DNA from: Acidobacteriota bacterium
GTDB taxonomy: Bacteria > Acidobacteriota > Terriglobia > Terriglobales > SCQP01
NCBI GenBank assembly: GCA_027459505.1
Contig: DAIDIE010000022.1
Span: forward strand, 1-64,000
Length of the DNA stretch: 64,000 nucleotides
Reading direction: 5' to 3'
Within the stretch, counting starts at the first letter, position 1. Every line of letters begins with the position of its first letter. The notes under the pieces were generated by a model. The model did not search any database and had not been told where the DNA came from. It saw nothing but the letters and a program-made list of their open reading frames with translations. Positions 1 through 64,000 of the stretch are shown here, in pieces. The translations under genes and the position numbers were made by a program.

Positions 1-141
1 CAGGTGGAGGGCCGCGAAATTCCGAAGGGCGGCTCCCTCGCGGGGGAGAGGAGCCCGGCATCGGCGGCTTCACGTTCTCACTGGAGAACGTGCCAGCGAC
101 CAACGGGAGCGGGCGGCCTGAAGGAGACGAGGCCGTGCCTC
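1..141 (+). repeat. Dispersed repeat family A, copy 1 (cut by window edge)
   Basis: This segment aligns without gaps to 1650-1790, with only about three differences in 141 bases, and more loosely to 21653-21802. It contains several self-complementary stretches: GGCTCC/GGAGCC around a G-rich loop (about 30-55) and ACGTTCTC/GAGAACGT with loop ACTG (about 72-91). The left part of the unit, seen in the other copies, lies before the window start. The reading frame of the first gene runs straight through it. Confidence 0.85.
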
Positions 142-1278
142 ACGAGCCTTGCGCAGGCGCTGCGCCATCAGGCGGTCCAGAAACGTCTACAGGCGCTCTG
201 GGATACCGGCGCCCGCGTTTCCGCTTCGCAAATGCCGCTAGTCTTGCGCGCGGCAGCGCGTTTGCCGGAGCTGCGCGAACGCATGGTGCTGCGGCAGAGT
301 GCGATGCAGCATTGGGGGGAGTTGGATCCGGCGGCGGCCTTCGCCTATGTGGCACGCTTGCCGGAGAGTCAGTTTAAGACCAATTTGCTTCGTGCCATTG
401 CCATGGACTTTGTTAAGAAAGCACCGCCAGAAGCGGCCGCCGCCGCCGCCAAGCTGCCGCCCAGTCGTTCCCGCAACGCCGTCATCAGCGCCATCGCCCG
501 CGGCTGGGCCGCCAGCAATGCGCGTGCCGCCTGGGAGTGGGTCGACCAGCTTCCCGACAGCGAAGAGAAACGCGAGGCCACCGATGGTGTGCTGTTTGTG
601 TGGGCGCACAATGACCCGGCCTTTGCCTCAGCCGCGGTGGCGGCGCACCAGCCGGGACGAAAAAAAGACAGCATGATCGGGGACGTGGCGTTTTATTGGG
701 CTGAGCGCGATCTACCGGCGGCGATTCAATGGGCGCGCCATCTGCCTGCCGGAGAGGAGCGGGACGCCGCCTTCGGCAGTCTGGCGGAATCGTGGGCCAA
801 TCGCCACCCGCGGGCGGCCGCCGCCTTTGTTCTGACCCTTCCCCCCAGCCCTGGGCGCGAGCAGGCTGCAGCGCGCGTGGCCTGGAGTTGGGCCAAACAG
901 CATCCCCGCGCCGCCGCCAATTGGGCCTGGCAGAGCCGTGACCAGGGGATTCGCGCGCAGGCTATACAAAAAGTGATGGAAGTTTGGGCGCCGGTCGAGC
1001 CGCGCGCCGCCGCCGCCTGGCTCGCAAGCTTGCCGGCGGGCCCCGCCCGTGACCAGGCGATTCGCGATTTCGCCAGCCAGGCCGCTCCTTGGACGCCTCC
1101 CCTGGCGGCGCGCACCGCCATGCTTATCGCCGATCCTTCGCTGCGCGCCAATACCCTGCGCCAGTGCTTGTCCAGTTGGGTGGAAGTTGACGCTCCTGCC
1201 GCGCGGCAATGGTTGCGGCAAGCTCCCCTGCCGCCAGCGCAAAAGTCGCAACTGCGCAGCGCCGATTCCCCATCCTGA
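4..1278 (+). CDS. Tandem 32-residue helical-repeat protein, N-terminus derived from repeat A
   Basis: The open frame gives 424 residues, but about the first 46 are translated repeat A and are probably not native. A more credible native start is the ATG at 232, or the gene is truncated at its 5' end by the repeat. The rest is about eight or nine tandem units of about 32 residues with the pattern LPxSxxRxxAxxxxAxxWAxxxPxAA, predicted all-helical and solenoid-like. Similar Trp/Ala/Pro-rich repeats occur in uncharacterised Verrucomicrobia and Planctomycetes proteins (from memory). No signal peptide or catalytic motif is visible. Function is unknown; a protein-interaction scaffold is the usual inference for such folds. 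Downstream are about 800 bp without a gene. Confidence 0.6.
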   Translation: MEGREIPKGGSLAGERSPASAASRSHWRTCQRPTGAGGLKETRPCLTSLAQALRHQAVQKRLQALWDTGARVSASQMPLVLRAAARLPELRERMVLRQSAMQHWGELDPAAAFAYVARLPESQFKTNLLRAIAMDFVKKAPPEAAAAAAKLPPSRSRNAVISAIARGWAASNARAAWEWVDQLPDSEEKREATDGVLFVWAHNDPAFASAAVAAHQPGRKKDSMIGDVAFYWAERDLPAAIQWARHLPAGEERDAAFGSLAESWANRHPRAAAAFVLTLPPSPGREQAAARVAWSWAKQHPRAAANWAWQSRDQGIRAQAIQKVMEVWAPVEPRAAAAWLASLPAGPARDQAIRDFASQAAPWTPPLAARTAMLIADPSLRANTLRQCLSSWVEVDAPAARQWLRQAPLPPAQKSQLRSADSPS

Positions 1279-1610
1279 ACAGCGCCTGCATTGCGCTGAA
1301 CGCTTCCGCGCTCCGCCGCCTAGGGCCTGACACTGAAGCGGGTGGAGTAAGCGGTCCCGCCGCGCCCATCGCAACCTTTCACTACCGGCACAGTTTGAAA
1401 ATGCTCCAGGGGCGGACTTCTCCATCTGCCCGGCCTGCGCGGGGCAATAAGCGATCAAGTCCCTCGTCTTTGCCGCCGATGTAGATTGCTGAGACAGCGT
1501 TGTGAGCCGCTTTCCGCTTCCACGCCACTGGCGGCGAGTCAAGCCCACCAGCACGCGCTCGCGCGCGGGCCGGCGCTCGATGTCGCATGCTTGCGCCGCA
1601 TCGCCTCGCC
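1279..1610. other. Intergenic, no gene seen; degenerate family B 3' half
   Basis: No convincing coding frame. Bases about 1318-1366 resemble the 3' half of repeat family B (ACTGAAGCGGGTGGA followed by a shortened TAAGCGG segment). The rest is unremarkable high-GC sequence running up to repeat A copy 2. Confidence 0.5.
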
Positions 1611-1790
1611 AGGAGCGAGCCACCGAGTCCTCCCTGCGGGAGGAGATCGCAGGTGGAGGGCCGCGAAATTCCGAAGGGCGGCTCCCTCGCGGGGGAGAGG
1701 AGCCCGGCCTCGGCGGCTTCACGTTCTCACTGCAGAACGTGCCAGCGACCAACGGGAGCGGGCGGCCTAAAGGAGACGAGGCCGTGCCTC
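1611..1790 (+). repeat. Dispersed repeat family A, copy 2 (full length)
   Basis: About 180 bp, matching 1-141 (from base 1650 on) and 21614-21802 (whole length). It starts with AGGAGCGAGCCACCGAG and ends with ACGAGGCCGTGCCTC. Internal hairpins are TCCTCCC-TGC-GGGAGGA, GGCTCC/GGAGCC and ACGTTCT/AGAACGT. It stands in the same orientation as copy 1, so the two form direct repeats around the helical-repeat gene. Bases 1791-2089 hold no recognisable gene. Confidence 0.85.
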
Positions 1791-2089
1791 ATTGTTGCGT
1801 CCGCTTTCCGTACTCACTCCGGATCGCCCCATTCGCGCCTCTCTGGCGGCCGCCCTGGTCTTCACAAGCCGGAAGATAATCCGCTTGCATAAGTAAGCGG
1901 CAGTAAGGCTGTTCAGTCACACGGCCACCGCCCGGCGGCCGGCGCGAAACCCTGCCGGAAAGCGGGCCGTTGGCTGGACATCCGCTTTACAGTAATCGCG
2001 TTTGCGCAATCCGGCTGTGCTTGCGCAATAACGTGCGCCGCCTCCCGGCGGCAGATACTAACTAAAAGCCGCGAGTCATTCAAATACTA

Positions 2090-2117
2090 TTGACATCGGC
2101 TTGTGTCAGCGTACACT
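2090..2117 (+). promoter_or_regulatory. Sigma70-like promoter of the GH12 gene
   Basis: TTGACA at 2090-2095, a 16-base spacer, then TACACT at 2112-2117, about 50 bases before the start codon. The -35 box is a perfect consensus and the -10 box matches four of six positions. The GH30 gene has the same architecture (16-base spacer). Confidence 0.6.
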
Positions 2118-2127
2118 CCCGCTCATA

Positions 2128-2151
2128 GGTGAAATCGTGCAACGTTTCACC
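2128..2151. promoter_or_regulatory. Inverted repeat in the GH12 leader, possible operator
   Basis: GGTGAAA at 2128-2134 and TTTCACC at 2145-2151 form a 7-bp inverted repeat around a 10-base centre. It lies just downstream of the -10 box and upstream of the ribosome binding site. The position would suit a repressor operator or a leader hairpin. No regulator gene is adjacent, so the role is inference. Confidence 0.4.
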
Positions 2152-2168
2152 CGAGGAGAAGGATGCTT

Positions 2169-3299
2169 ATGATCAGAAAAGTTTTTGGCTGGGTGACGCT
2201 GGGGGCGTTCGCCCTGCTGGCGCTTCCCACCGCGGCGCGAGCGGCGACCTGGAGCACCTCGGCGCAATACGGAAGCTGGCAGAGCGCCGGCTACACGCTC
2301 TACAACGATGTTTGGGGCAGCGGGGCCGGACCCCAAAATATGTGGGCCAACTCCGGGCACAACTGGGGGGTGTGGTCGGAACAGCCCAACACCAGCGGCA
2401 TCAAATCGTACCCGGATAGCTCGCGCTACGTGGGTATCCCGATTGATCTGCTGGCCAGCGTGAGCAGCGATTTCAACGTCACTGTGCCCAGCAGCGGCGC
2501 GCAGTTTGAAACCGCCTACGACATTTGGGCGGGCAACAATCAGTACGAAATCATGCTGTGGATGAACAACTACGGCAATGGCCCCATCGCCAGTAGCTAC
2601 AACTGCAACGGCGCCTGCGCCAGCTACACCAATGTGAACGTCGGCGGCTACACCTGGAACGTCTACGAGGGCTACACCGACCACGAAGTCTACTCGCTCG
2701 TCAACACCAGTCAGGCCTACTCCGGAACGGTGAACATCCTGGCGGTGTTGAAATGGCTGGAGTCGCAGGGCCTGATGAGCGATCCCACCCTCGGCGCGGT
2801 GCAGTTTGGCTGGGAAATCACCAGCACGGTCAGCGGCGGCGAAAACTGGACCTGTAACAACTACGACGTGTCGTATTCCAGCAATGCTTTGAGCTTCAGC
2901 AACAAGGCTACCGGAATGCGCATCGACGGTGAGTGGGACACCGCCAACGGTTCCAACCTGGGGCAGTGGAGCGCCTCCGGCAGTCAGGCGCAACAGTGGT
3001 ACGTGCAGACCAACGGCGATTACCTGATGATCAAGAATGCCTATAGCAGCTTGTACATTGACGGCATGGGCAGAACCGCCGCCGGCTCCGCGGCGGGGCA
3101 GTGGGCCTATTCCGGCAGCTCCAACCAGAATTGGGTTGCCCTGCCCGGCGATGGGACCAACTACACCTCCGTGGCCTACCAAAACGAGGCGACCGCGCTC
3201 TTGCTCGACGGAGGTGGCACCTATAACAACGGCGCCAGCGTGCTGCAGTATGGTTCCAGCGGAAGCAGTAACCAGAAGTGGTACGCCGTAGCGCCCTAA
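2169..3299 (+). CDS. Secreted GH12 endoglucanase/xyloglucanase with ricin-type lectin domain
   Basis: Starts at ATG 2169, ten bases after AGGAG (2154-2158); ATG 2163 is in frame and also possible. A signal peptide (MIRKVFGWVTLGAFALLALP, cleavage near AARA) precedes a GH12 beta-jelly-roll of about 210 residues. Expected catalytic residues are visible: the nucleophile Glu in QYEIMLW (about residue 127) and the acid/base Glu in FGWEIT (about 216). Residues about 240-376 form a ricin-B/CBM13-like beta-trefoil with QxW-type repeats (QQWYV, QNWVA, QKWYA). The enzyme should cut beta-1,4-glucan or xyloglucan outside the cell by a retaining mechanism. It has its own promoter and a terminator hairpin. 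The GH30 and GH9 genes lie within 7 kb, suggesting a plant cell-wall degradation locus. Confidence 0.9.
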   Translation: MIRKVFGWVTLGAFALLALPTAARAATWSTSAQYGSWQSAGYTLYNDVWGSGAGPQNMWANSGHNWGVWSEQPNTSGIKSYPDSSRYVGIPIDLLASVSSDFNVTVPSSGAQFETAYDIWAGNNQYEIMLWMNNYGNGPIASSYNCNGACASYTNVNVGGYTWNVYEGYTDHEVYSLVNTSQAYSGTVNILAVLKWLESQGLMSDPTLGAVQFGWEITSTVSGGENWTCNNYDVSYSSNALSFSNKATGMRIDGEWDTANGSNLGQWSASGSQAQQWYVQTNGDYLMIKNAYSSLYIDGMGRTAAGSAAGQWAYSGSSNQNWVALPGDGTNYTSVAYQNEATALLLDGGGTYNNGASVLQYGSSGSSNQKWYAVAP

Positions 3300-3356
3300 A
3301 GCTGGCGAAAAGGAACTGCGCGTCAGTGCGCAACCCTCCCGCCTCACCACCTCGTT

Positions 3357-3395
3357 AAACGCGAATCCCGGAGGCTGACCCCTGGATTCGCGTTT
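3357..3395 (+). terminator. Rho-independent terminator after the GH12 gene
   Basis: AACGCGAATCC (about 3358-3368) pairs with GGATTCGCGTT (about 3384-3394), an 11-bp stem with a 15-base loop, followed by a short T run. It lies 60 bases after the stop codon. Confidence 0.7.
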
Positions 3396-3457
3396 TCAGC
3401 CGGAGCTCCCGGCGCGGGCTGGATAATGGGAGCGGCCCCAGAGCGGCTGGCTCGTAG

Positions 3458-3557
3458 CGAGCCAGGGCCGAGTCGAACTGCTTTCGAGTTCGAGATCGCA
3501 GGCCGAAATCGTAGCTAAGGTCCGAAGTTGCCGTTCACGTCCCGCACCGCTGGCGCC
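3458..3557 (+). repeat. Dispersed repeat family B, 5' half only
   Basis: Matches the first about 100 bases of the full copies at 5823-5979, 9750-9921 (minus) and 13708-13879. The core hairpin is TCGAACT / AGTTCGA around a 7-base loop, preceded here by a further hairpin GGCTCG-TAG-CGAGCC. The 3' half seen in full copies is missing. Confidence 0.8.
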
Positions 3558-3654
3558 ACCCGAGACCGTGCCCCAGGCCCCTCGCGGCCGGCAAACGCCG
3601 CGCGCCTGGCGTCGCGCATTAAGCTAGAGGTGGAGGAACGGCAATCGAACTGCG

Positions 3655-4293
3655 ATGAGCAGCGAGGACCACAACGCGTGGCTGAGCGTTTCACTCTACG
3701 ACTACGAGTCCCATATGGCGTCCCCGGCGGTGGGCCAGTTGCCGCTGCTGTCGGCCCTTTTCGCCGAAGCCTTGGCCTGGTGTAGTCCGCAATCCGTGGC
3801 GATCCTGGGGGTGGCGGGCGGAAACGGGCTGGAACGTATCGATTCCTTCCGAACAAAGCGCATCTGCGGCATCGATATCAATCAATCCTATTTAGACGCG
3901 ACCGCCCGCCGCTTTGCGGCGCTGCCCGGATTGGAGTTGTATCAGGCGGACCTGGGCTCGCCGTGCAAGGTGCCCGGCCGCTTTGACCTGGTGCATGCCG
4001 CATTGATTTTTGAGCACGCTGGCACGGGTTGCTGTCTCGACAATGCGGTTGAGCTGACGCGTCCTGGGGGCGTGCTCTCCGTAGTCCTGCAATTGCCGTC
4101 CACCGTCCCGGGGCCCGCCATTGCTCCCCAATGCGCCAGCATTGAACGGCTGAAGCCGGGTTTCCGCCTGATCGAGGCTCACGAGTTGCGCGGCCAGCTG
4201 GACCGGCGGCGGTTCCACCTGGAACGGCAGCTCCGGCGCCCGGTTCCCGCCGGCAAGGCGCTATGGCTGGGCCTCTTCCGCCGGGACGGCTAG
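3655..4293 (+). CDS. Class I SAM-dependent methyltransferase
   Basis: 212 residues with a Rossmann methyltransferase core. Motif I is seen as AILGVAGGNGLERI (about residues 48-61), the acidic ribose-binding strand as GIDIN, and a later LVHAALIFEH strand. No signal peptide or membrane segment, so cytoplasmic. The substrate cannot be told; the small size fits a small-molecule methyltransferase. The ribosome binding site is weak: GGAGGAA lies about 17 bases before the ATG. The gene stands alone between repeat B and the GH30 gene. Confidence 0.75.
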   Translation: MSSEDHNAWLSVSLYDYESHMASPAVGQLPLLSALFAEALAWCSPQSVAILGVAGGNGLERIDSFRTKRICGIDINQSYLDATARRFAALPGLELYQADLGSPCKVPGRFDLVHAALIFEHAGTGCCLDNAVELTRPGGVLSVVLQLPSTVPGPAIAPQCASIERLKPGFRLIEAHELRGQLDRRRFHLERQLRRPVPAGKALWLGLFRRDG

Positions 4294-4343
4294 GTTTCCC
4301 ACGCTCCCCCCCCACCCGGGTGGGGCGGGACGCAAAAATAATC

Positions 4344-4371
4344 TTGACCCCCAGTTCTATAGCGGTATAGT
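4344..4371 (+). promoter_or_regulatory. Sigma70-like promoter of the GH30 gene
   Basis: TTGACC at 4344-4349, a 16-base spacer, then TATAGT at 4366-4371, about 90 bases before the start codon. Confidence 0.6.
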
Positions 4372-4458
4372 GGCAGCAACTCTGGTGGCGCTGCTCCCTT
4401 GCGGCGCCCCCCCGCCTGCCTTCCCCGGCAGGACGGATCTCTGCTTCAGGAGACCTCC

Positions 4459-5808
4459 ATGTCCTTTCAGCAGCGCGTTCTTGTCGCCCTCCTTGCTGGC
4501 GCCGCCAGCGCTTGGGCGGCCACTGCCAATGTCACCGTCGATTACAGCAAGCCCAAGCAGACCCTGTCTGGCTTTGGCGCCTCTATTACCTGGACGGCCA
4601 ATGACCTCGGCAACTTTTCCACCGCGGATCAGGCCGCCATTCTCTCCGCCCTCTACAACACCGCCGGCCCTAGCGCCGGGCTGAGCCTCATCCGCGCCGG
4701 TTCCATGCTGTGCCAATTCGAGCCCTCACCGGGCAGCTACAACTTCAACGACCCGCTGATTCAGTCGGAGATGAGCTGGATTAACCGCGTGAAGTCCACC
4801 TATGGCGTCAATCAGGTCATGGTGAGTACCTGGACCCCGCCCGCGTTCATGAAATCCAACAACTCCTGCTCCAACGGCGGCTCGGTCTTGACCCAGGACT
4901 ACCCGGATCTGGCCAACACCATGGTCTTGTGGATGCAGAACGCCCAGGCCGCCATTGGCCAGCCCATCAACGTCTGGAGTGTGCAGAACGAGCCCGACCA
5001 GAGCACCAGCTACGACAGCGCCAATTACACACCTGCGCAGTTCATCAGTTTTGTCACTGGCTACCTCAAGCCCGCCATGGTGAACGCCGGCCTCAGCACC
5101 AAGTTGACCGTCCCCGAGCCCTCCGTCTGGGGCGGACCTTCCTATTACGACAGCAACTGGGGCTACCCCATCCTGCAGAATCAGCCGCAAATGGACGCCG
5201 ACATTGACATCATGAGCACGCACGATTACGGCGCCAACTATGATCTCTCCTCGCCTTCCCAGGCCGCGCTGCAGTACAACAAGCCGATGTGGCAGACCGA
5301 GGTCTACCGCGGCCACAGCTACAACGGCAGCATCACCGACGCCCTGAGCTGGGCCGACTCCATTTACGGGGCTTTGAACGGCGGCAACTTTAGCGTCTGG
5401 TGCTACTGGTGGGCCATGGACTATACGGGCGATAATGGCGGCCTGATCGCTTACAGCAACACCAACTGGACTTACCAGATTCCCAAGCGTACCTACGCCA
5501 TTGGCAATTTCAGCCGCTTCATGCGCCCTGGCTCGATTGTGTTGACTTCGACTTCGAGCAACTCCAATATTGAGGCCACCGCGGTGCAGCCGGTCAGCGG
5601 TACCGTTGCCCTGGTGCTTACCAATAGCTCCAAGCAATCCATCACTACGACGGTAACGTTTTCCGGTGTTTCCACCTTGCCGTCTTCGCTCACCCCCTAC
5701 CGCACCTCCTCGACCGAAAACCAGGCCCAGTTGAGTCCGGTTCCGGTGAGCAACGGCGCGGTCACCATCACCATCCCGGCGCAGTCCATCGTGTCCCTGG
5801 TGGGATGA
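4459..5808 (+). CDS. Secreted GH30 glycoside hydrolase (xylanase/glucosylceramidase-like)
   Basis: Starts at ATG 4459 (MSFQQRVLVALLAGAASAWA signal peptide), five bases after AGGAGA; an upstream in-frame extension to 4399 lacks a signal sequence and is unlikely. The protein has 449 residues. It shows the GH30 start GFGASITW, the acid/base Glu178 in SVQNEPD and the nucleophile Glu281 in MWQTEVY, then a C-terminal beta-sandwich typical of the family. Predicted retaining exo- or endo-hydrolase acting outside the cytoplasm on xylan-type or beta-glucosidic substrates; substrate is not fixed by these motifs. It lies next to the GH12 and GH9 genes and has its own promoter. A full family B repeat begins 15 bases after the stop. 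Confidence 0.88.
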   Translation: MSFQQRVLVALLAGAASAWAATANVTVDYSKPKQTLSGFGASITWTANDLGNFSTADQAAILSALYNTAGPSAGLSLIRAGSMLCQFEPSPGSYNFNDPLIQSEMSWINRVKSTYGVNQVMVSTWTPPAFMKSNNSCSNGGSVLTQDYPDLANTMVLWMQNAQAAIGQPINVWSVQNEPDQSTSYDSANYTPAQFISFVTGYLKPAMVNAGLSTKLTVPEPSVWGGPSYYDSNWGYPILQNQPQMDADIDIMSTHDYGANYDLSSPSQAALQYNKPMWQTEVYRGHSYNGSITDALSWADSIYGALNGGNFSVWCYWWAMDYTGDNGGLIAYSNTNWTYQIPKRTYAIGNFSRFMRPGSIVLTSTSSNSNIEATAVQPVSGTVALVLTNSSKQSITTTVTFSGVSTLPSSLTPYRTSSTENQAQLSPVPVSNGAVTITIPAQSIVSLVG

Positions 5809-5822
5809 GGCGGGCAGCTTAA

Positions 5823-5979
5823 CGAGCCAGGGCCGAGTCGAACTGCTTGTGAGTTCGAAATCGCAGGCCGAAGTGATAGCCAAGGTCCGGGGTTGCCGTT
5901 GGGGCCCGCGCTGCCCCGGCCACCATCCGTGAGCTTCGGCCGCACACCGAAGCGGGTGGAATAAAAACGGTCGTGCCGC
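5823..5979 (+). repeat. Dispersed repeat family B, full copy
   Basis: Aligns with 13708-13879 with a short internal deletion. The 5' hairpin TCGAACT/AGTTCGA is intact although the loop differs (GCTTGTG instead of GCTTTCG). The 3' half begins with the CCACCATCCGTGAGCTTCGG segment and ends in GGTGGAATAAAAACGG. Bases 5980-6201 after it show no gene. Confidence 0.85.
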
Positions 5980-6201
5980 ATTACACTCAAGTGGGGCAGC
6001 GGGGATCTTTTCCCGCTGTCCCAGGCAAAAGCGGCGGTCAACAAGGCCGTTTTCAGAAAGGCAGTGCGAAGGGCAATCTGTCCCTGATAAGATGGCCTGT
6101 TAGAGTTGAGCCGCGTGAACTGCGTTAGAGTGGATGATTTGGCGGCCAAATGACATCGAACATGGTTAACACCCCCTTCCTTGGCGGAGCGCGTTCTTGA
6201 T

Positions 6202-6882
6202 ATGAACGGCTTCCCGCTCAACGCCATTGTGCTCGATGTCGCCGCTGAGTTGGCGGAGGCCATTCTCGCGCTCTACATATTGCGGAGCGGCCTCGGGCGC
6301 CCCTTAACCTCAACGGTAGTCCGGCTGGTCTGGGGCGTTTTGCAGTTCGCTATCTTCGGGGTAAGTTTTTACGCACCGATTCCCTGGAGTGGGCTCTTCT
6401 TCGGCTGCATAACTTCTTATTGGCTTGGCGCCAGCCTGTTGGTTGGCTGGCTTTGGTGGGACGCTCACGTTCGGGAGCACGCCCTGTCGGCTCTCGCGTT
6501 TCGCTGGATCGGCGCCGCGACGGTGCTGAACGCTACCATCCCGCTCTTGCACCATTGGCTTCCGACCGTTATTCAGTCAGTTCTGCAGGCTGGCGCAATT
6601 GTCGTCGCTTGTTTGCGGGTTGGTTACGCGGTGTCAGCCTGGGGTACTGATGAGTCCGCCACCTTGAGTTGGTTCAGAGATGGGCGTTGCGTTTTGAACC
6701 CGCGGCCGCGCGCGGCGGATTTCCTTCCCCGTCACCCCGAATTGATCCTGCAAATGCTCCAGCATAGCGCCGCGGAAGACTATCGCGACGCCCTCATCCA
6801 GCTGATCGAGACGAAAATCGAGCGGGAGCGCCCGCGCTCCCAGCGCTCAGATATCTCTGCGGTCCTACGCGCGCGGCGGTAA
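6202..6882 (+). CDS. Five-helix membrane protein of unknown function, paralogue of the gene at 62685-63362
   Basis: 226 residues from ATG 6202 (MNGFPLNA), chosen because the paralogue starts MNGVPLTA; a TTG at 6181 is an alternative. About five transmembrane helices fill residues 1-145, followed by a soluble tail of about 80 residues. Shared motifs with the distant copy are RxGLGxPL, LxWGVxQFxIF, YWxGAxL, WWDAxxRxHxLS, ATxLNxxxPLLHxW, IQSxL, and in the tail WxRDGRCxLxP and LQxxxHxAxxxYRxxLxxLxE. I do not recognise a family or function. The gene stands alone between repeat B elements. Confidence 0.75.
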   Translation: MNGFPLNAIVLDVAAELAEAILALYILRSGLGRPLTSTVVRLVWGVLQFAIFGVSFYAPIPWSGLFFGCITSYWLGASLLVGWLWWDAHVREHALSALAFRWIGAATVLNATIPLLHHWLPTVIQSVLQAGAIVVACLRVGYAVSAWGTDESATLSWFRDGRCVLNPRPRAADFLPRHPELILQMLQHSAAEDYRDALIQLIETKIERERPRSQRSDISAVLRARR

Positions 6883-6929
6883 TGAACCTGAAGCGAAGCA
6901 TTTGTCGAGCCGCCGCCGCGCCGCGCGGG

Positions 6930-6972
6930 TTGGGATGGTGGCCGGATACCACAGCGGGTGAAATAAAAGCGG
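6930..6972 (+). repeat. Family B 3'-half fragment
   Basis: Degenerate fragment reading GGATGGTGGCCGGATACCAC, then AGCGGGTGAAATAAAAGCGG, matching the end of family B. It sits between the convergent membrane-protein and GH9 genes. Confidence 0.55.
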
Positions 6973-6980
6973 CCGCCGCC

Positions 6981-9542
6981 TTACTTTCCGGCTGCGTGCG
7001 CTGCTTCCTTCACGATCGCTTCCGCCGCATTCGCTTCCAGCACCCAGCTGCTGGCGGCTGAAACCGTGGTCTCGTCTTCAAACCAGAGCATCCCGAAGTC
7101 CGTGATGCACTCCGGAAAATCCGGCTTGATGATCACGTATCCGGGAATCATCGCGCCCGGGATATAAGAATTGTCCCCGCGGTTATTCGAGTACGTGTGC
7201 AGTTTGGAGGCGGTGCCGATCGCGGCAATATACGACACGCTCGACACCGGATGTGTCCCCAGCAGGTAGTTGGCCGCGTGCAGCGTGTACTCCGGACCCA
7301 CCAGCTTGGGGAAGGCCTCGTGCAAAAAGTACATCTCGACTCCAAAGTCGGCTACCCGCTCCGCGCCGCCCCAGGAACCTAGCGTCGGAGGCACCCCGAA
7401 CGGGGTGGACGCCATGAAGCGCTTCATCTGGGGCAGGGAAGCCTGCAGCGCCGTTTGGAAACGCGTGCGGTAACTGGCATCCAGATACGGTAACGCCCGC
7501 ACCGCCGTCCATCCCTGGAATGCCAGATGGGTCAACTGCTCCGGAAAGAGCTGTTCCACGCGCTGTTTGTACGGCGCGGCGCCCTCGGTGGCGATCATCA
7601 GGTTCAACGCCGCCATCCAGTCCGGCGAACCGAAGCGCGCAAAACCGCCGTGGAACGGGTTGGGCGCCGGGTGGGTCTGCTGGTCATTCCACAGTTTGAC
7701 CGCGGCGTTCAGACACTGGCGCGCCAGCGGATCGTTCCAGCCTTGGAGCGCCTGCGACGCCGCGGCCAGCGAGGCGATGTCCCCGTATTGATTAAACGCG
7801 GTGTAATTGGTCCAGGCCCAGCGATCATCGTGGTTGCCGGAAAAGTTTCCCCGGATCTGCCCCACCCCGAGTTTCGGGTCATAGAGACGGTTGTCGGTCT
7901 GGGACGCCGCGTCGCCCACAAACGTGTACTCGCGCAACCACGCCGACTGGATACCGGTAATCGGATGTCCAAAGGCGTGAATCTGCGCGAGCTGCTGCAG
8001 CACCCCGTGCTCGATCTGCTGAATGATGTCGGGTACGCCATCCGGACGGTGCATCTCGACCACACGCGTCTTTTCGTTCACCGACAGCTCATCCCATTTG
8101 GGGTGAAACGTCGTGGCGGCCAGCGACAAGTTCTGGATGGTGGCGTATTGACCGTAGTCGTCGTTGTCGAAATCGCCCGCGTCAAACCAGCCACCCACGT
8201 TCAGTCCCGGAACGAATTCTCCCGGCTTGTAGGGCGAGTAGGTATGCGGACCCATTTTGTAGCCGTCAAAGTGCGGTGTGTTGGGCGGCGCCTGGCGCGC
8301 GTCGTCGAGATGCGCCACCCCGTGCCACATGTGGTAGGCATCGCGCACGGAAACGTGATCCATTTGTGCGGCCAAAAAGCCGTCCAGCGTCGCCTGCCAG
8401 GTCCTGTCGTAGACGTTCTCCGCGATGGGAAACACATGCGTGCGGTGGCCGGCGTACTCAATCGCGTACAAGCCCGGCTGGCGCACCGCCGAGAAATCGA
8501 ACTTGGCGTATTCATAGCGCAGCCACGGCACGCGCTTGGAAAGCGGCGCGCTGAATACCTTGCGCCAGGTTCCGTCGCTGCTTAGCCGCACAACGCTGGC
8601 GCTTGCCGGACCATGGAAGTTGGGGTCCAACTCGATAATCGCGACTTTGGAGAATCCCGGAGCGTAGCCCGCCTGACTGTGCGCGATCATCGGCGGACGC
8701 GTCCAGCCGGGGATGTAGCTGGGCCGGATGTGCCATACCAGCGCGTCTTTGGTCTTCCCTGCGGGTATCAGCGTCCGCAGCACGTACCAGCCGTTTTGCG
8801 CCTTGTCGCGGCCGTCAAACATCTCCACCGGCCCACTGTCGGAGCTCACGCTGATCTGGTGCAGCGGATCGCCGGCCGCCAGCGTGATGCTTCGTCCACT
8901 GGCAAAAGGCAGCGGCTCGGTGTAACCCTCCGCCTGGTGCCACTGCTCCACGTACCAGACTCGCTTGGGATCGCCGGGCTTGGGCGGCGCGGTGGTCATG
9001 CGGTCTTCCGGATAGCGCGGCATCACTCCGTAAACCTTGTGGTCGATCTGATACGGCTTATCGACGTAAATCGACGGCAGAAATTCGAGATTGTAACCGG
9101 CGCGCCCCACCAGCGTCGCGGGTAGCGGCTGGTCCAGATTTACGCTGACCCGGAACCCGCCGGGTTCCGGCGTGACCACAACCTGGTAGTTGAGGTGATA
9201 AGCGGGGTAGGAGAGCTGCGCGGTCAGGCGGTTGTTTTGTGCATCCGCCTGATGCGACTTGATCGTGGGGATCACGTCCCACTGCTCCGGGGTGGCGAGC
9301 AAACGCAGGCTGCCGTTGGTGGCGATGCGCTCGTCGTGCAGGATGATCTGCATGCCCGCGTCCTTCTGATCGAAAAAGACGGGGCTGAAGCTGTCGTCGT
9401 AGAGCATCACGCTGACGCCCCGCCCATTCAGGTATCCCTTCTTGGTGACGGTCATGTGCAGCACCGGGCTGGCGGCTACGGCGGCCAGACTGGTGGAGAG
9501 TGCGAACAGCGCGGTGAACAGCGGCAGGGTGCGTAGGCGCAT
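6981..9542 (-). CDS. Secreted GH9 glycoside hydrolase (cellulase-like)
   Basis: 853 residues. Signal peptide MRLRTLPLFTALFALSTSLA; a beta-rich N-terminal region of about 280 residues without a clear name; an Ig-like cellulase N-terminal domain (about 310-400, containing AHSQAGYAPG and FDFSAVRQPGLYAIEY); and a GH9 (alpha/alpha)6 barrel (about 400-840). The catalytic Asp pair is visible in WFDAGDFD (about 452) and the likely acid Glu in WFEDET (about 823), though the classical NEVxxxxN context is altered to TTVSAASSWVLEAN. It should be an inverting beta-glucanase or related enzyme acting outside the cytoplasm. It is much longer than a bare GH9 domain because of the N-terminal region. Confidence 0.85.
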   Translation of the reverse strand: MRLRTLPLFTALFALSTSLAAVAASPVLHMTVTKKGYLNGRGVSVMLYDDSFSPVFFDQKDAGMQIILHDERIATNGSLRLLATPEQWDVIPTIKSHQADAQNNRLTAQLSYPAYHLNYQVVVTPEPGGFRVSVNLDQPLPATLVGRAGYNLEFLPSIYVDKPYQIDHKVYGVMPRYPEDRMTTAPPKPGDPKRVWYVEQWHQAEGYTEPLPFASGRSITLAAGDPLHQISVSSDSGPVEMFDGRDKAQNGWYVLRTLIPAGKTKDALVWHIRPSYIPGWTRPPMIAHSQAGYAPGFSKVAIIELDPNFHGPASASVVRLSSDGTWRKVFSAPLSKRVPWLRYEYAKFDFSAVRQPGLYAIEYAGHRTHVFPIAENVYDRTWQATLDGFLAAQMDHVSVRDAYHMWHGVAHLDDARQAPPNTPHFDGYKMGPHTYSPYKPGEFVPGLNVGGWFDAGDFDNDDYGQYATIQNLSLAATTFHPKWDELSVNEKTRVVEMHRPDGVPDIIQQIEHGVLQQLAQIHAFGHPITGIQSAWLREYTFVGDAASQTDNRLYDPKLGVGQIRGNFSGNHDDRWAWTNYTAFNQYGDIASLAAASQALQGWNDPLARQCLNAAVKLWNDQQTHPAPNPFHGGFARFGSPDWMAALNLMIATEGAAPYKQRVEQLFPEQLTHLAFQGWTAVRALPYLDASYRTRFQTALQASLPQMKRFMASTPFGVPPTLGSWGGAERVADFGVEMYFLHEAFPKLVGPEYTLHAANYLLGTHPVSSVSYIAAIGTASKLHTYSNNRGDNSYIPGAMIPGYVIIKPDFPECITDFGMLWFEDETTVSAASSWVLEANAAEAIVKEAAHAAGK

Positions 9543-9749
9543 GGGTGGGCTCCAGCGTTATAGATTCTGGAAAGATGATATCGGCCAGCGCCCGGTCTTT
9601 GCAATGATTGCGATTCGCAACCCGGCGCCTTCGAGGTTTTACGCGCAAGAAGCTAATACGACGTTTGCCGCGCAGTGGTTGCAGAATATGCCACAGTTTT
9701 TGCGCCCACGCCCAACCTGCTGGCCAAAATAAAATCCCACTAAAGAAAA

Positions 9750-9921
9750 GCGGCACGGCCGCTTTTATTCCACCCGCTTCGGTGTCCGGCCGAAGCTCAC
9801 GGATGGTGGCCGCGCATTACTAGTCGCCAGCGGTGCGGGACCTAGTAGGCAACCCCGCACCTTTGCTACTACTTCGGCCTGCGATTTCGAACTCGAAAGC
9901 AGTTCGACTCGGCCCTGGCTC
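9750..9921 (-). repeat. Dispersed repeat family B, full copy (minus orientation)
   Basis: Reverse complement of the 13708-13879 unit with few changes; 172 bp. The hairpin TCGAACT/AGTTCGA and the 3' hairpin GCTTCGG/CCGAAGC are both intact. It lies upstream of the GH9 gene in the otherwise gene-free stretch 9543-10125. Confidence 0.88.
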
Positions 9922-10089
9922 CTACGGGGCGCGATTGTAGAAAAATGGGGCGCGATTGTCGCGCCCCATCTGTAACCGTAGGAATTGTCTTCCGGGAATC
10001 CGCTATTGGGCGACCTGCCCTCTCTACAGCGCGTCAAAAACCACCGCCCGGATCATGTGCAACGCCGGACGGCCACAACGCCCTCCAGT

Positions 10090-10124
10090 CAACTGACAAC
10101 TGGCAACTGACAACCGGCAACTGT
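10090..10124 (+). repeat. Degenerate 7-bp tandem repeat (CAACTGA type)
   Basis: Five consecutive heptamers: CAACTGA, CAACTGG, CAACTGA, CAACCGG, CAACTGT. The array ends one base before the korB stop codon. Related arrays occur at 13444-13506, 13590-13664, 21318-21359 and 26508-26535. Confidence 0.85.
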
Positions 10125-10125
10125 C

Positions 10126-11184
10126 CTACTTCAGCCCTTCCATCACCTGCTCCAGCACCGCTTTCGGCGGACGCACTTTGCTCTCCGGCAGCGTCGCCAG
10201 CGGCTCGTCCACCAGGTTGAGCAGTGCGCTGAAATCCGGCTTCTCGGTGTTCACGTAAAAAACGCCGGTCAGGACTTCGCCCTTCTCGTAGGTCTCCGTC
10301 AACGTGTGTAGGGCGCCGACCTTGTCCAGCGGGTTGTAGTCGCGGCCCAGCTTTTTCAGGCGCAACTGGCTGCCGTCATGCAGTGTCACCGCGGTGGTGG
10401 TCCCGGGATCGTAGTCGATGTGGATATCCTCGTAAGAGGGCACGAAGCTGACCTCCTGCAGGGGCTCTTCATGCTCCTTCACGTACTTGTAGCTCTTGGT
10501 CGAGCCCTCGTGATCGTTGAAGGTGACGCACGGAGAGATCACGTCCAGCATGACTGTGCCGCGGTGCGCTAGCGCTGCCTTCAGCATCTCGCTGAGCTGC
10601 TTCTTGTCGCCCGAGAATGACCGGCCCACAAACGTAGCACCCGCCTGAATCGCCATCGCGCAGATATCCAGCGCGGGCAGGTCGTTGATGACGCCGTTCT
10701 TGGCCTTCGACCCCTGGTCCGCCATGGCCGAGAACTGACCTTTGGTGAGCCCGTAGACGCCGTTGTCTTCAATGATGTAGACCAGCGGCAAATTGCGGCG
10801 CATGAGGTGGATGAACTGCCCCATCCCAATCGAGGCGGTATCGCCATCGCCGCTGACTCCAATCGCCTGCAGCGTGCGGTTGGCCAGCAGCGCGCCCGTG
10901 GCAATGCTGGGCATACGGCCGTGAACGCTATTAAAACCAAACGACTGGCCCAGAAAGTACGCCGGGCTCTTGCTGGAGCAGCCGATCCCGCTCAGCTTCA
11001 CAATCCGGTGCGGATGAATGCCCAGCTCGTAGCAGGCGTCGATAATGCGCTCGCTGATGGCGTTGTGCCCGCAACCGGCGCATAGGGTCGTCTTGCTGCC
11101 GCGATAGGGAAGCACGTCCAGCCCGATGCGATTCGTCTTTGCTGCTGCGGCGGCGGGCGCCGCGGGTGCTGATGGTGTAGCCAT
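10126..11184 (-). CDS. korB: 2-oxoacid:ferredoxin oxidoreductase, beta subunit
   Basis: Start taken at ATG 11184 (MATPSAP), preceded by GGAG at good spacing; an upstream ATG at 11223 gives 13 extra residues. Shows the TPP-binding beta-subunit layout: LCAGCGHN near the N-terminus, KLSGIGCSSKSP, HGRMPSIATGALLAN, and the TPP motif GDGDTASIG with a downstream NGVYGLTKGQ. With KorA it should oxidatively decarboxylate 2-oxoglutarate (or a related 2-oxoacid) to the acyl-CoA with reduction of ferredoxin in the cytoplasm. It lies 43 bases after korA in the same operon. Confidence 0.92.
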   Translation of the reverse strand: MATPSAPAAPAAAAAKTNRIGLDVLPYRGSKTTLCAGCGHNAISERIIDACYELGIHPHRIVKLSGIGCSSKSPAYFLGQSFGFNSVHGRMPSIATGALLANRTLQAIGVSGDGDTASIGMGQFIHLMRRNLPLVYIIEDNGVYGLTKGQFSAMADQGSKAKNGVINDLPALDICAMAIQAGATFVGRSFSGDKKQLSEMLKAALAHRGTVMLDVISPCVTFNDHEGSTKSYKYVKEHEEPLQEVSFVPSYEDIHIDYDPGTTTAVTLHDGSQLRLKKLGRDYNPLDKVGALHTLTETYEKGEVLTGVFYVNTEKPDFSALLNLVDEPLATLPESKVRPPKAVLEQVMEGLK

Positions 11185-11227
11185 AATTCGTTTCTCCGGC
11201 CTGGCCTGCCCCGCTAGGGGCACTGCC

Positions 11228-13069
11228 TTAAGCCTGGCGAGCCTCCTGTTGCAGGATCTCGCTGGTAATACTGCGCGCGTCCACCGGCAGACCGTTGTAA
11301 TGGCGCACCGAGCGCAGACGCGTGGTCAGTTCAGCCGGCAGGTCCAGCCGGATCAGGTCATACATCTGCCCGTCGCGGTTCTGCTCGACTACGTAAACCC
11401 GTTCATGCTGCTCCACAAACCGCCGCAGGTCCTCGTTGAACGGGAAGGCGCGCAGCCGCAGGTAGCCGCAATCCAGGTTGGCCTCCTGCTGCAGTTGATC
11501 CAGGCTCTCGGTGAGCGCAAAGTGCGTGGTCCCGTACGCGATCACGCCTACCTTGCCGCCGCCCACACGCTCCAGCAAGGGTGTGGGCACATGGTTGCGC
11601 GCGGTGTTGAACTTGCGCGCTAGCCGGTCCATGTTCTGCACGTAATCCTGCGGCTTTTCGCTGTACAGCGCCTTGTCGTTGTGGCCGCTGCCCCGCGTAA
11701 AGTAGGCGGCCTTGGCGTGCGCCGTTCCCGGCAGCGTGCGGTAGGGAATCCCGTCGCCATCCACATCGCGATAGCGCCCGTACTCCTGCACCTTGTTGAG
11801 CGCCTCCGCGTCCAGCACCTTGCCGCGGTTGAGCGGCTTGCTGGGATACTGGAACGGCTCCGACATCCAGTTGTTCATGCCCAGGTCGAGATCGCTCAGC
11901 ACAAACACCGGCGTCTGGAACTCCTCCGCCAGGTCAAAGGCGTCAATCGCCAGGCTGTAGCACTCCTCCACCGTTCCCGGCAAAAGCATGATGTGCTTGG
12001 TGTCGCCGTGGCCCAGCGAGGAGATAAACCCAATCTCGCCCTGCGCCGTGCGCGTCGGCAGTCCGGTCGAGGGCCCCACCCGCTGCACGTCAAAAATCAC
12101 CCCCGGCAACTCCGCGTAGTAGCCCAGCCCAACAAATTCAGCCATCAGGCTGATGCCCGGGCCCGACGTGGACGTCATCGACCGCGCCCCCATCCAGCCC
12201 GCCCCCAAAACCATGCCGATGGAGGCCAACTCGTCTTCCGCCTGCACGATGGCGAAGGTCGCCTTGCCCGTCTCTGGGTCGATGCGGTAGCGCTTCATGT
12301 ATTCGATCAGCGACTCGCACAGCGAACTCGACGGCGTAATCGGATACCAGCCCACCACCGTCACGCCGGCAAATAGACAGCCCAGCGCGGCGGCCGCGTT
12401 GCCGTCAATGATGATCTTGCCGGCGGTGCCGTTCATGCGCTCCAGCCAGCAGCGGTCCTTCTTCTGCAGGTTCGTCTTGGCGTAATCCAGACCCGCCTGC
12501 ACGGCGGCCCAGTTCAGGTCCGCGGCCTTCTGCTTCTTCTTGAACTGCTTGCGCAGCGCCTTTTCCACCTCGGCCACGTCCATGTGGAGCAGGTGCGCCA
12601 GCACCCCCACATAAATCATGTTGCGCACCAGTTTGCGCAGCTTCACCTCTGGACAGACGGTGGCCACGATCTTGTCAAACGGCACCGCGTAAAAGACCAG
12701 ATCCTGCCGCAGGCTGGAGAGGTTCAGCGGCTCGTCGTACAGCACCGCCGCTCCCGGCTCCAGACCGAGCACGTCCTCGCGCGCCGTCTCCGGATTCATC
12801 GCCACCACTAGGTCAATCTCTTTCTTGCGGGCGATGTAACCGTGCTTGCTGGCCCGGATGGTGTACCAAGTGGGCAGACCGGCAATGTTGGAGGGGAAAA
12901 GGTTCTTGCCCGAAACGGGGATGCCCATTTGGAACAAGGTGCGTAGCAGTACCAGATTTGCGGATTGACTTCCGGAACCGTTGACAGTCGCTACCTGCAG
13001 GCTGAAGTCGTTAACTAAGCGATCGGTGGGTAGGGTGATCTCTACCGCGCCGGCATCTGCCGTGGCCAT
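11228..13069 (-). CDS. korA: 2-oxoacid:ferredoxin oxidoreductase, fused gamma-alpha subunit
   Basis: 613 residues from an ATG with AGGAG six bases upstream. The N-terminal about 190 residues are the gamma (CoA-transfer-type) domain (VNGSGSQSANLVL, SNIAGLPTWYTIRASKHGY), fused to the alpha pyrimidine-binding domain (GNAAAALG, VVGWYPITPSS, and SGPGISLMAEFVGLGYYAE). The C-terminal domain contains VGVIAYGTT and YVVEQNRDGQM. This is the two-subunit KorAB arrangement. No separate ferredoxin-like delta subunit is present nearby, so an external ferredoxin must accept the electrons. Confidence 0.93.
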   Translation of the reverse strand: MATADAGAVEITLPTDRLVNDFSLQVATVNGSGSQSANLVLLRTLFQMGIPVSGKNLFPSNIAGLPTWYTIRASKHGYIARKKEIDLVVAMNPETAREDVLGLEPGAAVLYDEPLNLSSLRQDLVFYAVPFDKIVATVCPEVKLRKLVRNMIYVGVLAHLLHMDVAEVEKALRKQFKKKQKAADLNWAAVQAGLDYAKTNLQKKDRCWLERMNGTAGKIIIDGNAAAALGCLFAGVTVVGWYPITPSSSLCESLIEYMKRYRIDPETGKATFAIVQAEDELASIGMVLGAGWMGARSMTSTSGPGISLMAEFVGLGYYAELPGVIFDVQRVGPSTGLPTRTAQGEIGFISSLGHGDTKHIMLLPGTVEECYSLAIDAFDLAEEFQTPVFVLSDLDLGMNNWMSEPFQYPSKPLNRGKVLDAEALNKVQEYGRYRDVDGDGIPYRTLPGTAHAKAAYFTRGSGHNDKALYSEKPQDYVQNMDRLARKFNTARNHVPTPLLERVGGGKVGVIAYGTTHFALTESLDQLQQEANLDCGYLRLRAFPFNEDLRRFVEQHERVYVVEQNRDGQMYDLIRLDLPAELTTRLRSVRHYNGLPVDARSITSEILQQEARQA

Positions 13070-13443
13070 GAAACTCCTTTCGAATCGCCCGGGAACAAGT
13101 GCACGCGGTGGCCTCCTGTGAGGCCCGTTTCAGCAGGAGAAACCGGGTGAAAACACAGCTGTGTCTTGCCAGCTCGAATCCATCTATGAACCTGTCAGGA
13201 TAGCAGAAAGCACCCCGCTCCGGGCCGGAAAAATCGCACTAAACTGCTGAATCCACGTAATTTAGCCTCCGCTAAAGCGGCGCAGCGCACACTGGCCTGG
13301 CCCGCCGCCAGTGGCCCCGATGGCAGTTCAGCCCACAATTTAATCCGTCCGGCCCTCCCCAGCGCCCATCAACCCCTCCCAGGCCCCTTTCACTCTCTCG
13401 TGAAGGTCCGCGACGCCCCCAAGGGCCCTCCCCTCCGCACAGA
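13070..13443. other. Intergenic, korA upstream region
   Basis: About 370 bases with no convincing gene. It must hold the korAB promoter (minus strand), but no clear -35/-10 pair was identified. Confidence 0.4.
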
Positions 13444-13664
13444 CAACTGACAATCGGCAACCGATGACCGGCAACCGGCAACTGACACCCGACAACCGGC
13501 AACTCTTCCCAGCCGCCACTCCCGCCAGCAACCCGCAACTTCCCACCTCCCAACCTCGTGTGCGCCACTAAACCAACCGCCACTCCGCACGGTGAACGGT
13601 GAACTGTCAACCACCCCTCCCCACCGGCAACTGACAACTGGCAACCGACAACTGACAACTACCC
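13444..13664 (+). repeat. Two degenerate 7-bp tandem arrays
   Basis: 13444-13506 contains nine degenerate heptamers (CAACTGA, CAATCGG, CAACCGA, TGACCGG, CAACCGG and so on). 13590-13664 contains GTGAACG/GTGAACT units passing into CAACTGA/CAACTGG/CAACCGA units. Phase is kept at seven within each array although individual bases vary. Confidence 0.8.
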
Positions 13665-13707
13665 GCCCCCCCTCCAACTTTGTCTCTCTGCCCGGCATCT
13701 TTCCTAA

Positions 13708-13879
13708 CGAGCCAGGGTCGAGTCGAACTGCTTTCGAGTTCGAAATCGCAGGCCGAAGTAATAGCCAAGGTCCGGGGTTGCCGTTAGGTCCCGCACCGCT
13801 GGCGACTAGTAATGCGCGGCCACCATCCGTGAGCTTCGGCCGGACACCGAAGCGGGTGGAATAAAAGCGGCCGTGCCGC
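13708..13879 (+). repeat. Dispersed repeat family B, full reference copy
   Basis: 172 bp. The 5' half carries the TCGAACT/AGTTCGA hairpin with loop GCTTTCG. The 3' half carries CCACC...GGTGG enclosing GCTTCGG-CCGGACA-CCGAAGC, then AATAAAAGCGGCCGTGCCGC. Nearly identical to the minus-strand copy at 9750-9921. Confidence 0.9.
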
Positions 13880-14049
13880 CTTCGTGCGACGGAGTAGCTG
13901 AGAGTGCCAGCCCCCCAATGTGACCAACCCAGGCGCGATCGCCGCAACGATCGGCGCCACAGCGAAGTCCCGGGCAGCCCCGGGTCACCGCAGCCACATC
14001 CGGCGCGGGGCACCGAGCCGGCCCCGGAGACTTCAGACGAGGAGCGCGC

Positions 14050-14979
14050 GTGCTGGAAGCCCTGATGCTTTGGAATGAGCCCAATAACCTTTCTCATTGG
14101 GACTTTCACGTGGATCCGGAGTGGAAAAGCTTCACCGCGATGGCGGCTGCCGGAATTGCCGCCGTGCGACGCGAGGCCCCCGGACTGCGCGTGGTCTTGG
14201 GCGGCATCTCGCCCATCGACCCCCAGTTCGTCCGCCTGTTGATGGGCCGGGGCGTCTTGCAGCAAGCCGACGTGTTGGGTGTGCACGGCTTCCCGCTCGA
14301 CTGGAACCACTGGAACATCCACGAGTGGCCGGAGAAGATCGCCGAGGTTCAGGAAGTCACCGACAAGCCGGTCTGGGTCACCGAAGCCGGCGCCTCCTCC
14401 TTTGGCGCTGAAGAGGTACAGGTGTTCGGCATGGAGACCACCGCCAAGCTGCTGTTGCCGCTGGTCGAGCGCGTGCACTGGTACAGCCTCATGGACCTGC
14501 CTCCCGCCTGGGCCGCCACCACCCGCCATCGCGAGAGCGAGGGCAGCGCCTATTACCGCCATTACTACATGGGGCTGCTGCGCGCCGATGGCAGCGCCAA
14601 GCCCAGCGCCTTCCGTTTCCCCGATGGCCTGGGCATCTGCCAGTGGTTTCACTATGAGGATCACCGCCTCGACACCGCCGTGGAGTGGTTGCGCCGCCTG
14701 GGCGTGCGCAAGCTGCGCACCGGGCTGAGCTGGGCCGACTGGTTCCGCCCCGGCGCCGAGGCCTGGTTTGACCGCCAGATGAACGCCCTGGCGGATTTTG
14801 ATGTGACGTTGACGTTGTGCTTTACCCCGGAACATCTCGGCGTCAACCCGCATTACGCAAGTCCTCCCCGCCGCGCGGAAGACTTCGCCGATTTCGTGAG
14901 CTGGGTTTTGCGCCGTTATGCCGCGCACCTGCCGCTTCCCCGGGAGGCGGTCGCGTGTCAGGCCCCGGTCTTGAGCTAG
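14050..14979 (+). CDS. Clan GH-A (GH39-like) glycosidase with apparently permuted barrel order
   Basis: 309 residues from GTG 14050, with GAGGAG a few bases upstream; an in-frame stop at 13921 rules out a longer N-terminus. The acid/base Glu10 in LWNEPNN and the nucleophile Glu112 in VWVTEAGAS are those of clan GH-A TIM barrels. In that clan the acid/base follows strand 4, so about 120-150 residues should precede it, yet here it is at residue 10. The missing first half seems to follow instead: residues about 193-300 (GICQWFHYED, LRRLGVRKLRTGLSW, LTLCFTPEHLG) read like strands 1-3 of such a barrel. This is either a circular permutation or a gene rearrangement. It opens a gene cluster with an epimerase and four glycosyltransferases. 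No signal peptide, so probably cytoplasmic. Bases 13880-14049 hold no gene. Confidence 0.7.
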   Translation: MLEALMLWNEPNNLSHWDFHVDPEWKSFTAMAAAGIAAVRREAPGLRVVLGGISPIDPQFVRLLMGRGVLQQADVLGVHGFPLDWNHWNIHEWPEKIAEVQEVTDKPVWVTEAGASSFGAEEVQVFGMETTAKLLLPLVERVHWYSLMDLPPAWAATTRHRESEGSAYYRHYYMGLLRADGSAKPSAFRFPDGLGICQWFHYEDHRLDTAVEWLRRLGVRKLRTGLSWADWFRPGAEAWFDRQMNALADFDVTLTLCFTPEHLGVNPHYASPPRRAEDFADFVSWVLRRYAAHLPLPREAVACQAPVLS

Positions 14980-15069
14980 TCGCAACGCTTGGGCTGGGGG
15001 AGCCGACAGGGAGGCCCTGCCTCCGCTTGCGAGCAAGCCGGAAGTTGAGCGCGGCGCCAGGAGAGATAT

Positions 15070-16224
15070 ATGGAACGGGTACTGATTACCGGAGGGGCGG
15101 GCTTTGTCGGCTCCCATCTCGCGCAGGAGATGGTCGAAGCCGGCTACGAGGTCCGCATTCTGGATAACTTCGAGCCCCAGGTGCATCATGACCCGGCGGC
15201 GGAAATGCCCGCCTCCCTGCGCCGCGCCGTGGAAATCGTGCAAGGCGACGTCCGCGACCTGGAAACCGTCAAGCGCGCTTTGAGCGGCGTCGATTCGGTC
15301 ATCCATTTCGCCGCCACCGTCGGCGTCGGCCAGTCGATGTACGAGATTGACCGCTACACCGATATCAATGTGCAGGGCACCGCCCGCCTGCTGCAGGCGG
15401 TTCTGGATGTGCGCCGCGGCTCGGTGCACGTCCCCTTGCAGCGCCTGGTCGTGGCCAGCTCGATGTCGATGTACGGCGAGGGCCGCTACCATTGCCCGGC
15501 TTGCGGACCCATGCTGGCCCAGCAGCGTTCCCTGGCGCAGTTGCAGCGCCACGAGTGGGAGGTGGCCTGTCCCCGCTGCGGCGCGCCGCTCACTCCCGAG
15601 CCCACCGATGAAGCCAAGCCCGCCGACCTGACCTCCATCTACGCCCTCACCAAGTACACCCAGGAAGAGATGGTATTGATCTTTGGGCGCGCCTACGGCA
15701 TTCCCTCCGTGGCCCTGCGCTTCTTCAATATATATGGACCGCGCCAGGCGCTCTCCAATCCCTACACCGGCGTCTGCGCCATCTTTGCCGCGCGGCTGCT
15801 GGCCGGCGAGCGCCCGCAGGTCTTCGAAGATGGCCGCCAGATGCGCGACTTCGTCAGCATCCACGACATTGCCCGCGCCTGCCGCGCCGCGGTCGAGCGC
15901 CGCGACGTGACCGGCCGCGCCTTCAACATCGCCTCCGGACGCCCCATCTCGATTGGCGAGCTGGCCCGCGCCCTGGCCGCGGCCATGGAGCTGCCGGTCG
16001 AGCCGGAGATGACGGCGCGCTTCCGCATGGGTGACATACGCCATTGCATTGCCGATATCGCCGCCGCGCGCGCCCAACTCGGCTACCAGCCCCAGGTGCG
16101 GCTGGAAGACGGGCTGCGTGAACTGGCCGATTGGCTGCGCGAGCAGGCCGGCCGCGCCACGCCCGACAAACAAAAACTCGCGCAGGCCACTGTGGAGCTG
16201 GCCCGCTATGGCCTCACCGGTTGA
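15070..16224 (+). CDS. NAD-dependent epimerase/dehydratase with zinc-ribbon insert (dTDP-L-rhamnose 4-epimerase-like)
   Basis: 384 residues from ATG 15070 behind AGGAGAG. Extended SDR fold: GGAGFVGSH near the N-terminus binds the dinucleotide, and the active site is Ser in VVASSMSMYG plus Tyr191-x3-Lys195. Between strand 5 and the active Tyr sits an insert with four Cys (142, 145, 167, 170) as CPAC and CPRC, a probable structural zinc ribbon. From memory this insert is typical of the dTDP-L-rhamnose 4-epimerase-like branch, which makes nucleotide-linked 6-deoxysugars; the exact substrate is not determined here. It should supply a sugar nucleotide to the glycosyltransferases that follow. Confidence 0.85.
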   Translation: MERVLITGGAGFVGSHLAQEMVEAGYEVRILDNFEPQVHHDPAAEMPASLRRAVEIVQGDVRDLETVKRALSGVDSVIHFAATVGVGQSMYEIDRYTDINVQGTARLLQAVLDVRRGSVHVPLQRLVVASSMSMYGEGRYHCPACGPMLAQQRSLAQLQRHEWEVACPRCGAPLTPEPTDEAKPADLTSIYALTKYTQEEMVLIFGRAYGIPSVALRFFNIYGPRQALSNPYTGVCAIFAARLLAGERPQVFEDGRQMRDFVSIHDIARACRAAVERRDVTGRAFNIASGRPISIGELARALAAAMELPVEPEMTARFRMGDIRHCIADIAAARAQLGYQPQVRLEDGLRELADWLREQAGRATPDKQKLAQATVELARYGLTG

Positions 16225-16368
16225 ATCGAAGGAGCTGAGGGGATCCACAAGGAGAGATCGTCGAGAGGCACAAGAGTGGAGAGAACGAGTGAAGAGCACC
16301 CCGCTGACTATAGGTTGAGGGAGGAGCGGGACCCCGGCCGCGGCAATCGGCCTGGTTCCCATAAACCC

Positions 16369-17535
16369 ATGCACATTTTGATGACGACCGACACGGTCGG
16401 AGGCGTCTGGCAGTACACCCAGGAACTGGTCAGCGGACTATGCGCACGCGGCTGCCGCGTCACGCTGGTCAGCTTCGGCGATCTCTTGCCGGATGAGGAA
16501 CTGCGCTGGCTGCGCGGCTTGCAGGTGGACTTCCGCCCTACCCCGCTTCGTCTCGAGTGGATGGACGACGCCGAGGAAGACGTCGCCACCGCCACCGAAA
16601 TGCTCTCGCGCATCATTGCGGAAACCGCTCCCGATCTGCTGCACACCAATCAATACGCCTTCGCCGCCGCCGGTTTCCCTCTCCCTACTCTCCTGGTCGC
16701 GCATAGCGATGTCGTCTCCTGGTGGCGCGCCGTTTACGGCGAGCGTCCTCCTCAAAGTCATTTCCATGCCTGGTACGCCGATCTGGTGCGCCGCTCCCTG
16801 CAGCACGCCTCGGTGGTGGTGGCGCCCACCCATGACGTGCTCCGCGACCTGCGCCTCAGCTTCGATTGGAGCTACGCCCTCGACGCGCCGCCCGCGGAAA
16901 CCGGAACACGTCGCCCAGCCAGAGTCATCAGCAACGGCCGCACCCCCGCACTCTTCAATCCATATATAAGCAAAGAGAACTATGCGCTCGCCCTGGGTCG
17001 CCTGTGGGACAGCGCCAAACAGATCACCCTTCTCTGCCGCTCCGGCTTGCCGCTCACCGTGAAGCTGGCCGGCTCCACGCGCCACCCCACCTTGGGCGAG
17101 CGTCCGCTGCCGGGGCTGGAGAACCTCGAGTTCCTGGGACAACAGCCCGCCCCACGGCTCGTCCAGTTGCTCTCCCGCGCGCGCATTTACGTCGCCACCA
17201 GCCGCTACGAGCCCTTTGGCCTGGCGCCGCTGGAGGCGGCGCTCTCCCGCTGCGCGCTGCTGTCGAACGATATCGCCAGCCTGCGCGAGGTCTGGGGCGA
17301 CGCCGCCCTGTACTTCAAGGTCAACGATGGCGACGACCTCGTCGCCCGCCTCAGGGAACTCGCCGGTGACGACGAGCTTTGCCAGCGCATCGCCAACCAG
17401 TGTTACCGCCGTGCTCGCGACCTCTACAGCGCCAACCGTATGTCTGACCGCTATCTGGAACTCTACGCGGAGTTGCTCCAGTCGCGAGAGGAGCGCCAGC
17501 CCCCAGCCCCCCTGCCCGAGGAGGTGGCCTCGTGA
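16369..17535 (+). CDS. Glycosyltransferase family 4
   Basis: 388 residues from ATG 16369 (MHILMTTDTVGGVWQY); the frame is open further upstream but those residues look non-native. GT-B fold: the N-terminal domain begins with the glycine-rich VGGVWQYTQEL segment, and the C-terminal domain has the EX7E-type motif SRYEPFGLAPLEAAL and a DIASLREVWGDAALYF strand-loop. Retaining transfer from a nucleotide sugar is expected. Cytoplasmic. Its stop overlaps the GTG start of the next gene by four bases. Confidence 0.88.
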   Translation: MHILMTTDTVGGVWQYTQELVSGLCARGCRVTLVSFGDLLPDEELRWLRGLQVDFRPTPLRLEWMDDAEEDVATATEMLSRIIAETAPDLLHTNQYAFAAAGFPLPTLLVAHSDVVSWWRAVYGERPPQSHFHAWYADLVRRSLQHASVVVAPTHDVLRDLRLSFDWSYALDAPPAETGTRRPARVISNGRTPALFNPYISKENYALALGRLWDSAKQITLLCRSGLPLTVKLAGSTRHPTLGERPLPGLENLEFLGQQPAPRLVQLLSRARIYVATSRYEPFGLAPLEAALSRCALLSNDIASLREVWGDAALYFKVNDGDDLVARLRELAGDDELCQRIANQCYRRARDLYSANRMSDRYLELYAELLQSREERQPPAPLPEEVAS

Positions 17536-18716
17536 AGATCGCCATCTTCGCCCACTCCTGGGTCTCCGACTGGAACCACGGCAACGCCCATTTCCTGCGT
17601 GGCTGGGCGCGCGCCCTGCAGCGCCGCGGCCATGAGCTGCTCCTCTACGAGGCGCTTCCCGATCCGCTGGGGGGCTGGTCGCTGCGCAACCTGTGGGAAC
17701 AGGAGCAGGCGCGCGCCGCTGCCTCCATCCGCGAATTCCGCGCCAGCTATCCCGAGCTGCTCATTCGCTTCTACGCCTTGCCTCCAAAGGAAGAGCCTCC
17801 CCATCTGCATCCCGCGCTGCGCGGCACGCTCAACGGCACCGCTCAGACTCCTTGGCTGGTGCATTCGATCGAGCACGAGCTGCGCGATGTCGAACTGGTG
17901 ATTGTCCACGAGTGGAACGATCTGGGACTCTGGCATTTCCTGCTGCACTTGCGGCGGCGCTACGCCTTCCGCCTGCTGCTGCACGACACCCACCACCGCG
18001 CCTTCAGCGATCCGGCCTCCATCCGGCGCCTGCCGCTCCCGGAGCTGGACGGCGTGCTGGCCTTTGGCGAAAGCATCCGGCGCATCTACGAACGGGACTT
18101 CAAGGTACGCAATTCCTTCACCTTGCACGAGGCCGCCGATGTGGACCACTTCAAGCCGCTGTCCGGCGAGCAACGGCAACAGGAAGTGGTCTGGATCGGC
18201 AACTGGGGAGACGAGGAGCGCACCCGCGAACTTCACGAATACCTGCTGCGGCCGGCGCGCGCCCTTTCTGACGCCCGTTTCCTGGTGCATGGCGTGCGCT
18301 ATCCGGAGCACGCGCGCGCCGCCCTCGATGCTCATGGCGTGCGTTATGGCGGCTATCTCGCCAATCTCAGCGCCGCCCGCGCCTATGCCCGCAGCGGCCT
18401 CACCCTGCACATCCCCCGCGGCCCTTACACGCGCGGGCTGGGCGGCATTCCCACCATTCGCGTCTTCGAGGCGCTGGCCTGCGGCATTCCGCTGCTCTGC
18501 TCCCCCTGGAGCGACGACGAAAAACTGTTTCAGCCCGGGGAAGACTACCTGGTTGCCGCCAGCGGCGCCGAAATGCAGGCCGCCATTGCCGATTTATTGC
18601 GGCAGCCGCAAGCCCTTCAAGCCCTTGGCGAGCGGGGCAGACAGACCGTGCTCGCCCGTCACACCTGCGCCCATCGCGCACAACAACTGGAAGAGATATG
18701 CCGCCACATCGCATGA
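17532..18716 (+). CDS. CgeB-like GT-B glycosyltransferase 1
   Basis: 394 residues from GTG 17532 in a GTGA overlap. Begins MKIAIFAHSWVSDWNHGN and has the C-terminal pattern of CgeB-type (Glyco_trans_1_2) transferases: YGGYLANLSAARAYARS, then RGLGGIPTIRVFEALACGIPLL and PGEDYLVA. The next two genes share the same outline (MKL(F/V)xFG start; R(V/L)FEAxxxG; PGREIL). No signal peptide. Acceptor and donor unknown. Confidence 0.82.
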   Translation: MKIAIFAHSWVSDWNHGNAHFLRGWARALQRRGHELLLYEALPDPLGGWSLRNLWEQEQARAAASIREFRASYPELLIRFYALPPKEEPPHLHPALRGTLNGTAQTPWLVHSIEHELRDVELVIVHEWNDLGLWHFLLHLRRRYAFRLLLHDTHHRAFSDPASIRRLPLPELDGVLAFGESIRRIYERDFKVRNSFTLHEAADVDHFKPLSGEQRQQEVVWIGNWGDEERTRELHEYLLRPARALSDARFLVHGVRYPEHARAALDAHGVRYGGYLANLSAARAYARSGLTLHIPRGPYTRGLGGIPTIRVFEALACGIPLLCSPWSDDEKLFQPGEDYLVAASGAEMQAAIADLLRQPQALQALGERGRQTVLARHTCAHRAQQLEEICRHIA

Positions 18717-19816
18717 AACTATTTGTCTTTGGCTCCAGCCTGGTCTCCTCGTATTGGAACGGCGCGGCCACCTATTACCGCGGCATTTACAAGTACCTGT
18801 ACCGCCTCGGCTATCACGTGACCTTCGCCGAACCGGATATCTACAACCGCCAGCGCCACCGCGACCTCGCTCAGGATCCCCCTTATGCGAGCTGCCGCGT
18901 CTACCGCAGCCGTAATGAACTGCTGCAATTGCTGCGCGAGGCGCAGGGGGCGGATCTGATCATCAAGCACAGCGGCGTCGGCGCCGATGACGATTTCCTG
19001 GAAGCGGCGGTGCTGGAAGCCGCCGAGCAGGCGCCCACCGGCTTCCAGCCGATGACCGCCTTCTGGGATGTGGACGCGCCCGCGACCCTCTCCGCCATCG
19101 AGAAGAACCCGCATCACCCCATGCGCGCCCTGATTCCGCAGTACGACTTCATCTTTACCTATGGAGGCGGCGCCCCGGTGATCGAGCATTACTTGCGGCT
19201 CGACGCCCGCAACTGCCATCCCGTCTACAACGCCTTTGATCCCGAAACGCACCACCCTGTGCCTCCTGACGAGCGTTATGCCTGCGACCTGTTGTTTGTC
19301 GGCCATCGCCTCCCCGACCGCGAGGCGCGCGTGCGCGAGTACTTCTTCGGCGCCGCCGAAAGCCGGCCGTCCCTTAGCTTTGTGCTCGCCGGCGAGGGAT
19401 GGGGCAACGCCCCATTGCCGGGAAACGTGCGCTACATTGGCCACGCCCCCACCGCACTGCACAACGTGCTCAACTGCTCCGCGCGTTGCGTTCTCAACAT
19501 CAACCGCGACTCCATGGCCAGCTATGGATTCTCGCCCCCCACACGCGTCTTCGAGGCGGCCGGCGCCGGCGCCTGCCTTATTACTGACGCCTGGCAGGGT
19601 ATTGAAATGTTTTTCGAGCCGGGCAGGGAGATCCTTGTCGCCAAAAGTGGCGCCGCCGTCGTCGATTGGCTCGACCAGGTGGACGCCGCCGCCGCCCGCC
19701 AGATCGGCGCCCGCATGCGCCTGCGCGCCCTGGCCCATCACACCTACGCCGCCCGCGCCCAGGAGGTCCACAAATTGTTAGCCGGTGTAACCATGCCCCT
19801 GCAAACCGTGGCCTGA
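18713..19816 (+). CDS. CgeB-like GT-B glycosyltransferase 2
   Basis: 367 residues from ATG 18713 (MKLFVFGSSLVSSYWNG), which forms an ATGA overlap with the previous stop; an ATG 15 bases upstream is less likely. Typical C-terminal motifs are SYGFSPPTRVFEAAGAGACLITD and EPGREILVA. Related to its neighbours, so the three probably arose by duplication and act in series on one glycan. Confidence 0.82.
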   Translation: MKLFVFGSSLVSSYWNGAATYYRGIYKYLYRLGYHVTFAEPDIYNRQRHRDLAQDPPYASCRVYRSRNELLQLLREAQGADLIIKHSGVGADDDFLEAAVLEAAEQAPTGFQPMTAFWDVDAPATLSAIEKNPHHPMRALIPQYDFIFTYGGGAPVIEHYLRLDARNCHPVYNAFDPETHHPVPPDERYACDLLFVGHRLPDREARVREYFFGAAESRPSLSFVLAGEGWGNAPLPGNVRYIGHAPTALHNVLNCSARCVLNINRDSMASYGFSPPTRVFEAAGAGACLITDAWQGIEMFFEPGREILVAKSGAAVVDWLDQVDAAAARQIGARMRLRALAHHTYAARAQEVHKLLAGVTMPLQTVA

Positions 19817-19848
19817 ACCCAGGCAGCGTGCAGGGTACGCGTACATGG

Positions 19849-19882
19849 CGAACGGGCGGCCTGGGAGACGAGGCCGTGCCTC
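19849..19882 (+). repeat. Family A 3'-end fragment
   Basis: AACGGGCGGCCTGGGAGACG followed by AGGCCGTGCCTC matches the last about 35 bases of family A. It lies directly before the duplicated start of the next glycosyltransferase gene. Confidence 0.65.
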
Positions 19883-20011
19883 GTTGATCTATGAAACTGG
19901 TGATTTTTGCGGCCGGGTGCCACTCAACGTTTTTTGTTGAGTGGGCGCCGTCGCCACAAAGAAAGCGTTTGGGCGTCTTCCGTAACCGGGTTGATCTATG
20001 AAACTGGTGAT
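19883..20011 (+). repeat. 22-bp direct repeat flanking an 85-bp insert, duplicating a gene start
   Basis: Bases 19883-19904 recur exactly at 19990-20011. The repeated stretch includes the ATG and first codons (MKLVI) of the downstream glycosyltransferase. Between the copies lies 85 bp with a 9-bp perfect inverted repeat CCACTCAAC / GTTGAGTGG (19920-19928, 19936-19944), which recurs imperfectly at 21238-21262. Confidence 0.85.
19891..20001 (+). CDS. Short upstream frame made by duplication of the glycosyltransferase start
   Basis: 36 codons beginning MKLVIFAAGC, identical for six residues to the next gene, then unrelated sequence. Its TGA stop overlaps the ATG at 19998 in an ATGA arrangement, so translation could be coupled to the next gene. 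Whether it is translated is unknown; it may be only a by-product of the insertion. Confidence 0.35.
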   Translation: MKLVIFAAGCHSTFFVEWAPSPQRKRLGVFRNRVDL

Positions 20012-21134
20012 CTTCGGCCTGACTCTCTCCTCCTCCTGGGGCAACGGACACGCCACCACCTACCGCAGTCTGCTCAAGGCGCTGCACCGCCGCGGTCACG
20101 AGGTCCACTTCTTCGAACGCAACGTGGAGTGGTACGCCTCCAACCGCGACATGCCCAACCCGCCCTTCGCCCGTCTGCACCTCTACGAGCAGTGGGACGA
20201 GGTGCGCTCCGCTGCCTGGCGCGAAATGCGCACCGCGGACGCGGTCATCGTGGGCTCTTACTGCCCTGACGCGCTGACCATTCTGGACGAGATCTTCGGC
20301 GAGGGCTCCGGAAAGCTCGACTGCCCAGTGGGCTTTTACGACATTGATACTCCAATCACCGTCACTACCCTCCGCAAACAGGAGTGCACGTATCTGCGGC
20401 CCGCGCACCTCCCGAAGTTGGACCTGTATTTGAGCTTCACCGGCGGACCGTTGCTGGAGGTTCTGGAAAAGGAGTTTGGAGTGCGCCGTCCGCGCGCCTT
20501 CTACTGCTCCGCCGATCCGGATATTTACCTGCCGCATGAGGGCCTGCCGGAGTACGCCTGGGATCTGGGCTACATGGGAACCTACGCGGCGGACCGCCAG
20601 CCCAAATTAAAGGAGCTGCTGCTGGACCCGGCGGCGCGCCTGGGTCATCTGCGGTTTATCGTTGCGGGACCGCTGTTTCCCGACATTGCCGAGTGGCCGC
20701 CGAACGTCTGCAATTTCTACCATATATCGCCGCACCAGCATCCCAGCTTTTACCATGCCTGCCGTCTACATTTGAACCTCACGCGCCGCGCCATGGTGGA
20801 GGTAGGCTACTCGCCGTCGATCCGTCTGTTTGAAGCGGCCTCCTGCGGCGTGCCGGTCATGAGTGACGAGTGGGCGGGAATTGAGGAGGTGTTCGAGCCG
20901 GGCCGCGAAATCCTGATCGCCCGCAACGCCGATGACGTGGTAAACGCGCTGAGCGACTATGACAGCGGCAAGCTGGAGCGCATGGGGCGAGCCGCCCGGG
21001 ACCGCTTCCTCCGCGAACACACCGGCAACCACCGCGCAATGCAATTGGAAAAAGAACTAACCGCCGCCGGCGCCAACATCTCCGCCACCCACGGCGCCCC
21101 CCAACAGGGCGCCCCCCTAAACGTAGCGTGTTAA
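19998..21134 (+). CDS. CgeB-like GT-B glycosyltransferase 3
   Basis: 378 residues, starting MKLVIFGLTLSSSWGNG. N-terminal GT-B half followed by a C-terminal half with GYMGTYAADRQPKL, VGYSPSIRLFEAASCGVPV and EPGREILIA. The sequence FYDIDTPITVTTLR parallels FWDVDAPATLSAI in the previous gene. It is separated from that gene by 181 bases of repeat-derived sequence rather than the ATGA overlap used upstream. The last about 25 codons are low-complexity and may be an added tail; a hairpin GGCGCCC/GGGCGCC lies there. Confidence 0.82.
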   Translation: MKLVIFGLTLSSSWGNGHATTYRSLLKALHRRGHEVHFFERNVEWYASNRDMPNPPFARLHLYEQWDEVRSAAWREMRTADAVIVGSYCPDALTILDEIFGEGSGKLDCPVGFYDIDTPITVTTLRKQECTYLRPAHLPKLDLYLSFTGGPLLEVLEKEFGVRRPRAFYCSADPDIYLPHEGLPEYAWDLGYMGTYAADRQPKLKELLLDPAARLGHLRFIVAGPLFPDIAEWPPNVCNFYHISPHQHPSFYHACRLHLNLTRRAMVEVGYSPSIRLFEAASCGVPVMSDEWAGIEEVFEPGREILIARNADDVVNALSDYDSGKLERMGRAARDRFLREHTGNHRAMQLEKELTAAGANISATHGAPQQGAPLNVAC

Positions 21135-21187
21135 GCGCCACGTTAGCCACGGTTAGCCGCGCCGCCGACCAATGGCAAAGCCCCACG

Positions 21188-21359
21188 GTGCACTGTGTAC
21201 TGTGCACTGTGCACTGTGATCTCCACCAGTCGGGTGCCCCTCAACGTCTTTTGTTGAGTGGGAAAACCGCCAGGAAAACCGCCAACCTCATGTGTGCCGC
21301 CAACCCCTGGCAACGCCCCACTGACAACCGACAACTGACAACCGACCACTGACCATCGC
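21188..21359 (+). repeat. 7-bp tandem arrays and REP-like hairpin
   Basis: 21188-21222 is five heptamers (GTGCACT, GTGTACT, GTGCACT, GTGCACT, GTGATCT). 21318-21359 is six heptamers of the CCACTGA/CAACCGA/CAACTGA type. Between them, at 21238-21262, is a second copy of the CTCAAC...GTTGAG hairpin, followed by a tandem GGAAAACCGCCA duplication (21261-21284). Confidence 0.8.
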
Positions 21360-21366
21360 CCGCCCA

Positions 21367-21595
21367 CGCGGTACTGCGTCCCAGCCAGCGCACCTGCCAG
21401 CATGGCAAGGAGAGAGACAACGTTCGGCGCCGGGCAAGACTAGCCCGGCATAGTGAGCGAAGCGAGCGTATGCCGGGTCAGCCTCCGCACAACAACAAGA
21501 AGAGGGAGAAAAGCCGCGTAGCCTCCACGCCCCGTCTCGCCTCGCAGTCCACGTCCAGTTCCGAAGCAGGCGGGACGGGCCCCGGCGCCAGCCGG
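21367..21595 (+). repeat. Dispersed repeat family C, copy 1
   Basis: 229 bp, matching 23059-23284 nearly end to end and 22570-22792 in part. It contains GCCGGGC-AAGACTA-GCCCGGC, then CCCGGCATA...TATGCCGGG using the same GCCCGGC arm, and a distal 12-bp stem CCCGTCTCGCCT / AGGCGGGACGGG. Confidence 0.85.
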
Positions 21596-21613
21596 CCTGC
21601 TGCGGCCCACGAG

Positions 21614-21802
21614 AGGAGCGAGCCACCGAGTCCTCCCTGCGGGAGGAAATCGCAGGTGTAGGGCCGCTAAATTCCGAAGGGCGGCTCCCTCGCGGGGGAG
21701 AGGAGCCCGGCATCGGTGGCTTCACGTTCCCACTGGAGAACGTGCCAGCGACCCGCCAGGAAGCAATGCCGGCGGGCGGCTCAGGACACGAGGCCGTGCC
21801 TC
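21614..21802 (+). repeat. Dispersed repeat family A, copy 3
   Basis: Full-length but diverged copy of 1611-1790, with an insertion near the 3' end (CGCCAGGAAGCAATGCCGG). It ends in ACGAGGCCGTGCCTC, 15 bases before the toxin gene's stop. Confidence 0.85.
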
Positions 21803-21817
21803 CGAGGCAGGGTAGCG

Positions 21818-22108
21818 TCAGAACCCGTCCGGGAATTTTCGAGAAGCGGCAAAAACGGTTGCTATTTCGAGACTCTCTTCTCCCACGCGGTATACGACAC
21901 GGAAGCGCCCGACGAGAACTTCCCGGATTCTCGGATCGTTTTTCTCGGGTACCATCCTTCCGGAGTGCGGGAACCGAAGCAGCCGCTCAACGGCGGCAAA
22001 GATATTGGCAAGAACCAGATCCGCATAACTTTCGGAGTCGCTGGCGATGAAGTCGTGAATAGCGTGGAGATCGCGCAACGACTGCGGCGACCAGAGGATG
22101 CGCATCAT
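21818..22108 (-). CDS. ParE/RelE-family toxin
   Basis: 96 residues with the compact toxin fold: WSPQSLRDLHAIHDFI at the N-terminus, a central helix AAVERLLRFPHSGRMVPE, and the strands REVLVGRFRVVYRV and LEIATVF. The size and the SGR...REVLVGRFRVVY pattern are typical of ParE-type plasmid-stabilisation toxins (gyrase target in ParE; ribosome-dependent RNase in RelE). It overlaps the antitoxin gene in an ATGATG context. The pair lies in a repeat island, as mobile stabilisation modules often do. Confidence 0.85.
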   Translation of the reverse strand: MMRILWSPQSLRDLHAIHDFIASDSESYADLVLANIFAAVERLLRFPHSGRMVPEKNDPRIREVLVGRFRVVYRVGEESLEIATVFAASRKFPDGF

Positions 22109-22287
22109 AGCCCAAAGCTGCGCTTGGCCTCTGCGTGGGAAACGCCCTCGCCGCTTTCCAGTTCCGCCAGGCCCTGCTCGATCTTGGCCAGGAAGACGAG
22201 GCGTTCAATCGCGTCATCGACGGTGCTGTCCGCGGGTAGAGACTGCAGCGCCTCAATAATGCGATCGCGGGTAAGCGGCCTGCGCAT
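22105..22287 (-). CDS. Antitoxin of the ParE-type module
   Basis: 60 residues, acidic C-terminal half, starting MRRPLTRDRIIEALQSLP and containing DDAIERLVFLAKIEQGLAELESGEG, a pattern typical of short antitoxins whose C-terminus wraps the toxin. It precedes the toxin gene and overlaps it by four bases, so translation should be coupled. It likely represses its own promoter, as is usual, but no operator was identified. Confidence 0.8.
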   Translation of the reverse strand: MRRPLTRDRIIEALQSLPADSTVDDAIERLVFLAKIEQGLAELESGEGVSHAEAKRSFGL

Positions 22288-22321
22288 GGCCCCATTCTAG
22301 CAGGGAACGACGAACACACCC

Positions 22322-22490
22322 CGACGGGTTTCGACGCGAGTTGAAACGGTTGAAACGCAAAATCAGAGCGAGCCAGGGCCGAGTCGAACTGCTTGCGAGT
22401 TCGAGATCGCAGGCCGAAGTCGTAGCGAAGGTTCGGCCGTTTATGTCCCGCACCGCTGGCGACGCGACGGGTTTCGACGCGAGTTGAAAG
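22322..22490 (+). repeat. 25-bp direct repeats flanking a family B half-copy
   Basis: Bases 22322-22346 recur exactly at 22466-22490. A 5'-half copy of family B (22369-22464) fills most of the interval. This resembles the 22-bp duplication at 19883/19990. Confidence 0.85.
22369..22464 (+). repeat. Dispersed repeat family B, 5' half only
   Basis: Matches 3458-3557. The TCGAACT/AGTTCGA arms are intact and the loop is GCTTGCG, a third loop variant. Confidence 0.8.
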
Positions 22491-22569
22491 GCAAAGTCAG
22501 GACAGCGGAAGGAAGGGAAGGTTTGCACGTGTCTCACCGCAATCCAGGAATCCCCAAGCCGCCACCCGC

Positions 22570-22792
22570 CGCGGTACTGCGTCCCAGCCCGCGCGGCCAG
22601 CGCGCCGAGGAAAGAGACAACGTTCGGCGCCGGGCAAGACTAGCCCGGCAGCCCTGGTTCGTCATCCCAACGCGCCCTCACGCCAGAGCAGGGTGCGGCT
22701 TTTCTTTCAGGAAAAGCCGCATGACATATGGACTCAACGTGCTGCCTGGCTGACGAACCCTGGGCCATAGCGCGAAGCGCGTATGCCGGGTT
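22570..22792 (+). repeat. Dispersed repeat family C, copy 2, interrupted
   Basis: Starts like copies 1 and 3 (GCGGTACTGCGTCCCAGCC) and continues to GCCCGGCA at 22650. It is then interrupted by about 117 bp (family D element) and resumes with TAGCGCGAAGCGCGTATGCC at about 22768. The distal third of family C is missing. Confidence 0.8.
22651..22767. mobile_element. Family D: small non-coding inverted-repeat element nested in family C
   Basis: About 117 bp absent from the other two family C copies. Ends carry the inverted repeat GGTTCGTCA (22656-22664) / TGACGAACC (22751-22759). The interior has an 11-bp hairpin TGCGGCTTTTC / GAAAAGCCGCA (22694-22721). There is no coding capacity, so it resembles a MITE-like passive element; the mobilising enzyme is not in this window. 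Confidence 0.6.
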
Positions 22793-22913
22793 CACCAAAG
22801 CAGAGCGATCAAGTGTAGCGAGCGCAGCGACGCGTAATCCGCCGTCGCATGAATCGTGCAATCCCCCTCGACAAAGCCCCTTGCGTTGCGCACCGCAGCG
22901 CGGCCGCGAAGAG

Positions 22914-22986
22914 TGCGGCTTTTCTCAACAGGAAAAGCCGCATGCCGCCTGATCACAGAAGCCCCGTTGTGTGACGAACTCGGGCT
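22914..22986. repeat. Family D, partial second copy
   Basis: The same 11-bp hairpin arms (22914-22924, 22932-22942) are followed after 29 bases by TGACGAACTCGGG at 22973, the same spacing as in the element at 22694-22759. The left end is not recognisable. Confidence 0.6.
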
Positions 22987-22997
22987 AGTGAAGCGCG

Positions 22998-23055
22998 GCC
23001 AGAATCCTCCAGCTTCGGCCGGACGACGATGCAGTGAAATAAAAGCGGCCGTGCC
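22998..23055 (+). repeat. Family B 3'-half fragment
   Basis: CCAGCTTCGGCCGGACGACG, then CAGTGAAATAAAAGCGGCCG, matches the end of family B without the 5' half. Confidence 0.7.
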
Positions 23056-23058
23056 AAC

Positions 23059-23284
23059 GCGGTACTGCGTCCCAGCCCGCGCGCCTGCCAGCATGCCAAG
23101 GAAAGAGACAACGTTCGGCGCCGGGCAAGACTAGCCCGGCATAGCGCGAAGCGCGTATGCCGGGTCAGCCTCCGCACAATAAGAAGAGAAAGAAAGAAAA
23201 GCCGCGCAGCCTCCACGCCCCGTCCCGCCTCGCAGTCCACGTCCAGCTCCGAAGCAGGCGGGACGGGGCCCCGGCGCCAGCCGG
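23059..23284 (+). repeat. Dispersed repeat family C, copy 3
   Basis: 226 bp, colinear with 21367-21595. In the apical part GTGAGCGAAGCGAGCG of copy 1 is replaced by GCGCGAAGCGCG, which keeps pairing. The distal stem CCCGTCCCGCCT / AGGCGGGACGGG is perfect here. Confidence 0.85.
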
Positions 23285-23365
23285 TGCGCGCCGGAGGTTT
23301 TCACCAGCGCCGGATACAAGCAACCGTGTGTCAAGAGAAGCGCCAGGCCCGAACAGAACCGACTT

Positions 23366-23421
23366 CGAACCTCCAGCTTCGGCCGGACACCGATGCAGTG
23401 GAATAAACGCGGCCGCGCCGA
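23366..23421 (+). repeat. Family B 3'-half fragment
   Basis: CTTCGGCCGGACACCGATGC, then AGTGGAATAAACGCGGCCGC. The remaining sequence to 23728 shows no gene and no further repeat that I can assign. Confidence 0.65.
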
Positions 23422-23728
23422 ACCCCGTGCACCTGCCTACTTCCCTCCAGGGTCTAAGCATCCGAAAATATCCTTCATTCCAACTGACTGCCCGGCCGGG
23501 ATGGATTTACGAAACGCCAGCGCACTCATTTCATTCCTCACCCGCCGCAGTTACCTGACCCGCTGAACAGGCAACTGCACTCGTGATCATTCATGAAACC
23601 GGAATCATTCATGAAACCATTGCAGTGTCCCTGTCGTATTGCATGTTGAAGTATGGGGGACCGCGCCGTTTGCGCGAATTGCTTGGCGACTTCTGCGTGA
23701 ATTTCCGCGGATTTCAAGCGCTTCTAAG

Positions 23729-23757
23729 TTGACAATTGACTTTTCGCATTCTCCAAT
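23729..23757 (+). promoter_or_regulatory. Possible promoter of the hybrid kinase gene
   Basis: TTGACA at 23729-23734, a 17-base spacer, then TCCAAT at 23752-23757, which matches four of six -10 positions. It lies 45 bases before the start codon. Confidence 0.45.
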
Positions 23758-23801
23758 AGGTGGAAGCAGTGCCGTACCTCGTCCCGCCCAAGGACAGGAA
23801 C

Positions 23802-25364
23802 ATGGCGACCCAACAAGCACTCAAGTCGCACCTGAAACTGTTGCTCGTTGAAGACAATGAGCAGGACGCGCAGCTCATGCTGCGCACCATTAGCCGCGCC
23901 GGCTACCAGGTCACGCACGAACGCGCCGCCACCGCCGACGAGTTGCGGCGCGCGCTGGGTAGCCCCACCCCTTGGGATATGGTGATCTGCGATTTCACCC
24001 TTCCTGGCTTCAGCGGCGCCGCTGCTCTGGAAATCGTTCGCAAGCACAGCGCCGAACTCCCCTTCATCTTCCTCTCCGGCACCATCGGCGAGGAAACCGC
24101 GGTGCAGGCCATACGGGCTGGCGCGCAGGATTACATCCTCAAAGACCGTTCCGCCCGCCTGATTCCCGCCATTGAGCGCGAACTGCAGGAATCGCAGCGC
24201 CGCCGGGAACATCAGGAGAGTGAAAAACGTATTCAACAGTTGGAGCGTTTCGAGGGGCTGGGAAAACTGGCCGGTGGCATCGCCCACGACTTTAATAACG
24301 TGCTGGCCGCCATCCTGGGCTGGGCGGAAATGGGCGAGGAGATGTCGCCGCAAGATTCCACCGCGCACGCCTACTTCCAGCATATCCGCGAGAACTCCAC
24401 GCGCGCCGCCGCTCTTACTCAGCAGTTGCTGGCCTACGCGCGGCAGCAGCCCTTAAAGAAAATGGATCTCAATCTCAATCAACTGGTCCATGATGTGCTG
24501 CCCCTCCTGCAGAAGGGGTTGGGGCCGAGGGTCGAGTTGCTGCTCGAACTGCATCCATCACTGCCTAACGTCCACGCGGACGGTTCGCAGTTGGAGCAGG
24601 TGCTGATGAACCTCTGCTTCAACGCCCGCGACGCCATGCCGGAGGGCGGCCGCTTGTGGATTACCACCCGCCGCCATGCGTCCACCGCGGAAGTTGTTCT
24701 CGAAGTGCAGGACAGCGGGCCGGGCATTCCCCCGGAAATATTGCGGCACGTCTTCGAGCCCTTCTTTACCACCAAGGAAGTTGGCAAAGGCACCGGCCTG
24801 GGACTCTCCACCGCAATGGGCATCATCAAACAACACGGCGGAACGCTGGAAGCGGAGAGCAACCTTGGCCAGGGCGCGCTGTTCCGCGTGCGGTTGCCGG
24901 AGAGTGGCAGCGCCGCTTACCAGAGTGATTCCGGCACTCCCAGGGGCCTGCCCCTGGGAACGGAATGCGTCCTGCTCGCCGACGACGATACCGCTGTGCG
25001 CCGCATGACCGAGACCGCGCTGCAGCGGCTCGGCTACAAGGTCATCCAGGCGCAAAACGGGGTTGAGGCCGTCGAGCTGTTCCGCCGCGCCCCGGAGTCG
25101 ATTGACGTAGTCGTTACCGACGTGGTCATGCCCACCCAGACCGGCCCTGACGCCTATTTGGAAATGGTGGCCCTGCGTCCGGACCTGCCGGTGGTCTTCA
25201 CTTCCGGCTACGCCGAGGACCTTTCCTGGGACCGGCTGCAGCCCTGGTTGGCCTCCGGGCGGGCCCTGCGCCTGCAAAAACCCTACCGCGGCACCGAACT
25301 GGCCCACGCGCTTCGCAAGCTGCTGGACCCCACTCTCAAACCGAAGCTGATCATTCCGGATTAA
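23802..25364 (+). CDS. Soluble hybrid histidine kinase, REC-HisKA-HATPase-REC
   Basis: 520 residues from ATG 23802 behind AGGACAGGAA. Receiver 1 (residues 10-130) has the phospho-acceptor Asp in VICDFTLPG. The HisKA domain has GGIAHDFNN with His162. The HATPase domain has NLCFNARDAMP, DSGPGIPP and GKGTGLGLST, and receiver 2 (about 395-510) has VVTDVVMP. There are no membrane helices and no PAS or other input domain, so the N-terminal receiver is the likely input: it may be phosphorylated by another kinase. No DNA-binding output. The MEDS-domain gene 157 bases downstream is a candidate partner. Confidence 0.9.
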   Translation: MATQQALKSHLKLLLVEDNEQDAQLMLRTISRAGYQVTHERAATADELRRALGSPTPWDMVICDFTLPGFSGAAALEIVRKHSAELPFIFLSGTIGEETAVQAIRAGAQDYILKDRSARLIPAIERELQESQRRREHQESEKRIQQLERFEGLGKLAGGIAHDFNNVLAAILGWAEMGEEMSPQDSTAHAYFQHIRENSTRAAALTQQLLAYARQQPLKKMDLNLNQLVHDVLPLLQKGLGPRVELLLELHPSLPNVHADGSQLEQVLMNLCFNARDAMPEGGRLWITTRRHASTAEVVLEVQDSGPGIPPEILRHVFEPFFTTKEVGKGTGLGLSTAMGIIKQHGGTLEAESNLGQGALFRVRLPESGSAAYQSDSGTPRGLPLGTECVLLADDDTAVRRMTETALQRLGYKVIQAQNGVEAVELFRRAPESIDVVVTDVVMPTQTGPDAYLEMVALRPDLPVVFTSGYAEDLSWDRLQPWLASGRALRLQKPYRGTELAHALRKLLDPTLKPKLIIPD

Positions 25365-25521
25365 AAACTGATCAAAGAGGCAACGCTATTTTGGGTGGCG
25401 GCATCTTCCATTAAAGTGCCTGCCGCCGATATTTGTGTCCCTGAACGGGCCCTGTTGTCCCCTTCTGTGACGTATCTCCCGGGCCTGGCAAAATTCCGAT
25501 ACGCGTTTTGCCGGGGACACA

Positions 25522-26337
25522 ATGCATCCAGACGCAGCTCACTGCCACTTTCTCCGGCTCTTTCACACAAATTCCGCCATCGCTGCCGACCTCGTCAGCC
25601 AGACCCAGGCGGTGCTGGCTCAGGGGGACGTGATGGTGGCCATTGTCGCGCCGCCGCGGCTCAACGTGCTCCATCAAATCCTTCCTTTGCCGCCGCAGCC
25701 CAGTGCCCGTGTTCAACTCTATAGCGCGGAAGAGATGCTGCCTGGGCTGTGGGATGGCAAGCGGCTTCAACAGGAGCGTTTCCTGGCGCAAGCGGAACAG
25801 TTGCTGCAATGCGGCCGGCGCGCTGCGGAGCGGCGAGGCGGCCGCTTGGTGGTCTGGGGCGAGCTGGTGTTGATGCTCTGGAAAGAGCGCGCCTTCCGGG
25901 CTGCCTTGCAATTGGAAGAGCTCTGGAATGGGCTTGCTGCGCAGCATAGCTTAACCCTGAACTGTCCCCTGCTGACCGCTTCCGCCCCAGTCGGCTCCGA
26001 GGTGTTGGCCCTGCTGGAAGCCTGCGCCGTGCATAGCGCCCTGGCCGCGCCAGAGAGAAGTCTCAGCAAAACCAATATTGCGGTGGACCCCGCGCTCCGC
26101 GAGTTCATGCGCCGGCGTGTGGAACTCGGTGGTGGCACCTTCATTGGGGTGATTGCCGACCGGGTTTGGTTCCGTGCCGCCCAGAACCAGCCGGAGGTGG
26201 TTTCCGTCGCTTGCGATGCCTGCACCGCTGTAAGCGTTCGCGAGCAGTTGGACCGCCAGCGCCTGCGACAAGCGCAAAACCGCCCGGCCGATCACGATCC
26301 GGTGCTGCTGCTGGAACGGCTGTTCGGGGCCGCCTGA
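25522..26337 (+). CDS. MEDS-domain (DcmR-like sensory) protein
   Basis: 271 residues, no signal peptide. The middle of the protein reads WGELVLMLWKERAFRAALQLEELWNGLA, matching the hallmark of MEDS (methanogen/methylotroph DcmR sensory) domains, a RecA-like fold without a classical Walker A. MEDS proteins often accompany or are fused to histidine kinases, which fits the hybrid kinase upstream. The ligand is unknown. The C-terminal about 80 residues (from ALREFMRRR) are not assigned. Confidence 0.75.
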   Translation: MHPDAAHCHFLRLFHTNSAIAADLVSQTQAVLAQGDVMVAIVAPPRLNVLHQILPLPPQPSARVQLYSAEEMLPGLWDGKRLQQERFLAQAEQLLQCGRRAAERRGGRLVVWGELVLMLWKERAFRAALQLEELWNGLAAQHSLTLNCPLLTASAPVGSEVLALLEACAVHSALAAPERSLSKTNIAVDPALREFMRRRVELGGGTFIGVIADRVWFRAAQNQPEVVSVACDACTAVSVREQLDRQRLRQAQNRPADHDPVLLLERLFGAA

Positions 26338-26507
26338 GGCCGGCGCAGCCGGTGGTCAGTTCCCGGCGAAACAGGTAACAGCGCTCAGCTCACAGTTCAC
26401 CATCGAGTGTTGCTGTATACAATGACTGCAATGCAACTCACCCGCAACGCCCAGCCGCGTTCCTGCCGAGCTCATGCGCGCCGCCAGCCCTGGCAATGCC
26501 CCACAGA

Positions 26508-26535
26508 CAACTGACAACCGGCAACTGACAACTGA
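26508..26535 (+). repeat. 7-bp tandem array (CAACTGA type)
   Basis: Four heptamers: CAACTGA, CAACCGG, CAACTGA, CAACTGA. The surrounding bases 26338-26661 hold no recognisable gene. Confidence 0.75.
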
Positions 26536-26661
26536 TGAGCGTGGCAGGGTGCTGGGCGGATGAGCGATCTGGGGTCGAGTCGCGGGCATAAGAAGGATTC
26601 CCAATTTGGATGCGCCGAAGTTCGGCGGCAGACCCCTTGAGCCCCCAGGACTGCATCTGAG

Positions 26662-26993
26662 TTATTGAAGCGGTAGTCGTAAATGGCCAAGGGCAGGCGC
26701 GAGAGCCTGCACCCAAAGGGCGAATAGTCCCAAAAAGCCGATAAGCGCTCCAGGGGTGGCGAAATGCCTCCGCAACAGATTCCGGGGCTTTCCCCCGCTT
26801 GCCTGGGTACGGAAGAATCCGCGCGCCGCCTGGCCCAGATCCCGGACACCGCCAAAGAACTGCTCGCATCCGAAGGCGGCCACCACTAAGCTAAGCCGGC
26901 GAATGGGGGCGTGAACCGCGCCCGGCCAGCCGGTCGGTAACCTATAGCCCAGCGTGCCAGCTACTTCCGCCAGCCGCTCCGGCGTTACCATAG
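26662..26993 (-). CDS. Hypothetical small protein divergent from hpd
   Basis: 110 residues from ATG 26993 ([19 protein letters not shown]), with one hydrophobic segment near the C-terminus ([20 protein letters not shown]). The frame stays open far upstream antisense to hpd and hmgA, which is a composition effect, so only this part outside the known genes is proposed. No family recognised and no clear ribosome binding site. It may be spurious. Confidence 0.3.
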
Positions 26994-27015
26994 CCCTATA
27001 GCAGGAAGGTGTTCC

Positions 27016-28173
27016 ATGGACACCAACAACTCCACCGCCGTTCTCGATCCGGGAACTGGTTCTAACCCCAACGCTACCCACCCGTTCAAACTGAAGCGTA
27101 TTCACCATGTGCAGTTTCTGGTCGGCAACGCCAAGCAGGCGGCCTTTTACTATCGCAAGGCGTTTGGCTTCTCGCAGGTGGCCTATAGCGGATTGGAAAC
27201 CGGCAACCGCGACTTCGCCTCGTATCTGCTCGAGCAGGGCAAGGCGCGCTTTCTGATTACCACGCCCTTGCGCCCCGCCTCCGCCGAAGCGGAGCACGTG
27301 GGGCGCCATGGAGATGGCGTCTTCGACCTGGCCTTTGAAGTCGACGACGCGGTGCAGGCCTATAACGCCGCCCTGGCGCGCGGCGCGCGTCCCGCCATTG
27401 AACCGCACAGCATTGGCAGCGAGCTGCCGCCGGGAAGCCCGGGAACGGTCTGTCGCGCCGCCATCCATACCTACGGCGACACGCTGCACTCGTTTATCTC
27501 CTACCACGGTTTCCAGGGCGTCTTTCTCCCCGGCTTTGTCGAGGCGCCGCTGCCAACCGAGGCGGTGGGCATCTTGCGCATCGATCACGCTGTGGGCAAC
27601 GTCGAGCTCGGCGCCATGGACGAGTGGGCCGCCTGGTACAGTAACGTGCTTGGCTTCAAACGCTTCATCAGCTTTGACGACAAGGATATTTCCACCGAGT
27701 ACAGCGCCTTGATGAGCGTTGTCATGTCCGACGATTCCTACTCGATCAAGTTCCCCATCAACGAACCGGCGGCGGGCCGCAAAAAAAGCCAGATTGACGA
27801 GTACCTGGACGCTTATGAAGGGCCCGGCGTGCAGCACATCGCCTTGCTGACCAACGATATTATCCACACCGTCACCGCGCTGCAGGCCAATGGGGTGGAG
27901 TTTCTGCGCGTGCCCGACGCCTATTACCAGCTGCTGCCCGAACGTGTGGGCACGATCGACGAGACCATGGCTCGGATTCAGCAGTTGGGCATCCTCGTGG
28001 ACCGCGATGAGGATGGTTACCTGCTGCAAATCTTCAGCAAGCCGGTTGAAGACCGCCCCACGCTCTTCTATGAAATCATTCAGCGCAAGGGCAGCAAGGG
28101 GTTCGGCAAGGGCAACTTCCGCGCCTTGTTTGAAGCCATTGAACGCGAACAGGCGCGGCGCGGCAACCTGTGA
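27016..28173 (+). CDS. hpd: 4-hydroxyphenylpyruvate dioxygenase
   Basis: 385 residues, two vicinal-oxygen-chelate domains. It converts 4-hydroxyphenylpyruvate to homogentisate in tyrosine breakdown. Iron ligands of the C-terminal domain are visible as His191 (RIDHAVGN), His274 ([11 protein letters not shown]) and Glu353 ([10 protein letters not shown]), and the family tail [15 protein letters not shown] is present. AGGAAGG precedes the ATG. First gene of a four-gene operon; hmgA follows after 15 bases. Confidence 0.96.
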
Positions 28174-28188
28174 ACGGAGGAGGCGCGC

Positions 28189-29436
28189 ATGCCCCGCTAC
28201 CACCAGCTTGGAACCGTGCCGCACAAACGGCATAGCGTGTTTCGCAAGCCCGACCACTCGCTCTACACCGAGGAGCTGATCGGCAACCATGGCTTTACCG
28301 GCCTCTCCTCGCTGCTCTACCATCTGGCGGCGCCCACCCGCGTGAAGAGTATCCGCAAGCTGCGCGAACTGCACTGGCATGCGGAAACCGGCGCGGCCTT
28401 CCGCCACCGCCACTTCCGCACCGGCAAGCTGACCGCCACCGGCAGCCCCACCCTCGATCCGGTGCCGCTCCTGTTCAACCAGGATGTGGCGCTCTCCGTC
28501 GTCGAGCCGGCGCAGAGCGACGAGTTCTTCTACCGCAATGCCCAGGCCGATCTGTTGGTCTACGTCGCCAAAGGCGGCGGCGTGCTGGCCACGCCCTTGG
28601 GTGAGCTGCCGTTCCGCGAGGGCGATTACCTGGTGATTCCGCGCGGCATTCTGCACCAGTACCGCTTGCAGGACGGGTCCGCCCGGTTGCTGGTCATCGA
28701 GAGCACGGGAGCGATCCGCACTCCAAAGCGTTACCGCAACGAGTTTGGGCAGCTCATGGAAAACGCTCCTTTTTCCGAACGCGACATACGGGTTCCTGAA
28801 CATCTGGTCACGCATGACGAGAAGGGGGACTTTCGCCTGGTGGTGAAGAAGGCGAATGAGCTGACGGAACTGGTGTTGGACCACCACCCCTTTGATCTGA
28901 TCGGCTGGGATGGCTATTACTACCCTTGGGCGCTCAACATTCACGACTTCGAGCCGCGCGTGGGGCGGTTCCATTTGCCGCCGCCCACCCACCAGACGTT
29001 CGAGGGTGACGGCTTTGTGGTCTGCTCGTTTTGCCCGCGTCCATTCGACTTCGATCCGCAGAGCGTTCCCGCCCCCTACAACCATTCCAACGTGGAGTCG
29101 GATGAAGTGATCTTCTACGCCAGCGCGGAGTTCATGAGCCGCAAGGGCGTGGAGTTTGGCTCGCTGACACTGCATCCGGACGGCATTCCTCACGGTCCGC
29201 ATCCCGGTCTCACCGAAGCTTCCATCGGGAAAAAGGCGACGCAGGAACTGGCCGTGATGGTTGATACCTTCCGTCCGCTGCATGTTAGCGAGCAGGCCCT
29301 GCAGGTCGAGGATCAGCATTATTTCCTCTCCTGGGTGGATGACGAAAACGCTCCTCCGCCCGGCTTGGGCAACGGCGACCGGCCATCACAGGCGGCGCCC
29401 CTCACAGCCGATCCGACCGAGGGAGAGCCGCGTTGA
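28189..29436 (+). CDS. hmgA: Homogentisate 1,2-dioxygenase
   Basis: 415 residues, cupin-type dioxygenase opening the homogentisate ring to maleylacetoacetate. Family features: LLVYVAKGGGVLATPLGELPF, VIPRGILHQYRL, YYYPWALNIHDFEP, and the metal-site region HPDGIPHGPHPG. It overlaps the next gene by four bases (GTTGAA region), so the downstream protein is likely made in step with it. Confidence 0.95.
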   Translation: MPRYHQLGTVPHKRHSVFRKPDHSLYTEELIGNHGFTGLSSLLYHLAAPTRVKSIRKLRELHWHAETGAAFRHRHFRTGKLTATGSPTLDPVPLLFNQDVALSVVEPAQSDEFFYRNAQADLLVYVAKGGGVLATPLGELPFREGDYLVIPRGILHQYRLQDGSARLLVIESTGAIRTPKRYRNEFGQLMENAPFSERDIRVPEHLVTHDEKGDFRLVVKKANELTELVLDHHPFDLIGWDGYYYPWALNIHDFEPRVGRFHLPPPTHQTFEGDGFVVCSFCPRPFDFDPQSVPAPYNHSNVESDEVIFYASAEFMSRKGVEFGSLTLHPDGIPHGPHPGLTEASIGKKATQELAVMVDTFRPLHVSEQALQVEDQHYFLSWVDDENAPPPGLGNGDRPSQAAPLTADPTEGEPR

Positions 29437-30353
29437 ATACCCTTGCCCATCTGCCGGAGCCTGCGCGTTTACCCGCCAGCCTGCGGGCGCTGCTGGCAGG
29501 CGCGATTGATTATGCGGGGCTGTTTCCGCCGGCGCGCCAGTCGATGGAGCAGACCGTACGGCAGTTTGTTGGCTATAAAGAGGGCGTGGAGCGCTGGGCT
29601 CTCGGCCGCCTGATTGTGCCCGCCGCGCACTGGCGAGAGTTCGTCGAAGCCCGCCGCGCCCATCCCAAGGGCGGCAACATTGGTCCCGTGGCCCTGGTGG
29701 TGGGTTCCGGGAGTGAGTTGCTGGATCTCGATGAACGCTGGCTCGAACGGGAAACGAAGGTGGACACCATCGAGGTGAGGTTCAACGACTTTGGCGAATT
29801 AGAAGAAGCGCGCTGGCCTGCGCGTTTGCGGGTGTTCATTGAAGTGGCGCCCGGGGAAGAGCTGGAAAACCGTGTGCAGCAGGTGGCGCGGCGGGGCGCG
29901 CACGTCAAGATCCGCACAGGAGGTTTGACTGCCGCGGCCTTTCCGCCGCCGCAAGAACTCGCCGCCTTTCTCCTGCTGGTGGCGCGGATAGGCGTACCTT
30001 GGAAGGCGACGGCGGGGCTGCATCACGCCCTGCGGGGAACCCATGCGCCGGATGCGGGCCAGCCGCCCTGCCTGATGCATGGCGTAATCAACTTCTTACT
30101 GGCCGCTGCGTGGACCTATGCCGCCGCGCGGGGGGTGTCGCCGGGGGCGCCGCAATCCGCGCTCGTCGAACTCCTGGAGGAGCGCGATGCCAGCGCCTTT
30201 CAATTCGATGATGCCGGCGCCACCTGGCGGAATTTGCACCTTTCGACACCGTTGTTGCGGCAGGCGCGGCAGGACTTTCCGGCATCGTTTGGCTCCTGTT
30301 CCTTCATCGAACCATTGGCGGAATGCGCGCTGTTATTTGGGCAAGAGCACTAA
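29433..30353 (+). CDS. Unknown conserved-looking protein inside the homogentisate operon
   Basis: 306 residues from a TTG start in a four-base overlap with hmgA (ATG alternatives are far inside). No signal peptide or membrane helix; looks like an alternating alpha/beta (possibly barrel) protein: DYAGLFPPARQSM near the N-terminus, RRGAHVKIRTGG in the middle, WKATAGLHHALRG, then HGVINFLLAAAWTYA and SFGSCSFIEPL. I do not recognise a named family. It sits exactly between the enzymes for homogentisate cleavage and fumarylacetoacetate cleavage, where a maleylacetoacetate isomerase (maiA, GST-like) would be expected, and no maiA is visible. It could fill that step or an accessory role; this is inference. 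Confidence 0.75.
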   Translation: MNTLAHLPEPARLPASLRALLAGAIDYAGLFPPARQSMEQTVRQFVGYKEGVERWALGRLIVPAAHWREFVEARRAHPKGGNIGPVALVVGSGSELLDLDERWLERETKVDTIEVRFNDFGELEEARWPARLRVFIEVAPGEELENRVQQVARRGAHVKIRTGGLTAAAFPPPQELAAFLLLVARIGVPWKATAGLHHALRGTHAPDAGQPPCLMHGVINFLLAAAWTYAAARGVSPGAPQSALVELLEERDASAFQFDDAGATWRNLHLSTPLLRQARQDFPASFGSCSFIEPLAECALLFGQEH

Positions 30354-30359
30354 CCCATC

Positions 30360-31670
30360 ATGGAAGAACAACCAATACCTGTGCGCAGTTGGTTGGCCTC
30401 CGCCAATAACGCCCACTGTTCCTTTCCCCTCTATCACTTGCCTTACGGGGTCTTTCGCCACCCCTCTTCCAGTGATGCGCGCCTGGGGGTGGCGATCGGC
30501 GACTCGGTTTTGGATCTGGGAGCGTGTCAGGCGCAGGATTTTTTTTCCGGGCTCGACGATCACATTCTGTTTTCTCTCCGCTGCCCGCATTTGAATGAAC
30601 TGGCGGAGTTGGGCCCGGCGGCCTGGCGCGCGCTGCGGCAGGTCCTCCTGCGCGTGCTCTCGGAAGAGTACCCGCACCGGGATTCCGTCCGGCACTGTCT
30701 GCTGCCGCTGGATCGCGTTGAGTTGCTTATGCCGCTCACCATCGGCGACTACACGGATTTCTACGCGTCGATTCATCACGCCACCAACGTGGGATCGATG
30801 TTCCGTCCGCAAAATCCGCTGCTGCCCAACTACAAGTACGTGCCGATCGCCTACCACGGGCGCACATCCTCGATCGTTTTAAGCGGCAGCCCGGCGCGGC
30901 GGCCGTGGGGACAAGTGCTGGCCGCCGGGGCCGAAGCGCCGGTGTTTCAGCCCAGCGCGATGCTCGATTACGAACTGGAACTGGCCGCGATTACCGGGCC
31001 GGGCAACGCGCCAGGACACCCGATTGCGCTCAGCCAGGCCGAGGACCACATCTTCGGCGTGTGCCTGGTCAATGACTGGTCGGCGCGCGATCTGCAGTCC
31101 TGGGAGTACCAGCCTCTCGGCCCCTTCTTGAGCAAAAACTTTGCCACCAGCATGGCGCCCTGGGTGACGCCCTGGGAGGCGCTGCAGCCCTTCCGCGCGC
31201 CCGCTTTTCCGCGTGCCGATGGTGATCCCCCGCCGCTTCCATACCTGGACGGCGAAGAGAACCGCGCGCGCGGAGGTCTGGACATTCAGGTAGAAGTGCT
31301 GTTGCGCAGCCAGCGGATGCGCCGCGACGGCATGGCGCCGCTGCGCGTCAGCGAGGGCAACACCCGCAACCTGTACTGGACCTTTGCGCAGATGCTCACC
31401 CACCACACCAGCAACGGCTGCAACCTTCGCCCAGCGGATATGTGTTGCAGTGGCACCATCTCCGGTCCTACTCCAGGCGAACGCGGCTGCCTGCTGGAAC
31501 GCACCTGGCGCGGCGCGCAGCCCCTCACCTTGCCCACCGGCGAGCAGCGCCGCTTTCTGGAAGATGGCGATGAGGTCATCCTGCGCGGCTGGTGCGAGCG
31601 CGGCGAGCTGTACCTTGGACTGGGAGAATGCCTAGGCGTCGTTGAAGCCGCCTTGCCCTTGGGCGACTAA
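30360..31670 (+). CDS. fahA: Fumarylacetoacetase
   Basis: 436 residues. Family marks: N-terminal FPLYHLPYGVF, catalytic-core DYTDFYASIHHATNVG, YKYVPIAYHGRTSSIV, LDYELELAA, FGVCLVNDWSARDLQSWEYQPLGPFLSKNF, and GTISGPTPGERGCLLE. Hydrolyses fumarylacetoacetate to fumarate and acetoacetate, ending the pathway. Begins six bases after the unknown protein. Confidence 0.96.
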   Translation: MEEQPIPVRSWLASANNAHCSFPLYHLPYGVFRHPSSSDARLGVAIGDSVLDLGACQAQDFFSGLDDHILFSLRCPHLNELAELGPAAWRALRQVLLRVLSEEYPHRDSVRHCLLPLDRVELLMPLTIGDYTDFYASIHHATNVGSMFRPQNPLLPNYKYVPIAYHGRTSSIVLSGSPARRPWGQVLAAGAEAPVFQPSAMLDYELELAAITGPGNAPGHPIALSQAEDHIFGVCLVNDWSARDLQSWEYQPLGPFLSKNFATSMAPWVTPWEALQPFRAPAFPRADGDPPPLPYLDGEENRARGGLDIQVEVLLRSQRMRRDGMAPLRVSEGNTRNLYWTFAQMLTHHTSNGCNLRPADMCCSGTISGPTPGERGCLLERTWRGAQPLTLPTGEQRRFLEDGDEVILRGWCERGELYLGLGECLGVVEAALPLGD

Positions 31671-31747
31671 GCGCGTTTTATGCAGTGAAACACCTCTTGC
31701 AGGCTCCCCTACAATGTTGGGGGAAGGGAACACACCTCATTACGTGT

Positions 31748-32992
31748 ATGCGAAACACAACCGGCTACCGCCTGCTGCTCTCCCTCTTCTTGTTGACCGC
31801 CACTCTTGCCGCCGCGCCAAACTCCGGCGCGCATCGGCGCACGTCCTGGGTGGGAAGCTGGGCTGCCGGACAACAGATTCCCGAGCCGCAAAACGCCCTT
31901 CCTCCCATGCCCGGTGATTTCACCTTGCGCCAGGTCGTGCATCTGTCCACGGGCGGCAATCAGGTCCGCATACGCCTTTCGAACGCCTTTGGCACGGCGC
32001 CGCTGCGCTTTGATGATGTGTATGTCGCGCGCCCCCTGGCCGGTTCGAGTGTGGATACCGCGACACAGCGGCGCGTCACCTTTTCCGGACGGACCAGCGT
32101 GACCGTCCCGGCGGGCGCCGACTACCTCTCCGACCCGATTGCGTTTCCGGTGCGGCCGCTGGCCAATCTGGCGATCTCGTTCCACCTGCGCCGCATGCCG
32201 CGCCGGCAAACCGGTCATCCGGGCTCGCGCGAGACGACGTACTTTGTCAACGGCAATCACGCCGCGGCCGCCTCATTGGCCGCCCCCCGCACGGTTGAGC
32301 ACTGGTACTTCCTGTCTGAAGTGGACGTGCCGGCGGCTCGTTCCCACGCTTTCTCTGTGGTGATCCTCGGTGACTCGATTACCGACGGCCATGCCGCCAC
32401 CACCAACGGCAACAACCGCTGGCCCGACGACTTAGCGCGTCGTATGCAGGCGGATCGCGAGCTGAAGAACGTTGGCGTTCTCAACGTGGGTATCGGAGGC
32501 AATCACCTGCTTACTGACGGCCTTGGCCCCAACGCGCTGGCCCGCTTTGATCGCGACGTGCTGGCGCGTGCCGGCGTGCGTGACGTGCTGGTGCTGGAAG
32601 GCGTAAACGATCTTGGCGGCCTGACCATCGCGCATCCGGTTTCGCCGGCGGAGCACGCGCGCCTGGTGCGGCGCATGATCGCCTCCTACCGGCAAATGAT
32701 TGCGCGCGCCCACGCCGCGCACCTGCGCATCATCGGCTGCACCATCATGCCGTTCGTTGGTTCCGGTTATTACCATCCCGGAGCGCCTACCGAGGCCGAT
32801 AGGCAAGCCGTAAACCGCTGGATCAGGGCGGCCGGACACTTTGATGCGGTGATCGATTTCGATAAAGTCATGCGCGATCCGCGCCACCCGGACCGCCTGC
32901 GCCCTAATCTCGATTGCGGCGATCACCTGCATCCCGACCCGGAAGGCTACGCCGTGATGGCGCGTGCGGTGCGGCTGAGCTTGTTGCGGTAG
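31748..32992 (+). CDS. Secreted SGNH/GDSL-family hydrolase
   Basis: 414 residues from ATG 31748, which gives a signal peptide (MRNTTGYRLLLSLFLLTATL); the frame is open to 31685 but those residues are hydrophilic. An N-terminal beta-domain (about 40-190) is followed by an SGNH domain: block I VVILGDSITDG (nucleophile Ser), GIGGNHLL, EGVNDLG, and the catalytic Asp/His in CGDHLHPDPEGY. Likely an extracytoplasmic esterase, for example deacetylating polysaccharide; substrate unknown. Its ribosome binding site is weak. Confidence 0.88.
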   Translation: MRNTTGYRLLLSLFLLTATLAAAPNSGAHRRTSWVGSWAAGQQIPEPQNALPPMPGDFTLRQVVHLSTGGNQVRIRLSNAFGTAPLRFDDVYVARPLAGSSVDTATQRRVTFSGRTSVTVPAGADYLSDPIAFPVRPLANLAISFHLRRMPRRQTGHPGSRETTYFVNGNHAAAASLAAPRTVEHWYFLSEVDVPAARSHAFSVVILGDSITDGHAATTNGNNRWPDDLARRMQADRELKNVGVLNVGIGGNHLLTDGLGPNALARFDRDVLARAGVRDVLVLEGVNDLGGLTIAHPVSPAEHARLVRRMIASYRQMIARAHAAHLRIIGCTIMPFVGSGYYHPGAPTEADRQAVNRWIRAAGHFDAVIDFDKVMRDPRHPDRLRPNLDCGDHLHPDPEGYAVMARAVRLSLLR

Positions 32993-33040
32993 CGTGCCGC
33001 GATAACGCGCCGGAATAAATGGAGTCCGGCCGCTGCGGAA

Positions 33041-36000
33041 CTATACCTGCAGCGTGTCTCCCGGCCGCGCGGCAAGCTGGTACAGCACCGGGTTGACGTA
33101 CAGGCCCAGCAGCAGACGCGACAGCAGACCCGTCACAATGACGATTGCAAACGGCTTCTGGGTGTCCGATCCGACGCCCGTGGAGAGCGCCGCCGGCAAC
33201 AATCCCAGGCAGGCCACCAGCCCGGTCATCAGGATGGGACGCAAACGCAGCAGGGAGGCTTCGTAGGTGGCGGTGTAGATGTCTTTGCCTTCCAGGCGCA
33301 GCTTGTTGATATAGGAAACCAGGATCACCGCGGTTTCCACCGATACACCCAGCAGCGCCAGTAACCCCAGCCCGGAGGAGACTGAAAAGGGCGTTCCCGT
33401 CAGCTTCAAAGCTACGATCGCGCCGATCGGCGTCATCACGACGCCAAAGACAATGATGGCTGGGAATTTGAAGTTGCCGTAAAGGGCGAACAGGATCAGC
33501 AGGATCAGCAGGATCGCCAGTGGCCCGATGATCGCCAACTGCTTTCTGGCCGCCGTGTATTCGTTGTATTCACCACCCCAGGTGATGTGATAACCCTCGG
33601 GGAGGCGGACACTCTTGGCAATCGCGGCTTTCCCGGCTTCCACCGCCGACGCCAGGTCGCGGCCAACAATACTGTATTGGACCCCGATGTAGCGCTCGTT
33701 GTTCTGGCGATAGATGAACGACGCGCCGGTGCCTTGCGTAATGGTGGCCAACTGATTGATGGCAATGAGCTGTCCGCTGGGCGCGGCCACCGTGAGGTTC
33801 CCAATCGCGGTGGCATTGTTGCGGTACTGCGGCTGCATGCGCACCACGAGGTCGAAAAGCTTTTCCCCCTGCTCAACCTGGGTGGCCGCCTGACCGCCCA
33901 CCGCGGCCTGGACAACTGCCTCGATATCCGCCACATTGATACCAAATTGGGCGGCTTTGGCGCGGTCAATCTGCACGATCAGACTGGGCTGCCCCAGCTC
34001 GCGCACCACGGTCAAGTCGGTAAATCCCGGCACATGCTGCAGGATTTCTTTGGTCTGCAGCGCCTTGCGTTGCAGCACGTTTAAGTCGGGGCCGTAAACC
34101 TTCACGGCGAGCGCGCTCTTCAGCCCGGTGAGCGCCTCATCGACCGCGTCCTCGGCGGGTTGGGTGAAGTTGAAGACAACGCCGGGGTAGGCGGAGAGCC
34201 GCTTGCGGAGATCGGCAATCATATCCGCTTTGCTCTTGCCGTGCCAGGAGGCGTCGTTATACGGCTTCAGGCCGACATAGAACTCGCAGTTGAAAAAGCC
34301 GGTGGGATCGGTGCCGTCATCCGGGCGGCCAAGCTCGGAACCAACCACCGTCACCTGCGGATAGCTCATCAGCAGGTTGCGAATCTGCGGAGCGAACTTG
34401 CTGGCCTCCTCAAATGAGATGGTATACGGCATGGTGGCGCGCACCCACAGCGCGCCTTCGTCCAGGTGCGGCATGAACTCGCCGCCAATGAAGGGCACCA
34501 GCAACAGGCACAGGCAAAACAAAACGACCGAGGCGATCACCGTCATCCAGGGGCGGTCCATGCACCAGCGCAACTGCCGTCCGTAGGCGTCGCGCAGCCA
34601 CTCGTAAGGGCGGTTCACCTTTTCTTTCACGCCCTTCTGAAAGCCGTAATAGGCCAGCACCGGCGTCAGCGTGAGGGTGAGAATCAGCGAACCGAGCAGG
34701 GCAAACGCCATGGTGTCGGCCATGGGATGAAACAGCAGGCCGGCCGGTCCCGAAAGCGCATAGATGGGCAGGTAACCCGCGATGATGACCGCGACCGAAT
34801 AGAAGATGGGGCGATCCACATCGTGCGCCGCCGTCAGAATCACATCCACCAGCCGGTAATCGGTGCCATGCCGCTCGGCCAGCTCGCGGTAGATGTTTTC
34901 CATCATCACGACCGTGCCGTCAATGACGATCCCGAAATCGATGGCCCCCAGCGAAAGCAGGTTCGCGGGTATGCCCTCCCAGTGCAGCACCACGGCGGAA
35001 AACAGCAGCGCCAGCGGAATCGTGAGCGCCACAATCACCGCCGCCCGCACGTTCACCAGGAAGAAGATCAGCACGATCAACACCAGGATCATGCCGCGCA
35101 CAAGGTTGTCTTCCACCGTGCTGGTGGTGACGTGAATCAGGTCGCTGCGATCGTAATAGGGAATGACTTTGACGTCGGAGGGCAGCAGGTACTTGTTGAT
35201 CTGCTTGGTTTTGGCTTCGACGCGTTTGAGCACGGTCTGCGCCTGCTCGCCGCGCCGCATCATGATCACGCCCTCAACGGCGTCGTTATTGTGTTCAAAG
35301 CCGAATTCGCCCAGGCGCGGAGCGTGGCCGATGGTGACTTGCCCAATGTCTCCGATGCGGACTGGCGCGCCGTTGTAGCTGCCCACCACGGTTTCCGCGA
35401 TGTCGCCCTGATCGTGAATCAGCCCGAGCGCGCGAACGTAGTAGAACTGCCCGCCGTGCGAGTAAAAGCCTCCGCCGGCGTTGGAGTTGTTGGCCGCCAG
35501 CGCGTTGAGCACCTGCGGCACGCTGAGGTGGTAGGCGTACAGGCGGCTGGGATCGAGCAGCACCTGGTATTGCATCACCGTGCCGCCGAAGCCGGAGTCG
35601 TCGGCCACCCCGGGAACCGACTTATAGGCCCGCTCCAGAACCCAATCCTCAATGGTCTTTAACTGCTGCGGCGTGCGGTCCGGACTTTGAATCACGTAGC
35701 GGTACACCAGGCCGCTGGGGCTGGCGTAAGGCGCCATGCTGGGGGTGACGCCGGGGGGCAGGCTCGCGCCGGAAAGCCGCTGAAACGCGCGGGTGCGCGC
35801 CAGTTGGTTATCGGCGTTGCTGGTGAAGGTCAGACGGATGTCGGAGAGTCCATACAGCGTGATCGAACGCATGGCGACCAGATGCGGCATGCCGTTGAGC
35901 TGCAACTCCATCGGCAGCGTCACCAGCCGCTCCATCTCCTCGCTGGCATGGCCTGGCCATTGGGCAATCACTTCAACCATGGGCGGCGCCAGGTCCGGGT

Positions 36001-36115
36001 AGGCGTCCACCGGCATGCGCTTGAAGGAGACCGTGCCGCCCGCAATCAGGAAGCCGGTCAACATAAGCACCAGAAAGCGCTGGCGCAGAGCGAATTGGAC
36101 AATGCGATGAATCAT
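33041..36115 (-). CDS. HME-type RND efflux pump, CzcA family
   Basis: 1024 residues, the usual length for heavy-metal-efflux RND pumps. N-terminal IVQFALRQRFLVLML helix then MPVDAYPDLAPPMVEVIAQWPG, and the TM4 motif GAIDFGIVIDGTVVMMEN with the acidic proton-relay residues. That motif is nearer the Zn/Co/Cd (CzcA) class than CusA, but substrate is inference. It works as an inner-membrane trimer with the adaptor and TolC-like protein encoded just upstream in the order C-B-A. Confidence 0.92.
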   Translation of the reverse strand: MIHRIVQFALRQRFLVLMLTGFLIAGGTVSFKRMPVDAYPDLAPPMVEVIAQWPGHASEEMERLVTLPMELQLNGMPHLVAMRSITLYGLSDIRLTFTSNADNQLARTRAFQRLSGASLPPGVTPSMAPYASPSGLVYRYVIQSPDRTPQQLKTIEDWVLERAYKSVPGVADDSGFGGTVMQYQVLLDPSRLYAYHLSVPQVLNALAANNSNAGGGFYSHGGQFYYVRALGLIHDQGDIAETVVGSYNGAPVRIGDIGQVTIGHAPRLGEFGFEHNNDAVEGVIMMRRGEQAQTVLKRVEAKTKQINKYLLPSDVKVIPYYDRSDLIHVTTSTVEDNLVRGMILVLIVLIFFLVNVRAAVIVALTIPLALLFSAVVLHWEGIPANLLSLGAIDFGIVIDGTVVMMENIYRELAERHGTDYRLVDVILTAAHDVDRPIFYSVAVIIAGYLPIYALSGPAGLLFHPMADTMAFALLGSLILTLTLTPVLAYYGFQKGVKEKVNRPYEWLRDAYGRQLRWCMDRPWMTVIASVVLFCLCLLLVPFIGGEFMPHLDEGALWVRATMPYTISFEEASKFAPQIRNLLMSYPQVTVVGSELGRPDDGTDPTGFFNCEFYVGLKPYNDASWHGKSKADMIADLRKRLSAYPGVVFNFTQPAEDAVDEALTGLKSALAVKVYGPDLNVLQRKALQTKEILQHVPGFTDLTVVRELGQPSLIVQIDRAKAAQFGINVADIEAVVQAAVGGQAATQVEQGEKLFDLVVRMQPQYRNNATAIGNLTVAAPSGQLIAINQLATITQGTGASFIYRQNNERYIGVQYSIVGRDLASAVEAGKAAIAKSVRLPEGYHITWGGEYNEYTAARKQLAIIGPLAILLILLILFALYGNFKFPAIIVFGVVMTPIGAIVALKLTGTPFSVSSGLGLLALLGVSVETAVILVSYINKLRLEGKDIYTATYEASLLRLRPILMTGLVACLGLLPAALSTGVGSDTQKPFAIVIVTGLLSRLLLGLYVNPVLYQLAARPGDTLQV

Positions 36116-36183
36116 GAAAGTTCAACCGCCAACACGAGGCCGGAAACATCCGGGAACTGCGCGGCTTAGCATCGCGCGGCTTG

Positions 36184-37350
36184 TTACTGCTGGATCTGGC
36201 TGGCGAACTGCAGAAACAGGCTGCCGTTGCCGACCACGCGATCTCCCGGATGCAATCCGGAGAGGATGGCGGTCAGGCCGTTCTGGCTATCGCCAGTGGT
36301 AACACTGCGCCGCCCAAACTGGTTCGGCTTGACTTCCAGATAAACAAATGGCTCGTTTTCGCTGTCGTGCAGTACCGCCGCAACCGGCACCGCCAGCGCC
36401 TGCGTTCTGCCCGCCTGAATGGCCGCGGTGACGTACATTCCTTTTTTCAACATGCCCCCGCGGTTGTTCACCACAATGCGCGCCTGCAAGGTGTGGGAAT
36501 TGGGATCCAGCGCGCTGCCAATGTAGTCGACGCGTCCACGAAACGTCTGTGGGTAGGCGTCACTTTCGACCGTTACCGGATCGCCCACATGGATTTGGGC
36601 CAGGTCCTTTTCAAAAACGTTGGCCAGCACCCACACCGTGCTGGTGTTGGAAATGGTGAAGCACTGCGTCGAGCCCGCCTGCAGCAATTGTCCGGGGGCC
36701 ACGAGGCGCTCGACGACCTGGCCGCTGATGGGGGCCAGGACCGGAATTTCCGGCGAGAGCGTGGCGCTCACCCGCTCGGCGTTGGAGATTCCCAGAATGC
36801 GGAGCGATTGCTCGGCCGCCTGCAAGTCGGCCTGCGCCTGATTGCGGGTGGACTCCGCCTGCTGCAGGTCGCGCTGGGCAATGGCCTGATGCCGGTAAAG
36901 GTCCTTGGAGCGCAGGTACTCGCGCTGCGCCAGTTGATAACTGTCTTTCGCCTTGAGATAAGCGTCGCGAGCCTGGCTGAACTCGGGGCTGGAGGCCTCC
37001 AGCAGCACCTGGCCTTTGCGGACGTAGACTCCCGGCTGCACCAAAATGCGCGCCACCGGTCCGCTCACGGCCGAGATCACCGGTGTCGTTTGAAAACCGT
37101 TGTAGTCCACCAAACTGCTCAGGCGCAACACGTGCGGCAGTGTTTGCTGACTGACGGTTACCACTTGCACATGCGCCATCTGATTGGCGGGCAGTGTGAT
37201 CAACCCCGCTCCCGAGTGCGCCACCGCGCTGGAGTAGGAGGTCATGGTGGACTCATGTTTGCCGCCGCAGGCGGCGAGCAGCACCGCCCCCAGCGTCAGC
37301 GCGGTGGCGTTGGCCAGGCCGCGCCGGATGTTGCCGCGGAAATGGATCAT
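36184..37350 (-). CDS. RND periplasmic adaptor (CzcB-like), lipoprotein
   Basis: 388 residues. Lipoprotein signal LGAVLLAACGG with the lipobox Cys, then a barrel-sandwich/hairpin layout: GPVARILVQPGVYVRKGQVLLEA, a coiled-coil hairpin rich in Gln/Ala (about 120-185), and VLAPISGQVVERLVAPGQLL. Links the pump to the outer-membrane channel. Overlaps the channel gene by four bases. Confidence 0.9.
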   Translation of the reverse strand: MIHFRGNIRRGLANATALTLGAVLLAACGGKHESTMTSYSSAVAHSGAGLITLPANQMAHVQVVTVSQQTLPHVLRLSSLVDYNGFQTTPVISAVSGPVARILVQPGVYVRKGQVLLEASSPEFSQARDAYLKAKDSYQLAQREYLRSKDLYRHQAIAQRDLQQAESTRNQAQADLQAAEQSLRILGISNAERVSATLSPEIPVLAPISGQVVERLVAPGQLLQAGSTQCFTISNTSTVWVLANVFEKDLAQIHVGDPVTVESDAYPQTFRGRVDYIGSALDPNSHTLQARIVVNNRGGMLKKGMYVTAAIQAGRTQALAVPVAAVLHDSENEPFVYLEVKPNQFGRRSVTTGDSQNGLTAILSGLHPGDRVVGNGSLFLQFASQIQQ

Positions 37351-38870
37351 GGCAGGTTCCTTGTGCCGGCCGCTTCCCGCAACTGCTCCAGAGCCAGCAT
37401 GTAGGCGGCCAGCGACTGGCGATAGGCCAGTTCGGTGTCGCGGTAGTTGCGTTCAGCGTCGAGAAAATCCAGCAGCGCCGTGGCGCCGCGCTGGTAGGCG
37501 TAGGCGCTAATGTCGCGCGATTGTTTGGCTTCCGAGAGATAGCCGGAGCGGTACAGTCCCACTACCTGATCGCCTTCGCGCGCCGCCTCGTAGGCATTGC
37601 GCACGTCGGTCAGCACGCCTTCCCGGGCAGCGCGGCGCTGCTCCACCGCCTGGGTGATCGCCGCGCGCGTGCGCGCGATCTCGCCCTGATTGCGGTCAAA
37701 AATCGGGATCTCCATGTTGAAGGTCAAACCGATGTTGTTGAGACCGGAGACGTGAGTGTAGGTGGTGGTGGCGGTCAGATCGCGTTTGCCATTGGCCTTC
37801 GCCAGCGTGTATTGGCTATCGGCGGCGATCACGCCCTGGCGCGCGGCGCGCAGGTCGGGGCGGCTCTTCAATGCCAGCAGCCGCAAATCGTCGAGGCTCA
37901 GCTTGAGAGGGTGATACGCCAGCCGGCCCGCCACCTGGAAATTGCGCGGCAGCGCGTCAAAACCCACCAGTTGCCGCAAACCGGCTTTCGCCTGCACCAG
38001 CGCCAGCCGGGCGGCGGATTCGTCGCTCTGAAACTGCAGCAACTGCAGCTTGATCTTCAGCAGGTCGCCCTCGCTGATGTCGCCGGCGCGGTAGCGCTGT
38101 TCGTTGATCCTGACCGTGTGCTGGAAGTCCCGCAGATCGGCGGCCGCCGCCGCCAGATTGGCCTTGGCCAGCAGCGCGGTAATGAACTGCTGCGCGACAC
38201 TGAACTGCAGGGTGCGTCCCGCATCCGCTACCTGCGAGCGCACCACAGCGGTCTGGTCGCGCGCCGCCTCAATGCGATGGTGGCGCTTGCCGCCACGCTC
38301 AAACAGGTAGGAAACCCCCAGGTCGAATTCCGAAACATTGTTGAGTGTGTTGGAGTTGAGCGCGTGGGGATTAAAGATCGGCAAAAACAGCGCATCCCAG
38401 GTCAGCACCGGGTTGGGATGAATGGCGGCGGTGATCTCCTCATCTCGGCTCTGCAGGATCTGATTGGCGGTAGCCTGCAGGGTGGGGTTGTGGCGCAGGG
38501 CCAGACGCAGGGCGTCATTAAGGGTGATGATGGTGGCGGGGGCCGCAGCCTGGGATTGGCTGGCCCCACTGGCCGTAGCCACCGGCGCTGGGCTGGAGGA
38601 CGGCGAAGCCGCCCCGGCGGTATCCCCCCCGGAGGTCCCGGCCGCCTCTCCGGTCGACGCCGGCGCAGGGTTGGAGCTCGGCTTGTTTCCTGGCTCGGCA
38701 GTCTGGGACGCACCCAGCGACGTCATCCGCCGCACCAAGGGGCTAGGCCCAGGCGCGGGGGGGTAACTGGTGGCGATCTGCTGCCCGCAGGCCAGTCCCA
38801 CCAGGCACAGAGCCAGCGCGATGGGCCGCAAAAGGGTCCTGAATCGATGCAAGATGATGATGCCACCCAT
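37347..38870 (-). CDS. TolC-family outer-membrane efflux protein (CzcC-like)
   Basis: 507 residues: signal sequence (RPIALALCLVGLACG), a disordered Pro/Ala/Ser-rich linker (about 45-110), then the duplicated OEP core with long helices (ALRLALRHNPTLQATANQI; the second half from LRLLALKSRPDLRAARQGV). First gene of the operon. The start has no clear ribosome binding site; a TTG slightly inside is an alternative. Confidence 0.9.
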   Translation of the reverse strand: MGGIIILHRFRTLLRPIALALCLVGLACGQQIATSYPPAPGPSPLVRRMTSLGASQTAEPGNKPSSNPAPASTGEAAGTSGGDTAGAASPSSSPAPVATASGASQSQAAAPATIITLNDALRLALRHNPTLQATANQILQSRDEEITAAIHPNPVLTWDALFLPIFNPHALNSNTLNNVSEFDLGVSYLFERGGKRHHRIEAARDQTAVVRSQVADAGRTLQFSVAQQFITALLAKANLAAAAADLRDFQHTVRINEQRYRAGDISEGDLLKIKLQLLQFQSDESAARLALVQAKAGLRQLVGFDALPRNFQVAGRLAYHPLKLSLDDLRLLALKSRPDLRAARQGVIAADSQYTLAKANGKRDLTATTTYTHVSGLNNIGLTFNMEIPIFDRNQGEIARTRAAITQAVEQRRAAREGVLTDVRNAYEAAREGDQVVGLYRSGYLSEAKQSRDISAYAYQRGATALLDFLDAERNYRDTELAYRQSLAAYMLALEQLREAAGTRNLP

Positions 38871-39059
38871 GAGAGAAATCTGAAGGGACTTGAACCGGAA
38901 GCGGGTTCTGCCCGAGAAGCTGTAGACGGAAGCCGCCGCTTGCCGGTTTCAAATAGATTTTAGCGGTTCAGCGCAGCGAGGCACGATACGATTGCGGATT
39001 TTGTGATGCCGGAAAAAATGAAAAGCGGATGGGGTGCGAAGTTCAGGCTAGCATGAGCT

Positions 39060-39947
39060 ATGAACCTGCAACGCCGCCATTTCCTGCAAACCGCCGCGGC
39101 CGCCGCCTCGTGTGCGCTGGGCAGCCTGCCCGCCTTCGCCATGCGGCGCAAGGCCTGGAGTAAACCCATTGGCGTTCAGCTTTACACGGAACGCGATCTG
39201 TATGCCAAAGATCCGCTGGGCACCCTCTGGAAGCTGGCCCACATGGGCTTTGGGCAAGTGGAGCTCATCAACGTGGGCAGCATTCCCGCGCCCCAATTAA
39301 AAAACGATCTGAAAAAGACGGGATTAAAGGCGATTGGCGGGCACTTTGCCTATGCCCAGGATGACGCCACCTGGCGGAAGCAGATCGACCTCTGCAAGCA
39401 GTACGAGCTGGAGTACCTGATCTGCCCCTTCAGCATGGCCAACGACCGCGATGGGTGGTTGCGGATTGCCGAAAATTTCAATCATGGCGCGCAACTGGCG
39501 CGGCAGGCGGGAGTGAAGTTCGGCTACCACAACCACCTGCAGGAGTTTCGTCCCCTGCACGACAACGGTGGGCCGGAGAAGAACGGATATGACATCCTGC
39601 TGAACCACACCGATCCCCATCTGGTTGACTTTGAGATGGATGTGTTCTGGATCACCTGGGCGGAGGCGGATCCGCTGCACTATTTCCGCTCCCATCCCGG
39701 GCGCTTCAAGCTGCTGCACATCAAGGATCTGCGGCCCGGACTCCAGGCGCGCAACCCGCGGGAGTTTCCCCCCAAGGGGCCGGCGCCGTTCGTCCCTGTG
39801 GGGCAGGGCGAGATCGTCTGGGATTGCATTTTCGCCCACACCGCCGAGGCTGGCGCCAACTACATCTTTGTGGAGCAGGACAACCAGCCCACCCTGCCGG
39901 AGTTGGCGTCGAGCGCCCGTTTTCTGCGAACCCTCTACATCGACTAG
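39060..39947 (+). CDS. Tat-exported sugar phosphate isomerase/epimerase-like TIM barrel protein
   Basis: 295 residues. Twin-arginine signal LQRRHFLQTAAAAA, then a xylose-isomerase-like barrel (AP endonuclease 2 superfamily): GVQLYTERDL, MGFGQVELINVG, GHFAYAQDD, KFGYHNHLQEF, DFEMDVFWI, and LLHIKDLRPG. His/Asp/Glu positions fit a divalent-metal site. Exported in folded form, presumably acting on a sugar or derivative in the periplasm. Monocistronic, convergent with the small-membrane-protein operon. Confidence 0.85.
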   Translation: MNLQRRHFLQTAAAAASCALGSLPAFAMRRKAWSKPIGVQLYTERDLYAKDPLGTLWKLAHMGFGQVELINVGSIPAPQLKNDLKKTGLKAIGGHFAYAQDDATWRKQIDLCKQYELEYLICPFSMANDRDGWLRIAENFNHGAQLARQAGVKFGYHNHLQEFRPLHDNGGPEKNGYDILLNHTDPHLVDFEMDVFWITWAEADPLHYFRSHPGRFKLLHIKDLRPGLQARNPREFPPKGPAPFVPVGQGEIVWDCIFAHTAEAGANYIFVEQDNQPTLPELASSARFLRTLYID

Positions 39948-39969
39948 CGCGCAAATACCGCCGGGTTCG

Positions 39970-40010
39970 GGGCGGCGGGCAAACGGCTGAAAAGCCGTTG
40001 CCCGCCGCGC
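39970..40010. terminator. Bidirectional terminator-like hairpin
   Basis: GCGGCGGGCA and ACGGCT pair with AGCCGT and TGCCCGCCGC around a GAAA tetraloop. It lies between convergent genes ending at 39947 (plus) and 40025 (minus). No clear T run on either side. Confidence 0.6.
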
Positions 40011-40024
40011 CAGCCGCCTCCTGG

Positions 40025-40297
40025 CTAGAAGCGCCGGTCGCGTTCAGCAAGGTTTTTCTTCAAAATCGCGCCCAGAATGATCAAAAACGAAATGAGCCGG
40101 ACAATATAGATAGAAGGGCTGCCTTCGTTAGGGTGAGCGACGCGCAGGAATCCCAGGCGGTTAAGACCCTCCACGAAGAAAGCAATGGCGAAGGCGAGAA
40201 ACAGGGAATCGCCGGTGCGGCGCCAGAACTTCAGGAAGAACAGCGCGGCGGTCAGCGACAGTGCGACGATAATGCCCAGCATGAATGCGGCAAGCAT
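40025..40297 (-). CDS. Small membrane protein (DUF5985-like), third in operon
   Basis: 90 residues with about three helices (MLGIIVALSLTAALFFLKF, LFLAFAIAFFVEGLNRL, IVRLISFLIILGAI). Weakly related to the two proteins upstream and to the protein at 42421-42798, sharing the pattern LAxAxAFFxxGxxxxL. Function unknown. Two bases separate it from the gene before it. Confidence 0.7.
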   Translation of the reverse strand: MLAAFMLGIIVALSLTAALFFLKFWRRTGDSLFLAFAIAFFVEGLNRLGFLRVAHPNEGSPSIYIVRLISFLIILGAILKKNLAERDRRF

Positions 40298-40299
40298 AG

Positions 40300-40557
40300 C
40301 TACTCCGCCTCCCAGATCAGACCATAGACGAGCAATGACATGGAAACGACCGCGCTCAGCAGCCGCGCCGGATAGAGATCCATTTGTGGCGGCAGAATAG
40401 CGTCAAGAAAGACCAGCACGTTAGAAATTCCCAGACCCACAAAGCAGAGCCCGCTCCAGAGCAGCAGGGCCTGGCGGCTGCGGCGGTAGCCGCGCAGCAG
40501 CAGCGCCGAGCAGGCGAAGCAAACAATGAAACCGAGAATGTAGACGACTTCACTCAT
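40300..40557 (-). CDS. Small membrane protein (DUF5985-like), copy 2
   Basis: 85 residues, nearly the same as the 84-residue product of 40688-40942 (shared VYILGF, CFACSALLLRGY-type and LWSGLCFxGLGISN segments, DLYPARLLSAV). Three helices. A recent tandem duplication. The 130-base gap to the next copy holds no gene. Confidence 0.8.
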   Translation of the reverse strand: MSEVVYILGFIVCFACSALLLRGYRRSRQALLLWSGLCFVGLGISNVLVFLDAILPPQMDLYPARLLSAVVSMSLLVYGLIWEAE

Positions 40558-40687
40558 AGATTTGCCTCGTCCAATCCTGGCGGCGGGGCTGCACCGCAGC
40601 CAGCAGCCTGCCGCTAAAAGCTGAATCGCTGGCCGGTGGGGCTAACAGGGGCGAACCGCCGTTTGTGGATGAACAGACCATGAATTC

Positions 40688-40942
40688 TTACTCCGTCTCC
40701 CAGATCAGGCCGAATACCAGCAGACCCATGGAAATGACGGCGCTCAGCAGGCGCGCCGGATAGAGATTGACGTTTGGAATTATCGGGTCGATGAAGACCA
40801 GGATGTTGGAGATTCCCAAGCCCAGGAAGCAGAGGCCGCTCCACAGTTGGAGGCGGTTGCGGTTACGTAAATAGCCGCGCAGCAGCAGTGCCGAACAGGC
40901 AAAGCTGACGAGAAAGCCGAGTATGTAGACGATTTCTCCCAT
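40688..40942 (-). CDS. Small membrane protein (DUF5985-like), copy 1
   Basis: 84 residues, three helices (IVYILGFLVSFACSALLL, LWSGLCFLGLGISNILVF, LLSAVISMGLLVFGLIW). It starts two bases after the winged-helix-like gene stop, so the two are cotranscribed. Function unknown. Confidence 0.8.
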   Translation of the reverse strand: MGEIVYILGFLVSFACSALLLRGYLRNRNRLQLWSGLCFLGLGISNILVFIDPIIPNVNLYPARLLSAVISMGLLVFGLIWETE

Positions 40943-40944
40943 AC

Positions 40945-41325
40945 TTACCCCTTAGGCTTGCGCAGGTCAAAGGCGCGCGCAAACTGCCCCAGCGGCGAAC
41001 TCTTGGCGTGAATCATTTTGGAGATGCGGATGAGGTCGCGGCGATAGCTGCGTTCCACGTCCTGCATCAAACCGTCCCGTCCGAGGGAACTGCTGTAGGC
41101 AAAACCCTTTTCCGCGCTTTGCGCCAACCCGTGCTCGGTCAGGTGATCGAGAACCTGCAGTGCCTGGTCATGATTGATGAAGAGCGCGTCCGCCATTTCG
41201 GCCACGCTCCAAAAACGGGGACGGCTTCCCCACAGCAGCAATAGGCCCTCCAGTTGGGGGACCGCGTCGATGTGCTGGAGCAGGAACTCGTCTACGTTTT
41301 GGCGATCCGGAGCCGTATCGCTCAT
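40945..41325 (-). CDS. Winged-helix-like protein heading the small-membrane-protein operon
   Basis: 126 residues, no membrane segment. Residues about 30-85 (RFWSVAEMADALFINHDQALQVLDHLTEHGLAQ) look like a winged helix-turn-helix of the MarR/ArsR type. The C-terminal part (RRDLIRISKMIHAK) is basic. It may regulate the operon or act with the membrane proteins; no sensor site is visible. Confidence 0.65.
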   Translation of the reverse strand: MSDTAPDRQNVDEFLLQHIDAVPQLEGLLLLWGSRPRFWSVAEMADALFINHDQALQVLDHLTEHGLAQSAEKGFAYSSSLGRDGLMQDVERSYRRDLIRISKMIHAKSSPLGQFARAFDLRKPKG

Positions 41326-41701
41326 AGGAACCCTTTAGCGGGAGATACCGCGGGTGTCGTAGAAGGTGAGAACTGAGAAAAACCAGGCGACAGCTGGTGC
41401 TCCCAAAGCTGGCATTGGAATACGAGCAACCGCCTCCGCACATCAGTGGAAGGGGCGGCGAGCAAGCCAGGATGATGAGCGCTTCGCATGGTAAAGCCGT
41501 CGCGATTCGGTGGCCACGAAGATTGCCGCAGCGGGCCTGGATACGTCCTCGGTCCGGGACGGGCGAACGGAGTACCAAGGATTAAGCTCTCAAAGACTCA
41601 AGTAGCCTTCGCGCTGTACTGAAAGTGAGGTCTCCGTCCGTGGGTAGCTCAACGCCAAGCCCGCCGCCCAGGAAAGGCGGAAAATTTGAGGTGTTGGACG
41701 G
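41326..41701. other. Intergenic, no gene recognised
   Basis: A 62-codon plus-strand frame exists at 41397-41585 but has no recognisable domain or ribosome binding site. No repeat family member was seen. Confidence 0.4.
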
Positions 41702-41974
41702 CTAGCAGCGCTGGACGCAGAAAAAAAGATGGAGTGGCGGGCCCTCGAAATCTAACAAGGGGGGAGCGTGGCCTTCTTCCAAAACCGCTGCCGGCCGGGG
41801 TAGCGAGAGGCGAATTGCCAGCGCGCAAATCACTCCCGCAAACAGAAAAACCAAAGCAAATCCAAAATCGGCAGTGACCAGGGACCAAGGCAAGTTCACG
41901 CTCGGCGCGATGCAGATGGCCAGGATCAACAGAAGCAGCAAACAGGTCACGATCTTGGTCAAAAAGCTGCGCAC
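41702..41974 (-). CDS. Small envelope protein, paralogue of 42866-43147, leaderless GTG start
   Basis: 90 residues from GTG 41974. One strong helix (FLTKIVTCLLLLLILAICIAP), the motif VNLPWSLVT, a second hydrophobic stretch, and a Cys-containing end FFCVQRC. The paralogue ends YLCSQRC and shares VRxxLTK and NLPWSxVT. The GTG is chosen because TATAAT lies six bases upstream in both genes, which leaves no room for a leader; the frame remains open further upstream. Function unknown. Confidence 0.65.
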   Translation of the reverse strand: MRSFLTKIVTCLLLLLILAICIAPSVNLPWSLVTADFGFALVFLFAGVICALAIRLSLPRPAAVLEEGHAPPLLDFEGPPLHLFFCVQRC

Positions 41975-41980
41975 CGGGTG

Positions 41981-42009
41981 ATTATACGCAGGGCGTATGG
42001 GGCACGCAA
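41981..42009 (-). promoter_or_regulatory. Promoter of the leaderless small-protein gene
   Basis: On the minus strand TTGCGT (42009-42004), a 17-base spacer, then TATAAT (41986-41981), six bases before GTG 41974. The -10 box is perfect. Confidence 0.6.
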
Positions 42010-42097
42010 GCAGTTCTGAAATCACCGTCTCCCTGCCGCGGTAGTGGAGCCCACGCCTACGATTGGATTGCGCACGGTGCCGCGGCATCAGCAACCT

Positions 42098-42424
42098 TCA
42101 ATGTTTGCTGTTGCTGGGCCTGCCGGGGGCACTGTCCACAAAAACCGAGCCGCTGTGCGCGTCCACGTAGACCAAATGTGTGTGCTGGCGGCGGATGCTG
42201 AACTCATAAAGCCAGCGGCGATGAATGAACTCAAAGTTTTGGGCGAGCAACCTGCCCGGCAGGGTGTGGAGAGCCAGCGCCCGTGCTTTTTCCAGGGTAA
42301 TGCGAATGGCGCTGCGCTTTTGCGCCGCCAAAATGGGAGCGGACACCAGCAGCAACCAACAAAGCACACTTGCGGCGCCAGCCCGCAAATGCGACCAGCG
42401 CATTGAACAATGCATCCAGCTCAT
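42098..42424 (-). CDS. PepSY-like small secreted protein
   Basis: 108 residues. N-terminal hydrophobic segment (GAASVLCWLLLVSAPILAA) as signal peptide, then one PepSY-type unit: ITLEKARALALHTLPGRLL, NFEFIHRRWLYEFSIRR, THLVYVDAHSGSVF. PepSY domains are extracytoplasmic modules, often inhibitory or sensory. It overlaps the membrane-protein gene before it by four bases (ATGA). A start at the second Met (residue 4) or at residue 8 is possible. Confidence 0.7.
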   Translation of the reverse strand: MSWMHCSMRWSHLRAGAASVLCWLLLVSAPILAAQKRSAIRITLEKARALALHTLPGRLLAQNFEFIHRRWLYEFSIRRQHTHLVYVDAHSGSVFVDSAPGRPSNSKH

Positions 42425-42798
42425 GAGTTCACCAGTGCCACGGCTTTATCCCGATCTGGATGGGCTGCGAACTCGTCGAGGGCGCCGTGCAAAACGGAAT
42501 CGTTACATTCCGGTGGCATGAGATTCTGCGCGGCCACGTTCTCCACTTTGCAAACGCTCCACCTCCAGCAGGCAATTGCGGCCAGTGCAATAAGCGGGGT
42601 GAGCAGTGCCGGTAGTTGTAATACCCACATGGAACGAAAGTGAAGGACGCGCAAGGCGTATGCTGCGCCCTGTAAAAAAAAGGCGAGCGCCAGCGCAATC
42701 CAAACGCGTTCACCACGGCGTCGCCCCAACTTCCATAGGTAGCGGGCGGCGGTAAACGAGAGGACGCAAACAGTGACCAGCAAAAGTCCTAACGTCAT
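42421..42798 (-). CDS. Small membrane protein related to the DUF5985-like group
   Basis: 125 residues from ATG 42798, with GAGG seven bases upstream; a TTG further up is less likely. Three helices (MTLGLLLVTVCVLSFTAARY, WIALALAFFLQGAAYAL, LPALLTPLIALAAIACW) and a polar tail of about 40 residues. Resembles the 40025-40297 protein. Cotranscribed with the PepSY gene. Confidence 0.7.
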   Translation of the reverse strand: MTLGLLLVTVCVLSFTAARYLWKLGRRRGERVWIALALAFFLQGAAYALRVLHFRSMWVLQLPALLTPLIALAAIACWRWSVCKVENVAAQNLMPPECNDSVLHGALDEFAAHPDRDKAVALVNS

Positions 42799-42865
42799 GC
42801 AATACCTCAAGCGCGAGTTTGTCAGCAAAAGCGCGGCCAGTGCCGCGTAGCGGAGTACTTGCTGA

Positions 42866-43147
42866 TCAGCAACGCTGGCTACAGAGGTAGATCGGAAGGC
42901 CCAGTTCGCTTGGTGGGGTCCGGGGTGCGAGAATGCTAGTCAAAAGCGGCTTTTGGGCAAGCCGAAAGTCCGGCAACGTCAATGCGCCAAGGCCCAGCAG
43001 AATGGCGGCACAGGCCAGGAACAGAGCGGGTGCCGCATGATCGCCGGTAACCACTGACCAGGGGAGATTCACCTGTGGAGCGACGCAGATGAAAATCACC
43101 AGCAGCAACAGCAAAAGCGCGAGCAACTTGGTCAGCAGTGTGCGCAC
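42866..43147 (-). CDS. Small envelope protein, paralogue of 41702-41974, leaderless GTG start
   Basis: 93 residues from GTG 43147. LTKLLALLLLLLVIFICVAP helix, VNLPWSVVT, a second helix, and the Cys end YLCSQRC. See the paralogue for the start argument. Positioned just after the NtrY-type kinase gene but with its own promoter. Confidence 0.65.
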   Translation of the reverse strand: MRTLLTKLLALLLLLLVIFICVAPQVNLPWSVVTGDHAAPALFLACAAILLGLGALTLPDFRLAQKPLLTSILAPRTPPSELGLPIYLCSQRC

Positions 43148-43153
43148 CCGGGC

Positions 43154-43182
43154 ATTATATAGGCCGCACATGTGCAGAGCAA
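43154..43182 (-). promoter_or_regulatory. Promoter of the second leaderless small-protein gene
   Basis: On the minus strand TTGCTC (43182-43177), a 17-base spacer, then TATAAT (43159-43154), again six bases before GTG. Confidence 0.6.
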
Positions 43183-43347
43183 GCGCCCGGTCCAACACCG
43201 GGGACTGCAGTTGGTCTCCGGTACACACTCCAAATTCGTGCGGCAATCCGAAACGGCGCCTGTTTCGAAGCAAGCTTGAATGGCGCGGTGCGAAGCGCCA
43301 CCGCAGTTGTGACCGCGCTGGCGAAGTTGGGCGCAATGGCGCGGCTT

Positions 43348-44904
43348 TCAGGACCCTGGCAGAGGCAGTTGCAGCAGCGCGCGGCAACCGTGGGCATAGG
43401 GATGTTCATCGGCCCGATTTAGTAATTGCAGGGTTCCGCCGTGGGCTTCCGCAATCTGGCGGATCAAGACCAGGCCAATTCCGCTGCCCTCAGGCTTGGT
43501 CGTGAAGAACGGGACAAACAAGTTGCTGGTGTTGAGACCGGGGCCGCCGTCCTCGATTTCCAGGAGCAGCGAATCTGCGTGCAGGCGCCAGCGCAATACG
43601 ATCTCCCGCAGTGGTTCGTCATAGGATGCTGGAGCGGGCTGACGGTTTTCTTCCTGGTATTGCAGCGACGCTTCGGCGGCATTCCGCAGCAGATTGATAA
43701 GAAGGTGATCCATCTGGTCGCGATCAGCGAGCACGTGGACTGGCGGTCCAGGCTCGATGCGGATAGGCCAGCGGCGTTCATGGAAGATCACGGTTTGTAG
43801 CCACGAGGGTATGTCCAGCGGCGCCAGCGACGGCAACGGTAGTCTGGCCAGACGCGCATAGGCTTGCAGAAAGCGGGTCACGGCCTGCGCGCGATTGGAG
43901 ATCACCGCAAGCCCGCTCTCCATGTCATTCTCCCAGTCGCTGCTGCGCGGGCTGGTCCGCAGCACCTGTTGCAAGGTGCCGGCGAGAGATTGAATAGGAG
44001 CGAGCGAGTTGTTTAACTCGTGACCGAGCACACGAATCAGGCGTTGCCACGAGGCGCGTTCCTGTTCGCGCAGCAACCCGCTTACGTCGTTGAGCACTAC
44101 GAGAGTATGAGCGGCTCCTCCGGTGCGAAACACGGCGCGGTGCAACTCCCAGTGCGACGTGTGGCCGGGGATCTGCAGTGTGCGCACGGGAGCGCCGAGG
44201 AGGCAGTCCAGCAAGCCGATTTCGCTCGCCGATTTGCCGATCACTGCGGCGCGCTCACTTGCCAGCAGGCGCTCCGCAGCCGGATTGGCCAGCTGAAGGA
44301 GCTGGTGGGCATCAAAGGTAAGGACGGCCACATCGATTTCCGCCATGACCTTGCCCAGCAGGTGACTGGTCTCCTGCGTGGTGTAGCGCTCCGCCTGCAG
44401 CGTCTGCGCGAAAAGCCCTAGTTCCTGAACGGCAGCGCCCATGGCTCCTCCGGGATGCGCGGCGTGCATCCGGATGGAGAAGTCATTGGCGCGAAAGCTG
44501 GCCAACACATTCGAGAGGGTCTGCCAAGGACGGCTCATGCGCCGCCACGCTACGCGCGCAATCCAGAGGGGCCAGCCAATAAGAGCCAGGGCGTATCCGC
44601 AGACGAGCCAATGCGATTGAATCGTTCGCATCCGCCAAAGTAGGATCACTGTGGCGGGAAGGGCGGCGGCCAGCGTCAGCAGGGCGGTGATGAATTCATA
44701 ACCGGGCCGGGAATGCCGCAGGCTGTGGGCTGCGTATTGATCTTTCGTGCCGTTCAGTTCAAGACTATGGGGGTGGTCCACCGGAATGTTCTGGTCAAGT
44801 CCGGATGGCAGTCTGCTGCGGGAGTCTTCTTGAGTCGTCTCAGCGAGGCCCGGGCGCAGATGCCGTGCCCACTTCCTCCGCGCTGAATGCGAAAGCCTCA
44901 CCAT
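43348..44904 (-). CDS. NtrY-type membrane sensor histidine kinase
   Basis: 518 residues from ATG 44904, four bases after the regulator stop. Two helices (about 68-120), a HAMP-like region, a PAS-like domain (about 180-290), HisKA with the phospho-acceptor in VLGHELNNSLAPI, and HATPase with NLLRNAAEASL, EDGGPGL and GSGIGLVLIRQI. The first about 65 residues are polar and poorly matched, so the true start could be later. It should phosphorylate the NtrC-type regulator encoded just upstream. Confidence 0.88.
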   Translation of the reverse strand: MVRLSHSARRKWARHLRPGLAETTQEDSRSRLPSGLDQNIPVDHPHSLELNGTKDQYAAHSLRHSRPGYEFITALLTLAAALPATVILLWRMRTIQSHWLVCGYALALIGWPLWIARVAWRRMSRPWQTLSNVLASFRANDFSIRMHAAHPGGAMGAAVQELGLFAQTLQAERYTTQETSHLLGKVMAEIDVAVLTFDAHQLLQLANPAAERLLASERAAVIGKSASEIGLLDCLLGAPVRTLQIPGHTSHWELHRAVFRTGGAAHTLVVLNDVSGLLREQERASWQRLIRVLGHELNNSLAPIQSLAGTLQQVLRTSPRSSDWENDMESGLAVISNRAQAVTRFLQAYARLARLPLPSLAPLDIPSWLQTVIFHERRWPIRIEPGPPVHVLADRDQMDHLLINLLRNAAEASLQYQEENRQPAPASYDEPLREIVLRWRLHADSLLLEIEDGGPGLNTSNLFVPFFTTKPEGSGIGLVLIRQIAEAHGGTLQLLNRADEHPYAHGCRALLQLPLPGS

Positions 44905-44908
44905 AACG

Positions 44909-46300
44909 CTACCGTTGCAATCGGCGGTAGAGCGCGGCGCGGCTCAGGCCAAGTGAGCGGGCCGCACGGCTCACGTTCCCCTGGTGGCGATCCATCGCCT
45001 TTCTTACGAGAAGCTGTTCGACCTCTTCCAGGGTAAGGCTGTCCAAAGTTTTGCTCAGGTCAGCCCCGTCTTGGGTAACGGTTCCCAGGCCCAGGTCTCG
45101 AGCCAAAAGACGCTCACCTGCGCTCATCAGCACGGCACGCTCTATGACGTGTTCCAACTCCCGGACATTGCCTGGCCACGGGTAATGCAGCAGTTCGCGA
45201 ACGGCTTCCGGTGCGATGGTGTTAACCGGGCGGCGATAGCGGCTGGCGAACACCAACAGGAAATGTTGCGCCAGGGGAGTAATGTCTTCGCGGCGCTCGC
45301 GCAAGGGAGGAAGCCGCAATTCGATGGTGTTCAGCCGGTACAGCAGATCCTGCCGGAAGCGGCCCGCGGCGGCTTCGGCATGGAGATCGGCATTCGTGGC
45401 CGAGATGATGCGGACATTGGTTTGATAGGTGCGCGACGATCCTACGCGCTCGAACTCGCCCGACTGCAACACTCGCAACAGCTTGCTCTGCTGGGACAGG
45501 GGCACATTGGCAATTTCGTCGAGGAAGATGGTCCCGCCGTCCGCCATTTCGAAACGGCCCGTGCGATCGTTGCGCGCGTCGGTGAAGGCGCCCTTGGCGT
45601 GGCCAAACAGTTCGCTTTCAAAAAGGTTATCGGGGATGGCGCCGGTATTGACGGTGATCATGGGCCGCCCAGTGCGCGCGGAGGCGGTGTGCAGGGCGCG
45701 CGCCGCCACTTCTTTTCCGGTGCCGTGCTCACCGAGAATGAGCACGCTGGCATCTGACGGAGCCACTCGTGCGATCAGTTCGCCCACCTTTTGCATTGCC
45801 GGCGAAACGGCGATCAACTCGCTGGCCGTGGGGTAGTCTGCGCGCAGCCGCTGGTTTTCGTCGGTCAGTCGCTGGGTGTGGCGCAAAGCGCGCCCCAATT
45901 CCACCTGGCTGCGCACAGTGGCAAGGACCCGCTGATTTTCCCAGGGCTTTTGGATGAAATCCCCCGCGCCGCCCTGCATCGCGCGGACCGCCAGTTCGAT
46001 GCTGCCCCAGGCGGTCATGACGATAACGGGAAGGGACGGGTCCTCCTCGCGGATTTGCCGCAACAACTCCAATCCCTCACTGCCGGAGGTGGTGTCGCGG
46101 GTGTAATTGAGATCCAGAAGGAGGAGATCGAATTGGTGTTCGCGCAGGGCAGCCTGCAACGCCCACGTCGACTGCACACAATGGACGTCGTAACCGGCGG
46201 ACTTGAACAGCAGGCGCAACGATTCCAGTATGTCGCGTTGATCGTCAGCCACCAGCAGGCGTCCCGCGCCGGCGGCCAGTTGGGGAATGGGATGCGTCAT
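44909..46300 (-). CDS. NtrC-family sigma54-dependent response regulator
   Basis: 463 residues from ATG 46300 (the longer frame to 46426 adds unrelated residues). Receiver domain (about 15-130, Asp in LLLDLNYTRD), AAA+ domain with Walker A GEHGTGKE and the sigma54 loop GAFTDA, Walker B GGTIFLDEI, and a Fis-type HTH at the C-terminus (VSRAARSLGLSRAALYRRL). Note two deviations: GAFTGA is GAFTDA, and GESGTGKE is GEHGTGKE. It probably controls the upstream ABC exporter operon. Confidence 0.9.
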   Translation of the reverse strand: MTHPIPQLAAGAGRLLVADDQRDILESLRLLFKSAGYDVHCVQSTWALQAALREHQFDLLLLDLNYTRDTTSGSEGLELLRQIREEDPSLPVIVMTAWGSIELAVRAMQGGAGDFIQKPWENQRVLATVRSQVELGRALRHTQRLTDENQRLRADYPTASELIAVSPAMQKVGELIARVAPSDASVLILGEHGTGKEVAARALHTASARTGRPMITVNTGAIPDNLFESELFGHAKGAFTDARNDRTGRFEMADGGTIFLDEIANVPLSQQSKLLRVLQSGEFERVGSSRTYQTNVRIISATNADLHAEAAAGRFRQDLLYRLNTIELRLPPLRERREDITPLAQHFLLVFASRYRRPVNTIAPEAVRELLHYPWPGNVRELEHVIERAVLMSAGERLLARDLGLGTVTQDGADLSKTLDSLTLEEVEQLLVRKAMDRHQGNVSRAARSLGLSRAALYRRLQR

Positions 46301-46468
46301 TGCCGGAGTTCCGGTGCAATCATAGCGCCAAAAATCCGGCAGGGCACGAGCAGCAGTCGAAATCGAGGGGAAGAGTTGAGGCGACGCTGCGCATCGGGGC
46401 GAAGGTGGGCGTCCGGAATCGGACACGATGTCTCGAAAGCGGACGCATCGGCGCCATGCCCCTACCAG

Positions 46469-48847
46469 TTACTCGCTTCGCAAGAGCTCGCTGGCGCTGA
46501 CGCGGATGGCGCGTGAGGCGGGCAGGAGCAAAGCGGTGAGGCTGAGCAGCACCAGCCCGGTAGTGACAGCAGCGTAAGTGATCGGATCATCCGCCACGAT
46601 ATGGAACAGGAAGGTCCGCAGCAGTTGTGCGAGGAAGTGAGTCAGAACCGCTCCCAATACAACCCCGGCGAGAATGATAGCGGTCGACTGCGCCAACAGG
46701 AGGCGCAACAGGCGGGCGCGGGAAGCCCCGGCGGCGATGCGAATGCCGAACTCGCGCCGCCGTCTCCGTCCGCTGCCCACCACGAAACCATAGATTCCGG
46801 CCAAGGCGAGAAGCAGCGCGGCGGATGAGAGGAGCAGGCCCAGTTGCACCAGGCGGAGCTGTTCACGCAACACTGGCTGGTGAAGAATGACATCCTCCAT
46901 GCGGGAGAGGGTGACCTGGCCTTGTGGATCAATCTCTTTCAGCACCGACCGCATACCAGCCATGGCGGACTTGGGTTGGGTGGCTCGCACAAGAACCATG
47001 GTGTGCTCGGCGTAGCCATAACGGGCAAGGAAAGAATCGGCTGGAATCTGGAAATAGGGAAAATAAACTTGGGGAAGTGCCTTCTCGCCAAGATTCATTC
47101 CTGGCATATCTTGCAGCACTCCCACAATGCGGCAAGCAGACTCCATGTTCCGCACGAGGTTGGGCGGGAGACTGTGGTCGAGTGCCTGCTTATCGCCGGA
47201 AAAGTATTTGACAGCCAGAAGGTGATTCACCAGGCAGACTTGGCCGTCGCTCCTGGTCAGGTCACGTCCAGCAAGCAACGGTACTCCGAAGGCATGCGCC
47301 AAGGAAGCGCCCACTGCCTGTAATTGAATCTGCCCATGATCCCCACGCGGGAGCGGGTGATCAGGGAGGCGCAGGTTTGCATAGACGACGAAGCCATCCG
47401 CAAGCAGGGGAGCCGATTGTGCAAAGGAGACGTAGTGCACCCCGGGCAGAGCGCTCAATTGTGTTGCCGCCCGGTCCAACAGCGGGCGGGCGAGGGTGGC
47501 GGCGCGGAGGGGAGGCAGACCAAGCGTCCAGGATCCCAACACGAGGTGCCTGGGGTTAAGTCCCACAGGAGAGGCCTTCAGGCTGTGAAAGGAACGGTAG
47601 AACAGTCCAGCGGTAAATAGCAGAATGAAAGCCAGGGCCACTTCACCAGTGAGCAGCATCCTTTCCGCCCGCCAGCGGAACCCCTGTCGTCCGGTGCGCT
47701 GCAGAACGTGATAGGGCCGTTCGGAAAGCAGCACATCAGCCATGGGCAGAAGTCCTGAAACCAGCATGGCGACTACCGCCAATGTCGCCGTTGCGGCCAG
47801 GGCCGCGGGGTTAATGGAGACATTGTGTTCGCGCGGAATACTCCAGAAGGTTAACGCCGTTCGCAGGAACTCATGCGCCAAGAGCAAGCCCAGGGCGGCT
47901 CCGGCGAGGGCTACCATCAGCGATTCAATACCGAGCTGCGTTGCAACGGCGCTTCGGCATCCTCCGAGAGCACTGCGGATGGCGAGTTCCTGGGCGCGAG
48001 AGGCGGCCTGTCCCCTTTGCAGCGTTGCGGCGCTGAGAAGGCAGATCAGCAGAACCAGTCCACAAGCAAGCGCAACCAGATGGATTGGCGTGCGAACCGG
48101 GGCGGTCAGGGTGCTTCGCAGGGATTGCAGCGAAAGCTTCAGGCCGGTCCTGTTTTCAGTATGTGCAATCAGAGCATTCAGTTCCTGCTCCACGGCCGCT
48201 TTACGGTGGAGCGGAACGCGCAGCAGAATGTCGCATCCGTTATCCGTTTGCCCCACCTGGTACGGTGTCACCACTCCGTATGTGCCAAACTGCACTCCCC
48301 GAGGAAGCACTCCGATGATGGTGAAGACCTGTTGCTGGATGGCGAAGGTCGTGCCGATAACGTGGGGATCGCCGTGAAAGCCATCTTTCCAGACCCCATG
48401 GCTAAGCAGAGCAACCGGACTGAAGTGTTGAAATTCCGTGGCGTCCGGCGTGCGCCCGAGTCGCGGCTTGATGCCGAGCGCGCGAAACGAGCCTTGCGCG
48501 ACAGTACCCATGGTGAACATAACCGCGCTCTGCTGTCCGGTTTTTACCAGTACGGGCCACATCTGCAGGCTCCGGCTCCCGGTGGCGCCCTTTACGTGAG
48601 GCAGATGCCGGATCGCGGAGAGCTCGCGCCAGCGGGGGTAGTACTTGAAACCATCCGGGGTTCGGCCGTGAATGGTGAAGAGTTGCTCACTGTGTGGAAA
48701 AGCCAGGGGACGCAGCAAGACGCCATAGAGCAAACTGAACCCCGCCGTGGCCATGCCCAGGCCGAGCGCCAGGGTCAGCATCATAAAAAGTGCGGGGGCC
48801 GGCTTGCGGCGCAGGTGACGTACTCCGTTGCGCAGTTCGGTAATCAT
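46469..48847 (-). CDS. MacB/FtsX-type ABC permease, ADOP-like duplicated form
   Basis: 792 residues from ATG 48847 (MITELRNGVRHLRRKPAPAL). Two FtsX-type halves, each with an N-terminal helix, a large periplasmic MacB-core domain and three C-terminal helices. This matches the acidobacterial duplicated orphan permease type, but here it is not orphan: an ATPase and an adaptor precede it in the same operon. Likely exports or extracts a peptide, lipid or antimicrobial; substrate unknown. Confidence 0.85.
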   Translation of the reverse strand: MITELRNGVRHLRRKPAPALFMMLTLALGLGMATAGFSLLYGVLLRPLAFPHSEQLFTIHGRTPDGFKYYPRWRELSAIRHLPHVKGATGSRSLQMWPVLVKTGQQSAVMFTMGTVAQGSFRALGIKPRLGRTPDATEFQHFSPVALLSHGVWKDGFHGDPHVIGTTFAIQQQVFTIIGVLPRGVQFGTYGVVTPYQVGQTDNGCDILLRVPLHRKAAVEQELNALIAHTENRTGLKLSLQSLRSTLTAPVRTPIHLVALACGLVLLICLLSAATLQRGQAASRAQELAIRSALGGCRSAVATQLGIESLMVALAGAALGLLLAHEFLRTALTFWSIPREHNVSINPAALAATATLAVVAMLVSGLLPMADVLLSERPYHVLQRTGRQGFRWRAERMLLTGEVALAFILLFTAGLFYRSFHSLKASPVGLNPRHLVLGSWTLGLPPLRAATLARPLLDRAATQLSALPGVHYVSFAQSAPLLADGFVVYANLRLPDHPLPRGDHGQIQLQAVGASLAHAFGVPLLAGRDLTRSDGQVCLVNHLLAVKYFSGDKQALDHSLPPNLVRNMESACRIVGVLQDMPGMNLGEKALPQVYFPYFQIPADSFLARYGYAEHTMVLVRATQPKSAMAGMRSVLKEIDPQGQVTLSRMEDVILHQPVLREQLRLVQLGLLLSSAALLLALAGIYGFVVGSGRRRRREFGIRIAAGASRARLLRLLLAQSTAIILAGVVLGAVLTHFLAQLLRTFLFHIVADDPITYAAVTTGLVLLSLTALLLPASRAIRVSASELLRSE

Positions 48848-48948
48848 GGGCGTTTGACTTCCAGCTTTACTCCTCGGCAAATCCGGACACCAACGGCTCC
48901 CGTGACAAGCTGCGCAAAGCCTTCCTGAGTTGCGTCATTGGGGAGCCT

Positions 48949-49749
<801 letters not shown>

Positions 49750-49769
49750 GGCGTATCCTTTCCACTTTG

Positions 49770-51116
49770 TTATTTGAGGCGAATGCGTTTATAGCGATCG
49801 AAGGCGGAGGTGTCTGAAAGAATGACTGCATCGCCGGCGCGGAGACCGTTTAGAATTTGCACGGAACTAGCCGAAGTCGCGCCTAGGCGTACCGCTACAC
49901 GCTGCGCGTGCCCTCCGCTCGCCGTGAGCCGATAAAGTTTGATGGTGCTGTTGCGGCGCGCCAAGGCGGGCCTGCCCACGTAGAGCACATTGCGCAAGCG
50001 TTGCATCTCGATGTTTCCCTCCACGCTGAGGTCGGGACGGGCGCCGGCGGGCAAGGCGCCGTCCAGGGCTACGTCCACGGTAACTGTACCGTTTTGCACC
50101 GCCGGGTCAATGCGAATGACATGCCCTGGGATCAGTCCGTTGTGGGTATCGATGGTGACTGGTTGTCCCAGGGCGACTTCCCTGGCCTCGGTTTCGGCGA
50201 CTTGCAGGCGCGCCTTGAGCTGCCCCGGTTGTGCGATGCGCGCCACCTCGGCGCCAGCGGCAAGTTGTTGGCCGGCTTCGACGGGGAGTTCTTGCAGAAC
50301 GCCGGAGGCGCCGGCGCGAACGGTTAAGCTTTGCACCTGCTGCCGTTTGAGCCGATACAGGCTGCGTTTGGCGGCGACATCCGCCTGCTGCACCGCCAAT
50401 TGTGCGGGCATTCCGGACTTCAGCAGCGCCAGGCGTTGCTGTTCCGCCGCCACGGTGGCGCGGTCGCCATCGCTCAGGGCGCGTGACAAGCTTGCCTTCA
50501 GGTGAGAGATCATCCCCAGGCGGTAAAGGCGTTGGTCGCTGGCCGACTGCATGGCGTCGCGCGCGTAAGCGTTTCTGGCTGTGATTAACCGTACCTGTTC
50601 ATCCTGCAGCGTTTGAATCAACTGCTCACGAAGCTGCTTTAGAGTGGCTTGCGCGGCCTCGTATTGAAAGCGTGCTTCCAGCGCCTGTTGTTGCAGCTCT
50701 GGATTTGCCAGCGTCACCAGTACGGTGCCGGGCGCGACGGGGGCGCCGGGCTCAATGTTTTTTTGCAGTACGCGGCCTTCAATGGGCGCCGCGACCACTA
50801 GGGGGTGCAGCGGCACCAGTTTGCCGATGGCGCGTACCTCGCGTCGCATCGTTCCGCGCTGGACGGTTTCAACCCACATGGCAGCGCGGTCAAAAGCTGG
50901 GGCGGCGGGGCGCAAGTGACTGATCCAGTATCCGCCTCCCGCCAGCGCCAACAAGCAGGCGCCTCCCCAGGCAATCCGCTTGCGGCGCCGGCGGCGCGCC
51001 AGGTCCGGACGAGGGACATCGGTACCGGACCCGCTGCTGGACGGCGAATAGGCTCGCGGGGGCAGTCGCTCCTCGACGGAAACAGCAGCGTAGGAAGCTG
51101 GGCCGTGAACCTTCAT
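49770..51116 (-). CDS. MacA/HlyD-type periplasmic adaptor
   Basis: 448 residues. One N-terminal helix (GGACLLALAGGGYWISHL), lipoyl-type half-motifs (PIEGRVLQKNIEPGAPVAPGTVL and SGVLQELPVEAGQQL), a long coiled coil between them (about 165-260), and a beta-barrel part (VDVALDGALPAGARPDL). It is the first gene of the exporter operon, 20 bases before the ATPase. Confidence 0.9.
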   Translation of the reverse strand: MKVHGPASYAAVSVEERLPPRAYSPSSSGSGTDVPRPDLARRRRRKRIAWGGACLLALAGGGYWISHLRPAAPAFDRAAMWVETVQRGTMRREVRAIGKLVPLHPLVVAAPIEGRVLQKNIEPGAPVAPGTVLVTLANPELQQQALEARFQYEAAQATLKQLREQLIQTLQDEQVRLITARNAYARDAMQSASDQRLYRLGMISHLKASLSRALSDGDRATVAAEQQRLALLKSGMPAQLAVQQADVAAKRSLYRLKRQQVQSLTVRAGASGVLQELPVEAGQQLAAGAEVARIAQPGQLKARLQVAETEAREVALGQPVTIDTHNGLIPGHVIRIDPAVQNGTVTVDVALDGALPAGARPDLSVEGNIEMQRLRNVLYVGRPALARRNSTIKLYRLTASGGHAQRVAVRLGATSASSVQILNGLRAGDAVILSDTSAFDRYKRIRLK

Positions 51117-51450
51117 GCCGCTTCAGGTGCAGTTTCCTGGCCAAACCGCGGCCGTCGTGTTTTCAATGACTTGAATCGCTCGCGGGCGAGAGGTGGCGTT
51201 CATTGATGCAATCCAGTTGTCCGTTGGCGGACAGGCGGGCGCCGCCCGCATAAAGGCGCTTCAGCCTGACGAGCGCGAGTAAGCCAACCTGTGCTGGTCA
51301 CCCCGGACTTGGGAGCCCGCGGATGAAGTTCCCCGATAGCAGACTTCGTATCTGCATGCAACCGCGCAGCAAACGCGACAGAATACCTCTGAGAGTCGCG
51401 AGCAGCATAGTAAACTCGCTAAGAAGATTTCCCTGGATGGAGGTTCATGC
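51117..51450. other. Intergenic between divergent units
   Basis: About 330 bases; it must contain promoters for the exporter operon (minus) and the frameshifted gene (plus), but none is clear. A GG-N11-GC on the minus strand near 51208-51222 is one base off the sigma54 spacing. Confidence 0.4.
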
Positions 51451-52282
51451 ATGCGAATCCGCGTAAGTCTCTCTTTTGTATGCGTGGCGCTGTTTGCCGT
51501 TATGGGTCATGCTCAGGTCCCCGACGCTACCCTAAGCGGCGTAATTGTCAACTCGACAAGCAATAAACCAGTCGCTGGGGCAATGGTCCGGATCGAGGAG
51601 CCCAGTCTTTCCTATGTGCGGACCACCTCCACCAATCGTAAGGGTCTCTACTACTTCCAGGGTATCTATAACGGCACCTACAACGTGCGCATCCAGGCCA
51701 ACGGGTACAAGACAACATCCGGAATCGCAACCGTTGGGCCACGGTACGATAGTCGCCGGAACGATTCATCTTCAGCCGGGCGAGGGGACGGCGCAGATCC
51801 GCCGGGCTGATATTGCACTCGCTTCGGCGAATGAGGATACAGGCAACTTGACCACGGGGCAGATGATTACCAAAATGCATGGGATGAAGGCCTCGCAGCT
51901 GATCGCCGCGGGCAATGCTCTTTCCGCAAAGCATCTGAACAAGGCTATAGCCGCCTACGAAATGGCGGCTCAGCGCGATCCTGGAACCGCCGCCACCGTA
52001 TATTTCGATGAAGCCGTTGCTTATTTCAATCACTCTCTCCCAGATAAGACCATTGCCGCCGCGACCCGCTGTCTTCAGTTGAACCCGAAACTGGCTGACG
52101 CCTGGTACTTCAAAGGGATGTCGCTGTTATCGAAGACAACAACTGATTCCGCTACCGGGACAATCACTTACGCTTCTGGTACTGCCGAGGCCTTTCAGGC
52201 CTATCTGAAGCTAAAGCCCAGCGGCCGCTATGCGCCGACCGTCAAGAGTATCCTGAGTGCGATGCGTCCTGCCGGCAAGTAG
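51451..52282 (+). pseudogene. Frameshifted secreted protein: carboxypeptidase-regulatory domain plus TPR-like repeats
   Basis: Frame 1 (51451 on) has a signal peptide and a CarboxypepD_reg-type beta-sandwich (LSGVIVNSTSNKPVAGAMV...GLYYFQGIYNGTYNVRI), then runs into unrelated residues and stops at 51810. The +1 frame continues the protein from about 51739 (TIVAGTIHLQPGEG) into TPR-like helices (NALSAKHLNKAIAAYEMAAQRDPG; AATRCLQLNPKLADAWYFKGMSLL) to 52282. One extra base in GGG at 51736-51738 would explain it. It may be a real mutation or a sequencing or assembly error. Confidence 0.75.
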
Positions 52283-52308
52283 GCGAGAGTGTGCCCAAGC
52301 GCCGCGCC

Positions 52309-52350
52309 CCAGACACGAAGCGAGTGGAATAAAACCGGCCGTACCGCTTG
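52309..52350 (+). repeat. Family B 3'-half fragment
   Basis: GACACGAAGCGAGTGGAATA then AAACCGGCCGTACCGC matches the end of family B, degenerate. Confidence 0.55.
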
Positions 52351-52409
52351 TTCCACGAGCAGCGTGGGGTGGGGCCGAAGCGAAGCGGAAGCAACAAAGC
52401 GGGTACCGA

Positions 52410-52438
52410 CGCGGGCCTCCCCCCGAGGGAGGCCCGCG
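52410..52438. terminator. Bidirectional terminator hairpin
   Basis: CGCGGGCCTCCC pairs with GGGAGGCCCGCG around a short loop, between the convergent genes ending at 52282 and 52456. Confidence 0.75.
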
Positions 52439-52455
52439 TTGTGTCGCGCTGTTGT

Positions 52456-53046
52456 TTAGCTCACCGCCCCGCTCTGCGTCAGCAGGCGGCGCACCAGCGT
52501 CAGAGGTAGTCCCACCACATTGCTGTAGCTGCCTTCAATGCGGGGAATAAACCAGGCGGCACGCCCTTGAATGGCGTAACCCCCCGCCTTGTCCAGCGGC
52601 TCGCCGCTGGACACGTAGGTGTCCAATTCAGCCGCGGTAAGCGTGTCGAACCAGACCTCGGTAGTTTCCGTATCCGCGAATTCCCGCTCCCCAACTCGTA
52701 AGCAGACGCCGCTGAGAACGCTGTGCTGGCGTCCGGAGAGCGTTGCCAGCATGGTCCTGGCTTCGGCGGCATCGGCCGGTTTGCCGAGAATCCCGGTGCC
52801 CAATACCACCGTGGTGTCGGCGGCGAGAATCGGCAAGTGCTGTAATTCGGAGGGCAGGGCGCGCCAGATGGCGGCGGCCTTCTCTCTGGCCAGCCGCAGC
52901 ACGTATTCGAGCGGGTCTTCGCCCGTAAGCGGTGTTTCGTCCAACTCCGCGGGGCGGATGAGCAGTTCGAAGCCAAGATTTTCCAGCATGGCGCGGCGGC
53001 GCGGGGAGGCTGAGGCCAGGATCAGTTTGGGACGAGAGCTGGTCAT
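52456..53046 (-). CDS. maf: Maf-family nucleotide pyrophosphatase
   Basis: 196 residues. Family marks: LILASASPRRRAML at the start, AADTTVVL with the catalytic Asp, GKPADAAEA, SGRQHSVLSGV, and the C-terminal DKAGGYAIQGRAAWFI. The yhdE-like class hydrolyses non-canonical or dTTP/UTP-type nucleotides to monophosphates. Cytoplasmic. Next to the GT-C gene on the same strand, 69 bases apart. Confidence 0.92.
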   Translation of the reverse strand: MTSSRPKLILASASPRRRAMLENLGFELLIRPAELDETPLTGEDPLEYVLRLAREKAAAIWRALPSELQHLPILAADTTVVLGTGILGKPADAAEARTMLATLSGRQHSVLSGVCLRVGEREFADTETTEVWFDTLTAAELDTYVSSGEPLDKAGGYAIQGRAAWFIPRIEGSYSNVVGLPLTLVRRLLTQSGAVS

Positions 53047-53115
53047 GAGGAAAACAATGGAACGCTCTCAACGAGCGAACCCGGAAAAGTTCCTGAACGG
53101 ATGTATGGTTGGCGC

Positions 53116-54510
53116 TTAGGGCGCTGGTTGGTTGGCGGCCGCGGGCGCCTCGGTTGCCGCTGGTGAAGCGGAAACCGCCGGCATCACTGCGGTTGCGCGC
53201 CGTCGCCAGTCCCAGAACAGCCCGAAGGCCAGCAGTGCATACAGCGGCAGATATTCCCAGAGCAGCAGGTGCTGGTCGAAGTGATTCAGCAACCCTTGGT
53301 AGGAGCTCAAGACCGCCGCGGAAAAATAGATCCAACCCGCCGAAAGTTCAAGTGCCGCAAACGGTAGCACCAGCAGTACGTACCAAGGGAAGACGTTGGC
53401 GGCCACCAGCAGCATGGTCCCCGAAATGAAGAGGCAAGCGCGCATAGGGGGCATACGCCGGACTTGCGTCCAAAGAATGCTCAGCAATACCAGCGCCGCC
53501 GACAGGCCGTAGCTCCAGCGCAAGAAATGGGCGTGCCCGTTGAAAAATTTCAGCCAAAGGTGAAACAGACTGGCGTTGTGGCCAAATCTGGATTGCGCAT
53601 AGAGCCGCAGGTTGGCTGCCCAATAGCGGCCGCCGAAACGCTTGTAGATCCAGATGTAAGGCAGGGTGCTGAGGACGGTGATGAGCGCCATCCAGCCCCA
53701 GCGCAGTTTTTTCACGCAGCGCAGATAAACGGGGAAGAGCAGCACGGCGAACAAGTTGACCAGGACTGCGGCACTGTAGGCAGCGCCGGAGAGGCGATCA
53801 TGGCGCCCGGCCCACAAAAAGGCCAGCAGAACCAGCAAGATCGCCAGCGACTCCATGTGACCGTTGGCGGCGATTTCAATCACTGTGAGCGGCGCCCAGG
53901 CGTAGATCAGCGCCAGAGCTCCCGGACGGCCACGCTGCCGCAACAGCTGTGTGAGCGCCACAATAGCGAGCAGGTTGTAGCCAATAAAGAGCAGCTTCTC
54001 GCTGCGGATGCCATGGAACAGCAGGTAGTTCAGGCGCAGCACGCGTTCCGCCAACGGCGGGTAAACCGCAGCGACGCTTTTGTTGGTGACCTGAAAATAG
54101 TGGAGGCCGCGAATAGTACTGAAAATCGAGTTGTTTGGAGAGAACTGGTAGGGGTTGAACTGGTAGAACTGAATCTTTCCGTCCCAATGGTAGCGATAGG
54201 CCACGCCGGAGAGGGAGGGATAGAGGGGCAGCAGCGTCACCTGGAAGGCCAAGGCAGCGAGCAGGACAAAGCGACGTTCCCAGCGGGAATCGCCCGCTTC
54301 GGCCGGGCAGAGGCGCAGAACCGTCAACAGGCCGATCAAGTAGAATAAAGATGCCGCCAGAGACCACTCCAGCAGGGCGGGTACATGCGCCTTCAGGCTA
54401 CCGAGGCGCAGGATTCCAACGAAGCTGCCTTCCAAGGCGATGGCCGCCCCCACAAGCAGGACGCGCCGCAGGCGCAATAGGGCGGCGGAACTGGTAGGGT
54501 TCGCGTTCAA
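53116..54510 (-). CDS. Polytopic GT-C glycosyltransferase (GT87-like)
   Basis: 464 residues with about ten helices. The motif YRYHWDGKIQFYQFNPYQFSP in the first loop with acidic His-Trp-Asp, plus AVYPPLAE, is typical of membrane mannosyltransferase/GT87-type polyprenol-phosphate-sugar-using enzymes. Sugar and acceptor unknown. Alanine/proline-rich C-terminal tail. Divergent from the GT2 gene. Confidence 0.78.
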   Translation of the reverse strand: MNANPTSSAALLRLRRVLLVGAAIALEGSFVGILRLGSLKAHVPALLEWSLAASLFYLIGLLTVLRLCPAEAGDSRWERRFVLLAALAFQVTLLPLYPSLSGVAYRYHWDGKIQFYQFNPYQFSPNNSIFSTIRGLHYFQVTNKSVAAVYPPLAERVLRLNYLLFHGIRSEKLLFIGYNLLAIVALTQLLRQRGRPGALALIYAWAPLTVIEIAANGHMESLAILLVLLAFLWAGRHDRLSGAAYSAAVLVNLFAVLLFPVYLRCVKKLRWGWMALITVLSTLPYIWIYKRFGGRYWAANLRLYAQSRFGHNASLFHLWLKFFNGHAHFLRWSYGLSAALVLLSILWTQVRRMPPMRACLFISGTMLLVAANVFPWYVLLVLPFAALELSAGWIYFSAAVLSSYQGLLNHFDQHLLLWEYLPLYALLAFGLFWDWRRRATAVMPAVSASPAATEAPAAANQPAP

Positions 54511-54610
54511 ATGGAGTTGTTAATCCTTCCGTTTGAGCTGCTCAGAAACGGTTGTATAAAGCTTCTGGAGATGTCAGCATGTACCGGCAAGGCTGCCCAG
54601 GTCAACTTTG

Positions 54611-56248
54611 ATGATGAGTGCCGCTTCCAGTCTGCTTGTTTGGCTCGGGCCCGCCCATGGCGGCCTGGTGAACTATATTCGCACGCAATGGCTGGATCGT
54701 ACCTTCACAGGCGTTTATCAACTCAATGCCTTTGACCTCAGCCTGCTGATCCCCTACTTCACGGTTCTGGCCGTGCTCGCCTTTTACGGCTTCCACCGTT
54801 ACGTGCTGGTCTACCTTTATTTCAAGAATCGCGGTAAGCGAGCGCGCGAGCCGCGGGAGCGATTTGAGCAACTCCCCTTGGTGACCGTGCAGCTCCCGAT
54901 TTTTAATGAGCAGTACGTGGTGGACCGGCTGGTGGATGCGATTTGCAAGCTGGAATACCCAAAAGACCGGCTGGAAATTCAACTTTTGGACGACTCGACT
55001 GACGAGACCGTGGAAGTGGCGCGCGCGGTTGTGGAGCGTTACGCCGCCGCCGGCAATCCCATCGTTTACCTCCACCGCACCAACCGCCATGGCTTCAAGG
55101 CCGGGGCGCTGCAGGAGGGAATGGCGGCCGCGCGCGGCGAGTTCATCGCCATCTTCGATGCCGATTTCGTTCCCCCGCCCGACTTCCTGCTGAAGACCAT
55201 TCACTACTTCACCGATTCCGGCCTGGCGATGGTCCAAACCCGCTGGGACTACATCAACCGCGATTACTCATTTTTGACCCGGGTGGAGTCGATTCTGCTG
55301 GATGGGCATTTTGTTCTGGAGCACGGAGCGCGCTTCCGATCGGAGCTGTTTTTTAACTTTAATGGCACGGCTGGGGTGTGGCGCCGGCGGGCAATTGAAG
55401 AGGCGGGAGGCTGGCAGCACGATACGCTTACCGAAGACACCGACCTCTCCTACCGGGCGCAATTGTGCGGTTGGCGCTTTCTTTACCTGCCGGACGTGGC
55501 CTGTCCCTCGGAACTTCCAGTCGAGATGAACGCCTTCAAGGTGCAGCAGGCGCGCTGGGCCAAGGGGTTGGTGCAGACCTCCAAAAAGATTCTGCCGCGG
55601 CTGATGCGCCGCCGCGATGTCAGTTGGCACCATAAGCTGGAAGCCTGGTGCCATCTCACCGCCAACATCTCCTATCCCTTCATGATCATCCTCTGCGCGC
55701 TGCTGCTGCCGGCGATGATTGTGCGCTTCTACCAGGGCTGGTTCCAGATGTTGTACATCGACCTGCCGCTGTTTATCGCCTCCACCATGTCGATTTCGTC
55801 GTTTTACCTGGCTGCGCAACGCGAGCTGTTTCCGCGCACCTGGTGGAAGACGCTGTTTTTTATGCCCATGGTCATGGCCATTGGCATTGGGTTGACGGTA
55901 ACCAACTCGCGCGCCGTGCTGGAGGCGCTGTTTGGCATTAAGAGCGCATTCAAACGCACCCCCAAGTTCCGCATTGAGTCGCGCAAGGACAAGGTCACCG
56001 CCAGCAAGTACCGCCGCAAGAGCGGCTGGGCGCCTTATATAGAGATTCTGTTGGGCTGCGGCTTTGCCGCGGTGGCGCTGTATGCCTTTGAGGTGCAGAA
56101 CTACCTCACCATACCTTTTATTCTGCTGTTCGTGGTGGGCTATTGGACGACGGGCCTGATGTCGCTGCTGCAGGGGCGATTCCGCTCCGCCACGCAGGAC
56201 GGGCGCCATTCCGAAGAGAGTGCCCGGCCCTATGCCGTGGGGGTGTAG
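54611..56248 (+). CDS. CslA-like processive GT2 glycosyltransferase
   Basis: 545 residues from ATG 54611. Helix, then GT2 domain: VQLPIFNEQYVV, LLDDSTDET, RHGFKAGALQEG, FDADFVPP (DxD), TAGVWRRRAIEEAGGW, TEDTDLSYR, and the QQARWAKG (QxxRW) motif, followed by four helices. Processive inverting transferases of this kind make beta-mannan, glucomannan or cellulose-like glycans. No BcsB/BcsC partners are nearby. Product unknown. Confidence 0.88.
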   Translation: MMSAASSLLVWLGPAHGGLVNYIRTQWLDRTFTGVYQLNAFDLSLLIPYFTVLAVLAFYGFHRYVLVYLYFKNRGKRAREPRERFEQLPLVTVQLPIFNEQYVVDRLVDAICKLEYPKDRLEIQLLDDSTDETVEVARAVVERYAAAGNPIVYLHRTNRHGFKAGALQEGMAAARGEFIAIFDADFVPPPDFLLKTIHYFTDSGLAMVQTRWDYINRDYSFLTRVESILLDGHFVLEHGARFRSELFFNFNGTAGVWRRRAIEEAGGWQHDTLTEDTDLSYRAQLCGWRFLYLPDVACPSELPVEMNAFKVQQARWAKGLVQTSKKILPRLMRRRDVSWHHKLEAWCHLTANISYPFMIILCALLLPAMIVRFYQGWFQMLYIDLPLFIASTMSISSFYLAAQRELFPRTWWKTLFFMPMVMAIGIGLTVTNSRAVLEALFGIKSAFKRTPKFRIESRKDKVTASKYRRKSGWAPYIEILLGCGFAAVALYAFEVQNYLTIPFILLFVVGYWTTGLMSLLQGRFRSATQDGRHSEESARPYAVGV

Positions 56249-56317
56249 AAGTGCGGCAGACACTTTTGGATAGTCTGTACAGCCTGAAACGGGGCTAAAG
56301 CAACGAGGAACGGATTT

Positions 56318-58039
56318 ATGAATACGGCCCGAGCCTGCAGGAAAGCCGCTCTGACGTGGGGCGTGAGCCTGGTGCTTGCTGGTATGCCCCTGTTGGGGGC
56401 AACGCTTCAGGCCAAGTCGCAAAAGCCAGCGGCAACCGCGGTCTCCGCCAGCTGGCAGGTCACCCCCGACCTGGCCCGCCGCGTGGCCGAGCATGTGCCA
56501 TTTCAGGTGCGCTACGACCCGGGCCACCTCACCCCGCGGCAGCGCAAACTGGTGCAGGTCCTGTTGCGCGCCAGCCAGGACATGGAAGCGATGTATTGGC
56601 GGCAAATGGATCCGCCGGCCTTGGATCTGGTGCGGCGGCTGCAGGGATCGGCCAACGCGCAAGACAAACTCCTGTTGCGCGCGCTGCTGATCAATGGCTC
56701 GCGCTACGACCTTCTGGACGGCAATCATCCGCTGCTGGGCAGCGCTCCCATGTCACCCGATGGCGGCTTTTATAGCCGGCACACCTCCCGTAAGGATCTC
56801 GAAGCCTTCTGGACCGCGCACCCGCGTTTCCAAACCGAACTGCAGTCGCCCTATACGCTGGTGCGACGGCAATCGGGAGCTTATTTTGGCGTGCCTTACC
56901 ACCGCGAGTTCGGGAGCTACTTGCAGGATGCGGCGCGGCGGCTGCGGGAGGCGGCAACGCTGAGTTCCAGTCCCAGCTTTGCGCGATTTCTGCGCCTGCG
57001 GGCGCAGGCGCTATTAAACGACCATTACCTGGCCAGCGATGTCGCCTGGCTGCAGGTAAAAAATACCCCCATCGACATCATCTTTGCCCCCTACGAGGTT
57101 TACGACGATCACCTGTTGGGCGTGAAGACCGCCTACGAAGCCGGCGTATTGCTGGTCAACCAGCGGGCGAGTGCGCGTTTGCGCCGCTTCCAGGCTTACA
57201 TCCCGGCTCTGCAACGGAATTTGCCCATTCCCGCCCAGTACAAGCCCAACAAACAGGGTCTGGCCAGCCCCATGGAGGTCGTTGATCGCATATACAGTGC
57301 CGGTGATCTGCTGCACGGCTATCAGGCAGTAGCCGACAACTTGCCCAACGATCCGCGCGTTCTGGAAAAATACGGCAGCAAGCGGATGTTCTTCCAGAAC
57401 TTCATGAACGCGCGGGTGAACTACGTGATTCTGCCGATCGCGCGGCGGCTGATGACGCCGGATCAGGTGAAGCTGGTCAGCGGCGACGCCGCCTTCACCT
57501 TCGTGATGCTGCACGAAATCTCGCATGGACTCGGCCCATCCTTTGCCACCGTCCATGGACAAAAGCTTCCGATCACGCAGGCCATGGGGCCCATCTACTC
57601 CGCCCTGGAGGAGTCCAAGGCCGATGTGACGGGCATGTTCGACCTGGCCTTTCTGATCAAGAAGGGGGTCTTGCCGGCGGCGCAGCTGCCGGCGTTTTAT
57701 GCCTCGTACCTAGCGCAGGCCTTCCGCACGGTTCGTTTTGGAACGGCGGAGGCGCACGGGCTGGGGCAGATCATGGAATTCAATTTTCTCGCCGCGCATG
57801 GCGCCATTGTGGAGCGCAATGGCCGCTACGCCGTGGACGTGCCCCGTATGACCAGCGGATTTGCCGCGCTGGACCGCAAATTGCTCATGCTGGAAGCCAC
57901 CGGAGATCGCGCCGGCGCGCAACGCTGGTTTCAGCGCTACGGGACCATTACGCCGGCGTTGCGCCAGCGTCTGGCGACACTCACGGATATACCCATAGAC
58001 GTGGATCCGCGTTTTCCGTTTCCCACCCCCATCCGCTAA
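56318..58039 (+). CDS. M49-like (dipeptidyl-peptidase III-type) secreted metallopeptidase
   Basis: 573 residues with a signal peptide (ALTWGVSLVLAGMPLLGA). The C-terminal half has HEISHGLGP and ALEESKADVTG, giving two His and a Glu for zinc as in peptidase family M49. Classic M49 enzymes have HExxGH (one residue longer) rather than HExxH, so this is the variant branch common in Bacteroidetes- and Acidobacteria-type proteins. Predicted periplasmic zinc peptidase. Monocistronic, just before bamA. Confidence 0.8.
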   Translation: MNTARACRKAALTWGVSLVLAGMPLLGATLQAKSQKPAATAVSASWQVTPDLARRVAEHVPFQVRYDPGHLTPRQRKLVQVLLRASQDMEAMYWRQMDPPALDLVRRLQGSANAQDKLLLRALLINGSRYDLLDGNHPLLGSAPMSPDGGFYSRHTSRKDLEAFWTAHPRFQTELQSPYTLVRRQSGAYFGVPYHREFGSYLQDAARRLREAATLSSSPSFARFLRLRAQALLNDHYLASDVAWLQVKNTPIDIIFAPYEVYDDHLLGVKTAYEAGVLLVNQRASARLRRFQAYIPALQRNLPIPAQYKPNKQGLASPMEVVDRIYSAGDLLHGYQAVADNLPNDPRVLEKYGSKRMFFQNFMNARVNYVILPIARRLMTPDQVKLVSGDAAFTFVMLHEISHGLGPSFATVHGQKLPITQAMGPIYSALEESKADVTGMFDLAFLIKKGVLPAAQLPAFYASYLAQAFRTVRFGTAEAHGLGQIMEFNFLAAHGAIVERNGRYAVDVPRMTSGFAALDRKLLMLEATGDRAGAQRWFQRYGTITPALRQRLATLTDIPIDVDPRFPFPTPIR

Positions 58040-58073
58040 AGCTCCGGGGCGGCCTTCGGAACTCTAAACCTGT

Positions 58074-58102
58074 TTGGTTTTCCGCGATTGCACCTATATA
58101 AT
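58074..58102 (+). promoter_or_regulatory. Promoter of bamA
   Basis: TTGGTT at 58074-58079, a 17-base spacer, then TATAAT at 58097-58102. About 80 bases before the start. Confidence 0.55.
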
Positions 58103-58184
58103 GGACGGGTTCCACGCCCATATAAACATCCTGCGGCTTTGGGGAAAGATTTCTCTGGTGACCGAATTCTCTTCTGTGTTGTCC

Positions 58185-61037
58185 ATGAAACAGTCCTGGT
58201 GTGCACGGGCGGCCTTTATTTCTGCGCTGCTCGTTTTCTTTGGGTTTGGACGCACCGCATCGGCGCAGGTGAACGCCCCGGGGAACGCCTCCAAGCTCAT
58301 TGTCGGCGTGGAATGCCACGGCAACCATCGCGTTCCCTGTTCCACCATCAAGACGCGCATGAGCTCGCGCCCCGGCACCCTGCTGGATATGAGCCAGCTC
58401 AATCGCGACTTCATGGCCTTGTGGAACACGCACTTCTTCGACGATCTGCGCATCGACCAGGAGCGCACCAAGCAAGGCATCGTTTTGCAGGTTTGGGTCA
58501 AAGAACGGCCGCTGATCCGCGACATCAAATACAAGGGACTGAAAACTGTCACCGAATCGGATGTGCTGGACGAGTTCAATGCCTCCCAGATTCGTCTCAG
58601 CGTCGATGATCAGTACGACCCCACCGTGGTAAAACGGGCGCAGGTCGCCATCCAGCAATTGCTCTCGTTGCATGGGCGGCAATACGCGACCGTGAAGACG
58701 GTTGTGACGCCGCTGCCCCCCAGTGCTGTCGATCTCACCTTTAAGATCGACGAAGGTCCCAAGGTCACCGTCGGCAAGATCGCCTTCCGCAACAACCACG
58801 TCCTGAGTTCGGAAACCTTGCGCAATTCCATGAAGGACTTGCGTCCGATCGGTATTCCGCATTCGCTCATTCTGGAAAGCCTGTTCTCCAAGACCTACGA
58901 TCAGGCCAAGCTCAGCGACGACCTCGAGCACATCCGCTCCGCCTATCAGGACCGCGGCTATTTCGAAGCCCTGGTGGATGACCCCTCGATCAAGCTGCGC
59001 GACACGCATACTATGCGCTGGATTTTCTTTGGCGGGCATCCCGCCAAGAAGGTGGATATCACCATCCCAGTCACCGAGGGCAGCCGCTATCGCGTGGGTA
59101 CGGTGCGCTTCCTGAACAACCGCTTCATCACCAATGACGCCCTGCTCTCCCAGGCTTTCGGCCTGCACAGCGGTGACATCATGGATGTCTCCAAGCTGCG
59201 CAAGGGCCTGAAAAACCTGAAAGAGCTCTACGGCCACTTCGGTTATATCAATTTCGTTGCCGATCCGCAGCCGCGCGCCAATGAGGCCAACCACACGGTG
59301 GACCTGGTGCTGGATGTGCAGGAGGGCAAGCCCTACGTGATCCGCCGGATCGAGTTCACCGGTAACACCACCACCCGCGACAAGGTCATCCGGCGCGAGC
59401 TGCTGGTTGACGAGGGTGGGCGCTTCGACAGCCAGGCCTGGAAAACCAGTCTGCTGCGGCTCAATCAACTCGGCTACTTTGACGAAATCAAGCCCGAGGA
59501 CGCCACCATCACCCAGGATCCCACCGGTCCGGAAGGGCATGTGGACATCAACCTGCACGTCCATGAGAAGGGCAAAAACTCCATTGGCCTGACCGGGGGC
59601 GTGGATCAGTTGATGGGCAGCTTCCTGAGCCTGAATTATTCCACCAATAATTTCCTGGGCTTGGGCGAGACGCTCTCCGCCAGCGTCCAGGAGGGCGCCC
59701 TGCAAAAAGCTATACAGGTCGGCTTCACGCAACCCTATTTCATGGACCGCCCCATTCAACTGGGCGTTACGGTCTTCGGCTCCAGTTTCCATTACGATCA
59801 GGCCAAGGAGGCGTCCATTTTTTATGGACAGAACGTCAGCCCCTTCTTCCAGAGCCTCTACGGCACCAACAACCTGCTCAACTATGCGCAATCCAGTCAG
59901 GGCTTTACGGTGGGGCTCAGTTATCCATTGAAGCGCTCCTTCACGCGCATTGGGCTGCAGTATGGCTACAACATTTCCAGCGTGACGCCCTTTACTACCG
60001 CCGCCCAGTTGCTGTTCACCGATGTCAATTTCAACGGCACCAATGCGCCCAATAGCCTCAATGGCATTCGCACCAGTTCGTTCACGCCATCTTTCAGCAT
60101 CGATACCGTCAACAGCGCCTACTTCCCCACGCAGGGCCGTTCCATTTCAGCCTCGGTGCAGTTCGCCGGTATCGGCGGTAACGTGCACATTGTGCAGCCG
60201 AACCTGACCTACACCTACTACCATCCGCTGTGGCACGGGCATGTTTTTGCCATGCGACTGCTGGGCTCGATGATTGCCGGCTATGGCGCCAATGGCACCG
60301 CGCCCGCTTTCGACCGCTACTTTATTGGTGGCGAAGACACGATTCGCGGCTTCGATATTATGGCGGTGACTCCGGTGGCTTTGATTCCCACCGAGACCAC
60401 GACTTACTTGATGAACCCGCAGAATCCCTCCCAGAACTTCACCATCACGGTGCCGAATCCGACGCCTGGCAATCCCACCGGAACGGCGACGGAAAGCTTC
60501 CCGGTGAAGTACCCCACGTACCAGATCACAACCCCAGGCGGCGACACCGAGGCGGTCGGCAATTTCGAGTACCGCATCCCCATGGGCAAGTACCTCACCT
60601 TCGCCTATTTCAACGACATCGGCATGGACCGGGTGAGCTTGTTCAACCAGCTCCGGATTAACAACACCATCCTCAATCAGTTGTCCACGGATTTTCCCGG
60701 GCATACGTTCAACAAGAACATCTTTGTGGTTCCGGCCACCAATAACCAGATCCGCTGGTCGACCGGCTTGGAGCTGGACGTGAACATGCCCATCATTCAC
60801 GCTCCGGTACGTATTTACCTGGCCTACAATCCCATGCGTGTGGACACGTATGTCAATCCCAACAATCCCGGGCTGTTTACCTTGAAGGACTTTGACCAGA
60901 GCCTGGGGAGCGCGGTAAACGATCCGGCGGTGAGGAACGCCGAGATCTTCACCTTCAATCAACTGCAGGCGCAGACGCCCTTCCACTTCCAGGAAGCGCC
61001 ACATGTCCTGCGTTTTACCGTGGGGAGGACCTTCTAA
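58185..61037 (+). CDS. bamA: Outer-membrane protein assembly factor BamA
   Basis: 950 residues from ATG 58185, which gives a signal peptide (AAFISALLVFFGFGRTASA); an open frame further upstream crosses the promoter. Five POTRA domains (about 45-450; typical repeats such as RDIKYKGLKTVTESDVLDEF, VGKIAFRNNHVLSSETL, VIRRIEFTGNTTTRDKVIRREL) precede a 16-strand Omp85 barrel ending in HVLRFTVGRTF, with the terminal Phe that BAM recognises. The barrel loop around 720-800 is long. Inserts beta-barrel proteins in the outer membrane. Skp/OmpH follows, as usual. Confidence 0.93.
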   Translation: MKQSWCARAAFISALLVFFGFGRTASAQVNAPGNASKLIVGVECHGNHRVPCSTIKTRMSSRPGTLLDMSQLNRDFMALWNTHFFDDLRIDQERTKQGIVLQVWVKERPLIRDIKYKGLKTVTESDVLDEFNASQIRLSVDDQYDPTVVKRAQVAIQQLLSLHGRQYATVKTVVTPLPPSAVDLTFKIDEGPKVTVGKIAFRNNHVLSSETLRNSMKDLRPIGIPHSLILESLFSKTYDQAKLSDDLEHIRSAYQDRGYFEALVDDPSIKLRDTHTMRWIFFGGHPAKKVDITIPVTEGSRYRVGTVRFLNNRFITNDALLSQAFGLHSGDIMDVSKLRKGLKNLKELYGHFGYINFVADPQPRANEANHTVDLVLDVQEGKPYVIRRIEFTGNTTTRDKVIRRELLVDEGGRFDSQAWKTSLLRLNQLGYFDEIKPEDATITQDPTGPEGHVDINLHVHEKGKNSIGLTGGVDQLMGSFLSLNYSTNNFLGLGETLSASVQEGALQKAIQVGFTQPYFMDRPIQLGVTVFGSSFHYDQAKEASIFYGQNVSPFFQSLYGTNNLLNYAQSSQGFTVGLSYPLKRSFTRIGLQYGYNISSVTPFTTAAQLLFTDVNFNGTNAPNSLNGIRTSSFTPSFSIDTVNSAYFPTQGRSISASVQFAGIGGNVHIVQPNLTYTYYHPLWHGHVFAMRLLGSMIAGYGANGTAPAFDRYFIGGEDTIRGFDIMAVTPVALIPTETTTYLMNPQNPSQNFTITVPNPTPGNPTGTATESFPVKYPTYQITTPGGDTEAVGNFEYRIPMGKYLTFAYFNDIGMDRVSLFNQLRINNTILNQLSTDFPGHTFNKNIFVVPATNNQIRWSTGLELDVNMPIIHAPVRIYLAYNPMRVDTYVNPNNPGLFTLKDFDQSLGSAVNDPAVRNAEIFTFNQLQAQTPFHFQEAPHVLRFTVGRTF

Positions 61038-61265
61038 GCTGGCCGGGTTCCCGCGAAATTGACGGAAACGCTTCGCGCCCTCTATACTGACCAGCATCGG
61101 TCTTCCAATGGCGCCGGCCAGTGGGCCTGCGCGCCAGCTCGATTGGCGGCGTCTGGAGCGGAGTTGCGCGACTCTTTGAGAGGGAAAGCGCGTAACAGGC
61201 GGCCAATCCTGTTCCGCTCCCCGGAAGAGTGTGCCGAATCTAGGGTTTTGAACGAGGAATAAACA

Positions 61266-61835
61266 ATGCGATTTGCCGGTTCCATTCTTGTCGCCTGCGC
61301 GCTCGGCGCTTCTTTGCTGGGCCAGGCGCCCGCCGCCGTTCCGGCTTCCGCCGGCAAGGTGGGAGTGATCAACATTCAGCAGGCCATTTTGGCCACCGCC
61401 GAAGGTAAGCAGGCCGAAGCTGCCATCAACAAGCGCTTCGCGCCCAAAAAGCAGCAACTACAGGAGCAGAATCAGCAGATCCAGGCGCTGCAGCAGAAGT
61501 TGCAGAACGGCGGCAATACCCTCAGCAACGACGCCAAGGAGCAGTTGGCGCAGCAAATCCAGTCGCAGCAGAAAGATCTCCGCCGCGCCATTGAGGACGC
61601 GCAGAGCGACTTCCAGACAGCGCAAAGTGAGATGGCCAATCGCATCGGCACTAAGATGATGAAGGTCGTCAGCAGCTATGCATCTTCGCACGGCTTCTCC
61701 CTCATTCTCGATATTGGCAGCCAGGCGTCGCCGGTGCTGTTTTATACCCCAACGGTGGATGTGACCAACGCCGTCGTGGCGCTCTACAACCAGCAACACC
61801 CGGTCAGCGCCGCCAGCAGCGGCACGGCCCAGTAA
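61266..61835 (+). CDS. OmpH/Skp-family periplasmic chaperone
   Basis: 189 residues. Signal peptide (SILVACALGASLLGQ), VGVINIQQAILATAEGKQA, long Gln-rich coiled coil (about 50-125; KKQQLQEQNQQIQALQQKL), and a C-terminal strand region (GFSLILDIGSQASPVLFY). Holds unfolded outer-membrane proteins for BamA. Located 228 bases after bamA; those bases hold no gene. Confidence 0.9.
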   Translation: MRFAGSILVACALGASLLGQAPAAVPASAGKVGVINIQQAILATAEGKQAEAAINKRFAPKKQQLQEQNQQIQALQQKLQNGGNTLSNDAKEQLAQQIQSQQKDLRRAIEDAQSDFQTAQSEMANRIGTKMMKVVSSYASSHGFSLILDIGSQASPVLFYTPTVDVTNAVVALYNQQHPVSAASSGTAQ

Positions 61836-61849
61836 AGAAAGACGAGAAC

Positions 61850-61900
61850 AAGAAGCACAGAGGGGGCGCGCCGCCGAGCGGCGCGCCCCCTCTGCTTCTT
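61850..61900. terminator. Strong bidirectional terminator
   Basis: About 22-bp stem: AGAAGCACAGAGGGGGCGCG pairs with CGCGCCCCCTCTGCTTCT (one internal irregularity) around CGAG. It lies between convergent genes. Confidence 0.8.
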
Positions 61901-61907
61901 GAGCCCG

Positions 61908-62327
61908 CTAAAACTCGTAGAACGAAAGTTCGTGAGTGCCGTTCTGCACCCACAGCCGGGCGTCTTGCGAAATTCCGTTGATGCGGATCATCACGACCAT
62001 GCCGCTGGCGTGGCCGCCGGGAGGCTTGAGCACATCGTCGATCTTGTAGGTACGGATCTTGCCCCACGGGCTCCCCGGCCCCCAGTCCTGCATGAAACGG
62101 TCCATGGGATAGCGCCGCGGGTCGGCGTGCCAGAGGTAGTAGGCCATCTGATAATTGCCCTTCACGAGCGCGGTCATAAAGGCGTTTGCGCTGCGACGTG
62201 CTTGGTAGTAGGGCCAGTAGAAGGTAACCGCCAGCGCGACAGCGACCACCACAATCACGATCAGGACAAAATTGCGCCGCCGGCGCGCGCCGCGCTCATC
62301 GTAGACCTGTGAGTCCAGCAGTGTCAT
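61908..62327 (-). CDS. Hypothetical membrane-anchored protein
   Basis: 139 residues from ATG 62327 (MTLLDSQVYDERGARRRRNF), preceded by AGGGAAACCT. One N-terminal helix (FVLIVIVVVAVALAVTFYWP) after a basic patch, then a soluble domain of about 100 residues (YYQARRSANAFMTALVKGNYQMAYYLW, KIDDVLKPPGGHASGMVVMIRI) resembling NTF2-like folds. Function unknown. Confidence 0.65.
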   Translation of the reverse strand: MTLLDSQVYDERGARRRRNFVLIVIVVVAVALAVTFYWPYYQARRSANAFMTALVKGNYQMAYYLWHADPRRYPMDRFMQDWGPGSPWGKIRTYKIDDVLKPPGGHASGMVVMIRINGISQDARLWVQNGTHELSFYEF

Positions 62328-62513
62328 AGGTTTCCCTGCGAAGTTCTTGATGGGATGCCGGTGGTCGTGCCGCTTGACCACCCTCAGGGCGGGGCGGATT
62401 CAACTCCGGCCCGCTCCATTCCACTCCCCTCATTTTAGCCCGGCAGGTTTGGCCATTGATGACGAGCGAGGTGGAGGCGCGGAGCGCCATGGCACGGAAG
62501 TGGGCGGCGAACA

Positions 62514-62640
62514 GTGCAAAGTGTACAGTTCACCGTGAGACGTTGCGGTGCTTTGGCTTCGCGCACGATGTTGGTGCTGCGCACTGGATGCGTAGGGTGG
62601 CAGGCAACGGCGAACGGTGCACAGCTTCGCGCAACGACGG
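62514..62640 (+). repeat. Degenerate 7-bp tandem array
   Basis: GTGCAAA, GTGTACA, GTTCACC, GTGAGAC, GTTGCGG from 62514, then a second degenerate group (GGCAACG, GCGAACG, GTGCACA) near 62610-62632. No gene lies in 62328-62684. Confidence 0.6.
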
Positions 62641-62684
62641 ATGGCCTCGAACCAGCCGGAATGTGCGAGCTAATGAGTAAAAGG

Positions 62685-63362
62685 CTAGGCGCGCCGCCAA
62701 CTGGCTTCCTCTGTGGGCGTGCAGTCTGCGCCAGCCGGCAATGCCAGCCGCGCTTCCAACAGGCGCAGCAGTTCTCTCCGGTAATCAGGCGTCGCCGCAT
62801 GCTCGACGATTTGCAATAGCAGGCCGGGAGTCCTGATCAGGTAGTCCGGTTCATAGGGATGGGGCTCCAGCCGGCAACGGCCATCCCGCAACCAGATCAA
62901 TTGCGCATCCGGCAACGATCGCCAACGGTACACCGCTACACCCAAACGGGTGCATGCCAGCAACATGCTTCCACCCGTAAGGAGGGATTGGATACCGGGC
63001 GGAACCCAGGGGTGCAGCAAGGGCAGGATGCAGTTTAGGCCGGTGGCCATGCCCAGCCAGCGCCAGACCATTGGCGACAACGGGTGGCGCATTGAGCGCG
63101 CGTCCCACCACATCCATGGTAGGAACAGCGCGGCCCCCATCCAGTAGTGGGCCATGAACTCGCCAAAAATACCGAACCACTGTCCTGGAATGTAAGACGA
63201 GAGTAAAAAAATTCCAAACTGGCTAACTCCCCAAAGCAGACGAAGCGAAGCTGGCAACAATGGCTTGCCCAGCCCCCGGCGCAGCAGCAGCGCAAGCAGC
63301 ATAACCTCCGCGCCAATTGCGGTAAGTTGCAACGAAAGGGCAGTGAGCGGAACTCCGTTCAT
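62685..63362 (-). CDS. Five-helix membrane protein of unknown function, paralogue of 6202-6882
   Basis: 225 residues from ATG 63362 (MNGVPLTALSLQ), with AGGTG upstream. Same layout as the first copy: RRGLGKPL, LRLLWGVSQFGIF, YWMGAALF, WWDARSMRHPLS, ATGLNCILPLLHPW, IQSLL, WLRDGRCRLEP, LLQIVEHAATPDYRRELLRLLEA. No homologue by name is recognised. Confidence 0.75.
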   Translation of the reverse strand: MNGVPLTALSLQLTAIGAEVMLLALLLRRGLGKPLLPASLRLLWGVSQFGIFLLSSYIPGQWFGIFGEFMAHYWMGAALFLPWMWWDARSMRHPLSPMVWRWLGMATGLNCILPLLHPWVPPGIQSLLTGGSMLLACTRLGVAVYRWRSLPDAQLIWLRDGRCRLEPHPYEPDYLIRTPGLLLQIVEHAATPDYRRELLRLLEARLALPAGADCTPTEEASWRRA

Positions 63363-63513
63363 CTAAGCACCTGCGGAAAGGGGGTGAGGGTATGTTTGAA
63401 GCGTTCTGGCCACCCGTTCCCCCGGTCTGAACCGGGCACTGCATTCGCCACTTGCCACGGTAAAGAGTGGCCGCATTGAAAATCAGTCTGGCCAAATTCG
63501 TCGTGGCGGTTCA

Positions 63514-63579
63514 CCCAAGTTCGTTACGGAACGGACCGGCGCCCGCCGGCAGCGCCAATCGCGCCCTGACGAACTTGGG
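63514..63579. repeat. Inverted-repeat element with family D-like ends
   Basis: CCCAAGTTCGT (63514-63524) and ACGAACTTGGG (63569-63579) form an 11-bp perfect inverted repeat, and the right end (TGACGAACTTGGGCC) parallels the family D ends at 22751 and 22972. A small internal hairpin (CCGG...CCGG) is present. Confidence 0.55.
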
Positions 63580-64000
63580 CCTATCCTAACGCAATCACCA
63601 AGGGGTGCAACATCGATTTTGTGTGCGTTCGAACAAACATATCGCACTGTCCCATTTTGGAACTCCGGGCGGAGCCGAGTACAGGAGAGCGCCGCTCAGT
63701 GATAGGGACGGGAGTTGTTGTGGCATGAGCGTCGCCATACCGGTGTGTTGTCCATAGCCTGCTAGTAACAGCAGCTTTCCTGGATTCATCAAACTTGCAA
63801 AAGCGGCCACACCGCCGCGAGGTCCCCGGCTTCGCTGACAAGATGGTGGAAAACCTCGAGCCGGCTGGTATTCATTTTGGGCGGGGCAAAAAGGTGGCCT
63901 CATAATCCTGTGCGGGCGGGAGTGCGGTCTGCAACAGACAGATAGACACTCCCGCCTGAAGAAACAACCCGCCCGGGACGGCAAGGCATTCCAACCCTTA
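63580..64000. other. No gene recognised to the window end
   Basis: Frames exist on the minus strand (63595-63984) but they lack any recognised domain, ribosome binding site or clear codon bias. The region may contain the start of an element that continues outside the window. Confidence 0.35.

Follow-up and report, generated by a model that had tools for sequence, protein, structure and literature searches.

In this study, we identified a previously undescribed family of small open reading frames (ORFs) in soil acidobacteria, most of which end in a cysteine codon directly followed by the stop codon (the Cys-stop family). Two of its members, S1 and S2, lie in the window, the whole 64,000-nt stretch of DNA that was analysed. 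We put at about one half the probability that S1 and S2 are cis-acting, leaderless, membrane-targeted leader peptides which govern translation of the genes behind them through the time that a ribosome spends at the Cys-stop. The family combines a terminal Cys, a fixed spacing, a −10 element at the leaderless position, a location before unrelated operons, and complementarity between the bases following the stop and the Shine–Dalgarno (SD) sequence of the downstream gene. A leader role of the family is moderately supported by these features, and control is probably exerted through slow termination at the Cys-stop.

Results

S1 and S2 are paralogues that head separate groups of genes

Sequence comparison showed that S1 and S2 (Table 1) are paralogues (39% identity, E 4e-10). 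They share VNLPWS and a C-terminal C-x-Q-R-C, in agreement with an earlier note on this DNA, made from the sequence alone, which had reported a common VNLPWS motif and a Cys-containing QRC end. The TATAAT that the note had placed six bases 5′ of the GTG in both genes was found exactly there (TATAAT-N6-GTG at 41972-41986 for S1 and 43145-43159 for S2). This string occurs only five times in the 4.06-Mb genome, two of the occurrences being S1 and S2. Of the 17-base spacer to a TTGC-type −35 element, likewise described before, the spacing is correct and TTGCGT and TTGCTC are present, but both boxes agree with TTGACA only in TTG; for this reason they are weak evidence, and the two promoters were absent from a consensus promoter scan.

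Table 1 Features of the S1 and S2 loci (positions in the window)
Feature	Position	Strand	Remarks
Leader ORF S1 (candidate)	41702..41974	-	90 aa, GTG start, ends CVQRC-TAG; family alignment
Leader ORF S2 (candidate)	42866..43147	-	93 aa, GTG start, ends CSQRC-TGA; family alignment
TATAAT of S1	41981..41986	-	six bases 5′ of S1 GTG
TATAAT of S2	43154..43159	-	six bases 5′ of S2 GTG
Weak −35 of S1, TTGCGT	42004..42009	-	17-nt spacer
Weak −35 of S2, TTGCTC	43177..43182	-	17-nt spacer
UACCUC within last S2 codons	42884..42889	-	predicted pairing with SD of next gene; in MFE stem
GAGGUA, SD of gene behind S2	42803..42808	-	
DUF5985-like membrane protein, first gene behind S2	42421..42798	-	ATG 42796-42798; overlaps PepSY gene
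PepSY-domain protein	42098..42424	-	Pfam 26.4 bits, cut-off 24
Winged-helix-like protein, next gene after S1	40945..41325	-	126 aa; 376-nt gap; fold judged by eye
Three DUF5985 genes behind winged-helix-like gene	40025..40942	-	Pfam

As to the two genes that S1 and S2 had been said to flank, the PepSY assignment holds by Pfam, whereas the DUF5985-like protein gave no match to Pfam DUF5985 (PF19447) above the gathering score, although it resembles a true DUF5985 neighbour (BLASTP, E 1e-8). The pairing of S1 and S2 proved not to be their essential feature: S2 is placed as the leader ORF of the DUF5985-like/PepSY pair, and S1 as a separate leader of the winged-helix-like and DUF5985 genes. No Pfam family matched the winged-helix-like protein at cut-off, and a search of Rfam gave no match in 39900-44000. 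An NtrY-like histidine kinase and an NtrC-like sigma-54 activator are encoded immediately 5′ of S2, on its strand (window 43348-46426).

The source genome contains exactly three members of the family. The third paralogue, S3 (locus L003), lies elsewhere, carries TATGCT-N6-GTG, and, like S1, has the winged-helix-like gene and DUF5985 genes behind it, i.e., the locus is duplicated. The winged-helix-like gene (window 40945-41325; L003 1899-2288) occurs together with two or three DUF5985 genes here and in seven relatives; no leader was found upstream of this cassette in the seven relatives checked.

The position of the promoter supports leaderless initiation

Across the family, 12 of the 20 strong −10 hexamers precede the codon of the invariant Pro (described below) by 80-89 nt, with 0-2 in each other 10-nt bin, and SD sequences are nearly absent from the scanned upstream sequence of the members. 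This conserved −10 position and the near absence of upstream SD sequences bear out the leaderless GTG starts proposed in the earlier note, and no member of the family extends N-terminal of the start. We counted the ATG and GTG codons that open frames of 80 or more codons over 570 kb of the source genome: 14 of them lay at an offset of exactly 6 nt from a preceding −10-like hexamer, whereas the other offsets averaged 3.2 (about fourfold). By eye, Era-like and Fmt-like housekeeping genes are apparently among these examples. Judged from sequence, leaderless initiation is widespread in the source organism, so that leaderless starts of S1 and S2 would be ordinary. Leaderless genes make up 9.7-19.4% of the genes across three Acidobacteria (PMC3160421). 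Those in which TANNNT precedes the start by about 12 bp resemble the Cys-stop ORFs in the position of the promoter and the lack of an SD sequence; as a general feature of the genome, this is uninformative on the function of the Cys-stop ORFs.

The Cys-stop family is distributed in Terriglobales

Single- and three-sequence searches had given the impression of a species-restricted orphan. This reading was wrong: addition of a member from genome G017 to the profile opened up a wider family, and the G017-based profile gave matches at E ≤ 0.05 in 52 of 397 Terriglobales genomes, including some chance matches inside long frames. In total, 40 members were extracted. Outside Terriglobales no convincing match was found; the weak matches L006 and L007, together with matches in the phylum located within long frames, were rejected as spurious. 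No family in Pfam, NCBIfam or PHROGs covers the 26 members scanned, and the literature searched contained no description of this family or of the LPLQI-stop ORFs presented below.

The QRC end, to which the earlier note had drawn attention, led the way: it is a variant of a C-terminal Cys that is nearly invariant in the family. The terminal Cys is present in 38 of the 40 members and in 3 of 198 control genes (1.5%; P 5e-38). Because 24 of the 25 loci matched by the first profile solely in their N-terminal part still end in Cys, the residue was not selected for by the search. A second Cys precedes it by four residues (CxxxC) in 20 of the 40 members. The remaining two loci, L101 and L131, end in Arg (CGC); they could be degenerate copies, or the Cys could be not strictly needed.

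An N-terminal helix and an invariant Pro (Pro24; APxVDLP) are common to the family. In the 40 members, the distance from Pro24 to the end is 65.0 ± 2.8 residues, with unconserved sequence in between. Pairwise dN/dS was about 0.14-0.45 for pairs with usable dS, and was mostly lower in the first 36 codons. AlphaFold predicted helices at residues 2-22 and 38-57, followed by a low-confidence tail of 36 residues (mean pLDDT 70.7, pTM 0.35). About 36 residues is approximately the length of the ribosome exit tunnel. A bias in the stop codon (TAG in 21 of 40, P 0.02) was considered as a clue and was too weak to use.

Unrelated operons lie behind the Cys-stop ORFs

Among the members with neighbours read, most are separated by 45-125 nt from the operon that follows on the same strand, and these operons are unrelated to one another. 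Clustering of the neighbour genes grouped the downstream partners, all on the same strand behind the leader ORF, into radical SAM plus class II aldolase genes (11 loci), a family of small proteins that weakly resemble receiver domains (nine loci, two further downstream behind otsBA), otsB/otsA (six to seven loci), an ammonium transporter (three loci), and a glycosyltransferase (one locus), in addition to the two groups of genes behind S2 and S1 in the source genome. In about nine members the partner operon is distant or not clearly adjacent, and S1, with 376 nt to the next gene, is among the weaker cases. The small receiver-like family, whose similarity is weak and comes from one member, recurs behind the leader or behind otsBA (L105 5459-5887, L112 5482-5856, L114 6301-6714, and L118 3595-3975). 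None of secA, secDF or yidC was among the downstream genes identified.

Two alternatives can be weighed against these neighbourhoods. In 11 loci the adjoining radical SAM gene is weakly like those of peptide maturases, and the ORF could then encode the precursor of a modified peptide that the adjacent enzyme matures. However, all the radical SAM matches fall far below the NCBIfam cut-offs (31.7 versus 400 bits), the radical SAM gene is also present without a Cys-stop ORF (e.g., at L159), and, given that most members adjoin other genes, we regard this as extremely improbable. The other alternative is cysteine-responsive attenuation as in mycobacteria, where a shortage of Cys-tRNA would stall the ribosome at the terminal Cys codon and change downstream expression, the rest of the peptide being incidental. 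A leaderless upstream ORF (uORF) with a near-invariant Cys codon, and in half of the members a second one close by, is what such a mechanism would call for, and the mycobacterial polycysteine uORFs are likewise leaderless ORFs with Cys codons upstream of an operon. As far as they are characterized in the account of Canestrari et al. (2020) cited in PMC9031893, however, those uORFs need contiguous Cys codons, whereas here a single terminal Cys codon, not a run, is near-invariant and the peptide is a conserved membrane peptide of about 90 aa. The N-terminal helix and Pro24, both strongly constrained, the fixed spacing, and the fact that no sulfur genes were recognised among the downstream genes identified also speak against attenuation, which we consider unlikely.

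Bases after the stop are complementary to the downstream SD sequence

The 22 nt that follow the leader stop were compared with the SD region in the 28 loci where the start of the downstream gene is clear. The longest Watson–Crick run within a locus averaged 5.36, against 4.39 ± 0.17 when loci were permuted (P < 2e-4); the signal was maximal at the stop codon and gone 10 nt further on, and no such complementarity was seen in 13 control gene pairs. The helices differ by locus, as in TTTCCACCT/AGGTGGAAA (L105), TTCCTCCC/GGGAGGAA (L111), CCCTCGA/TCGAGGG (L110), and CTCCGATC/GATCGGAG (L116). Measured by the energy of the duplex between post-stop and SD regions instead of by run length, the effect was weaker (P 0.008), and runs allowing G-U were not significant (P 0.07-0.09). 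The predicted pairing in S2 lies slightly earlier, between UACCUC in the last codons and GAGGUA of the next SD sequence, and the total fold energy of S2 is ordinary (z −0.38). No post-stop/SD pairing was seen in S1. When a ribosome footprint was masked in silico at the stop, the SD sequence was clearly freed in 6 of the 28 loci; over the whole set this simulation of ribosome occupancy was not significant (P 0.23-0.31), and the release of the SD sequence is therefore a step that we infer.

Short gaps and SD pairing would also be expected from simple translational coupling, in which the leader serves only to bring in ribosomes that open the SD sequence of the next gene or reinitiate there, with neither sensing nor arrest. 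Such coupling leaves the near-invariant terminal Cys, Pro24, and the fixed spacing unexplained, and we think it quite improbable.

A putative second leader family occupies the same site

Using the radical SAM gene as an anchor in 149 genomes, we found that in many genomes of the same genus the place before the radical SAM operon is taken not by a Cys-stop ORF, which these genomes lack, but by a different two-helix ORF of about 135 aa. It contains a GGQD core and ends in LP[LI][QR][IV] followed by TGA, with a fixed spacing of 78-81 residues from GQD to the end (the LPLQI-stop ORF). In the relatives of G017 (L168-L186), its stop lies about 92-112 nt upstream of the radical SAM gene, and several loci show a similar pairing between post-stop bases and the SD sequence. 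No Pfam or NCBIfam family matched it above cut-off, and homology between the Cys-stop and LPLQI-stop ORFs, sought by profile comparison, was rejected. In other genomes neither ORF stands before the radical SAM gene. We regard the LPLQI-stop ORF as a putative second, non-homologous leader family.

These results also bear on the idea that the Cys-stop ORFs encode a genuine small membrane protein that acts in trans and is co-expressed with varied operons, its terminal Cys serving as a thiol, metal or modification site. The dN/dS values indicate purifying selection at the protein level, two helices are predicted, and the near-invariant C-terminal Cys, often within CxxxC, would suit such a site. 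On the other hand, the distribution in the order is patchy, the partner operons are unrelated while the next gene is close by, the bases after the stop are predicted to pair with the SD sequence, and at the same site the leader is replaced by a non-homologous ORF. Since two unrelated ORFs share one layout at the same site, a cis-regulatory role fits better, and a protein acting in trans seems to us not very probable.

Discussion

The reading that we prefer for S1 and S2, that of cis-acting leader peptides, may work as follows. The 5′ end of the transcript would be the GTG itself, and a 70S ribosome would start on this leaderless end. The nascent chain would insert its N-terminal helix, and probably the second helix too, into the membrane, and the unstructured tail of about 36 residues would fill the exit tunnel when the ribosome arrives at the Cys-stop. 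Bases at the leader stop and immediately behind it are predicted to form a helix with the SD sequence of the downstream gene. A ribosome lingering at the Cys-stop would cover these bases and open the downstream gene for translation, and after quick release the gene would stay closed. The time of lingering may be set by membrane insertion or by the chemistry of the last residues. That ribosomes linger or arrest at the Cys-stop, what signal is sensed, and the direction of the regulation are points that we infer from the arrangement of the loci.

Several known systems resemble this arrangement. Some arrest peptides halt the ribosome when the stop codon occupies its A site (PMC10987492). Like these peptides and MifM, VemP, and CliM, the Cys-stop ORFs are uORFs that carry a segment for the membrane or for export and are conserved at the C-terminus, occupy an upstream gene position, and show predicted pairing between the ORFs around the SD sequence. 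Regulatory arrest peptides have conserved C-terminal residues at the stall site; at the putative stall site of the Cys-stop family the conserved residue is the terminal Cys (38 of 40). Unlike them, the family ends in Cys-stop and probably starts leaderless, its arrest is putative, and, in contrast to sec- or yidC-linked arrest peptides, it heads unrelated metabolic and regulatory operons. The copper-sensing DUF2946 peptides CutF, in which the nascent chain controls a stem-loop that shields the SD sequence (PMC9973294), and CruR, which acts via Rho-dependent termination (PMC9426467), are also small exported or membrane nascent chains that head operons and control them in cis. However, the Cys-stop ORFs lack the internal CXXC plus RAPP/PP end of these peptides and have Cys as the last residue, and no metal genes were recognised behind them. 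None of the 26 members scanned matched Pfam DUF2946 (PF11162), and no PP end occurs in the family alignments. By the features tested, the family belongs to none of the stop-codon arrest peptides, CutF, CruR, and the mycobacterial polycysteine uORFs, the last as far as the source describes them.

Taking the two families together, we tentatively suggest, as a possibility less secure than the reading of S1 and S2, that Terriglobales carry interchangeable, non-homologous, membrane-inserted leaders (Cys-stop and LPLQI-stop) that stall at termination, serve as movable switches before unrelated operons, and sense membrane insertion or thiol state.

To our knowledge, most arrest and leader peptides described so far are each dedicated to a single pathway, such as secretion, copper or macrolides, and little is known to us of posttranscriptional control in Acidobacteriota, an abundant phylum of soil. 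Here, one leader family heads many unrelated operons, and its near-invariant terminal Cys is without a counterpart in the described arrest motifs that we found. About 40 sequences are ready for direct arrest assays. Our study suggests that the ‘hypothetical small membrane proteins’ of Acidobacteriota may hide a class of cis-regulators.
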